This document shows positions 1-40,001 of a stretch of 40,001 bases of DNA, piece after piece (within the stretch, counting starts at the first letter, position 1; each line of letters opens with the position of its first letter). Source of the stretch: Clostridiales bacterium. GTDB lineage: Bacteria > Bacillota > Clostridia > Christensenellales > Aristaeellaceae. A program made the position numbers and the translations under genes. The stretch lies in assembly GCA_012520375.1 (NCBI GenBank), contig JAAYOH010000102.1:1-40001 (forward strand). Reading direction: 5' to 3'. The notes under the pieces are model-generated. The model saw only the letters and a list, made by a program, of their open reading frames with translations. It searched no databases and had not been told where the DNA came from.

Positions 1-555
1 CCATTTAAAATGTGGTTAGCAGAAGTAGGAAAAGAAAGAATCGATGAGATTATCGATCCTGAACTTACGATCGACAGAGCTTTGCAAACATATCTTCAAA
101 AAGGCTATTCCAGAGAGTGGATTCATCAGAGACTTCAAGCTATACAGGTTAGAAAAGAGTTAACGGATGCTTGGCAAGATCACGGTGTAAAGGAAGGACT
201 AGAATACGCTATCCTAACGAATGAAATTTCCAAAGCATGGTCAGGGATGACAGCTCGCCAATACAAAGATTTTAAGAATCTTAAGAAAGAAAATCTTAGA
301 GATAATATGTCTACTTTGGAGCTTGTCCTGAATATGCTTGCAGAAGCGACCACAACTGAATTAACTCTAACCCTTAATCCTCAAGGATTAGAAGAAAATA
401 AAGAGGTCGCTAAAGAGGGTGGAACTGTTGCCGGAAATGCCAGAAAAGATATCGAGGCAAGGACGGGAAAGTCTGTGATTACTCAAAAGAACGCCCTGGA
501 TTTCTCTAAGCTTATTGAAGATGTTGCTGACAAAACAGAAGACAATTCTAAATAA
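1..555 (+). CDS. DinD/BRO-family antirepressor-like protein, C-terminal part (5' end outside window)
   Basis: The reading frame is open from base 1, so the gene begins upstream; an internal ATG lies at 10. The visible 185 codons match the C-terminal half of the DNA-damage-inducible protein D / BRO-N antirepressor type: a start resembling WLAEVGKERIDE, a helical charged middle, and a GGTVAGNARKDIEARTGK tail typical of the family. Such proteins occur in prophages and in SOS-linked loci; their biochemical role is not well defined. Base composition is much lower in G+C than in the galactoside operon that follows, which fits horizontal acquisition. The gene stops at TAA 553-555 and faces the galactosidase gene, with a hairpin between them. 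Family assignment rests on recalled sequence pattern, not a search. Confidence 0.6.
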   Translation, partial: PFKMWLAEVGKERIDEIIDPELTIDRALQTYLQKGYSREWIHQRLQAIQVRKELTDAWQDHGVKEGLEYAILTNEISKAWSGMTARQYKDFKNLKKENLRDNMSTLELVLNMLAEATTTELTLTLNPQGLEENKEVAKEGGTVAGNARKDIEARTGKSVITQKNALDFSKLIEDVADKTEDNSK

Positions 556-599
556 GATTAAAAGATAAATATGAACTTGAGGGAGCAATGATCGATTCC

Positions 600-648
600 T
601 TGCGGCTTTTCCTGAAATCTTCTGATTTTTCGGGAGGAAAAGCCGCAA
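600..648. terminator. Hairpin between converging genes
   Basis: A 14-base arm at 600-613 (TTGCGGCTTTTCCT) is matched perfectly by 635-648, with a 21-base loop that can pair further. It lies between the stop of the DinD-like gene and the stop of the beta-galactosidase gene. It probably serves as a terminator for one or both converging units; the T-rich arms partly replace a separate U-tract. Confidence 0.6.
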
Positions 649-656
649 ACCCTTAA

Positions 657-3600
657 TTATATCCCCTGCATCAGGAAGGAGAACACCAGTTTCCCCGACA
701 CGTCGATGTGGTACTCCGGATGGACGGGGGCGCCCCAGCTGTCGTCGCCCCCCACCCCCATCTGCATCATGGACAGGCGCAGGACGGTGCTGTGGGCCGG
801 GGGCAGTTCTCCTTCGTGAAGGGCGTTTTCCAGCTCGTGGGGGGTCCAGTGCAGGGCGGAGAACTCCATCCCATCCCCGGTGAAGCGCAGGCCATGCCCC
901 CCGGCATCCGTCACCTCCGCCCAGCGCACCCCGGTGCGGTTGCCGCACTCCTGGGGCCTGGGGTATCGGGCCAGGTTGTCCGCCACGGCGGTGCGCCAGA
1001 TGCCAAGCCTTGCGCCTTCCCGCCGGTCGCAGTGATTTTCCTCCGGGCCCAGGCCGTACCAGCGCACCCTGTTGAAGTCGGCATCCATCCTGAGCATCAT
1101 GCCAAATTCCGGCATGCTCCCCAGGCCCTCCACCGGGTCGTAGGACAGGGTCACCCGCACAGCGCCGCAAGGGTATGCCCGGTACTCCACTTCACAATCC
1201 GCCTCCGGCCGGGTCGGCAGCCCGTACACCAGGGCAAAGCCCACGCTGCCGTCCCCGTATGTCCGGACGGGGTCCGCGTTTCTCTCCTTCAGGCGGGGAT
1301 CCGCCCGGTGGGAGGCGTACAGGGAGGCGATCTTCCATTGGGAAGCCCGCCAGGCCAGGTTGTTGCCCCGGTCGTTGTCCGTGGGCGCCCGCCAGAAACT
1401 GGGCATGGGGATCCCCTTGATCAGTTCCCGCCCCCCATATAAGAAGGAGGTCAGGCCCCCGGAGAGCAGGCTGAACATCAGGGAGAAGTCCGCTCCTTTG
1501 ACGCCCAGGTTCCAGCTGCCCCGCACCACCCGGAGGGGCGCATATTTTTCTGTTGGACGCATCTTTCCCGGCACCTTCCATGCCCCCTGTCCCCAGGCCA
1601 CCTCGTGCCCGGCGGGGGCCCACGGCTTCTCCTCTTTCAGCCGGAAAGACAGGGTCAGGGCGTATTCCCCCGGCGTCCCGGGGATCGGGAAAGGCAGGGG
1701 GCAGGTTTTTTTGGACAGGGGCGGTACGTCGGTCTCTATCCGGGTCCGGGCCACTTCCACCCCGTCCCGGGCCAGGACGGCCACACAGGCGTAGGCGGAG
1801 GTGGGGGTGAACAGGCTGCGGTTGGCGATGGTCATCCCTTCCCGGGAAATCCTTGCCTCGATATCCTGGTAGTTGTACTTGACCTCCTGCATCTTGGGGC
1901 CCGGCGTCCCGTCCCCGTACACGATGCCGTCTCCCGAGAAGTTGCCGTCGTTGGGCCGGTCGTCCAGATCGCCCCCGTACAGGTATTCGTCTTTGCCGTA
2001 TCTGCTCCGGCGCAGGATGGTCTGGTCGATGTAGTCCCAGATGAAGCCCCCCTGGTACAGAGGCTCCTCATAGGCCAACCGGGTGTACTTGTGCATGGCG
2101 CCGCAGGAATTGCCCATGGCGTGGGTATACTCGCACAGGATGAAGGGCTTGTCCCGGTGCTCCTTCAGGTACGCACGCACTTCTTCCGCCGGGGTATACA
2201 TGCGGCTCACCACGTCGGACGTGTCCGGATACCTTGCGTCGTGGGCGATGCTCTCGTAGTGCACCGGGCGGCTGTCGTCCAGCTCCCGGAACCGGGCGCT
2301 CATGGCCCGGGGCACCGTGCCCCCCATGGATTCGTTGCCGATGCTCCACATCAGGATACAGGGGTGGTTCTTGTCCCGACCGTAGGCAGAATCCACCCGG
2401 TCCAGCATGGGGGCCAGCCATTCCTCTTTGTCCCCGGGGAGCAGCTCTTCCAAGGGAAGCCTGCCCAGCTGCACCCCCTCCGCCACCCCGTGGGATTCCA
2501 TGTTGTTCTCGTCGATCACGTACAGCCCCAGCTCGTCGCACAGTTCGTACAGGGCGGAGCTGTTGGGATAATGGCTGGTGCGCACCGCGTTGATATTGTT
2601 CTGTTTCATGGTGACGAGGTCCCGCTTGATCTGCTCCCGGGTAACCGCCCGGCCCGTTTCTGCGCAGAAATCGTGGCGGTTGACCCCCTTGAACACCAGG
2701 CGCTGCCCGTTCAGGCACAGGACGCCGTCCCGGATGCCGAAGGTCCGGAATCCCACACGCTGCCTGGTCACTTCTGTGAGTTGTCCCGCCCCGTCGTACA
2801 GTTCGATCAGCAGGGTGTACAGCCATGGGGCCTCCGCAGACCATAGCTTGGGCGCCGCTACCTGTAGCTCCCCATGGGGCTGCTCCGTTTCGGCCTCCGC
2901 CGCCGTCGCTCCGCCGGGATCCAGAAGACGGAATTTTGCCCTCCACGGCCCTTCCCCCCGCACGTCCATGAGGATCCCCAGGCTTCCCTCCTCATGGTCC
3001 TTTGTCAGCCGGGGTTTCAGGGTGAGGTCCCGAAGGTGTACTTTGGGCTCGGCGTACAAGAATACCTCCCGGTAGATGCCGCTGAACCGGAAGAAATCCT
3101 GGTCTTCCGCCCAGCTGCCGGCGCAGTAGCGATACACCCGGCAGGCCAGTTTGTTCTCCCCCTCCGCCAGGTACGGGGTCAATTCGAACTCCGACGGGGT
3201 AAAGGAGTCCCCTGCAAAACCCACGTACCGTCCGTTGAGGAACAGGGCGATGCAGCTCTCTACCCCCTGGAAGGAGATGAACACCCTTTTCCCCGCCATG
3301 GCTTCCGGCAGGAAAAAGTACTTCACATAACAGGCCACGGGGTTGAAGCGGGTGGGCGCCCTGCCCCTCTCCACCTGTTCCCAACCGTCCCAGGGATACT
3401 GGATGTTGCAGTACTGGGGCGTGCCGTATCCCTCCATCTGGATGTGGGCGGGCACCGCGATATCCGCCCAGTCCCGGCAATCGTAGTCCGGCGCCTCAAA
3501 GCCCGGGATCACCTGGGCCTCGTTCAATGCGTGGAAAAACTTCCAGCTCCCGTTCAGGGAAGCGCGCAGGCGACTCTCCCCCGCTTCCAGCTCCCCATAG

Positions 3601-3689
3601 TCGGCAAACCACTGGTGATCCGAATGGGCGTCCTCCCGGTTCTCCCGGAAAAACCCCGGATCCCCGAGCCGTTTGGCATCAAAAGACAT
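657..3689 (-). CDS. lacZ: Beta-galactosidase, glycoside hydrolase family 2 (LacZ type)
   Basis: A 1010-residue GH2 enzyme, close to the length of E. coli LacZ, that hydrolyses terminal beta-galactosides by a retaining mechanism. Order seen: N-terminal jelly-roll sugar-binding domain (about 45-215), Ig-like domain, TIM barrel (about 315-610), then a long C-terminal beta-sandwich of the Bgal_small_N kind. The acid/base glutamate is E453 in the motif WSIGNES and the nucleophile is E520 in LCEYTHAMGNS, equivalent to E461 and E537 of LacZ. There is no signal peptide, so it should act in the cytoplasm on imported sugar. The start is supported by AAGGAGG eight bases upstream. It is the last gene of a three-gene operon, 36 bases after the alpha-galactosidase. 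No transporter is in the window. Confidence 0.95.
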   Translation of the reverse strand: MSFDAKRLGDPGFFRENREDAHSDHQWFADYGELEAGESRLRASLNGSWKFFHALNEAQVIPGFEAPDYDCRDWADIAVPAHIQMEGYGTPQYCNIQYPWDGWEQVERGRAPTRFNPVACYVKYFFLPEAMAGKRVFISFQGVESCIALFLNGRYVGFAGDSFTPSEFELTPYLAEGENKLACRVYRYCAGSWAEDQDFFRFSGIYREVFLYAEPKVHLRDLTLKPRLTKDHEEGSLGILMDVRGEGPWRAKFRLLDPGGATAAEAETEQPHGELQVAAPKLWSAEAPWLYTLLIELYDGAGQLTEVTRQRVGFRTFGIRDGVLCLNGQRLVFKGVNRHDFCAETGRAVTREQIKRDLVTMKQNNINAVRTSHYPNSSALYELCDELGLYVIDENNMESHGVAEGVQLGRLPLEELLPGDKEEWLAPMLDRVDSAYGRDKNHPCILMWSIGNESMGGTVPRAMSARFRELDDSRPVHYESIAHDARYPDTSDVVSRMYTPAEEVRAYLKEHRDKPFILCEYTHAMGNSCGAMHKYTRLAYEEPLYQGGFIWDYIDQTILRRSRYGKDEYLYGGDLDDRPNDGNFSGDGIVYGDGTPGPKMQEVKYNYQDIEARISREGMTIANRSLFTPTSAYACVAVLARDGVEVARTRIETDVPPLSKKTCPLPFPIPGTPGEYALTLSFRLKEEKPWAPAGHEVAWGQGAWKVPGKMRPTEKYAPLRVVRGSWNLGVKGADFSLMFSLLSGGLTSFLYGGRELIKGIPMPSFWRAPTDNDRGNNLAWRASQWKIASLYASHRADPRLKERNADPVRTYGDGSVGFALVYGLPTRPEADCEVEYRAYPCGAVRVTLSYDPVEGLGSMPEFGMMLRMDADFNRVRWYGLGPEENHCDRREGARLGIWRTAVADNLARYPRPQECGNRTGVRWAEVTDAGGHGLRFTGDGMEFSALHWTPHELENALHEGELPPAHSTVLRLSMMQMGVGGDDSWGAPVHPEYHIDVSGKLVFSFLMQGI

Positions 3690-3725
3690 GATGCGCCCCT
3701 CCTTGTGGTATTTTTGTTGTCCGGA

Positions 3726-5162
3726 TCAGTGAAATTCCGGCAGCCAGCCTGCGTGGGCCTCCATCATTTCGTCGCACATGGCCACGATATCGTCTATGCT
3801 GAGCTCGGCAGCCGTGTGGGGGTCCAGCAGCACGGCCTGGTAGATGCAATCCTTTTCCAGGGTCATGGCGGCCTCGATGGTCATCAGATGCACGTTGATG
3901 TTGGTGCGGTTCAGGGCGGCGCACTGCTCCGGCAGCCTGCCCACCTTCACCGGCTGTACCCCGCTCATATCCGCCAGGCAGGGCACTTCCACCACGCAGT
4001 TGTCGGGCAGGTTGGCGATCAGGCCCTCATTCAGCACGTTGCCGCCAAACTTGAAGGGGCGGTTGGTTTCCATGGCCTCGATGATGCGGCTGGCGTACTC
4101 GGCAGAGCGAACATGGCGCAGGTTCGGATCCTTGATGAAGAGGTCCCGCCGCCGGTTCCAATTCTCGATCTGCAGCATGCAGCGCCGGGGGTATTCGTCC
4201 AGGGGGATGTTGAAGCGCTGGATCAGCTCGGGGTACGCCCGCTTGATGAAATAGGGGGTGTACTCCGCGTTGTGTTCGCTGGACTCCGTGATGTAATAGC
4301 CGAAACGGCGCATCAGCTCCAAGCGGACCATGTCCCCGTGTACGCCCTTCGCGCGGTACATTTCGTAGCTCTGCCGGACCATCTCGATGTGCATGGGGTC
4401 AGGCTCGGGGTTCCCATGGGCCGCCATCATGCGCTCCAGGAACTCCTCAAAGGTGCCGATGTCCAGTTGTCCTTTGTTGTACAGCAGGGCGCGGCGCTTG
4501 ATCTCGGGGTACAGGTCCTCCCCGTTCCGGGTGCACTCCAGCAGCCAGGCCTGGTGGTTGATCCCGGCGATCTTCCACTGCACTTTTTCGTCGTAGTCCA
4601 TGCCCAGTTCCGCCAGCAGGACGGGCGCGCACACCTGGACGCTGTGGCACAGGCCCACGGTCTTCACGTTCGTCATGCGCAGCATGGCGCCGGTGAGGAT
4701 GGACATGGGGTTGGTATAGTTCAGCAGCCAGGCCCTGGGGCACAATTCCTCCATGTCCCGGGCAAAATCCAGCATCACCGGGATGGTGCGCAGCGCACGG
4801 AACACGCCCCCCACCCCCAGGGTGTCCGCGATGGTCTGGCGCAGGCCATACTTCTTGGGGATCTCAAAGTCCGTGATGGTGCAGGGGTCGTAGCCCCCCA
4901 CCTGGATGGCGTTCACCACGTAATCCGCCCCTGCCAGGGCAGCCCGGCGGTTCTCAACCCCGGGATAGGCCGTGATCACGGCCTGGGACCCCACATTGCG
5001 GTCGATGGCCTCCAGCATCAGCCGCGACTCCTCCAGCCGCACCGGATCGATGTCGTACAAGGCGATGTGGGCGCCCTTCAGCGCCTCCGTCATCATCACG
5101 TCCCCCAGTACGTTCTTGGCGAACACCGTAGAGCCCGCCCCCAAAAAAGTGATTTTTGCCAT
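3726..5162 (-). CDS. melA: Alpha-galactosidase, glycoside hydrolase family 4 (MelA type)
   Basis: A 478-residue GH4 enzyme. This family hydrolyses glycosides by an NAD- and Mn-dependent oxidation/elimination route rather than with two carboxylates. The N-terminal Rossmann motif LGAGST is at residues 7-12. Metal ligands are expected at C172 (in GLCHSVQ) and H203 (in GINHQAW). The CHSV form and many blocks ([30 protein letters not shown]) match E. coli MelA closely, so alpha-galactosidase is preferred over alpha-glucosidase or galacturonidase activity. It starts after a GGAGGG site and sits between the aldo/keto reductase and lacZ genes. Together the two glycosidases would release galactose from both alpha- and beta-linked galactosides, such as melibiose/raffinose fragments and lactose. 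Confidence 0.93.
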
Positions 5163-5287
5163 GTCCCTCCACCCTTTCCCATTCTTGATATGCCGTGATC
5201 CTGCGTGTTTTCCCGTTTCTTGGCCGGTCCCCGGCCTCTTGGTGCCACCCGCCCCGACGATGGCGATTTTTCAGGGGGATTTCCTGC

Positions 5288-6286
5288 TCATGCCTCCAGG
5301 TTCAGCCAGGCCCTTTCCTCCGCGGTCAGCCCGATCTTCGCCGCTGCGATGTTGGCCCGCATCCGGTCCGGGTTGCTGCTGCCGCTCACCGCGAACACGG
5401 AAAGATCCGGCTGGTCAAACAGCCAGGCCATGGCGATCTCCGGCACGGTGACCCCCTTCTCCTCCGCCAATATTTCGCAGCGCCGCAGCCGCTCCAGGTT
5501 GTCCGGGGAGAGATATCCCTTTATCCCGGGCTCGTCCATCACTTCCCGGGCCCGCTCCGGCTCCCCGCTTCTGAACCTGCCCGAGAACAGCCCCCGGGCC
5601 AGGGGCGAATAGGCGAACACCTGGATCCCGTTTTCTGCGTAATAGCCCCGGGCCGCTTTCCCCTCTTCCCCGGATATGCTGACGCAGCCGCCGCCCCAGG
5701 GGTCCGCCACCTGTTCCGCCAGCCCGTAGTTGGGGCTGACCGCCCCAAAGCCCCGAAGCCCCCGGGCCGAGGCATACCCTGCCGCTTCCTGAAAGCGTTC
5801 CAGGCTCCAATTGGACACCCCAAAGGCCCGGATCTTTCCCTGGTCCGCCAGTTTGTTCAGCACCTCCAGGATGGGCCCCACCGATACGTCGGGATCGTCC
5901 CGGTGCAGGAGATAGATGTCGATATGATCCGTCCGTAGTTTGGCCAGGGAGTCGTGCACGTCGCTCAGGATGTCGTGGACCGTCACCCTTTTCCGCCAGG
6001 CGTTGTGGTGGGCCCCCTTGGTCAGCACCACCACCTCTTCCCGCAGTCCCCGGGCTTCCATCCACTCCCCCAGGGGCTCCTCGCCGTACTGGCTGGCGCA
6101 GTCAAAACAGTTGATCCCCAGGGCGTACATGCCGTCCAGCATGTCGAAAGCCCGCTGCAGCCGCTCCGAAAAGTCCGGCGCATCCCCGTATACCGATCGG
6201 AAAGCCTGAAACATCACCGGCGTCGACGTCCCGAACACCACCCGGGAAACCGGTTTCCCCACATATTCCACCGCACCGTATTGCAT
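5288..6286 (-). CDS. Aldo/keto reductase
   Basis: A 332-residue aldo/keto reductase with a TIM-barrel fold and NAD(P)H-dependent carbonyl or sugar reduction expected. The catalytic tetrad is visible: D62 and Y67 in NCFDCASQYG, K90 in VLTKGAHH and H128 in YLLHRDDP. It is the first gene after the operon promoter, with 125 bases before the alpha-galactosidase gene. Many sugar operons of gut Bacillota carry such a reductase; here it may oxidise or reduce the released galactose or a derivative, but the substrate cannot be read from sequence. The start ATG follows a weak GGGG site. Confidence 0.88.
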   Translation of the reverse strand: MQYGAVEYVGKPVSRVVFGTSTPVMFQAFRSVYGDAPDFSERLQRAFDMLDGMYALGINCFDCASQYGEEPLGEWMEARGLREEVVVLTKGAHHNAWRKRVTVHDILSDVHDSLAKLRTDHIDIYLLHRDDPDVSVGPILEVLNKLADQGKIRAFGVSNWSLERFQEAAGYASARGLRGFGAVSPNYGLAEQVADPWGGGCVSISGEEGKAARGYYAENGIQVFAYSPLARGLFSGRFRSGEPERAREVMDEPGIKGYLSPDNLERLRRCEILAEEKGVTVPEIAMAWLFDQPDLSVFAVSGSSNPDRMRANIAAAKIGLTAEERAWLNLEA

Positions 6287-6318
6287 CCCGCCATCCCCTT
6301 TCCTTGCCCCGCTCCCGG

Positions 6319-6333
6319 GGGGGATCTTCCCCC
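6319..6333. promoter_or_regulatory. Palindrome just downstream of the galactoside -10, possible operator
   Basis: GGGGGA-TCT-TCCCCC is a perfect 6-bp inverted repeat with a 3-base centre. It begins one base downstream of the -10 hexamer, at the expected transcription start. Position fits repressor binding, but no regulator gene is adjacent and the motif is not one I recognise. Confidence 0.3.
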
Positions 6334-6334
6334 T

Positions 6335-6363
6335 ATTCTATCATCACCGGGCCCCCGCGTCAA
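6335..6363 (-). promoter_or_regulatory. Promoter of the galactoside operon
   Basis: Read on the minus strand: -35 TTGACG (6363-6358), a 17-base spacer, and -10 TAGAAT (6340-6335). Transcription would start near 6328, about 40 bases before the aldo/keto reductase ATG. Confidence 0.7.
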
Positions 6364-6407
6364 TTCCGGTTCCGCCGTTTCTTTGTCATTTTCAAGGGTT
6401 TCCTTTG

Positions 6408-6458
6408 CCGGAAAAATGAAAACAGCCCCGCCTCCCTTCTTGTTGGCAAACGGGGTTT
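6408..6458 (+). repeat. Left copy of the island-flanking direct repeat
   Basis: The 30-base core at 6408-6437 (beginning CCGGAAAAATGAAAACAG) matches 14412-14441 with one mismatch, in the same orientation. Weaker similarity continues to about 6458. The two copies enclose both operator-bearing promoters and all six island genes. Confidence 0.7.
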
Positions 6459-6563
6459 CCGCAGATGTGGGAAACAGCCTTCTTCTTCGGTTCCTCAACG
6501 GCTGCCTCAGGGCGTTATGTGCAGGAAAACAGATGGAAATTGCGGAAAATTAAAAAAACACAC

Positions 6564-6592
6564 TTGACAAACCACAGAAGTTAGATTATGCT
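6564..6592 (+). promoter_or_regulatory. Promoter of the ABC transporter operon
   Basis: A perfect -35 TTGACA (6564-6569), a 17-base spacer and -10 TATGCT (6587-6592). The -10 lies inside the first GTTAG-N6-CTAAC palindrome, so a protein bound there would block RNA polymerase. Confidence 0.7.
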
Positions 6593-6618
6593 AACTTATG
6601 AAGTTAGCTTTGCCTAAC
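6580..6618. promoter_or_regulatory. Double GTTAG-N6-CTAAC operator, candidate metalloregulator (DtxR/IdeR-like) site
   Basis: Two 16-bp palindromes, 6580-6595 (GTTAGATTATGCTAAC) and 6603-6618 (GTTAGCTTTGCCTAAC), share arms and spacing; their starts are 23 bases apart. The first covers the -10 element and the second the expected start site. The same palindrome recurs just below the -10 of the converging operon at 14177-14192. The TTAG/CTAA arms resemble DtxR/IdeR-type iron boxes, but the spacing is not the classic 19-bp box, so the metal link is inference. Confidence 0.6.
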
Positions 6619-6649
6619 ATCCCTTGGGTCTACGCATTGGGAGAATAGC

Positions 6650-6882
6650 ATGCGAGAATCCTTTGAAGAAACCTTTTGTCCGGCAAAAGAGTGGCGCTGT
6701 TGGTTTCGCGCGACTGGCGGGACGGCGAATGGATGCGGATCTGTCAGGCAGAATGCATATCCATGGGCGCTCATATGGTGGACTGCGGATTGATTCGGCG
6801 TCTCACGCCGGATGAAGAAGGGCTTGCTGCCTGCCGGCAATTGGGCAAACGGCTGGCATCACAACAAACTTCCCAGCGCTAA
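6650..6882 (+). pseudogene. Flavodoxin/NADPH-dependent FMN reductase-like remnant
   Basis: Between the operator and the ABC genes a frame starting at TTG 6676 encodes 68 residues (KRVALLVSRDWRDGEW ... LAACRQLGKRLAS) that resemble the last beta-alpha units of a flavodoxin or FMN-reductase domain. An ATG at 6650 opens a different frame, which suggests a frameshift or internal deletion. No flavin-binding N-terminal loop remains. Flavodoxins are commonly induced when iron is scarce, so a decayed one directly under this operator is suggestive. It could instead be a small intact gene of unknown role. Confidence 0.35.
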
Positions 6883-6931
6883 CCAAACAACGCCCAGGGT
6901 TCTTTCCCGCAAAAGGATAAAGGAGGAAACC

Positions 6932-8749
6932 ATGGATCAAAAAGCAAGGAGAAATGCCAAACAGGTCAAGAAAGCCCCACTGCTGAAGCGCTTTGCGCCT
7001 TTTATGGAGAAAAAACGTTCCTTCTTATCGCTCTCCCTCCTCTTGTCCTCGATACACGCTTTGCTTGGCATGTTGCCCTTTCTGATGGTGTGGCTGCTGG
7101 TGCGCCAGCTGCTGCAAACGCCGGGACAAGTACATCTCGAAGGATTGGCAAAATATGCCTGGCTGGCCTTTGCAGCCCAAGTGCTTGCCATCCTATGCTA
7201 TTTTGCTTCGCTTGTTCTCTCCCACCTGGCAGGCTTCCGGGTAGAAGTCGCCTTGCAGAAAAAAGGGATGGAACAGATAATCAATAAACCTCTGGGGTTC
7301 TTCGACATGAACTTGTCCGGTCGCGTACGCAAAATCATCAACGACTCCGCAGGTTCCACCCATTCATTTTTAGCCCATCAATTGCCTGACATGGCAGCGA
7401 CGGTGATTACCCCGATTTCGGTACTGCTGCTGATTGCCTTGGTGGATTGGCGGCTGGGCATTGCGTTGCTTATTCCCATCCTCATGGGCTTTGTGACCAT
7501 GGGCGGCATGATGACCACCGCCGGCAAAGCTTTTCAGGACCAGTACCTGAATGCGCTGGAAGCCATGAGCAGCGAATCGGTAGAGTATGTACGCGGCATC
7601 CCGGTGGTGAAAACCTTCGGGCAGAGCGTATTTTCCTTCAAGCGTTTTTACAACCTGATCCTCAATTACAAGGAAATGGTGTATGCCTATACCATCACCT
7701 GGCGGCACCCCATGAGCACCTACACCATGGTCATGCAAGCCGGCTGCTTGTTCCTGGTCGTAGCTTCCCTTTTTACCTGGCAGGGAAGCGGTACCGCGGG
7801 TATTTTGTTAAGCAACTTTATTCTGTTTCTGATGCTGGCGCCGTTGTTTTCTGCCACCATGATGAAATCCATGTACCTGATGCAAAACAAAATGATTGCC
7901 AGTCAGGTGCTGGACCGCATGGAAGGGTTGCTGGATTATCCTGATATGCCTCGGGGAAAACAGACCAGGATCAACGATACCTCCCTTGGCTTTCAGGATG
8001 TTACCTTTACATACCCCGGCAGCGACATCCCGGCGGTCAGCAACGTTTCTTTCCACATCGATCCCGGTGAAACGGTCGCGCTGGTGGGCGCCTCAGGCAG
8101 TGGCAAAACTACCCTGGCCCGTTTGGCTGCCCGGTTCTGGGATGTGGACAGCGGCCAGGTGCTGATTGGGGGCACCAACGTCAAAGACATTGCAAAAGAA
8201 ACCTTGATGGAGCACGTTTCCTTTGTGTTTCAAACGACAAAGCTCATGAAGATGAGCCTGCGGGACAACATTGCCTTTGGCGCAAAAGAAGTTACCGAGG
8301 AAGCCGTTCAGCGTGCAGTGGATTTGTCCCAGTCCCGGGAAATCATTGACAGCCTGCCCCAAGGGCTTGACACCATCATCGGAAGCCGCGGCACCTATCT
8401 GTCCGGTGGTGAACAACAGCGCATTGCGCTGGCCCGCTCCATCCTGAAGGATGCTCCCATCGTGCTGCTGGACGAGGCCACCGCCTTTGCCGACCCCGAA
8501 AACGAGCATCTCATCCGCAAGGCCTTGAAAGCCTTGAGCCAGGACAAAACCACCCTGATGATCGCCCATCGTTTGAACTCTGTCGTGGATGCCGACCAAA
8601 TCCTGGTCCTGGATAAGGGCCGGATTGTGGAGAAGGGCAGCCATGAGCAATTGCTGCAAAAACAAGGGATCTATGCCGCAATGTGGGCAGAATACCAAAC
8701 CAGCATTGACTGGAAAATCACTCCTTCAAAAAAGGAGGCATCAGCATGA
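6932..8749 (+). CDS. ABC transporter half-protein 1 (permease fused to ATPase; YbtP/IrtA-like)
   Basis: 605 residues: an N-terminal six-helix exporter-type membrane domain (about 25-310) and a C-terminal nucleotide-binding domain. Walker A GASGSGKT is at 386-393, the signature LSGGE at 490-494, Walker B aspartate and glutamate at D514/E515, and the switch histidine at H546. The D-loop region reads DEATAFADPE rather than the usual SALD. The ATG at 6932 is chosen because AGGAGG lies five bases upstream; longer upstream extensions have no such site. It overlaps the next gene by four bases (ATGA), so the two should form a heterodimer. The membrane-domain pattern recalls the siderophore-related YbtPQ/IrtAB pairs, which have exporter fold but can import. 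Substrate unknown. Confidence 0.88.
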   Translation: MDQKARRNAKQVKKAPLLKRFAPFMEKKRSFLSLSLLLSSIHALLGMLPFLMVWLLVRQLLQTPGQVHLEGLAKYAWLAFAAQVLAILCYFASLVLSHLAGFRVEVALQKKGMEQIINKPLGFFDMNLSGRVRKIINDSAGSTHSFLAHQLPDMAATVITPISVLLLIALVDWRLGIALLIPILMGFVTMGGMMTTAGKAFQDQYLNALEAMSSESVEYVRGIPVVKTFGQSVFSFKRFYNLILNYKEMVYAYTITWRHPMSTYTMVMQAGCLFLVVASLFTWQGSGTAGILLSNFILFLMLAPLFSATMMKSMYLMQNKMIASQVLDRMEGLLDYPDMPRGKQTRINDTSLGFQDVTFTYPGSDIPAVSNVSFHIDPGETVALVGASGSGKTTLARLAARFWDVDSGQVLIGGTNVKDIAKETLMEHVSFVFQTTKLMKMSLRDNIAFGAKEVTEEAVQRAVDLSQSREIIDSLPQGLDTIIGSRGTYLSGGEQQRIALARSILKDAPIVLLDEATAFADPENEHLIRKALKALSQDKTTLMIAHRLNSVVDADQILVLDKGRIVEKGSHEQLLQKQGIYAAMWAEYQTSIDWKITPSKKEASA

Positions 8750-10482
8750 CCCGCTTTTTGCAAAATCACTACGCCATGACACGGGAAGGCGCCCGGGATT
8801 TGAACAAATCCATCTGGTGGACGGTGTTGCAATTCCTCAGCTTCATGTTGCCCATCATGGTTTGTACCTTCTTTACACGGGATGTGCTCCGGGTTTTTTC
8901 CGGGAAAGCCCAGGACCTTTCCTGGAGCATCTGGGCGTATGTGGGCGTCAGCCTGGCAATTTTGGCCCTCATTTATGTGATCAATTACTTCCAGTATGGC
9001 AGCACCTATACCCGCATTTACGATGAAAGCGCCAAGACCCGCATCAAGCTGGCGGAAACGTTGCGCCAGCTGCCCCTTTCCTTCTTTGGGCAAAAGGACA
9101 TCGCCGACCTTTCCAGCACCATCATGGAGGATACCAACCAGATTGAAAACCTGTTTTCCCACAATGTTCCCCATGTCTATGCCAGCATCATCAGCATTCT
9201 GTTGATGGCAGTGATGATGTTTTCCTTCGACTGGCGTTTGGCGCTGGCGCTGTTCTGGGTGGTGCCGGTAGCCGCCCTTGTGTTCCTCAGCAGCAGCCGG
9301 TACCAGAAAAAAGTGCATTCCGATGTGTATCACATCAAACGGGATGTAGCGGACTTCATCCAGGAAGGGCTGGACAATGCCCAGGTCATCCAATCCTGCA
9401 ACGAGGAGAAAAACTATACCGGCAAGCTCAACGCCAAGCTTGATTCCTATGAAAACTATCTGATTCGAACTGAATTGCTCATCGGCGCCGTTTTAAACCT
9501 TGCCAACGCGCTGCTTTATCTGGGCTTGCCCACCGTGCTCATCTGCGGGGGTACCCTCCTGGCCCGGGGACAGGTAGACCTGTTCACTTTCCTGGTTTTC
9601 CTGCTGGTGTCCTCCCGGATCTATTCTCCCATTTTTGAAGCGCTGTCTAATTTTGCGGCGCTGAAATACTTAGGAGTACGCATTGAACGCATGCGGGAGC
9701 TGAACAATATGCCCCGGCAAACGGGCAAAGAGGCCATGCATCCCAAGGGCTATGACATCGTGTTTGAGGATGTGGACTTTTCCTATCATGAGGATGATAT
9801 GCTGACCCTGCGACGGGTATCCCTGATTGCCAGGCAGGGCGAAGTCACTGCCCTGGTAGGCCCCTCCGGCGGCGGGAAGAGCACCATTGCCAAACTCGCC
9901 GCCCGCTTCTGGGATATCAGCAGGGGCCGCATCACCCTGGGCGGCGAAGACATCTCCAAAGTGGATCCGGAAACATTACTTCAAAACTTTGCCATTGTGT
10001 TTCAGGATGTCACCCTGTTTGACATGAGCGTGCTGGATAACATCCGTATTGGCAAAAAAGATGCCACCGATGAAGAGGTATTGCATGCTGCCCGCCTCGC
10101 CCAGTGTGATGCCTTTGTAGAGCGTTTGCCGCAAGGGTACCAAACCCCCATTGGCGAAAATGGCGAGCGTTTGTCCGGCGGTGAACGCCAGCGTATTTCC
10201 ATTGCCCGGGCCTTGCTGAAGGATGCGCCGGTGATTTTGCTGGACGAGGCTACGGCCTCTGTCGATACCCAAAACGAAAGCAAGATCCAGCAGGCCATCG
10301 GCCAGTTGATACAAAACAAAACCGTTCTGGTCATCGCCCATCGCATGCGCACCGTGCTGGGCGCAGACAAGATCATTGTGGTAGCAGACGGGAAAATCAT
10401 AGAAAGCGGTACACCGAAAGAACTCCTTGAACAGAAAGGCCGCTTTGCCGCCATGGTGGAAGCCCAGTCTTCCTCCGCCTGA
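8746..10482 (+). CDS. ABC transporter half-protein 2 (permease fused to ATPase; YbtQ/IrtB-like)
   Basis: 578 residues with the same architecture as its partner: membrane domain (about 20-300) then ATPase domain with Walker A GPSGGGKS (372-379), signature LSGGE (476-480) and Walker B ILLDE ending D500/E501, followed by a standard ASVD D-loop. Its start codon overlaps the previous stop, implying translational coupling and equal amounts of both subunits. The pair lies directly under the double palindrome promoter, so expression should respond to the regulator that reads it. Multidrug export is the main alternative to metallophore transport; the operator and the enzymes of the converging operon favour a metal-related metabolite, but this is inference. 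Confidence 0.88.
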   Translation: MTRFLQNHYAMTREGARDLNKSIWWTVLQFLSFMLPIMVCTFFTRDVLRVFSGKAQDLSWSIWAYVGVSLAILALIYVINYFQYGSTYTRIYDESAKTRIKLAETLRQLPLSFFGQKDIADLSSTIMEDTNQIENLFSHNVPHVYASIISILLMAVMMFSFDWRLALALFWVVPVAALVFLSSSRYQKKVHSDVYHIKRDVADFIQEGLDNAQVIQSCNEEKNYTGKLNAKLDSYENYLIRTELLIGAVLNLANALLYLGLPTVLICGGTLLARGQVDLFTFLVFLLVSSRIYSPIFEALSNFAALKYLGVRIERMRELNNMPRQTGKEAMHPKGYDIVFEDVDFSYHEDDMLTLRRVSLIARQGEVTALVGPSGGGKSTIAKLAARFWDISRGRITLGGEDISKVDPETLLQNFAIVFQDVTLFDMSVLDNIRIGKKDATDEEVLHAARLAQCDAFVERLPQGYQTPIGENGERLSGGERQRISIARALLKDAPVILLDEATASVDTQNESKIQQAIGQLIQNKTVLVIAHRMRTVLGADKIIVVADGKIIESGTPKELLEQKGRFAAMVEAQSSSA

Positions 10483-10520
10483 ATGAAAGACAACTCATAG
10501 AACAAAGCAAAGGACGTCAG

Positions 10521-11006
10521 ATGAACAGAACCAGCCGTTTGCAGCTAAAAAAGACGCTTCCCGCAAGCGCTGATCGGGTGTGGGAGTTGGTCGTCAAGCT
10601 GGAAACATTGCAATACATCGCCCGCCCACTTCTCGCATTCAAGCCATTGGATTTCCTGCCGGGCGGGGTTTTCCGGGCGGGTGCGTGCTGTAGGTTTTCC
10701 CTCCGGTTCCTGGGTCTTTTCCCTTTGGGAATACACCGCATTCTGATTCTCAGCTGCAACAAACAAGAAGGACTGATCCGTTCTTTTGAGTACGGCAGCC
10801 TCACCCGCCAATGGATCCATACGATCAGGGTACAGCCCGCCGGGGAGGGGCAAACCCTGTATATAGACGAGCTGGATATGGAAGGGATTTGTGGCATGAC
10901 CCGGCTGGTTGCCGCGTTTTCCCGGTTGTTTTACAGGCATCGCCAGCGGCGCTGGATAGTCCTGCTGAGAAAAGGCAAAAAGAACGGCTTATCCAGGAAA
11001 CCGTAA
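10521..11006 (+). CDS. SRPBCC (START/polyketide cyclase-like) ligand-binding protein
   Basis: 161 residues with the SRPBCC layout: an N-terminal beta strand and helix (ADRVWELVVKLETLQYIA), a run of curved-sheet strands, and a long basic C-terminal helix (FSRLFYRHRQRRWIVLLRKG). Members bind hydrophobic ligands in a deep pocket; some are cyclases or aromatases. It is 38 bases after the second ABC gene and is probably the last gene of that operon. It could carry or process the transported small molecule. A decayed copy of its last codons is found at 12212-12300, beyond the alpha/beta hydrolase gene, so its 3' end has been duplicated. Confidence 0.6.
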   Translation: MNRTSRLQLKKTLPASADRVWELVVKLETLQYIARPLLAFKPLDFLPGGVFRAGACCRFSLRFLGLFPLGIHRILILSCNKQEGLIRSFEYGSLTRQWIHTIRVQPAGEGQTLYIDELDMEGICGMTRLVAAFSRLFYRHRQRRWIVLLRKGKKNGLSRKP

Positions 11007-11145
11007 ATCCTATTCAAGTTTCCCGTATCATAAGATTCGGCCCTTTCCCTCTTTCAAGAAGATACCGCCCAGCGCAATTTCCTCTGCCTTTTCAGGCAGA
11101 TAAAATCATCTTTTCGCCTTGGCCAATCCACACCTCTATAGGTCG
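11003..11145 (-). pseudogene. Decayed duplicate of the 3' end of the ATP-grasp gene
   Basis: This stretch aligns with the complement of the ATP-grasp C-terminal codons (about 12287-12428), with small insertions. The reverse reading retains DDFICL where the intact gene has DGLICL. Together with 10930-11006 it forms one copy of a duplicated convergent junction of the SRPBCC and ATP-grasp genes. Confidence 0.6.
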
Positions 11146-12056
11146 TTTATGAGGCCTACATATTCGTCATAGGTTCTCCTGCTGGCCTTGTTCAGCCGCC
11201 CAATCCCGTAGCAGTGGGGCATTCCTGGCTCTATGTGGATCTTATAGTCTGCCCCAGCCTTTTCCAGGGATCGCCGATAGATGGGCGCTGCATACGTCAG
11301 GCTTTCTTTCTCACCAAAATACAGGCGAATCTTTCCGGCGTTGCGAAAATCTCCGTGGCCGGTATGGATGAGCCATGGCTCCAGGTCTTGGCCGCCTCTG
11401 TTTATTTGTCCATAGGTTTCCACTAAGTCCACCGTGATGTACGGGTCTATGCCCCTATAGGCTTCAAGGCTTTCCCTTTCGCTCCGGTTGGCTGGAACAT
11501 GGCCGGGAGACAGGCCGATGGTTAGGGCTGGCATAGGAAGATTTTCTTGGTAAAAATTGTTCCATGAAATGATGGTCATGGCAGCCGTTGCCCCGAAAGA
11601 CAAGCCTATCACCCCTGTCTTTTCGTGGCTGTAGGCGTTTATCATGGCCTTATAGGTTTCGAAAATCATGCGGTACGCTTCCTTGATAGGGTGTTGGGTG
11701 GAAGGCGGGTAAAACGGATAGTATATTTCAGCGTCTACCCGCTTTAATAGTCCCCTGGCAAGGACGAGCTGAGACTGGTAATAATTATAAACCCCTCCCC
11801 CTCCGCCAATGTAGAGGATGGCTTTGTTGGGCATTTTCCCCTCCTTTTTCATCCGCAAGCAGTGATAAGAACCGATCTCCGTATGGATTTGCAGGTCTTG
11901 ATAGGAGATGCCCCTCTTGTTTCTTGGCAGTTTGAAAACCTGGCGCTCATTGTGCTTTTTGGCGTGGGCGTAGGTTTCCTCTATGCTCCCGGCCGGTGGA
12001 CATAAATAATGAACCAACCACAAGGCCCCCAGAATCATTTTGTTGCTCAGTTTCAC
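11136..12056 (-). CDS. Alpha/beta-hydrolase fold esterase/acylhydrolase-like protein
   Basis: About 306 residues from a GTG start. The fold is shown by an oxyanion-type loop ILYIGGGGGVY (80-90, where lipases of the HSL type have HGGG), the nucleophile elbow GLSFG with S153, a probable acid in the segment YFGEKESL, and a C-terminal histidine in PHCYG. GTG 12056 is preferred because GGGAGG lies 13 bases upstream; ATG 12077 has no site and the frame stays open to 12170. It is transcribed with the ATP-grasp and methyltransferase genes. It sits exactly between two copies of a duplicated junction, so it appears to have been brought in by that event. A role in trimming or releasing a metabolite is possible; substrate unknown. 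Confidence 0.7.
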   Translation of the reverse strand: MKLSNKMILGALWLVHYLCPPAGSIEETYAHAKKHNERQVFKLPRNKRGISYQDLQIHTEIGSYHCLRMKKEGKMPNKAILYIGGGGGVYNYYQSQLVLARGLLKRVDAEIYYPFYPPSTQHPIKEAYRMIFETYKAMINAYSHEKTGVIGLSFGATAAMTIISWNNFYQENLPMPALTIGLSPGHVPANRSERESLEAYRGIDPYITVDLVETYGQINRGGQDLEPWLIHTGHGDFRNAGKIRLYFGEKESLTYAAPIYRRSLEKAGADYKIHIEPGMPHCYGIGRLNKASRRTYDEYVGLINDL

Positions 12057-12211
12057 AAGCGTCTCACTTCCTCCCATAAAGGATTGCTGAATAACGCGGG
12101 CTGTACATGGACGATTCGCTCTCTTTCGCGAACATGTTCTCTGTCGTATCCATCGGCCGGACGTTTCCATGTCCCATATCTATCCATCTATTGATACGTG
12201 ACTGCCTGTCT

Positions 12212-12300
12212 CCATTTACAGGCGCCGACAGCGGTATGGGGCAATGCTGTTGAGAAAAGACAAAAAGAATGGATTCTACATAAAACCTAAATTCTGTTCA
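12212..12300 (+). pseudogene. Decayed duplicate of the 3' end of the SRPBCC gene
   Basis: One frame reads YRRRQRYGAMLLRKDKKNG, against YRHRQRRWIVLLRKGKKNG at the true SRPBCC C-terminus. At DNA level 12214-12309 aligns without gaps to 10930-11025 with 67 of 96 identical bases (hand count). The start is gone, so this is not a gene. Confidence 0.65.
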
Positions 12301-13144
12301 AGGTTTCCTGCACGAGCAGGCCCAGTCCCTTCGCATTTTCATGAAGGTATAGGTTTGGTTCGATTTGTTCCAGCTCCAGCAGACAGATCAGACCATCCTT
12401 ACACCTTAAATAATCCACCCGCATGTAAAGCGGCGCCTCGGCGATTTTTTGGATGAGCAAATCCAAAAACCTTTCTTCTTCCAGCGTCGTTTCCACCGGG
12501 ATATAGGTCCCACCATGATGCTTATGCACCAGGAAATTTCCGTCCTTGGGGGTTTTCTTCATGGTAAAGGTGGTTTCGCCTGCAATCATCACGCTGGAAC
12601 GCTCTCCATATTCCTCTATACTCGGCTGATACTCTTGGAGCATAGCGGTTTTCCCCTTTTTGGTGAGGGCAGCGATGGCTGCATGGATGCCTTGCGGATC
12701 CGATGCCACATGCAAGCTGGTGTCCCGCCCGCTCGCGCTCACCGTGGGCTTTACGATCACCCGTTTCCAGCTTTCGGGTACATGCAGGTCTTCGGCATCC
12801 TGTATGAAAAGCGTCGGAACAACGGGCACGCCGCTTTGCTCCAGCGTAAGCAGGTATTGTTTGTCCGCGTTTTCCCTGATGATTTCATAAGGGTTGAGCA
12901 AGACAGTATGCTTATGAATGTGCGCCAGCCTGTTCATAAACTCGGGCAGGCGCTGGTCATAATCCCAGCAGGAACGGACAATGGCGGCATCGTAATGCTG
13001 GTAATCAATGGCTTCGTCATCCCAACAAATGATGTGCGCCCGATGCCCCAGCTGTTCAAAGGCATACAGCAACAAAACGTCGTCTGGATAGGGATGGGAA
13101 GGGCCATGATCCTGGCTCGCCAGAATGGCGATGCGCTTTTTCAT
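12287..13144 (-). CDS. ATP-grasp ligase (DcsG-like)
   Basis: 285 residues from ATG 13144, chosen because a GGAG site precedes it and the frame upstream has no family similarity. Blocks recalled from the DcsG-like ATP-grasp family are present: RSCWDYDQRLPEF near residue 60, NPYEIIRENADKQYLL, GVPVVPT, the lysine of VIVKPTVSASGRDT, an EYGERSSVMI strand, and a metal-binding C-terminal segment with D, E and N residues (VDYLRC, ELEQIEPN). The family couples a carboxylate to an amine or similar nucleophile with ATP; DcsG closes the ring of cycloserine. Substrates here are unknown. It is 80 bases after the methyltransferase gene in the same orientation. Its 3' end is duplicated and decayed at 11003-11145. 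Confidence 0.75.
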   Translation of the reverse strand: MKKRIAILASQDHGPSHPYPDDVLLLYAFEQLGHRAHIICWDDEAIDYQHYDAAIVRSCWDYDQRLPEFMNRLAHIHKHTVLLNPYEIIRENADKQYLLTLEQSGVPVVPTLFIQDAEDLHVPESWKRVIVKPTVSASGRDTSLHVASDPQGIHAAIAALTKKGKTAMLQEYQPSIEEYGERSSVMIAGETTFTMKKTPKDGNFLVHKHHGGTYIPVETTLEEERFLDLLIQKIAEAPLYMRVDYLRCKDGLICLLELEQIEPNLYLHENAKGLGLLVQETLNRI

Positions 13145-13224
13145 TTTGAATGTTTCTCCTTTTTCCTGATTTCCTCGAAACAACCGGCTTTTTGTTTTTG
13201 GGGAAATGAAAAGCCGCCGCTTTG

Positions 13225-14028
13225 TCAATAAAATGCCAAATGCAAAACCAGTACCTGCTTTTTCTTTTCTGCAACTTTCATGGAAAGCCGGGTGATCAAC
13301 CCAAGCCTTTTGCCGAGCATCGCCAGGGCGTCCGGGAAGAAAGTTCTTTCCTCAAGCAGCTTTACGCCACATTGGCCGGCAAAGGATTTGCCGTCGTCGA
13401 TTCCAAAATACATCACCGCATCTGCGTTGCCTGTTCGTTTGATAAACCAATTTGTGAACCTCAAGCCGCTTTTGCTTGTGGCATCAAAAATCATCTCTCC
13501 CTTCGGAAATAGCCTTTTACAGTCCTTGATAAAGGCGACCACCTCTTCTTCATGGAAGTACTGAAATATGCCGGCTGCTACCAGCAACGTCGGAAGCGAG
13601 GAATCGATGGTTTTTGTCCATCCCATTCTGAACATGTCTCCGGGAATCAGTATTTCCCGCGCACGCAGACCGAAAACCATTTCCCTTGCTCTGATGACTT
13701 CCGGCAAATCCACCTGATACCATTGAACCGATGTCAACTTTCCGTTCAAACGATCGTAGGCAGTATCGAGTCCCGCACCAAGGTAAACAAGGTTGCATGA
13801 TTTATGCTTTCCTGCAAAACCCGTTACCATTTTATCCATATTGTAGGAACGTGCAGCAGAAGCCAGATGACTATATTCGGAAGAACCCTGGTCGGCACTT
13901 TGGGGCAAGAAAGCTTCCAGTTCCAATGCTTTGGAATCAAAAAAGTATTCGGGAAATCGTTTTGAAACGTTGATCCTTGCTACCAGCGGCACGAATAGGG
14001 TATTTGCTACGCCCTCAAACTTATGCAT
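13225..14028 (-). CDS. SAM-dependent methyltransferase, leucine carboxyl methyltransferase (LCM/TcmP) type
   Basis: 267 residues from ATG 14028. The N-terminus FEGVANTLFVPLVAR and the SAM loop LVYLGAGLDTAYDRL followed by YQVDLPEVI are typical of the LCM/PPM1-TcmP family of carboxyl O-methyltransferases. The family methylates carboxylates of proteins or natural products. ATG 14028 fits both the family's N-terminus and an AAGGTGG site; GTG codons at 14040 and 14043 are alternatives. It is the first large gene below a strong leftward promoter with a GTTAG-N6-CTAAC operator, and is followed by the ATP-grasp and hydrolase genes. A 24-codon open frame lies between promoter and start. Confidence 0.8.
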   Translation of the reverse strand: MHKFEGVANTLFVPLVARINVSKRFPEYFFDSKALELEAFLPQSADQGSSEYSHLASAARSYNMDKMVTGFAGKHKSCNLVYLGAGLDTAYDRLNGKLTSVQWYQVDLPEVIRAREMVFGLRAREILIPGDMFRMGWTKTIDSSLPTLLVAAGIFQYFHEEEVVAFIKDCKRLFPKGEMIFDATSKSGLRFTNWFIKRTGNADAVMYFGIDDGKSFAGQCGVKLLEERTFFPDALAMLGKRLGLITRLSMKVAEKKKQVLVLHLAFY

Positions 14029-14045
14029 TGCATGAAACACCACCT

Positions 14046-14120
14046 TTATAACTCAGCGGATGCTGAACCTGTTTTGGTCTGGTCAAATACTCTCTTTGCA
14101 AACAAAGTGCAGTTTTTCAT
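14046..14120 (-). CDS. Possible 24-residue peptide upstream of the methyltransferase
   Basis: ATG 14120 follows AGGTGAACG and opens 24 codons (start MKNCTLFAKRVFDQ, end KTGSASAEL) ending in TAA 18 bases before the methyltransferase ATG; the stop overlaps that gene's ribosome-binding site. The spacing would allow translational coupling. It may be a leader peptide, a small precursor or chance. No similarity is recognised. Confidence 0.3.
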   Translation of the reverse strand: MKNCTLFAKRVFDQTKTGSASAEL

Positions 14121-14176
14121 CGTTCACCTGATTTGTTCGCACCTAAAACCTCGCTTTTTCGGAAACCGGGATTAAA

Positions 14177-14192
14177 GTTAGTTGTGCCTAAC
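14177..14192. promoter_or_regulatory. GTTAG-N6-CTAAC operator of the methyltransferase operon
   Basis: GTTAGTTGTGCCTAAC has the same arms and 6-base centre as the two palindromes at 6580-6618. It starts directly below the -10 of the leftward promoter, covering the expected start site. Confidence 0.6.
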
Positions 14193-14221
14193 ATTCTAAA
14201 GGGAAATGGTTTATTTGTCAA
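14193..14221 (-). promoter_or_regulatory. Promoter of the methyltransferase/ATP-grasp/hydrolase operon
   Basis: On the minus strand: perfect -35 TTGACA (14221-14216), a 17-base spacer, and -10 TAGAAT (14198-14193, five of six). Confidence 0.8.
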
Positions 14222-14411
14222 TCAGGTTTGCCGTCAAGATAAAAAGTCAAATCTCTCAAATCTCCTATGGGATTCTTACGGCGTTCGCAGTGGGAAATCA
14301 ATCGACCTGCTTCCGTGCGTTGTAAACCTGTCACATTGAGCCGTTCCACGCTGCAGTTTTCATCCTTTGTGGTTAACCCCGATTCATGAGGATTCTCAGC
14401 TGCCCCCTTTT

Positions 14412-14462
14412 CCGGAAAAATGAAAACAGTCCCGCCTCCCTATATCGGGAAACGAGGCTGCG
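14412..14462 (+). repeat. Right copy of the island-flanking direct repeat
   Basis: Partner of 6408-6458: 29 of 30 core bases identical at 14412-14441, then looser similarity (GGGAAACGAGG here, GGCAAACGGGG there). Same orientation, about 8.0 kb apart. Confidence 0.7.
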
Positions 14463-14612
14463 ACAGGCAAATGAAATTCCCCTGCGTACCACAAACTCAG
14501 ACAAACCCCAACAACAGGAGCAGGAAAGAGCAAAGAACTTGGAAAAGGGGCTCTCGCGGTTTCTTGTTTTTCTGTTTTTTGTTAATAGTCCGTGAATGTG
14601 CAAGCGATGCGA

Positions 14613-14641
14613 TTGACAGAGGAATGCATTAATGTTAATAT
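14613..14641 (+). promoter_or_regulatory. Promoter of the secreted flavoprotein gene
   Basis: TTGACA at 14613-14618, a 17-base spacer, and TAATAT at 14636-14641. Just downstream, 14645-14655 (GTTAGGTTTGC) repeats the left half of the 6603 palindrome, but the right half is missing, so regulation by the same factor is doubtful. Confidence 0.5.
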
Positions 14642-14694
14642 ATAGTTAGGTTTGCTCGCAACGAGTAAATAATATAATAAAGGAGGACGAAATC

Positions 14695-16983
14695 ATGAAG
14701 AAAATTGTTGCGTTGCTTCTTGTACTGATGGTGTTTATGGCTGGCTTTAGTGCCTTAGCCGAGACCTTCACTGCGGAAGCGCCCGGTTTTGGTGGCAGCA
14801 TAAGCGTGAGCGTCGCCGTGGAAGACGGAATGATTACAGGAGTGGACATAGCGGGGGATCAGGAAACCCCAGCCATTGGCATCGCGGCCTTTGAAACGCT
14901 GGCTCAGCGGATCCTCGACGCGCAGAATGCCGACATCGACGACGTTGCCGGTGCGACCGTAACCAGCGCGGGTGTAAAAACGGCCGCATCGGAAGCCATT
15001 GCCGAGGCGTTGGGCGGCGGGGCCACGGTGGAAGCCAAACTCGCGCCAGGCGTCTATACGGCAGAAGCAGGCGGCTTTTCTCTGGTCGAAAAAGTGCCTG
15101 TGACCGTAACTGTGGACGAGAACTCCATCGTATCTATCGACGCAAGCGAAGACTGCGCCGAAACGACGATCATGCTTCGCACTGTCAAAGAACTGCTGAT
15201 TCCCAGAATTATCGAGGCTCAGAGTGTAGGCGTCGACGCTATCTGTGGCGCTACCGCCACCTCTAACGCGATCAAGAGTGGAGTCGCTGACTGCCTGGCC
15301 CAGGCGCTGGAGGCGGCAGGAAGTCCGCAAAGCGCCCTGGCAAATTTCTATACCGTGCCCGAAAAAGCCCACGCTGGCGAAGAAGTGTCCCTCGAGGCGG
15401 ACGTGTTGGTTGTGGGCCTTGGCGGTGCCGGCGCGACGGCGGCTATCAGCGCGGCCGAGGCTGGTCTGAAGGTAATCGCCGTTGAAAAGGCGGGCAAGGT
15501 GGGTGGAACTTCGTCTATCGCCTCCGAACCGATGGCCATTAACCCCAAGCGCTTCCAGGAGGAGCATAACGACGGAAAGGATTATATCGACGCGTCTGTA
15601 ATGAAGGAAGCATGGCTTGCCTATACCACAGGTGCGGACGGAACCCAGAAAGCCAAGGAAGAAGTCGTGGACGTGATGTTCAACAATTCAGGCGATGCCC
15701 TTGACTGGCTGGTCTATGACCATGGCTTCACCTTTGGCGAACCACGCGTGGGCTTCACCGCAGCGGACGTCTATCTCTGCCGGTACAACTATGTGACCGA
15801 CGGCATCCCCTCCAACGAACGCCGCATTGGCGCTCAGGCCTTCTACGATAACCTGATGAAGGAGTTTGTGGAGTTGGGCGGCGAGTATTACCTTGAAACT
15901 GAGGGAAGGGAACTGATCTTCGACGAAGAGACAAACGCCGTGACGGGCGCGGTCGCTGTGTCTCAGGACGGCACTCTGTACAACATCAAAGCCAAAGCGG
16001 TCGTTCTGGCTACCGGCGGCTTTGCCGGAAATCCCGACATGATGGACAAGTATCTCTCCCAAAACAAATACTTCGACTTCACCACACCCGGCGGCTGGAT
16101 GCTGTACGGCTCCAATCAGAACGACGGCAAGATGATCGCCTCCGCCATTGAAAACGGAGCAGGAACCTACAACATCTCCATGGCGGCGATGGTTCACAAT
16201 ACTGCGACTGAGGTGCTGCTGCGCGATTACCCCGTTACCGTCGTCGAGGGCGAGACGAACCCCGTCACCGGTAGACCTCAGACCCGGTCCATCAACGACA
16301 TACCGCAAATTATGGCGCAATCGGCAAACATCCTGGTGGTAGGCAACAACGGCAAACGCTTCGTGGACGAGGCTTCCATGGGTATGCTGGGTTCCTGGGC
16401 GAACGGCCGTGAGTTTTATTCCATCTGGTCGGCGGAGCAGATTGACGACGTGAAGGCAAATGGCTTCAAGTATGTCTCTACCAGCCGTTACTTGGGCCAG
16501 GGCGGAGTCCCGGTGGGAGAGCCAATGGATCAGATTTACGACGTGCTGGATACGGCCATGAAGGCTGGCATCGTCTACAAAGCTGAAACGCTTCCCGAGT
16601 TGGCCGAGCAAATCGGTATTCCGGGCGAAGCCCTCGTTGAGACCGTCGAAGCCTACAACGCCGCCTGCGCATCAGGCGTAGATGAAGAGCACGGAAAGAA
16701 AGCCGAGTATCTTGACGCCATCGGCTATGGTCCTTATTACTGCGTTGTCGGCACGCCCTACTGCTACTCTACTGTCGGCGGTCTGGACGTCGACAGGAAC
16801 CTCAATGTTCTGGACATTGAAGGCAACCCGATTGCGGGTCTGTACGCGGCTGGCGAAGATTGCCTGGGCTGCCTGATGTCCGACGAGAGGGCATACGTGA
16901 CGTTCGGCGGCGGCGCACAAGGCTGGGCCGTAACCTCCGGCTACTACGTCGGGCGAGTGTTGGGCGACGCGCTGGCGAAGTAA
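14695..16983 (+). CDS. Secreted flavoprotein reductase: two FMN-binding domains plus FAD-binding domain
   Basis: 762 residues. A signal peptide (1-22, ending SALA) is followed by two FMN_bind domains, each with the GAT motif to which ApbE-type transferases attach FMN (T88 in VAGATVTS and T187 in ICGATATS). The rest is an FAD_binding_2 domain of the fumarate/urocanate reductase type, with GLGGAG at 241-246 and EKAGKVGGTSS after it. Such proteins act outside the membrane and reduce small organic acceptors with electrons from extracellular flavin chains. Most relatives have one FMN domain; two in series is a less common form. No haem-binding CXXCH motif was seen. The start follows AAAGGAGG. It stands alone, with its own promoter and terminator. 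The electron acceptor is unknown. Confidence 0.85.
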   Translation: MKKIVALLLVLMVFMAGFSALAETFTAEAPGFGGSISVSVAVEDGMITGVDIAGDQETPAIGIAAFETLAQRILDAQNADIDDVAGATVTSAGVKTAASEAIAEALGGGATVEAKLAPGVYTAEAGGFSLVEKVPVTVTVDENSIVSIDASEDCAETTIMLRTVKELLIPRIIEAQSVGVDAICGATATSNAIKSGVADCLAQALEAAGSPQSALANFYTVPEKAHAGEEVSLEADVLVVGLGGAGATAAISAAEAGLKVIAVEKAGKVGGTSSIASEPMAINPKRFQEEHNDGKDYIDASVMKEAWLAYTTGADGTQKAKEEVVDVMFNNSGDALDWLVYDHGFTFGEPRVGFTAADVYLCRYNYVTDGIPSNERRIGAQAFYDNLMKEFVELGGEYYLETEGRELIFDEETNAVTGAVAVSQDGTLYNIKAKAVVLATGGFAGNPDMMDKYLSQNKYFDFTTPGGWMLYGSNQNDGKMIASAIENGAGTYNISMAAMVHNTATEVLLRDYPVTVVEGETNPVTGRPQTRSINDIPQIMAQSANILVVGNNGKRFVDEASMGMLGSWANGREFYSIWSAEQIDDVKANGFKYVSTSRYLGQGGVPVGEPMDQIYDVLDTAMKAGIVYKAETLPELAEQIGIPGEALVETVEAYNAACASGVDEEHGKKAEYLDAIGYGPYYCVVGTPYCYSTVGGLDVDRNLNVLDIEGNPIAGLYAAGEDCLGCLMSDERAYVTFGGGAQGWAVTSGYYVGRVLGDALAK

Positions 16984-17011
16984 ACCTCCTGGTGCGGACA
17001 GTATAAAAACT

Positions 17012-17050
17012 AAAATCACGGCCACCGGAATAGCCGGTAGCCGTGATTTT
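17012..17050 (+). terminator. Terminator after the flavoprotein gene
   Basis: AAAATCACGGC pairs with GCCGTGATTTT, with an inner ACCGG/CCGGT stem around AATAG and one mismatch between. It ends in T residues 30 bases after the flavoprotein stop. It could also serve the leftward GGGtGRT unit. Confidence 0.8.
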
Positions 17051-17150
17051 CGAGGGTGCCCGGAAAGTCAATCCACTTTCCGCGGCGCTCTTTTTTGCTG
17101 TAAAAAGGAGCTTATCCTTTTCGGACAAGCCCCTTGTTTTGCAGGGTATC

Positions 17151-18167
17151 TTACTTCTGGGATTCCTCGATGGCTACCGCCACCGCCACGGTCATGCCCA
17201 CCATGGGGTTGTTGCCCGCGCCGATCAGGCCCATCATTTCCACATGGGCGGGAACGGAGGAGGATCCGGCGAACTGGGCGTCGGAGTGCATGCGGCCCAT
17301 GGTGTCGGTCATGCCGTAGGAGGCGGGGCCGGCTGCCATGTTGTCGGGGTGCAGGGTTCGGCCCGTGCCGCCGCCGGAGGCCACAGAGAAGTACTTCTTG
17401 CCGGCCTCGGCCATTTCCTTCTTGTAGGTGCCCGCGGTGGGGTGCTGGAAGCGGGTGGGATTGGTGGAGTTGCCGGTGATGGAAACGCCAACGTGCTCGC
17501 GCCACATGATGGCCACGCCCTCCCGGACGTCGTCCGCGCCGTAGCACTTTACCTTGCTGCGCTCGCCGGTGGAGTAGGGCGTTTCGCTGATTACGGTGAG
17601 GGCGTGATCTTCCTTCACGTCATGGGCCAGGTAATCGTACTTGGTCTCCACATGGGTAAAGCCGTTGATGCGGCTGATGATCATGGCGGCGTCCTTGCCC
17701 AGGCCGTTCAGGATGACCCGGAGGGGGGTCTTCCGCACCCGGTTGGCGTTGCGGGCGATGCCGATGGCGCCTTCTGCGGCGGCAAAGGACTCATGGCCCG
17801 CCAGGAAGCAGAAGCACTCGGTCTCTTCCCGCAGCAGCATGGCGCCCAGGTTGCCGTGGCCCAGGCCCACCAGGCGCTGGTCCGCCACGGAGCCGGGGAT
17901 GCAGAAGGCCTGCAGGCCTTCGCCGATGCACTCGGCGGCTTCCACAGCCGTCTTGACGCCCTTCTTGAGGGCGATGGCAGCGCCCAGCTCATAGGCCCAC
18001 TTGGCGTTTTCAAAGGCAATGGGCTGGATATCTTCCACGATCTTGTGGGCATCGATGCCCTTGGACATATTGTAAGCCCTCAGCTCTTCAAAATCCTTGA
18101 AGCCATACTGGTCAAGAACGGGCTTCAGCTGGGGCATGCGTCTATCGTATCCTTCAAACATAACCAC
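17151..18167 (-). CDS. GGGtGRT protein (conserved, function unknown)
   Basis: About 338 residues. The name-giving motif GGGTGRT is at residues 265-271, followed by conserved blocks LHPDNMAAGPASYG, GRMHSDAQFAGSS and VPAHVEMMGLIGAGN. This uncharacterised family occurs in anaerobes next to a NifU-like scaffold gene, as here, with 15 bases between. The many conserved histidines, asparagines and glycines suggest a metal or cofactor site, but no activity is established. GTG 18167 is preferred because AGGAGG lies eight bases upstream; ATG 18161 and GTG 18176 are alternatives. It shares the promoter of the scaffold gene upstream. No membrane segment or signal peptide is seen. Confidence 0.85.
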   Translation of the reverse strand: MVMFEGYDRRMPQLKPVLDQYGFKDFEELRAYNMSKGIDAHKIVEDIQPIAFENAKWAYELGAAIALKKGVKTAVEAAECIGEGLQAFCIPGSVADQRLVGLGHGNLGAMLLREETECFCFLAGHESFAAAEGAIGIARNANRVRKTPLRVILNGLGKDAAMIISRINGFTHVETKYDYLAHDVKEDHALTVISETPYSTGERSKVKCYGADDVREGVAIMWREHVGVSITGNSTNPTRFQHPTAGTYKKEMAEAGKKYFSVASGGGTGRTLHPDNMAAGPASYGMTDTMGRMHSDAQFAGSSSVPAHVEMMGLIGAGNNPMVGMTVAVAVAIEESQK

Positions 18168-18182
18168 GATGCACACCTCCTC

Positions 18183-18884
18183 TTACTGCTTACGCGGGTC
18201 GATCCACTTGACCGCGCCATCTTCGGCCTTGAACCGGCCGTAGGTACCGATGCTCTTGTTGTAGGCTTCCTCCACAGGGATCCCTTTTTTGATGTCGTCC
18301 ATCATCCTGCCCAGGGACAGGAACTGGTAGCCGCAGATCTGGTCGTTCTCGTCCAGGGCGATCTTCATGACGTAGCCCTCGGCCGTCTCCAGATAGCGGG
18401 GGCCCTTGACCCTGGTGCCGTAGGTGGTGCCCACCTGGCTGCGCAGGCCCTTGCCCAGGTCTTCCAGGCCGGCGCCCACCACCAGGCCGTCATCGGAGAA
18501 GGCGGACTGGGTGCGGCCGTAGGCGATCTGCAGGAACAGCTCCCGCATGGCGGTGTTGATGGCGTCGCACACCAGGTCGGTATTCAGCGCCTCCAGGATG
18601 GTCTTGCCCGGCAGGATCTCGCTGGCCATGGCGGCGGAATGGGTCATGCCGGAACAGCCCAGGGTCTCCACCAGCGCCTCTTCGATGATGCCGTTCTTGA
18701 CGTTCAGGGTCAGCTTGCAGGCGCCCTGCTGGGGTGCGCACCAGCCGATGCCGTGGGTGAAACCGGAGATATCGCTGATTTCTCTGGCCTGGACCCATTT
18801 GCCCTCTTCGGGAATGGGGGAGGGGCCGTTGTTGGGGCCCTTGGCCACGCAGACCATTTCTTCAACTTCGCGTGAATACTGCAT
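18183..18884 (-). CDS. NifU-like iron-sulfur cluster assembly scaffold protein (GGGtGRT-associated)
   Basis: 233 residues. The NifU/IscU-like core is shown by cysteines C49 (GWCAPQQG) and C77 (TLGCSGMTHSAAMA) and by C56. It is longer than IscU, with a C-terminal extension containing GTTYGTRVKGPRY and a Lys/Asp-rich end. Scaffold proteins assemble Fe-S clusters before transfer to targets. The ATG at 18884 is chosen for the GGGAGG site six bases upstream. It is the first gene of a two-gene unit with the GGGtGRT gene, which suggests that the partner receives or helps place a cluster. No cysteine desulfurase gene is in the window. Confidence 0.85.
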   Translation of the reverse strand: MQYSREVEEMVCVAKGPNNGPSPIPEEGKWVQAREISDISGFTHGIGWCAPQQGACKLTLNVKNGIIEEALVETLGCSGMTHSAAMASEILPGKTILEALNTDLVCDAINTAMRELFLQIAYGRTQSAFSDDGLVVGAGLEDLGKGLRSQVGTTYGTRVKGPRYLETAEGYVMKIALDENDQICGYQFLSLGRMMDDIKKGIPVEEAYNKSIGTYGRFKAEDGAVKWIDPRKQ

Positions 18885-18914
18885 ATCTATCCTCCCTTTT
18901 GTTTTTGCTTTTCC

Positions 18915-18923
18915 ATTATACCA
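18915..18923 (-). promoter_or_regulatory. Extended -10 promoter of the scaffold/GGGtGRT operon
   Basis: TGGTATAAT on the minus strand, 30 bases upstream of the scaffold start. No good -35 lies 16-18 bases away, as is common for TGn-extended promoters. Confidence 0.6.
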
Positions 18924-19113
18924 CATCATCGGTCGTCTGTGTACCCGTCAACGAATTCTTAATGCCCGTTCCGGGCTTCGGGACGGGGAAGCGGAACAAA
19001 AGGCGGTCCCGGGCGCACTCCTTTGGCTTGCGGAGGATATCAAGCATGTTTGCGCAAGCGATACTGCAGGCCGACCGGATGCCGCGCCCATTTGCCCTTG
19101 CCCCGTGGGCCCT

Positions 19114-20511
19114 TTAGTCGAAGTGCAGCTCTTTGACGTCGGGCAGGGGCTCCAGCATCACGTCCTGCTCCCGCAGGATGGCGCGGATCTCCTGTACGTC
19201 CACTTCCCCGGGCTTCTTGCCCTGCTTCACCGCCAGGGCGGCCCCTACGCCCACCCCCTGGGCCAGGGCCATCAGGGGCGGCATGACCCGGGCGGAAGAC
19301 AGGGCCACCGCGTCCATGGAAGCGCAGCGCCCGCTGAGCATCAGGTTGTCGATGTCGGCGCTGCAGGCGATGCCGTAGGGCAGGCCGTAGGGTTTCACCT
19401 TTTTGCAGATGGTGCTCTTCCCCGCCCCGTCGTGGATGTCGATGATGTAGGAGCCCAGGCCCACGCTGTCCTCGGGGATCTGCCCCTCCATCACCATGGC
19501 TTCCGTGAGGGTGCGAAGCCCCTTGAAACGCCGGGCCTCCCGGATGCCGATGAAGGGGAAGATGTTGGACAGGCGGCAATTCTCGAAGCCGGGCACGTAT
19601 TTGCGCAGCACGTCCACCAGTTCCAGGTTCTGCCTCTGCCCTTCGATTTCCGCCTTTGTCAGGTCGAACATGTCGCTGCCGTCGATGCCCAGGTGGCGGG
19701 TACAGTTCAGGTGGACGTCTCCAGGCAGGATGCTCTGGATCAGGATCAGGGTGTCCCGGTCGATGGGCATCTCCCCCTTCTCCTTCAGCTCCGAGATCAG
19801 CTTGCGCATGCCCACGATCACGTGATGTTTGTCGTTCTTGCGGAAATAGGCGGCGTCGTAGCCCGGATAGTGCTCCACCGTGGGGGCCAGCTCCATCTGT
19901 TCCGGTTCCCGCTCCACGTAGGCCACCGTCTTGCTGTCGTCCACATGGCTCACGGTGCACATCACCGTGGGGGGCTGCAACACCCCGGTGCCCGCCTGGC
20001 CCTTGTCATAGCGGGCTCCCGCCATGTAGGCCACGTCTCCGTCCCCGGTGGCGTCGATGAATACCTCCGCCTCCACCTCCAGGCGGTTGCCCTTGCCGAA
20101 CAGGGTGATGGAGACGATGCGGCCGTTGTCCAGGTTGACCCCGATGACGCAGGTGTGCAGCAGCAGTTCCACCCCGGCCTCAAGGCACTTGCGCGCCGCG
20201 ACGACTTTGAAGACCTCCTGGTTCAGCATGGTCACGGAATCGTGGAGAGGGCACCAGGTGTGCTCGCTCACCGCGTCGTAGAGCTTCATGGCGTCCACCA
20301 GTTCCTGGGCGATGCCCCGGATCACCTGGTTCCCGTCCTTGTCCAAAAAGGCCAGCAGGGGCAGGCCCAGGGCAATGTTGCCCCCAAGGAATCCGTTCTT
20401 TTCCACCAGCAATACCCGGGCGCCGCCCCGTGCCGCTGCGATGGCCGCAGGCAGTCCTCCGGGACCGCCGCCGACGACCACGACGTCATAGCGCTTCATA
20501 CCGATTTTCAT
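19114..20511 (-). CDS. FAD-dependent oxidoreductase (FAD_oxidored family)
   Basis: 465 residues. The FAD-binding motif GGGPGG is at 14-19 after strand VVVV, followed by LLVEKNGFLGGN. A second dinucleotide contact is the block EVFIDATGDGDVAYMAGA, and a C-terminal ADIDNLMLSGRCAS segment closes the site, as usual for this flavoprotein family. ATG 20511 has GGAGG seven bases upstream. It is transcribed away from a second member of the family, with back-to-back promoters in between. No substrate can be assigned. No signal peptide is seen, so it is probably cytoplasmic. Confidence 0.85.
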   Translation of the reverse strand: MKIGMKRYDVVVVGGGPGGLPAAIAAARGGARVLLVEKNGFLGGNIALGLPLLAFLDKDGNQVIRGIAQELVDAMKLYDAVSEHTWCPLHDSVTMLNQEVFKVVAARKCLEAGVELLLHTCVIGVNLDNGRIVSITLFGKGNRLEVEAEVFIDATGDGDVAYMAGARYDKGQAGTGVLQPPTVMCTVSHVDDSKTVAYVEREPEQMELAPTVEHYPGYDAAYFRKNDKHHVIVGMRKLISELKEKGEMPIDRDTLILIQSILPGDVHLNCTRHLGIDGSDMFDLTKAEIEGQRQNLELVDVLRKYVPGFENCRLSNIFPFIGIREARRFKGLRTLTEAMVMEGQIPEDSVGLGSYIIDIHDGAGKSTICKKVKPYGLPYGIACSADIDNLMLSGRCASMDAVALSSARVMPPLMALAQGVGVGAALAVKQGKKPGEVDVQEIRAILREQDVMLEPLPDVKELHFD

Positions 20512-20556
20512 ATTAATTCCTCCACTGTCCAAATCATAGGATCGCTCACCAAATTC

Positions 20557-20585
20557 AGTATAATCGGTCAACTCCCTTCTGTCAA
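20557..20585 (-). promoter_or_regulatory. Leftward promoter of the FAD oxidoreductase at 19114-20511
   Basis: Minus strand: -35 TTGACA (20585-20580), 17-base spacer, -10 TATACT (20562-20557). Confidence 0.75.
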
Positions 20586-20597
20586 TCGGGATTGACA
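20580..20597. promoter_or_regulatory. Palindrome joining two divergent -35 elements, likely operator
   Basis: TGTCAATCGGGATTGACA is an 18-base inverted repeat, perfect except for the two central bases. Its ends are the -35 hexamers of both divergent promoters, so one bound dimer could control both FAD oxidoreductase genes. Confidence 0.5.
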
Positions 20598-20621
20598 TCC
20601 CCCACCCAAAAATGATAGGAT
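20592..20621 (+). promoter_or_regulatory. Rightward promoter of the FAD oxidoreductase at 20666-22567
   Basis: TTGACA (20592-20597), 18-base spacer, TAGGAT (20616-20621). Confidence 0.65.
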
Positions 20622-20665
20622 AACACGGGCAAATCCAAAGAATACAAAGCAAAGGATATGTGGCG

Positions 20666-22567
20666 ATGAAACAATACATCCGGGAGATCCCAGCCCCCTC
20701 CGGCAATCCGTGCATCCCCCGGCACCACGATGTGGTGGTGGTGGGTGGGGGCATGAGCGGCCTGGCGGCAGCCATGGCCTCGGCTCGCCAGGGCGCCGAC
20801 ACCCTGCTCATCCAGGACCGCAGCGTCCTGGGCGGCAATGCGAGCAGCGAAACCCGCATGCACATCTCCGGCGCCTCCTGCCACTGGGGCAAACGGGACG
20901 CCGCCGAAACCGGCATCCTCATGGAGCTGCAGCTGGAGAACAAGCGCCTGAACGACTCCTACAACTACTCCATCTGGGATGGGGTGCTTTGGCATGCCGC
21001 CAAGAAAGAACCCCGCCTCACCCTGATGCTCAACACCACCATGTACCAGGTGTCCAGCGACGGCCGGCGCATCACAGGGATCCAGTGCTACCAGATGAAC
21101 ACGGAAAAGCGGTTCAGCGTCACGGGGGAGATCTATCTAGACTGCACCGGCAACGGCACCCTGGGCTACTACGCCGGGGCCGAATACGCCGTGGGCCGGG
21201 AAGCCGCCCATGAATACGGCGAAAAGGACGCGCCGCCGGAGCGGGACGGGGAAACCATGGGCAACACCATCTATTTCACCGCCCACGACACCGGCCATCC
21301 CGTGCCCTTTATCAAGCCCGACTGGGCGTACGACTTCGACGAGAGCGACTTCCTTCACCGCTACCACGGGGACATCGTGGTGTACCACGACGACAAGGAC
21401 GTGGTGGTGCTGCGCCCCGGCGAGGACTATGAGGACCACGGGGAGCAGTTGGTGGAAAAGTACGACGTGCAGAGCGGCTACTGGTGGAACGAGCTGGGGG
21501 GCGACTGGGACGACATCATCGCCCAGGCCGAGGACATCCGCTGGGAATTGTACCGCTGCGCCTACGGCATCTGGGACCACATCAAAAACGGCGGCGACCA
21601 CGGGGCTGAAAACTACCAACTGGACTGGGTGGGCAGCGTGGCGGGCACACGGGAAAGCCGGCGCCTGATGGGGGATTATGTGCTCAGCGAAAACGACATC
21701 CTGTCCAACAACCGCCGCCCCGACGGGGTGGCCTACGGGGGCTGGCCCATGGACGAGCACACCGCGGGGGGCCTGCGGGCCAAGGGGGAGATCCCCTCCC
21801 GGGTGCGCTCCTTTGAAGGGTTGTACGCCATCCCCTACGGCTGTTACTGCTCCGCCAACATTGAAAACCTGATGATGGCGGGCCGGAACATCAGCGCCAC
21901 CAAACTCGCCATGGGCTCCACCCGGGTGATGGGTACCTGCGCCGTGGGGGGCGAGGCTGCGGGAACCGCCGCCGCCATGGCCGTCCAAAAGGGGCTCTCC
22001 CCCCGGCGCCTGGGGGAACTGTACATGGAAGAGCTGCGGCAGGAACTGTTGAAAAACGACTGCTTCATCCCGGGATGCCGCAACCGGGACCCCCGGGACC
22101 TGGCCCGGCAGGGACGGGTGCGCGCCTCTTCCCAGCAGCCCGGCTTTGAAGCCGACATGGTGCTCTCCGGCATCAGCCGCCCCCTGGACGGGGTCAGCAA
22201 CCTGTGGCGTTCGGACGGCCTCTCCCCCCGGGGCGAGACCCTGACCCTGGCCTGGCCTTCCCCCGTCACCCTCTCCCAGGTCCGGCTCACCTTCGACCCC
22301 AACCTGTCCGAGGAGCGCTGCATCTCGGTGTCCAAGGCCTTCATCGACAAGGAGCCCAAGGGGGTCGCCAAAGAATTGGTCAAGGACTACACCCTCACCG
22401 CCTCCCTGAAGGGGGAAACCGTATGGACCGCCCGGATCGCCGGCAACTACCAGCGCCTCCGGGTCCACGACCTGCCGGAATCCGTCCAGGCCGACACCCT
22501 CCGCCTCACGGTTCACGCCACCAACGGGGCTCCCGACGCCCGCCTGTACGAACTGCGGGCGTACTGA
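20666..22567 (+). CDS. FAD-dependent oxidoreductase with C-terminal beta-sandwich domain
   Basis: 633 residues. The dinucleotide-binding motif GGGMSG is at 27-32, then LLIQDRSVLGGNASSE, a LDCTGNGTLGYYAGAEY block and a C-terminal NIENLMMAGRNISAT segment, all typical of the FAD_oxidored family. After about residue 480 comes a beta-rich domain (LTLAWPSPVTLSQVRLTFD) resembling a discoidin-like carbohydrate-binding module. That pairing suggests a sugar-related or polysaccharide-derived substrate, but this is inference. No signal peptide is visible. The ATG at 20666 has an AAAGGA site about ten bases upstream; GTG 20660 is possible. It is divergent from the shorter family member and 72 bases upstream of a membrane protein gene. 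Confidence 0.82.
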   Translation: MKQYIREIPAPSGNPCIPRHHDVVVVGGGMSGLAAAMASARQGADTLLIQDRSVLGGNASSETRMHISGASCHWGKRDAAETGILMELQLENKRLNDSYNYSIWDGVLWHAAKKEPRLTLMLNTTMYQVSSDGRRITGIQCYQMNTEKRFSVTGEIYLDCTGNGTLGYYAGAEYAVGREAAHEYGEKDAPPERDGETMGNTIYFTAHDTGHPVPFIKPDWAYDFDESDFLHRYHGDIVVYHDDKDVVVLRPGEDYEDHGEQLVEKYDVQSGYWWNELGGDWDDIIAQAEDIRWELYRCAYGIWDHIKNGGDHGAENYQLDWVGSVAGTRESRRLMGDYVLSENDILSNNRRPDGVAYGGWPMDEHTAGGLRAKGEIPSRVRSFEGLYAIPYGCYCSANIENLMMAGRNISATKLAMGSTRVMGTCAVGGEAAGTAAAMAVQKGLSPRRLGELYMEELRQELLKNDCFIPGCRNRDPRDLARQGRVRASSQQPGFEADMVLSGISRPLDGVSNLWRSDGLSPRGETLTLAWPSPVTLSQVRLTFDPNLSEERCISVSKAFIDKEPKGVAKELVKDYTLTASLKGETVWTARIAGNYQRLRVHDLPESVQADTLRLTVHATNGAPDARLYELRAY

Positions 22568-22639
22568 CCCTGCCGGGGTTGTTGCACAACCCGCCTGAAT
22601 CAAACGAATCGAAGGCCATGGAGAAAGGATGGAACCCCG

Positions 22640-24088
22640 ATGAAAGCAAAGACCAAAGGGGCCGGTATTTTGGGCCGCATCCGCCCCCTGCGCACGCTGT
22701 TCAGCCATCCCGCTACAGCCCTGTTCGGCCTGCTGCTCACCTTCCTATGGTACGCCAAGGATGGCTCGCTCGAGCTCACCCCGGATTCCATGGCCTTGAC
22801 CGACCGGCTCGCGTGCGCCTTTGCCCTGGGGCTGGTGGGCGGCATGCTGCTGCCCCTGACAAAACCGGGGCGGGAAGGGTCCCCCCGCGCCCGCTTCCTC
22901 CTGGCCCTGCTGCCCCCCATGGCCCTGGCGCTGTTGGGATACCTCCTGCCGGAGGATCGGTGCGCCGGGCTGTTGATCCTGATCCTATGCCTGTGCCTGT
23001 ACTTCTATTGCGCCGGCGTGGCCCCCGAAAAGAAATTGTGCCGGGTCGCTCTCTTGTTTCTCCTGTCCGCCGGGGTGACCCTGGTGGTGTTCCTGCTGCT
23101 GTATCTTCTCTTTTCCGCCCTTTTCCTCCTGGTGCTCCAGGACGCGGGAGCCGGTCCCATCTTCCTGCCGGACGATTTGCTGCCCGTTCTTGGGTTCCTG
23201 TTCGCCCCCCTCCTGTTCCTGTCCCTGCTGGATGCGCCGGAGCCCAGGGAAGACAACCGCCTGCAGAAGGGCATCAGCCTGGTGGTGCTGCCCCTGGCGC
23301 TGCTGCTTTTTGCCGTGCTGATCACCTACGTGGCCGGCATCCTGGCGCGCCGGCAGATGCCCGCAGGGGTGATGAACGGCTACGCCCTGGGGGCCCTCGC
23401 CCTGGTGGGCCTGAGCGCCGTGGTGGTGAGCCTGCTGCGCCGCCCCGTCACCTTTGTCTGGCCCCTGCTGGGGGTCCTGGCGGTGCTGCTGATGTCTTCC
23501 CCCCTCAATGCGGATAACCTGGCCCGTTGGAACCAGGAAAAGGCGCTGCGGGAGGGCCTGGCCCGCCATGACATGCTGACGGAGACCGCCATCCGCTCCG
23601 CCGCCGGGGTGCCGGAGGCGGAGCAGGTTCGCATGGAAGCGGCCCTTTCCTACCTCCTGAGCGCGGACGCCCCGGAGGGCAGCTTTGCCCGCCGGCTGCA
23701 GGAGATGGCGGACAAGGGGGGCATCCCCCGGGACGCCCTGTTCCCCGACGCGCGACAGACGGAAAACTACTTCGTTCGGAGCGGCAGCGCCTCCCATGAC
23801 CGGCTGGACTGCCGGGGCATCGTCCGGGCAAGGTGGGTGGATATATCCCTGGATGAATTGCCCGACGGCAGCCTGTACGCGAAAAAGGATCCGGAGCAGG
23901 ACTACGGCTTTGTGGCGGACCTGCTGGCCGGGGCACCCGCCTCTCCCCTCCCCGAGCAGATCGACCTGCCCGGCGGTGACATCTTCCGCCCCGCCGAATT
24001 GTACGCAACTATTGCCCCAGAGGGAACGTATCAGTACATAAACATCCAAGGCTGGCGCCTCACCCCCGAAGGGGCAGAGGGGCCCTGA
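22640..24088 (+). CDS. Polytopic membrane protein (possibly DUF4153-like)
   Basis: 482 residues. About nine hydrophobic helices fill residues 20-300 (for example ATALFGLLLTFLW and LLILILCLCLYFY), followed by a soluble C-terminal part of about 180 residues with WNQEKALREG and ALSYLLS segments. This layout resembles the DUF4153 family of uncharacterised membrane proteins; the match is from memory and moderate. A GGATGG site precedes ATG 22640. It follows the FAD oxidoreductase gene in the same direction and may share its transcript. No transport or enzymatic motif is recognised. Confidence 0.6.
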   Translation: MKAKTKGAGILGRIRPLRTLFSHPATALFGLLLTFLWYAKDGSLELTPDSMALTDRLACAFALGLVGGMLLPLTKPGREGSPRARFLLALLPPMALALLGYLLPEDRCAGLLILILCLCLYFYCAGVAPEKKLCRVALLFLLSAGVTLVVFLLLYLLFSALFLLVLQDAGAGPIFLPDDLLPVLGFLFAPLLFLSLLDAPEPREDNRLQKGISLVVLPLALLLFAVLITYVAGILARRQMPAGVMNGYALGALALVGLSAVVVSLLRRPVTFVWPLLGVLAVLLMSSPLNADNLARWNQEKALREGLARHDMLTETAIRSAAGVPEAEQVRMEAALSYLLSADAPEGSFARRLQEMADKGGIPRDALFPDARQTENYFVRSGSASHDRLDCRGIVRARWVDISLDELPDGSLYAKKDPEQDYGFVADLLAGAPASPLPEQIDLPGGDIFRPAELYATIAPEGTYQYINIQGWRLTPEGAEGP

Positions 24089-24138
24089 GGGCTTGCCGCA
24101 AAGGGCTGCCAGAGAGTTGCAGGGAAGAAAATCGGGGT

Positions 24139-24167
24139 TTGTCAAATCCCCTTATGTATGGTAAAAT
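24139..24167 (+). promoter_or_regulatory. Promoter of the DnaD/DnaC/tRNA-editing operon
   Basis: TTGTCA (24139-24144), a 17-base spacer, and TAAAAT (24162-24167), 30 bases before the DnaD-like ATG. Confidence 0.75.
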
Positions 24168-24197
24168 GGGACACACCAACAGGATCGGAGTGGGATT

Positions 24198-25634
24198 ATG
24201 GCGCTTGCTGCCTTGTCGGATGATTTTGCCCTGTACGACATCACGCCGGTGGAAAATATTTTTCTGCTGGAATACATGCCTTCTGCCCCCGGCGATTACG
24301 TACGGGTCTATCTGTACGGCCTGATGATGTGCCGCTACCCCACCAAAGAAGAGAGCATCGAGGACGTGGGGCGGCGGCTGGGCATGGAGCCGGAACAGGT
24401 GCTGAAAGCCATGCGCTATTGGGAAAATAAGGGCTTGCTGGTGGGCATCTCGGACGTCCCCCCCACTTTTCAGTACCGGAACGTGCGCAGCGCCATCCTG
24501 GACCAGCGGCAGGACGACAACCCCGCCTACCGCCACCGGGCCTTCAACAGCCGGGCGGAAGACATCCTGGGCCACCTGGAAAGCCGGCACTACCAGATGC
24601 TCATGGAATGGGTGGAAGACCTGCGCCTGCCCGAGGAAGTCGTGCTTTTGATGGTGGAGAAGACCAACGACATGCTGACCCTCCGCAACGGCGGCAAACA
24701 GCGGAGCCTGGCTTACGTGTTCAAAACCCTGAAAGAGCGGGCGCTGGACTGGGCGGAACGGGAAATCAACACCCCGGAAAAGGCCCGGACGGAACTTCAA
24801 AAGGATTTGCCGCCTTACCTGGCGGCCTGCAAGGTGCTGCGCAGCCTGAACCTGCGCCGCGCCCCCACCATGGCGGAGATCGCCTTGTGCGAGAAATGGA
24901 TGGGGGAATGGTCCTTCACCGAAGAGGATATCCTTTCCGTCCTCCCCGAAACCGTCAAGAGCGCCCGTCCCTCCTTCGCCTATCTGGACGGCATCCTGGC
25001 CAGCCGCCACGGCCGGGCCGGTCAGGAGGATCTGGGGGCCGCGGTCAACCAGGTGCTGAAGGCCCTGGGCAGCCTCTCCACCACCCCCACCGAATCCCTC
25101 ACCGACGCCTACGCCGGGTTCCTGTCCCAGGGGTTCGCCCCGGATGCGGTGCTCCGGGCCGCTACCCTGTGCAACAGCCGGGGCCGGGGCACCTTTGAAA
25201 AGCTGGGAGATGTGCTGGCCAAGTGGCTGGATCTGGGGCTCACCACCACCCAGGCCATCGACGAATACCTGGCCAGGCGGCAGGATCTGCGGCGCATCGC
25301 CCTGAAGCTGTGGGACAAGGCGGGCATCCCGGGAGAAGTCTCCGAGGCCGCCCTGGACCAGGTCCAGGAATGGCTGGGCATGGCGCCCATTGAAGTCATC
25401 GAATATGCCGCCGAGTGCGCCCGGGGGCTCAAGCTTCCCGACCGCTCCATCACCAAGCGCCTGAAAGAGTGCCGGGAGGCGGGCGTCCGCACGGTGGAGG
25501 GGGCCAAAGCCCTGCGCTCCCGGGGCAAAAAATCCGCGCCCGCCCCCGCGCCCAGGGGCCGCACCCTGGACGACCAGTATTTCGCGGGCATCGCAAAAGA
25601 TCTCGACTTGCCGGAGGAGGGAGAGGCCCCGTGA
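24198..25634 (+). CDS. DnaD-domain replication/primosome protein
   Basis: 478 residues. An N-terminal winged-helix part (about 1-110, with DYVRVYLYGLMMCRYP and a MRYWENKGLL recognition-helix ending) is followed by two helical DnaB_2/DnaD-type repeats (about 130-190 and 215-275, the second ending SFAYLDGILASR). DnaD-family proteins remodel origin DNA and bring in the helicase loader during initiation in Bacillota. The next gene encodes a DnaC/DnaI-like loader and overlaps it by four bases (GTGA), which supports a shared primosome role. The length exceeds that of B. subtilis DnaD and is nearer to DnaB of that species, so it may combine functions. The C-terminal 40 residues are basic and proline-rich. 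Confidence 0.85.
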   Translation: MALAALSDDFALYDITPVENIFLLEYMPSAPGDYVRVYLYGLMMCRYPTKEESIEDVGRRLGMEPEQVLKAMRYWENKGLLVGISDVPPTFQYRNVRSAILDQRQDDNPAYRHRAFNSRAEDILGHLESRHYQMLMEWVEDLRLPEEVVLLMVEKTNDMLTLRNGGKQRSLAYVFKTLKERALDWAEREINTPEKARTELQKDLPPYLAACKVLRSLNLRRAPTMAEIALCEKWMGEWSFTEEDILSVLPETVKSARPSFAYLDGILASRHGRAGQEDLGAAVNQVLKALGSLSTTPTESLTDAYAGFLSQGFAPDAVLRAATLCNSRGRGTFEKLGDVLAKWLDLGLTTTQAIDEYLARRQDLRRIALKLWDKAGIPGEVSEAALDQVQEWLGMAPIEVIEYAAECARGLKLPDRSITKRLKECREAGVRTVEGAKALRSRGKKSAPAPAPRGRTLDDQYFAGIAKDLDLPEEGEAP

Positions 25635-26590
25635 CCCGTTCGCAGCAGATCGTCGCCCTGCTGGACGAATACGCTAGGCGCCGCCGGGCGGCGCAGCAGG
25701 AGCAGCAGCAGCGCATCCGCCTGGCGGCGGAGCGGGATCCCATGATCGCCCAACTGCAAGAGCGCATCGCCGGTCGCTTTCCCCGGCAGGCCCGGCTGAT
25801 CCTGGCGGATCCGGGCCGCAGCGCCGCCATCGCTGGGCAGCTAAAGGAAGATACGCTGAAAGACCTGGCCGCCATCACCGGGCGCCTGGCCGGCCTGGGG
25901 CTGCCCCCGGATTACCTGGACATTCGCTACACCTGTGACAAGTGCCAGGACACGGGATACATCGGCGAGGAGCGCGCCCGCTTCTGCCCCTGCTTCGAAG
26001 CCGAGCTGGCCCGGGCCCAGTGGGGCAGCCGGGTCCGGGAGGCCCACAGCTTCGAAGCCTTCGACCCCTCCATCTTCCCCGGGGAAGCCCAGCGCCAGCG
26101 CACCGAGCGGGCCCGGGCCCTGTGCGAGCGGTACGCCCAGGAGTTCCCCTCCGGTTCCCACCCTTTCCTGCTCCTCACCGGCAACACCGGGCTGGGCAAA
26201 ACCTTCCTGCTGGACGCCATCGCCAACCGGGTCCAGCAAAGGGGCCATCCCGCCCTGCGCCTCACCGCCTTCCAGATGCTCAGCGGCATGCGGGCCTTCC
26301 ACCTCAGCGAGACCGTGGAGGACGCCTCCCTGAGCCAGATGATCTCCTGTCCCCTGCTCCTCATCGACGACCTGGGCACCGAGCCCATGCTGCGCAACAT
26401 CACGGTGGAATACCTCTTCCTGCTGCTCAGCGAGCGGGCGGGACGGCACACGGTCATCGCCACCAACCTGAGCCTGCCCCAGATTGGGGAGCGCTACGGG
26501 GAACGCATCGTCTCCCGCCTGGTGGATACCGTAAGCAGCCAGGTCATCGGGCTCACCGGAGAGGATCTGCGCATCAGGAGGTGCACATGA
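25631..26590 (+). CDS. DnaC/DnaI-type replicative helicase loader (AAA+ ATPase)
   Basis: 319 residues from GTG 25631, which overlaps the previous stop. A coiled, Arg/Gln-rich N-terminus precedes a zinc-type cluster (C102, C105, C119, C121, in YTCDKC and FCPCFE). The AAA+ core has Walker A GNTGLGKT at 184-191, Walker B LLLIDDLGTEP, a sensor stretch VIATNLS and an arginine-rich end. The protein should load the DnaB-type helicase at origins or restart forks. IstB-type transposition helpers share this fold, but the neighbouring DnaD gene and the absence of a transposase support the replication role. Confidence 0.9.
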   Translation: MTRSQQIVALLDEYARRRRAAQQEQQQRIRLAAERDPMIAQLQERIAGRFPRQARLILADPGRSAAIAGQLKEDTLKDLAAITGRLAGLGLPPDYLDIRYTCDKCQDTGYIGEERARFCPCFEAELARAQWGSRVREAHSFEAFDPSIFPGEAQRQRTERARALCERYAQEFPSGSHPFLLLTGNTGLGKTFLLDAIANRVQQRGHPALRLTAFQMLSGMRAFHLSETVEDASLSQMISCPLLLIDDLGTEPMLRNITVEYLFLLLSERAGRHTVIATNLSLPQIGERYGERIVSRLVDTVSSQVIGLTGEDLRIRRCT

Positions 26591-27099
26591 TGACCGCATC
26601 GGACGAGATCCTTCGCAAGCTGAAAGAGCTTGGCATCCCCTTCACCCTGGTCTGCCATCCCCTGGCCCAGACCATGGAAGACCTGAAAGGGGTGGAGCAG
26701 GAACTGGGGGCCCTCATCCCCAAAAACCTCTTCCTCACGCCCCGCAACCGCTCCGCCCTGTACCTGTGCCTGGTGCGCCCGGACTACCCCTTCCGCACCG
26801 CGGACATCAGCAAGCAGATCGGCTCCTCCCGCCTCAGTTTCGGCACCCCGGAACAAATGGAAGCCGCCCTTCATACCCACCCCGGCGCCGTGAGCCCCCT
26901 GGGGCTCCTCTTCGAAAGCGCCCGGGAGGTTCGCCTGGTGGTGGACAGGCGCCTGCTGTCGGAACCCTTCCTGGGCTTCCACCCGAACGACAACAATAAA
27001 ACCCTGTCCATGAGAACCGAGGACTTCTTCCATCGCTTCCTCCCCGCCACCGGCCATCCGGTCACCTGGGTGTTGCCGGGGGAAATGGAGCACGCCTGA
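26587..27099 (+). CDS. Prolyl-tRNA editing / aminoacyl-tRNA deacylase (YbaK/PrdX family)
   Basis: 170 residues of the YbaK/ProX fold. Landmarks are KNLFLTPRN, the putative active-site lysine in this segment, SRLSFGTPEQ, the loop GAVSPLGLLFE, and HPNDNNKTLSM. Such proteins hydrolyse mischarged aminoacyl-tRNA, typically Ala- or Cys-tRNA(Pro), in the cytoplasm. ATG 26587 overlaps the loader's stop (ATGA); ATG 26590 is eight bases from AGGAGG and equally likely. It is the third gene of the operon, so a translation-quality gene is coupled to replication genes. Confidence 0.85.
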   Translation: MMTASDEILRKLKELGIPFTLVCHPLAQTMEDLKGVEQELGALIPKNLFLTPRNRSALYLCLVRPDYPFRTADISKQIGSSRLSFGTPEQMEAALHTHPGAVSPLGLLFESAREVRLVVDRRLLSEPFLGFHPNDNNKTLSMRTEDFFHRFLPATGHPVTWVLPGEMEHA

Positions 27100-27308
27100 A
27101 ACCGCGCCGCTTCGGCGGGATCGGTGCATGCGCTGAAGGTCTCCTTTGCATCTGCAGGGTATGGAACCTTTGTGTTCCCTCCTTGATCGTACGTGTTCTT
27201 TCGGTTCGGACAGGCATCCAATATGGGCTATTGCCCCCTCTGTTGCATTGCCCTCCGGATAACGTATGCAAATCCGGGAACCCATGAAAGGAATTGAGAA
27301 CAAACCAG

Positions 27309-27342
27309 GACCGGGAGCCACAGCCGCGGCTCCCGGTCTTTT
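27309..27342 (+). terminator. Terminator of the DnaD operon / convergent E1 gene
   Basis: GACCGGGAGCC pairs perfectly with GGCTCCCGGTC around an 8-base loop, followed by TTTT. It lies between the tRNA-editing gene and the stop of the converging E1 gene. The rest of 27100-27308 shows no gene or RNA I can support. Confidence 0.85.
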
Positions 27343-27361
27343 CGGTTCCCGGGTAATTTGA

Positions 27362-29830
27362 TCAAACGCCCTTGCGCTCGTTGATCAGCTTCTGGTTCAG
27401 GGTCTGGTTGGTGACGCGCACGTGGCCGGGCAGGGGCAGGATCTTGGCGTCGATGGCGTCCAGGATCCAGGCGGGCTGCGGGAAGAAGGCGTCCTCCAGC
27501 TCGTGGGCGGGCGTGATCCAGTTCTTGCTGGCCACCACCACGGGGGGAGCATCCAGCTCGTCGAAGGCCATCTCGGTGACCTGGCGGGCCACTTCGCTGG
27601 CGAAGGAACCGCGCTCGCAGGCGTCGGTGACGATGACCAGGCGGCCGGTCTTCTTCACGGATTCCAGCACGGTGTCATAGTCGAAGGGCACCAGGGAACG
27701 GGCATCGATGATCTCGGCTTCCAGGCCGTACTTTTCTTTCAACGTGTCGGCGGCCTCGATGGCGCGGTACAGCACGGCGCCGAAGGTGAGGATGGTGATA
27801 TCCTTGCCGGGGCGCTTGACGTCCGCCTTGCCGAAGGGGATCTCGTAGTATTCCGCCGGTACGCCGCCCTCGTGGAACAGTTCGCCCACGTCATAGATGC
27901 GCTGGCTCTCGAAGAAGACCACGGGGTCGGTACCAACCAAAGCGGTGGCCATCATGCCCTTGGCGTCGTAGGGGGAAGCGGGGAAAACCACCTTCAGGCC
28001 CGGGATGTGGGCGGTGAGGGCCGTCCAGTCCTGGGAATGCTGGGCGCCGTACTTGCTGCCCACGCTGACCCGCAGGGTGACGGGCAGCTTGATGACGTTG
28101 GCGGACATGGCCTGCCACTTGGCCATCTGGTTGAACACCTCGTCTCCGGCGCAGCCCAGGAAGTCGCAGTACATGAGTTCCACCAGGGCGCGGCCGCCGG
28201 CCATGGCATAGCCCACGGCGCTGCCTACGATGGCGCTCTCGCTGATGGGGGAGTTGAACAGGCGATGGTAGGGCAGGGCCTCGGTGAGTCCGCGGTACAC
28301 GGCAAACGCGCCGCCCCAGTCCCGCACGTCCTCGCCGTAGCTGACCAGGGAGGGATCCTTGTAGAAGCGGTCGATGATGGCCTCGAACAGGCCGTCGCGC
28401 AGCTGGTACACCCTGTTTTTGGGCACGAGCTTGCCGTTGGCGTCCATGCCGAAGCGCTCCTTGCGGGCGATGGCCTTGACCCGGGGATTCTCCTCCAGGG
28501 GCATATTCACGTCGCTCTCGCCCTCGCCGAAGGACTCCACGCGGCCGTTGGTGAACATCATGTCGGCGACCTCGTCGGGGTTGGCCTTCAGGTCCATATG
28601 GGGAGACAGGTTGTCGTCGATGGACAGCTTGAAGTTGCGCAGATTGGTGGCCTTGACGGTGGCGACCACCTGATCCAGCTCGGCCTCGGTGGCCACGCCG
28701 GCCTCGATGAGCTGGCTCCGGAACTCGACGAGGGGATCCTGGGCTTCCCAGGCGGCGATCTCTTCCTCGGTGCGGTAGCTGGAGGAGTCGGAGGGGCTGT
28801 GCCCGGCGAAGCGGTAGGTCATCACGTCCAGCAGCACGGGGCCCTCGCCCTTCAGCAGGATCTCCTTCTTGCGGCTGTAGGCTTCGATGACCGCCAGGGG
28901 ATTGAAGCCGTCCACCCGCTCTGCGTGCATCTGGTTGGGGTTGAAGCCCGCGCCCATGCGGGCCAGGATGTCGAAGGCCATGGTCTCGCCGCTGGTCTGG
29001 CCGCCCATGCCGTAGTGGTTGTTGAAGATGTTGAACAGTACCGGCAGGCCGCCCCGCATGTCCTCGCGCCACAGGTGGGTCAGCTGGCCCATGCCCGCCA
29101 TGTTCAGGGCTTCCAGCACGGGGCCGCGGCCCAGGGAGCCGTCGCCGATGTTGGCCACCACGATGCCGGGCTTGCGGTTCACCCGCTTGTACAGCGCCGC
29201 GCCCATGGAAATGGTGCCGCTTCCGCCCACGATGGCGTTGTTGGGGTAGATGCCGAAGGGGGTAAAGAAGGTGTGCATGGAGCCGCCCAGGCCGCGGTTG
29301 AAGCCGGTTTCCCGGGCAAAGATCTCGCTCATGGCGCCGTACAGCAGGAAATCCATCGCCAGGTCCTTGACGCTGTCGTGGGGATGCTTCTCCACCACCG
29401 CAAGGGCACTGCCTCCCAGGAAGTTCTCCATGATGTCCAGGAGCTCTTCGTCGGACAGCTTTGCGATGGCGGACAATCCCTTGGCCAGGATGTCGGAGTG
29501 GGCGCGGTGGGAGCCGAAGATGAAGTCGTTGGTGTCCAGGTGGAAGGCCTCACCCACGGCGGCGGCTTCCTGGCCCATGGACAGGTGGGCGGGGCCGGGA
29601 TGGTTGTAGGCAATGCCTTCATACTCGCCGGTCTTCTTGATCAGGTTGATCATGGTCTCGAATTCCCGCAGGATGAGCATGTCCCGATAGATGTTGATGA
29701 ATTGCTCCTTTGTGAAATTGCCCAGCTCATCCTTGACCTTCTTTTGGTACTGGTTCACCGGGATATCCTGAAAACGGACATAACCCGGCTTTCTCAGTTC
29801 ATTGGGATCCACGAAAAGCTGCTTACTCAT
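27362..29830 (-). CDS. 2-oxoacid dehydrogenase E1 component, alpha and beta subunits fused
   Basis: 822 residues. Residues 1 to about 440 are an E1-alpha domain with the TPP motif beginning GDG at 229-231 and ending IFNNHYG, plus the loop YRFAGHSPSDSSSY. From about 462 an E1-beta domain begins (YQLRDGLFEAIID, YGEDVRDWGGAF, FNSPISESAIVG). The enzyme decarboxylates a 2-oxoacid with thiamine diphosphate and passes the acyl group to lipoyl-E2. Pyruvate, acetoin or branched-chain oxoacids are all possible; the sequence does not decide. In most organisms the two parts are separate genes, so the fusion fixes 1:1 stoichiometry. It is the last gene of an E2-E3-E1 operon, 25 bases after E3. AGGAG lies upstream of the ATG. 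Confidence 0.92.
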   Translation of the reverse strand: MSKQLFVDPNELRKPGYVRFQDIPVNQYQKKVKDELGNFTKEQFINIYRDMLILREFETMINLIKKTGEYEGIAYNHPGPAHLSMGQEAAAVGEAFHLDTNDFIFGSHRAHSDILAKGLSAIAKLSDEELLDIMENFLGGSALAVVEKHPHDSVKDLAMDFLLYGAMSEIFARETGFNRGLGGSMHTFFTPFGIYPNNAIVGGSGTISMGAALYKRVNRKPGIVVANIGDGSLGRGPVLEALNMAGMGQLTHLWREDMRGGLPVLFNIFNNHYGMGGQTSGETMAFDILARMGAGFNPNQMHAERVDGFNPLAVIEAYSRKKEILLKGEGPVLLDVMTYRFAGHSPSDSSSYRTEEEIAAWEAQDPLVEFRSQLIEAGVATEAELDQVVATVKATNLRNFKLSIDDNLSPHMDLKANPDEVADMMFTNGRVESFGEGESDVNMPLEENPRVKAIARKERFGMDANGKLVPKNRVYQLRDGLFEAIIDRFYKDPSLVSYGEDVRDWGGAFAVYRGLTEALPYHRLFNSPISESAIVGSAVGYAMAGGRALVELMYCDFLGCAGDEVFNQMAKWQAMSANVIKLPVTLRVSVGSKYGAQHSQDWTALTAHIPGLKVVFPASPYDAKGMMATALVGTDPVVFFESQRIYDVGELFHEGGVPAEYYEIPFGKADVKRPGKDITILTFGAVLYRAIEAADTLKEKYGLEAEIIDARSLVPFDYDTVLESVKKTGRLVIVTDACERGSFASEVARQVTEMAFDELDAPPVVVASKNWITPAHELEDAFFPQPAWILDAIDAKILPLPGHVRVTNQTLNQKLINERKGV

Positions 29831-29855
29831 GGGGTGTCACTCCTTTATTCCACTC

Positions 29856-31229
29856 TTATTGGTCCTTAAACTCCCAGATGACTTCGCGTATGATCTCGCT
29901 GACGGTAGGATGGGGGAAGATGAGCTCTTTCGCATCCTGCACCCGCAGCTCGCTCTCGATCATGGCCGCGGCGCCCCAGATGATCTCGGAGGCGTAGCTT
30001 CCGATCATGTGTACACCGATGACGTTCCGGTGTTTCTTGTTCACCAGCACCTTGCACAGGCCGTCGCCGCCCTCGTTCTCCGCCACAAAGCGGCCCGCAT
30101 AGCGCATGGACAGCTTTTTGACCTCGTACTCGATGCCCGCCTCTTGGGCCCCCTCCTCGGTATAGCCGACGCCTGCCACTTCGGGCGTGGTATAGATGAC
30201 GGACGGGTTGGCCTGGTAGCGCATGACGTCCTTTTTGCCCAACATGGTGTTGATGGCCACTTCGCTCTCCCGGTAGGCGGTATGGGCCAGCATGTGGCGG
30301 CCGTTCACATCCCCGGCAGCGTATACATTTTCCACATTGGTTCGGCCCTTGTCGTCGGTGACGATGCCCGCCCGGTTGATCTCTACCCCAATGGTCTCCA
30401 GACCCAGATCCTGGAAACTGGCCCGGCGGCCGATGGAGCACAGCGCCTTGTCGGCGGCCACTTCCACCTGCCTGCCCTGGGCGTCTTCGCACAGCACCTT
30501 GCCCTCGGCCACCCCGGTGACTTTGTGGCTCAAAAGGAACTTGATGCCCTTCTTTTCGTACTCGGCCCGCAGCAGTTCCCGGATCTCTCCGTCCGTGGGG
30601 CCGGCGATGTGATCCAGCATCTCAATCACGGTGACGCGGCTGCCGGCGGTATTGTAGTAGGCCCCCATTTCCAGGCCGATGATGCCGCCGCCGATGACGA
30701 TAAGCTCTTTCGGCACTTCGGGCAGCTGCAGTATCTCTTTGTTGGTGAGCACAAACCCTGCGGCATACTGCTCCCGCAGGCCCGGGATGGGGGGCATGAC
30801 GGGCACGGAGCCCGCTGCGATGAGCAGGCGCTTTGCGGTCTGCTCGCCGCCGGCGCTGGCGACTTTAAAGCCGCCCTCCACGCGCCCGGCGATGGTTGCC
30901 TTTTCCTTGATGACGGTGACGCCGGCGCCCCGCATCTTGGCGCCCACGCCGCTGACCAGGGTCTTGACCACCTTGCCCCGGCGGGCCACCACTGCGGCAT
31001 GGTCCAGGCTGGCGCCCTCCACCTTGACGCCGTAAGCGGCGCTGTGGGTGGCGTACTCGTACAGTTTGGCGGAATGCAGCAGGGCCTTGGAGGGGATACA
31101 GCCCTCGTTCAGGCACACGCCGCCCAGGGAATCCATCTCGTACAGGCAAGTTTTCAGCCCGGCATGGCCCGCCCGCTCTGCCGCCAGGTACCCGGCGGGA
31201 CCGCCGCCGATCACGATCAGATCAAACAT
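29856..31229 (-). CDS. lpdA: Dihydrolipoyl dehydrogenase (E3)
   Basis: 457 residues with the class I disulfide oxidoreductase layout: FAD motif GGGPAG near residue 9, redox pair C39/C44 in GGVCLNEGCIPSK, NAD motif IGGGIIGLEMG, a second FAD block VENVYAAGDV, and the C-terminal dimer segment HMIGSYASE then FPHPTVSE. The catalytic histidine is in HPTVSE. It reoxidises the dihydrolipoyl arm of E2 and makes NADH. No N-terminal lipoyl domain is attached. It lies 16 bases after E2 and before the fused E1 gene. Confidence 0.95.
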   Translation of the reverse strand: MFDLIVIGGGPAGYLAAERAGHAGLKTCLYEMDSLGGVCLNEGCIPSKALLHSAKLYEYATHSAAYGVKVEGASLDHAAVVARRGKVVKTLVSGVGAKMRGAGVTVIKEKATIAGRVEGGFKVASAGGEQTAKRLLIAAGSVPVMPPIPGLREQYAAGFVLTNKEILQLPEVPKELIVIGGGIIGLEMGAYYNTAGSRVTVIEMLDHIAGPTDGEIRELLRAEYEKKGIKFLLSHKVTGVAEGKVLCEDAQGRQVEVAADKALCSIGRRASFQDLGLETIGVEINRAGIVTDDKGRTNVENVYAAGDVNGRHMLAHTAYRESEVAINTMLGKKDVMRYQANPSVIYTTPEVAGVGYTEEGAQEAGIEYEVKKLSMRYAGRFVAENEGGDGLCKVLVNKKHRNVIGVHMIGSYASEIIWGAAAMIESELRVQDAKELIFPHPTVSEIIREVIWEFKDQ

Positions 31230-31245
31230 GCTTCCCTACACCTCC

Positions 31246-32586
31246 TCAGCCCTTTGCCAGAAGCAGGGTAAAGTTCTCCAGGTTGGTCTTCAACGTCTTC
31301 AGGAACTTGCTGGCGGGAGCGCCGTCCAGCGCCTGGTGATCGTAGGTCAGGCACAGGCCCATGGCGGGATAAGGCACCGCCTGGCCGTTTACGTCCTTGA
31401 CTCGGGTTACGATGGAACACACGCCCAGGATGCCGGTCTGGGGCGGGTTGATGACAGGGGTGAAACTCTCGACACCCAGGGTGCCCAGATTGCTCACGGT
31501 GAAAGAGCCGCCGGTAAGCAGGTCGGGGTTGATGGAGCCGCCCTGGCAGGCCGTGGCCAGTTCCTTGGCCTTTTCGGACAGATCCTTCAGGCTCAGGGTA
31601 TCGGCGTGCATGATGGTGGGCACCATGAGGCCCCGTTCGGTATCCACGGCCATCCCCAGGTTCACATGGTGAAAGTACTTCATGGTTTTGCCGTCGTCGA
31701 TGAGGTTGGCGTTCAGCGCCCGGAACTCGGGGATTGCCAGGGTGCGGGCCACGGCAAACATGATGATGTCGTTCAACGTGATGCGATTCATGCCCATGGC
31801 CTCGCCCTGCTCCTTGAAGAGCCGACGCATCTTCTGGATCTCGGTAGCGTCGAAGGTGAGGCTGTGGGTGAGCTGGGCCATGGAACGCAGGGAGTTCGTC
31901 ATGGAACGGGCGATCACCTTGCGGATGTTGCTCATGGGCTCTGTGTAGAATTCGGGCTCCGCGGCGGCGGCGGGAGCGGCCTCCGCCGGGGCCGACAAAG
32001 GTTTTTCCAGGTCGCTCAGGGACACCCGGCCGCCCAGACCTGTGCCTTCCAGGCCGCCCTGGTAGGCTGCCCGGGCTGCGGGCGACACCACGAGGCCTTC
32101 ATCGATCAGTTTCTGCACGTCCCGGGCAATCACGCGTCCCTCGGGACCGGTAGCGGATACCTTGCTCAGGTCTGCGCCGCGCCTCTCCGCCAGGGCCCTG
32201 GCCCGGGGAGAGATTTTCATGTTCAGGCTGTCCACCGCCACGGCGGCGATCACCTGCTCGGGTGCTGCGGCTTTGGGCTCCGCCTGCTCCGCTTCCTGGG
32301 CTGCAGGGGGCGCCATGCCCTCCGGGGCGAAGGCGCTCACATCGTCACCGGGCTTGCCGATGACGCAAACGTTGGTCAGGCAGGGAACGTCGTCCCCCTC
32401 CTGAAAAAAGACCGCCAGCAGCGTACCTTCTGCCTGAGCCTTTTCTTCGAAGGCAGCCTTGTCGGTCTCAAAGGAAAACAGTTTGTCCCCCAGGGCGACG
32501 GGATCACCTGGCTTTTTGAACCATTCGGTTACGATACAGCTTTCTACTGTGTTGCCCTGTCTGGGCATAATTACAGGAACGGCCAT
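31246..32586 (-). CDS. 2-oxoacid dehydrogenase E2 (dihydrolipoamide acyltransferase)
   Basis: 446 residues. A single N-terminal lipoyl domain carries the lipoyl lysine K43 in the motif FETDKA. An Ala/Pro/Glu-rich linker follows, then a peripheral subunit-binding domain (about 130-165: ISPRARALAERRGADLS and GPEGRVIARDV), a second Ala-rich linker and the catalytic domain with H417 and D421 in YDHQALDG. The enzyme forms the core of the complex and transfers the acyl group to CoA. ATG 32586 has AGGAGG six bases upstream. It is the first gene of the operon. Confidence 0.93.
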   Translation of the reverse strand: MAVPVIMPRQGNTVESCIVTEWFKKPGDPVALGDKLFSFETDKAAFEEKAQAEGTLLAVFFQEGDDVPCLTNVCVIGKPGDDVSAFAPEGMAPPAAQEAEQAEPKAAAPEQVIAAVAVDSLNMKISPRARALAERRGADLSKVSATGPEGRVIARDVQKLIDEGLVVSPAARAAYQGGLEGTGLGGRVSLSDLEKPLSAPAEAAPAAAAEPEFYTEPMSNIRKVIARSMTNSLRSMAQLTHSLTFDATEIQKMRRLFKEQGEAMGMNRITLNDIIMFAVARTLAIPEFRALNANLIDDGKTMKYFHHVNLGMAVDTERGLMVPTIMHADTLSLKDLSEKAKELATACQGGSINPDLLTGGSFTVSNLGTLGVESFTPVINPPQTGILGVCSIVTRVKDVNGQAVPYPAMGLCLTYDHQALDGAPASKFLKTLKTNLENFTLLLAKG

Positions 32587-32636
32587 AAGCATCCTCCTAT
32601 CCTCGTATGTGCAGCGCACAACTACTCACAATACCT

Positions 32637-32665
32637 ATTGTAATGGACCTGCGCACCCGTTTCAA
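32637..32665 (-). promoter_or_regulatory. Promoter of the E2-E3-E1 operon
   Basis: Minus strand: -35 TTGAAA (32665-32660), 17-base spacer, -10 TACAAT (32642-32637), about 50 bases before the E2 start. Confidence 0.7.
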
Positions 32666-32710
32666 GCTTGACACGAAGTATTTCCAACAAATTAAACATG
32701 ATTAACAATG

Positions 32711-33151
32711 TCAAGGGTCTTCCGGCCGCAGTTTTTCCAGCAATTCTGTGCAGCCCGCAGAAATATCCCTCCAAGCCTTTTCGAAATCTCCGCTATACCA
32801 GGGATCGGCTACGGATCCACCTTCTTTCATCATGCGGTATTTGTCGCTGGGCCCGAACATGCGCTTCAGGTCCCGGAGGTTATCTTTGTCCATCACCACG
32901 ATGTGGTCGTAGTAGCCCAGATCCCTGCGGGTCATCTGCCGGGCCCGTTTGCCCTTGCAGGAGATCCCGTGGGCCGTCAGAATGTTGCGGGTACCCGGGT
33001 GTACCGGGCACCCCAGTTCCTCGTCACTGGTGGCAGCGGATGCCACCTCGAAACAGTCCAGCCCCGCCCGCCGCGCCATATCCCGGAACAGGTACTCCGC
33101 TATGGGGCTGCGGCAAATGTTGCCATGGCATACAAATAAAATCTTGACCAC
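32711..33151 (-). CDS. Low-molecular-weight protein-tyrosine phosphatase
   Basis: 146 residues from GTG 33151, chosen because AAGGGG precedes it and the family begins just before the P-loop. The P-loop is C8-H-G-N-I-C-R14 followed by S15, and the general acid is D116 in ADPWYSGDF. The family dephosphorylates tyrosine-phosphorylated proteins, often controlling polysaccharide synthesis; arginine phosphatases share the fold. No tyrosine kinase or capsule genes are nearby. The gene stands between the dehydrogenase operon and the terminator of the pseudo-caspase gene. Length is normal for the family. Confidence 0.92.
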   Translation of the reverse strand: MVKILFVCHGNICRSPIAEYLFRDMARRAGLDCFEVASAATSDEELGCPVHPGTRNILTAHGISCKGKRARQMTRRDLGYYDHIVVMDKDNLRDLKRMFGPSDKYRMMKEGGSVADPWYSGDFEKAWRDISAGCTELLEKLRPEDP

Positions 33152-33177
33152 AATCGCACCCCTTACGCATGTCATGG

Positions 33178-33217
33178 AAAAAGGGCCGCCTTCCGGCATC
33201 CACCGGGAAAACGGCCC
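33178..33217 (-). terminator. Terminator of the pseudo-caspase gene
   Basis: On the minus strand GGGCCG pairs with CGGCCC, with further pairing inside (TTCC/GGAA), followed by five T residues. It lies 32 bases after the stop codon of the gene at 33249. Confidence 0.75.
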
Positions 33218-33248
33218 CAAGAAGCCCGTTGAAAACGCATTCGGTCCT

Positions 33249-36092
33249 TTAGTCTTCTACCTTCCAGCCGCTGGGGTCCGGAGCATCCCAGTCCATATCG
33301 TCTTCCCCGGTATCTTCCTCTTCTATTTCAAAAGTCTCTTGCGTTTCGGGGGCGGGACCCGCGTTCAGCTCCGCATCCGGGGGCAAAATCTCTGCAGAGG
33401 CGCCCCTCAGGTCCAGGCCGTACAATTCGTCCCCTTCGGCGACGGTGACGGCGTAGTTCAGGGTGCCGGTCTTGCCGGGCTTCAGCTTGTTCGTGCCTGC
33501 CGGGATCTCCTTGACCAACAACTGCCGCCCGTCCGCCAGGGTGAGCACCAACTTGCCTTCCTCGGGTACGGTAACGCCGGCATCGGTCCCGTTGGCGAAA
33601 TACATCTCAAAGAGCAGCTGGTCTTTGGCGTACTGGATTCGTCTGGCGCTGGTGTAAACCTTTTTCTCCTCCCCCACGATGGGCTTGGGGTTGCGCACCG
33701 CATTGGCCTCCACCGTCACGTTGCATTGGGCGCTGATGGATCTCCCCCCGTTGCGGCCGACCGCTTTGATGACTGCTTTGCCCGCCCTCCTCGCTACGAC
33801 TTCGCCGGTGCTGCTGACGGTGGCCACCTTGGGATTGGAACTTCTCCACTTCACGCTGCCGTTCCCCGCCCCCTCGGGCTGGGTCTGGGCGGTGAGCGTG
33901 AATCTGCCCGCCTCCGCGGAACCCGCCAGCAGTTCGATATCGCTCTGGTCCAGGGAGAGGGCGGTGATGGATACCGGTTCCACCTCCAACCGGCAGATCG
34001 CCTTGACCCCGCCGGGGGCGCTGAGTTGGATGACCGCCTTGCCCGTGGCGACGGCGTTCACATGGCCCTCCGCATCCACGACCGCGATGTCTTCCTGGCT
34101 GCTGCTCCACTGCAGCCCGGTGGTGCTGGCATTCTTGGGAGCCAGCTGGAAGCTCAGATCCGTTGTGGCGCCCACTTCCAGGCTCAACTTCTCCGGTTTG
34201 ATGCTGATCTTCTTCACCGGTACGCCCCCCACCACCACCTGGCACTGGGCCGTGGTGCTGTCGCCGAGGCTGGCGGTGATGACGGTCTCGCCCTCGGCCA
34301 TCGCGGTGATCTTGCCCTTTTCCACCGAGGCGATGGTGGGATCCTCACTGGTCCAGATGATTTCCCCCTCCGCCGAGGTGGGCTTAACGCGGGTCTTCAG
34401 GGTGGTGGACGCGCCGATCTTCATGTTCAGGCTGTCCTTGTTCAGCAGCAATTCGGGCCCCTTGACGGTGACCGCGATGGGGGCGTATATCCCGCTGGAG
34501 GCGGTGGCGTACACCGTACAGGTTCCGGGGGCTACGCCGGTGATGATGCTGTCGCCGCTGATGGAGGCAACGGCGGGATCGCTGCTGGTGAACGTCACTT
34601 CGCTGTGCAGCGCCTCGGCCGGCTTGATCCTGGTCTTGGCGACGAAGGTGCCGCCCACATACAGTTCCAATTCGGACTTGTTGACTTTGATGCCGGTGAC
34701 CGCATCCTTGGGATCCACTACGCTGATGGCGCAGCTGGCCTCTACGCCGCTCTCGCTGGCGATGGTCACCTGGGTGTCCCCGATGGCCCGGCAGGTGACA
34801 AGGCCGTTCTGATCCACGGTGGCGATGGCCGAATTGTCGGTGGACCAGCTATAGTTCTCGCTGGCGTCCTCGGGCTCGATCCGCACGTTCATCTGTACGG
34901 TGTTGCCGCTGCCGACGGTGAGGGCGCTGGTGCTCAGGGTAAAGCTTTCCACCATGGTCACATCCCGCACGGTAACGTCGGCGAACACGGTGAGGCCATT
35001 GGCGGTGGTGGCGGCGATACGGGCGAGGCCCGGCTTCACGCCGGTAACCACGCCGTCGTCGTCCACTGTGGCGATGGAAAGGTCTGCGCTGGACCAGGCG
35101 ATGGTGCGCTTGGATGCGTTGGGGGGCTGGGTCTCCGCCTCCAACTGGCGGGTCCTGCCCATGGGCACCTCGATGCTGTCCTGAATCAGGGTGACCTCCA
35201 GCACCTCGCTGGTGGCCCGGCGAGCCATCAGGGGGTAGGTGGAGCCTTCGGGGGAGATGGCCACGTCCGCCACCGGGTCTTTGCTTCCTTCCAGTTCCGC
35301 CATGCCCTCCGTGATGTAATCTCGGATCTCCGTGAGGGAAACGGCTCCGTTTCCGTTGGTGTCGGCGGGCATTTGATCCACCGGGCGCTGCTCTCTGTAG
35401 TCGTATCCGCAGCCTTGGGTGAGCAGGTAGGTGACCAGGCCCCGGGGCTCGTCGCAGGCGGGCAGCACGTCCGTCTCGCTGGAGGTCAGGGTACTGCCGG
35501 CCAGCACATAGTAACGGCCTGCATTGGGAGACTCCCGGAACACCCCCAGCACTTCCTGGTTGAAGCGGGCCACTTCCACCTGGGCTTTCAGGGGATCCAC
35601 CTGGGTCTCCCCCTTCTCCAGCAACTCCTCGTCCGCCAGGCGCATGTCCAGCGCCACCATCTTGGTGCCTTTGAGGCCGTCCAGCAGCTGGATGAGGTCG
35701 GCAATGGAGAACATCTTGTTGTCCTTGCCCACAATGGCGGGGGTCCCCTTGTCGCTCAAATACCCGCGCCCCGCAAAGAAGAAGAAGGTAACGTCGTCCT
35801 CATCCACGTTCCAGGTGGCCATGTCGGTGGCCAGTTCCCCGATCTCCTGGCTTGTCAGGTTGGAACGGAGCACGGGGGCCTGGTAAAAAGCCCCCGCCTC
35901 ATTGGCGGTCTGAAGGGTCTGGGCCATGCGGTTGATGTCGTTCACGCAGCCCTCCAACGCCCCGGCCTGGTAGGCGTCCACGCCGATCAGCAACGCGCGG
36001 TAGATCGTCTCACCGTTTCCGGCGGCAGAGGCTACCGTGCAGGTCTGCACAAACAACAAAGCCAGCAACAGGATCGCAAATATGCGCTTCAT
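33249..36092 (-). CDS. Secreted caspase-fold protein without catalytic residues, with six BIG2 Ig-like domains
   Basis: 947 residues. A signal peptide (1-23) leads into a peptidase C14 (caspase/metacaspase) fold: RALLIGVDAY (32-41), a C-V-N-D helix, the strand VTFFFFAGRGY and the strand MVALDMRLAD. Active enzymes have S-G-H-G and D-x-C-x-S-G at the latter two sites; here the residues are R109 and R151, so the dyad is absent. An EF-hand-like loop follows (D244-T-N-G-N-G to E255), as in bacterial relatives. Six BIG2-type repeats occupy about 285-780, then a beta domain and an acidic tail. ATG 36092 has GGAGG ten bases upstream. It is probably exported and acts as a binding or scaffold protein. 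Promoter is divergent from glyS. Confidence 0.85.
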   Translation of the reverse strand: MKRIFAILLLALLFVQTCTVASAAGNGETIYRALLIGVDAYQAGALEGCVNDINRMAQTLQTANEAGAFYQAPVLRSNLTSQEIGELATDMATWNVDEDDVTFFFFAGRGYLSDKGTPAIVGKDNKMFSIADLIQLLDGLKGTKMVALDMRLADEELLEKGETQVDPLKAQVEVARFNQEVLGVFRESPNAGRYYVLAGSTLTSSETDVLPACDEPRGLVTYLLTQGCGYDYREQRPVDQMPADTNGNGAVSLTEIRDYITEGMAELEGSKDPVADVAISPEGSTYPLMARRATSEVLEVTLIQDSIEVPMGRTRQLEAETQPPNASKRTIAWSSADLSIATVDDDGVVTGVKPGLARIAATTANGLTVFADVTVRDVTMVESFTLSTSALTVGSGNTVQMNVRIEPEDASENYSWSTDNSAIATVDQNGLVTCRAIGDTQVTIASESGVEASCAISVVDPKDAVTGIKVNKSELELYVGGTFVAKTRIKPAEALHSEVTFTSSDPAVASISGDSIITGVAPGTCTVYATASSGIYAPIAVTVKGPELLLNKDSLNMKIGASTTLKTRVKPTSAEGEIIWTSEDPTIASVEKGKITAMAEGETVITASLGDSTTAQCQVVVGGVPVKKISIKPEKLSLEVGATTDLSFQLAPKNASTTGLQWSSSQEDIAVVDAEGHVNAVATGKAVIQLSAPGGVKAICRLEVEPVSITALSLDQSDIELLAGSAEAGRFTLTAQTQPEGAGNGSVKWRSSNPKVATVSSTGEVVARRAGKAVIKAVGRNGGRSISAQCNVTVEANAVRNPKPIVGEEKKVYTSARRIQYAKDQLLFEMYFANGTDAGVTVPEEGKLVLTLADGRQLLVKEIPAGTNKLKPGKTGTLNYAVTVAEGDELYGLDLRGASAEILPPDAELNAGPAPETQETFEIEEEDTGEDDMDWDAPDPSGWKVED

Positions 36093-36149
36093 AAAAAACC
36101 ATCCTCCGTACAGTCCCCGCCTTGTCAGCGGGTTCGCATAGATAGAGAA

Positions 36150-36158
36150 ATTATACCA
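36150..36158 (-). promoter_or_regulatory. Extended -10 promoter of the pseudo-caspase gene
   Basis: TGGTATAAT on the minus strand, about 58 bases before the start codon; the -35 region is weak. The nine bases are identical to those at 18915-18923. Confidence 0.6.
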
Positions 36159-36217
36159 TATTACAGGGTGTTGCGCCATTCCATCCTCCAAAGCGCATTG
36201 AATTTAACATAATTCCC

Positions 36218-36247
36218 TTGCATGAATGAGACGAGATTTGGTATCAT
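36218..36247 (+). promoter_or_regulatory. Promoter of glycyl-tRNA synthetase
   Basis: TTGCAT (36218-36223), 18-base spacer, extended -10 TGG-TATCAT (hexamer 36242-36247). The leader is only about 30 bases, so there is no T-box. Confidence 0.55.
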
Positions 36248-36282
36248 TGGGTTCAAATATCCAATGGAATGGAGCGAAATAC

Positions 36283-37662
36283 ATGGCTGCACTGACTATG
36301 GACAAACTGGTGGCGTTGTGCAAAAACCGCGGATACATCTTCGCGGGGTCTGAAATTTACGGCGGTCTGGCCAATACCTGGGACTATGGCCCCCTGGGCG
36401 TGGAGTTCAAGAACAACATCAAGAAAGCCTGGTGGAAGAAGTTCGTACAGGAAAGCCCCTACAATGTTGGCGTGGACTGCGCGATCCTCATGAACCGGGA
36501 CGTCTGGGTGGCCTCCGGGCACGTGACCGGCTTCAACGATCCCCTGATGGACTGTAAAGCCTGCAAGGCCCGCTTCCGGGCGGACAAGCTCATCGAGGAT
36601 TTTACCAAGGGCGAAGAGACCGGCGACGGCTGGACCAACGAAGAGCTGGAGAATTACATCGCCTCCCACGACATCGTATGTCCCATATGCGGCAAGAAAG
36701 AATTCACGCCCATTCGCAAGTTCAACCTCATGTTCAAGACCTTCCAGGGCGTCAACGAGGACAGCGCGGCCGAGGTTTTCCTGCGGCCCGAGACTGCCCA
36801 GGGCATTTTCGTCAACTTCAAGCCCACCATGCGGGCCACCCGGAAAAAGCTGCCCGCGGGCATTTGCCAGATCGGCAAAGCCTTCCGCAACGAAATCACC
36901 CCCGGCAACTTCATCTTCCGGGTCCGGGAGTTCGAGCAGATGGAGCTGGAGTTCTTCTGCAAGCCCGGCGAAGATCTGGAGTGGTTCGAGTACTGGCGCG
37001 CCTTTTGCTGGGACTGGCTGAAGGACCTGGGCCTGAAGGAAGAAAACCTCAGGATGCGAGACCACGAAAAGGAAAAGCTGGCTTTCTATTCCAAGGCCAC
37101 CACGGACATCGAATACCTCTTCCCCTTCGGATGGGGCGAGCTGTGGGGGATCGCGGACCGCACCGATTACGACCTGAGCCAGCACCAGAAGCATTCCGGC
37201 GAATCCATGGAGTACCTGGATCCCCTCACCAATGAAAAGTACATCCCCTACTGCGTGGAGCCCTCCGTGGGCGTGGACCGGCTGGTTCTGGCCTTCCTGT
37301 GCGCCGCCTACGAAGAGGAGGAGCTGGAAGGCGGCGACAGCCGGGTTGTCATGCACATGCATCCCGCCCTTGCCCCCATCAAAGCCGCGGTGCTGCCCCT
37401 GCAAAAGAACAAATTGGGAGACAAGGCCCGGGAAGTGTACACCATGCTGGCCAAGAAGATGCGGGTGGAATACGACGAGACCGGCTCCATCGGCAAGCGC
37501 TACCGCCGGGCCGACGAGGCAGGCACCCCCTTCTGCGTCACCATCGACTTCGACACCCTGGAGACCGGCAAGGTCACGGTGCGGGATCGGGACAGCATGG
37601 CCCAGGAACTGGTGGCCATCGACGGCCTGGCCGCCTGGCTGGAGGAAAAGTGCGACTTCTGA
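36283..37662 (+). CDS. glyS: Glycine--tRNA ligase, single-chain class II type
   Basis: 459 residues of the homodimeric, archaeal/eukaryal-like GlyRS also found in many Bacillota. Motif 2 is visible in [14 protein letters not shown] and [18 protein letters not shown], motif 3 in [13 protein letters not shown], and the C-terminal anticodon-binding domain begins near [10 protein letters not shown]. It charges tRNA(Gly). ATG 36283 is chosen because it follows GGAG and lies downstream of the promoter; the frame extends upstream to 36226. It stands alone, between divergent and convergent neighbours. Confidence 0.95.
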
Positions 37663-37709
37663 TTGCCTCTGTCGGCGGATGATGGAAAGCAGCAGAAATT
37701 GGAGATTGT

Positions 37710-37760
37710 AAAAAAAGTGTGCCGCAGATCGTTTGCGATCTGCGGCACACCTTCTTGTTT
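37710..37760. terminator. Bidirectional terminator between glyS and the small heat-shock gene
   Basis: A perfect 15-bp stem (37717-37731 with 37736-37750) around TTTG. Seven A residues precede it and a T-rich run follows, so it can end transcripts from both sides. Confidence 0.9.
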
Positions 37761-37777
37761 CCACGATCGGTTTCGTC

Positions 37778-38218
37778 TTACCCGATCTCGACCTTCCGGG
37801 CGCCCTTCTCCCCGGAAGATTTGGGTAGCGTCAGGGTCAGCACCCCGTCCACGTAGTCGGCCCGGATCCCATCCTCCTGGATGCCCTTCAGGGCGAAGCA
37901 GCGGTGGATACTTTGCCGGCGCCGTTCGCTGTACAGGTAGTTGTCCTCCTTGGTTTCCTTTTCATCCTGGCTGTCCACCCGGATGCTGAGGACCCCGTCC
38001 CGGATCTGGATATCCATGTCTTCCTTTTTGACCCCGGGCAGGTCGGCTTCCAACAGGTAGTGGTCGCCGGCATCCTGCACATCCACAAGCATGGAGCTGG
38101 CGGGTGTGTTGAAATCGAAGTCAAAGTCGAAGAAGGGCCGGAACAGTTCATCAAAAGGGTTTCCGGTGCGGCGGCCCACCATGGGACGATTGGAACGATA
38201 AGGCATCATAGCTTTCAT
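37778..38218 (-). CDS. Small heat-shock protein, Hsp20/alpha-crystallin family
   Basis: 146 residues: a short basic N-terminus with NPFDELFRPFFDF, the alpha-crystallin domain (about 42-135: YLLEADLPGVKKEDMDIQI and FALKGIQEDGIRADYVDGVLTLTLPK), and a short tail. It holds unfolded proteins in a refoldable state during stress, in oligomers, without ATP. AGGAGG lies eight bases before the ATG. Its promoter contains a CtsR-type operator (separate entry), giving heat control. No CIRCE element was seen. Confidence 0.95.
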   Translation of the reverse strand: MKAMMPYRSNRPMVGRRTGNPFDELFRPFFDFDFDFNTPASSMLVDVQDAGDHYLLEADLPGVKKEDMDIQIRDGVLSIRVDSQDEKETKEDNYLYSERRRQSIHRCFALKGIQEDGIRADYVDGVLTLTLPKSSGEKGARKVEIG

Positions 38219-38311
38219 TTACATTTCCTCCTTTTTTTATGGCTTTGCGCATGGCGTGTCGTTATTGTCGCTGTGCAACTGTCGTCGGGTTCTCTTCCCT
38301 TCGACATTTAT

Positions 38312-38340
38312 AGTATAACATATAGGTCAAAGAAAGTCAA
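38312..38340 (-). promoter_or_regulatory. Promoter of the small heat-shock gene
   Basis: Minus strand: -35 TTGACT (38340-38335), 17-base spacer, -10 TATACT (38317-38312). Confidence 0.75.
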
Positions 38341-38341
38341 G
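38325..38341 (+). promoter_or_regulatory. CtsR-type heat-shock operator
   Basis: GGTCAAA-GAA-AGTCAAG matches the CtsR consensus RGTCAAA-NAN-RGTCAAA at all but the last base. It covers the -35 and spacer of the hsp20 promoter. A looser copy with the same 7-3-7 spacing (GGTAAGT-ATA-GGTAAAT) directly follows at 38341-38357. Confidence 0.65.
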
Positions 38342-38443
38342 GTAAGTATAGGTAAATATTTTGTTGCCCGCTCTTTACCTTCCGGGGCTTGCGCCGGGCC
38401 CTTTCCCGGGTATATGATGAGTGCATATAAGGGAGGACTGATC

Positions 38444-39640
38444 ATGACCGAGCGGCTGTATTACGCTGATCCGTATCTGACCCACTTTTCCGCCACCGTG
38501 CTGGCGTGCCGTCCCGAAAGGAACGGCTACCACGTCCTGCTGGACCGCTCCGCCTTCTACCCCACCTCGGGAGGCCAGCCCTATGACACCGGCACCCTGG
38601 GCGGACGGCAGGTCCTGGACGTTTCCGTAGACAAGGGGGGAAAGATTTGGCACCTGGTGGACGGCCCCCTGGAGCCCGATTCTCCGGTGGAAGGACACGT
38701 CGACTGGCCCCGGCGATTCGACCACATGCAGCAGCACGCGGGCGAACACATGCTGGCGGGGGTCATCTGGCACATGCTCCGGGGCCATACCATCGGGCTG
38801 CACCTGGGCGCCGAGGATTCCACCATCGACGTAGAACTGCCCGACGGCAGCATGCGGGTGGAAGAGGACGTCCTCCTGGAGATCGAGGAACGGGTAAACC
38901 GGCAAATCCAGCAGGACCTTCCCATCCGCTGCTGGTTCCCCACCCCGGAAGAATTGGAAGCCGCGCCCCTGCGCAAGCGCCCCGCGGTGTCGGACCATAT
39001 CCGGCTGATACAGGTGGGAGATGTGGAATGCGTAGCCTGCGGCGGTACCCATCCCTCCTCCAGCGGCCAGATCGGCCTGCTGAAGATCCTGGATGCCCGG
39101 CCCAGCCGGGGCAAGATGCGGGTCCGTTTTGTGTGCGGCATGCGGGCCTTCAGGCAGTTCCAAAAGAGCCATGCTCTTCTCGATCAGGCAGCCCGGGTAT
39201 TGTCCACGGCCATGGAAAACCTGCCCGGGGCGGTGAAAGCCCTGAACGACCGCCTGCACGAGGCGGAGCGGGCCCTCAGGGCCCAGCGCTTGTCCCTGGC
39301 CCTGCAGGATGCCCCCGCCCTGATGGAAAACGCCCTGACCCTGGCCGCGGGGAGCCGCCTCATCGCCCATGTGGCGGAGGGGCTGGACCGGGACGGGCTG
39401 GTAGAGCTGGCCCGTTACCTCACCGGACAGGGGTTCATCACCCTCCTGGCCAACGCAAAGGAAGAGGGAGCCGCCTTGCTCTTCTCCGCCCCTGAGGGAA
39501 CGCCGGCGGACATGGGCAGGCTGCTGTCAGCCTGCGTAAAGCCCCTGGGGGGCAAAGGGGGCGGCAAGCCCGACTTCGCCCAAGGCGCGGGGCCTGGGGA
39601 GCAGGTGCTCAAGGCCGCCATGGCCCATCTGACGGCCTGA
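38444..39640 (+). CDS. Alanyl-tRNA editing protein, AlaX-L type with DHHA1 domain
   Basis: 398 residues, similar to the editing half of alanyl-tRNA synthetase. An N-terminal beta-barrel (RSAFYPTSGGQPYD) is followed by zinc-site residues H98 and H102 in QQHAGEHML and C199/H203 in CGGTHPSSSGQ, then a helical linker (about 250-300) and a DHHA1-like domain ending in GGGKPDFAQGAG. It hydrolyses Ser- or Gly-tRNA(Ala) in trans. ATG 38444 has GGAGG seven bases upstream; the frame stays open far upstream but without family similarity. The HAD hydrolase follows after 24 bases. Confidence 0.92.
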   Translation: MTERLYYADPYLTHFSATVLACRPERNGYHVLLDRSAFYPTSGGQPYDTGTLGGRQVLDVSVDKGGKIWHLVDGPLEPDSPVEGHVDWPRRFDHMQQHAGEHMLAGVIWHMLRGHTIGLHLGAEDSTIDVELPDGSMRVEEDVLLEIEERVNRQIQQDLPIRCWFPTPEELEAAPLRKRPAVSDHIRLIQVGDVECVACGGTHPSSSGQIGLLKILDARPSRGKMRVRFVCGMRAFRQFQKSHALLDQAARVLSTAMENLPGAVKALNDRLHEAERALRAQRLSLALQDAPALMENALTLAAGSRLIAHVAEGLDRDGLVELARYLTGQGFITLLANAKEEGAALLFSAPEGTPADMGRLLSACVKPLGGKGGGKPDFAQGAGPGEQVLKAAMAHLTA

Positions 39641-39664
39641 GATCCCAGGGAAAGAGAGGATACC

Positions 39665-40001
39665 ATGGCCTTTGACGACCGTTTCGACGCAGTGATCTTC
39701 GATATGGATGGCACCATGCTGGACTCCATGTCCCACTGGCGCAGGATCAACTATGATTTTCTGGAGCGCCGGGGCCTGCAGCCCCCGGCGGACATCCGGG
39801 AAAACCTGATGTTCATCCACAACAAACAGGCCATTGCCCGGTATATCCAGGAATTTCACCTGCCCCTGAGCCCCGAGGAAATCTTGGAGGAATATCGGGC
39901 CATCATGCGGGGGTATTACCTGGGCGCCGTCCTGCCCAAACCCTACCTGTTCACCTATCTGTCGCACCTGAAACGGCGGGGCAAGCGCATGTGCGTAGGC
40001 A
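39665..40001 (+). CDS. HAD-superfamily hydrolase, N-terminal part (runs off the window)
   Basis: 112 codons are visible. Motif I FDMDGT places the nucleophile at D13 and the general acid at D15, followed by a helical cap (SMSHWRRINYDFLERRGL) as in beta-phosphoglucomutase-like phosphatases. Motifs II-IV lie beyond the edge, so substrate and length are unknown. AGAGAGG precedes ATG 39665. It is probably cotranscribed with the AlaX gene. Confidence 0.88.
   Translation, partial: MAFDDRFDAVIFDMDGTMLDSMSHWRRINYDFLERRGLQPPADIRENLMFIHNKQAIARYIQEFHLPLSPEEILEEYRAIMRGYYLGAVLPKPYLFTYLSHLKRRGKRMCVG

Follow-up and report, generated by a model that had tools for sequence, protein, structure and literature searches.

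The question raised by this locus is what an exported protein can be for when its caspase domain has arginine at both positions where a caspase would carry its catalytic residues. The gene lies in a window of 40,001 nucleotides (contig JAAYOH010000102.1 of assembly GCA_012520375.1, from a Clostridiales bacterium of the family Aristaeellaceae); the host genome assembly comprises 2.29 Mb in 106 contigs.

Layout of the gene and its product

The gene occupies 33249..36092 of the minus strand, from an ATG at 36092 to a stop at 33249, and encodes a 947-aa secreted pseudo-orthocaspase with six Big_2 repeats, as judged from the open reading frame and Pfam. By eye, residues 1-23 (36024..36092) form a signal peptide that ends in ASA before A24; an earlier note on this DNA, made from the letters alone, had likewise proposed export. 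The caspase (C14) fold domain follows at residues 28-298 (35199..36011). Behind it stand the Big_2 bacterial Ig-like repeats, residues 299-795 (33708..35198), a C-terminal beta domain, residues 798-905 (33378..33701), and an acidic tail, residues 906-947 (33252..33377), which is probably disordered (pLDDT mostly under 50); all are on the minus strand. Pfam finds Big_2 in six stretches (E 1.6e-73), the number that had been counted by inspection: a tandem array on what the signal peptide marks as an exported protein. No anchor motif for cell-surface attachment was recognised by eye in the 947 residues; the protein may therefore be released rather than surface bound.

The fold of the head is that of a caspase. 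Pfam places Peptidase_C14 at residues 32-139 (E 2.9e-10; PF00656, 40.6 bits against a cut-off of 21.4). The AlphaFold2 model of residues 24-379 has a pLDDT of 86.6, and its superposition on PDB chains with VIA-align 2 gives metacaspase-4 (Z 20.1, 212 residues, 2.7 A), procaspase-7 (Z 18.9) and MALT1 (Z 18.7); the model and the Z of 20.1 put the domain within the caspase-hemoglobinase fold. Pfam, model and superposition thus agree with the earlier claim of a well-preserved fold, and the segments RALLIGVDAY and GRYYVLAGS on which it leaned are present in the translation.

Loss of the catalytic dyad

In the profile alignment, R109 (AGRGY, codon CGC, 35766..35768, minus strand) stands at the catalytic His position and R151 (LDMRLAD, codon CGC, 35640..35642, minus strand) at the catalytic Cys position, as first read. 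Of 60 non-redundant C14 domains, drawn from part of the places matched in the protein and profile searches, 56 have His and Cys in these two columns; the remaining four, without an intact dyad, are the window protein and its three orthologues. The identity of the nucleophile column was checked by profile alignment to Arabidopsis metacaspase-4 and -9 sequences: the mutants C139A, C147A and C147G show their mutated letter in the column of R151. Further downstream in the domain, the profile stretch 164-194 aligns weakly with metacaspase-9.

Nor can another pair stand in for the missing one. The caspase domain of the window protein has three cysteines (49, 213 and 228) and no histidine at all, against one to seven histidines in each of 40 other aligned C14 domains; an alternative His/Cys dyad, which the earlier note had named as the observation that would overturn its reading, was looked for in this domain and is thereby ruled out. 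With R109 and R151 the protein lacks the His-Cys dyad of an active orthocaspase or metacaspase, and in having a p20 domain with a substituted dyad it fits the description of a pseudo-orthocaspase (PMC6426788), a class that its authors also characterise by the absence of a separate p10 domain under their HMM.

Orthologues, locus and descent

A protein search of 200 family genomes and a profile search of 308 yield four orthologues in total, the window protein included, spread over three genera within a single bacterial family. Along its first 300 residues the window protein is 66% identical to that of a congener (G001), 51% to that of G011 and 43% to that of G024. A second contig search has the same three relatives among the matches listed. 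The next-best match in the profile search of 308 genomes, at E 1.1e-42, is a protein of G024 with an intact dyad. No further orthologue appeared with the profile over the 308 family genomes (E 1e-25), in a sample of 396 genomes of the order, family included (E 1e-20), in a sample of 291 genomes of the class (E 1e-15), or in a scan of viral contigs. G041 is likely to hold a fifth member, judging from a C-terminal domain and Big_2 in an open frame cut off at the edge of the locus; a caspase head was looked for there and not found.

Written as His position/Cys position, the four orthologues read R/R (window), H/R, C/R and Q/R, and none of their reading frames is interrupted. The double arginine described at the outset is therefore real in the window protein, while the idea of a conserved arginine pair is rejected: it recurs in none of the three further orthologues, all of which have Arg at the Cys position. 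The same comparison disposes of one part of the suspicion that relatives might expose the arginines as isolated sequencing changes. As R151 is common to all four proteins, such a change is rejected there, and the window protein is a real pseudo-caspase, not a sequencing slip; R109 is known from one assembly. In the congener (L038, 7674-10469, plus strand) H109 is kept and C150 directly precedes R151 (DCR); in the G011 orthologue too the residue ahead of the Arg is Cys, numbered C151 in that protein, but its domain is without His. The congener is thus the only orthologue that might conceivably retain some activity.

A tree of 44 C14 domains (the four orthologues plus 40 of the 56 intact domains; a quick method, with both dyad columns included) gathers the orthologues into one clade with an SH-aLRT of 99, on a stem of 1.38 changes per column. 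Most simply, the Cys-to-Arg change would have been one event in the common ancestor of the four species; the His position, with a different residue in each of the four, implies at least three later changes. The natural series H/R, C/R, Q/R, R/R suggests a protease in which loss of the nucleophile came before loss of the base.

The position of the gene has been kept as well, on one side. It is paired divergently with glyS in all four genomes. On the side opposite glyS the window (phosphatase) and G001 carry different genes, while G011 and G024 have in common a pseudouridine-synthase-like gene (by eye); two other genes of the window have homologues in G024 at a distance of some kilobases. An active homologue at the glyS locus of other genera, which would show the ancestral state, was sought at the 30 best glyS loci, from which an upstream stretch was taken for 25 (no more than 276 and 686 bases in two cases); the G024 locus (outside the best 30) and three minus-strand loci lie outside this sample. 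Three of the 25 stretches are those of orthologues. None of the other 22 has a C14 match, and the two Big_2-range matches among them are weak (E 0.12 and 0.62); two further plus-strand glyS loci are likewise without a C14 match. In G073 (first 1500 bases of L105) an open frame of 499 aa, situated 3' of glyS, matches the window protein in the Big_2 range (27% identity, E 1e-16).

Around the gene in the window, a low-molecular-weight phosphatase gene (32711-33220) lies just downstream, followed on the minus strand by a 2-oxoacid dehydrogenase cluster (27362-32619; E1, E3, E2 by Pfam) whose E1 has both halves in one 822-aa chain. Beside glyS, at 37778-39640, are what we take to be an Hsp20-like gene (minus strand) and an alanyl-tRNA-editing-like gene (plus strand).

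What the head has changed and what it has kept

Position 151, Arg in the four orthologues, is Cys in all 40 other aligned domains; the preceding catalytic column is His in 40/40 intact domains and has lost it in the clade except in one orthologue. Position 153 reads A/A/T/P against Ser in 39 of the 40, and D154 (35631..35633, minus strand) is an acid in all four (D/D/D/E) against Gly in 40/40. Six residues do not vary among the 44 C14 domains: D52, D100, G108, D149, D244 and E255. D52 (35937..35939, minus strand) is an S1-pocket aspartate, aligned with Asp95 of TbMC2 (T. brucei MCA2), one of the pair of pocket aspartates treated by Klemencic et al.; the number 95 assumes a tag offset of 20. 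D149 (35646..35648, minus strand), two residues before the nucleophile position, is the second; we equate it with TbMC2 Asp211, which presumably lies two before Cys213. Both members of the acidic specificity pocket (TbMC2 Asp95 and Asp211) are thus present as D52 and D149. The cutting machinery has been taken apart, with the acidic pocket left in place.

The EF-hand-like loop DTNGNGAVSLTE (residues 244-255, 35328..35363, minus strand), singled out in the earlier note, is where it was said to be; as a distinguishing feature it has to be dropped, since every one of the 44 domains, 40 of them with an intact dyad, has D244 and E255, and the loop is general to the aligned C14 domains.

Identity to the window protein in the caspase domain, stalk and C-terminal domain is 66/59/59% for the closest orthologue, 51/45/44% for the second and 44/39/35% for the third; the caspase domain has the highest value each time. 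Between window and congener the head has dN 0.293, dS 0.71 and dN/dS of about 0.41 (own Nei-Gojobori script; the dS is rough at such distance and base composition). A ratio of this size, together with the highest identity, indicates that the head is constrained despite the lost dyad. The window lineage has departed further than its congener, with 30 unique changes in the head against 13 (p 0.014), and deviates at nine caspase-domain positions where the other three orthologues agree; a Tyr that these three have at position 152, adjoining R151, is Leu in the window protein. As glyS shows a similar excess (25 against 13), a faster rate in the lineage looks likely, not decay of the head, and head-specific relaxed selection in the window lineage is not seen.

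The C-terminal domain and related architectures

No Pfam or NCBIfam model matches the C-terminal domain over its cut-off. Fold searches with the C-terminal part are dominated by the Big_2 portion; 7quz (Big_2-CBM56) spans Big_2 and the C-terminal domain, though at an rmsd of 5.7 A over 151 residues. A profile of the domain matches in 9 of 308 family genomes, the four orthologues included. In the others it is found on Big_2 proteins with a metallo-beta-lactamase-like head (G100 and G046; by eye, without Pfam support), on a Big_2 protein with an LRR head (G040; Pfam, under cut-off), or as fragments (G004 and G041). This suggests that proteins joining Big_2 to this domain are a family with exchangeable heads. 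Two plus-strand frames, L121 (1-1797) and L123 (1-1791), have Big_2, the C-terminal domain and a head that by eye is of metallo-beta-lactamase/ComEC type; Pfam gives no match for either head.

Genes with a C14 domain are frequent in the same family. A match to the window head occurs in 78 of 200 family genomes, and each of the four orthologue genomes contains one or more other C14 genes that keep His and Cys; Big_2 accompanies them by Pfam in G024 (L042) and by eye in those inspected in the other three. By Pfam, L042 and L013 have an N-terminal C14 head with intact dyad and a Big_2 stalk. The end of L013 resembles the C-terminal domain by eye; the profile of that domain did not report it.

Possible roles of the head

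One way to account for these observations, and the one that we hold to be probable, is that a dead orthocaspase has been kept as a secreted, putative non-cutting binding head. In outline, the nucleophile Cys would have become Arg and proteolysis would have been lost, most simply once, in the common ancestor; the protein would be exported, with the head borne on a stalk of six Big_2 domains whose far end carries the C-terminal domain and the acidic tail; and the head would recognise a partner without cleaving it, in the simplest case a peptide whose basic residue enters the acidic pocket. Within the same binding-head account, R151 might instead pair with D149, D52 or D154 and plug the pocket, in which case another face would bind; a plugged pocket and a basic-peptide pocket are equally possible. 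The retained acidic pocket lends the basic-peptide version weak support, and D52 and D149 might have been kept for structure, which would count against a binding pocket. The surface binding or scaffold role of the earlier note is a plausible, if putative, one; nothing found speaks for the glycan recognition that it also mentioned. Two further points weigh against a binding head: carriers of the pseudo-caspase are four species only, and the window lineage has made the departures described above, at nine positions and by 30 changes against 13.

A second perspective would leave the head without a role, a passive relic carried along by selection on the Big_2 stalk and C-terminal domain. The drift at the His position, the restriction to four species and the occurrence of the C-terminal domain with other heads (metallo-beta-lactamase-like by eye; LRR under the Pfam cut-off) are what this predicts. 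It is nevertheless unlikely: the head is the part most conserved in every comparison, D52, D149, R151 and an acid at 154 have been kept, and glyS of the window lineage has changed about as fast, with no relaxation specific to the head. A somewhat better case, though still a doubtful one, can be made from the motif itself, D-x-C-x-S-G having become D-x-R-x-x-[D/E] beside an intact S1 pair; this might mark a self-held arginine or a new charged site, in a secreted decoy or FLIP-like regulator of active Big_2 caspases. In its explicit form, by analogy with FLIP(L), the head would pair with an active C14-Big_2 protein in its own cell, compete with it or be cleaved by it, a proposal marginally less likely than the relic. 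FLIP(L), with Arg and Tyr for His and Cys, heterodimerises with caspase-8, as stated in the part of PMC7586951 used here, and all four genomes do have a further C14 gene with His and Cys. Such co-occurrence is a weak argument, however, as C14 genes are common in the family (78/200 genomes); no candidate partner gene adjoins the pseudo-caspase gene, and the partner candidates vary in domain order and number.

Two explanations would deny that the enzyme is dead or that the arginines exist. Residual or displaced activity, through the Cys one position earlier (DCR, in two orthologues) or through non-Cys chemistry, would suit the congener, with H109 and C150 beside R151, and perhaps the G011 orthologue, though the domain there has no His. 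It is very improbable for the window protein, where the position is Met and the domain is devoid of His; the Ser and Gly that would follow the nucleophile have gone as well. Least credible of all is that a sequencing or assembly error made the arginines. R109 does come from a single assembly, and CGC is one transition from a His codon; R151, however, is found in four separate genomes with the frame open in each, and a mistake confined to R109 would not give the protein back its nucleophile.

With this clade, the function of bacterial pseudo-caspases becomes open to experiment on small soluble proteins, and C14 paralogues with an intact dyad occur in the same genomes.

Comparison with known systems

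Bacterial pseudo-orthocaspases have so far been discussed mainly in Cyanobacteria and Alphaproteobacteria; here they are met, with signal peptides, in gut Clostridia. In the part of their survey drawn on here, Klemencic et al. (2019, PMC6426788) count 858 among 9,994 bacterial orthocaspases, 90% of the pseudo-variants being alphaproteobacterial or cyanobacterial. They give YS, YA, FS, QC and YN as the common pseudo-dyads, and state for the cyanobacterial variants that the Asp pair of the acidic specificity pocket is kept; the main text, in the portion covered, mentions neither Firmicutes nor any word in Clostridi-. In the covered portion of a second paper (PMC3501461), caspase homologues are few in Firmicutes, 0.03 per 1000 proteins, and neither Big nor immunoglobulin is mentioned. 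No paper on clostridial or Big_2-linked pseudo-caspases was among the literature matches listed, a collection in which subscription journals are thinly covered; as far as these searches show, neither a pseudo-caspase of gut Clostridia nor one joined to a Big_2 stalk has been described before.

With the pseudo-orthocaspases of PMC6426788, so far as that text was covered, the window protein shares the p20 caspase fold, the replaced dyad and the acidic Asp pair; it differs from that set in its clostridial gut lineage, in Arg at the Cys position in 4/4 orthologues, in its signal peptide and in its six Big_2 domains. Arginine substitution as such is not new, as YR and RG are among the minor cyanobacterial pseudo-variants in the covered part of PMC8283722, where Arg likewise replaces either catalytic residue. 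Most cyanobacterial pseudo-variants are described there as having no other domains; unlike the YR and RG variants, those described here make up one clade of orthologues, and each member found carries Arg in place of the nucleophile. Within the family, L042 and L013 share the N-terminal C14 head, the Big_2 stalk and, by eye, a signal-like start, but have GHG and DACHSG intact and three Big_2 matches against six. Human FLIP(L), on the part of PMC7586951 covered, shares the caspase fold, the replacement of His by Arg and the loss of Cys; it differs in being intracellular, in its death-effector domains, in having Tyr at the Cys position and in having a known heterodimer partner.
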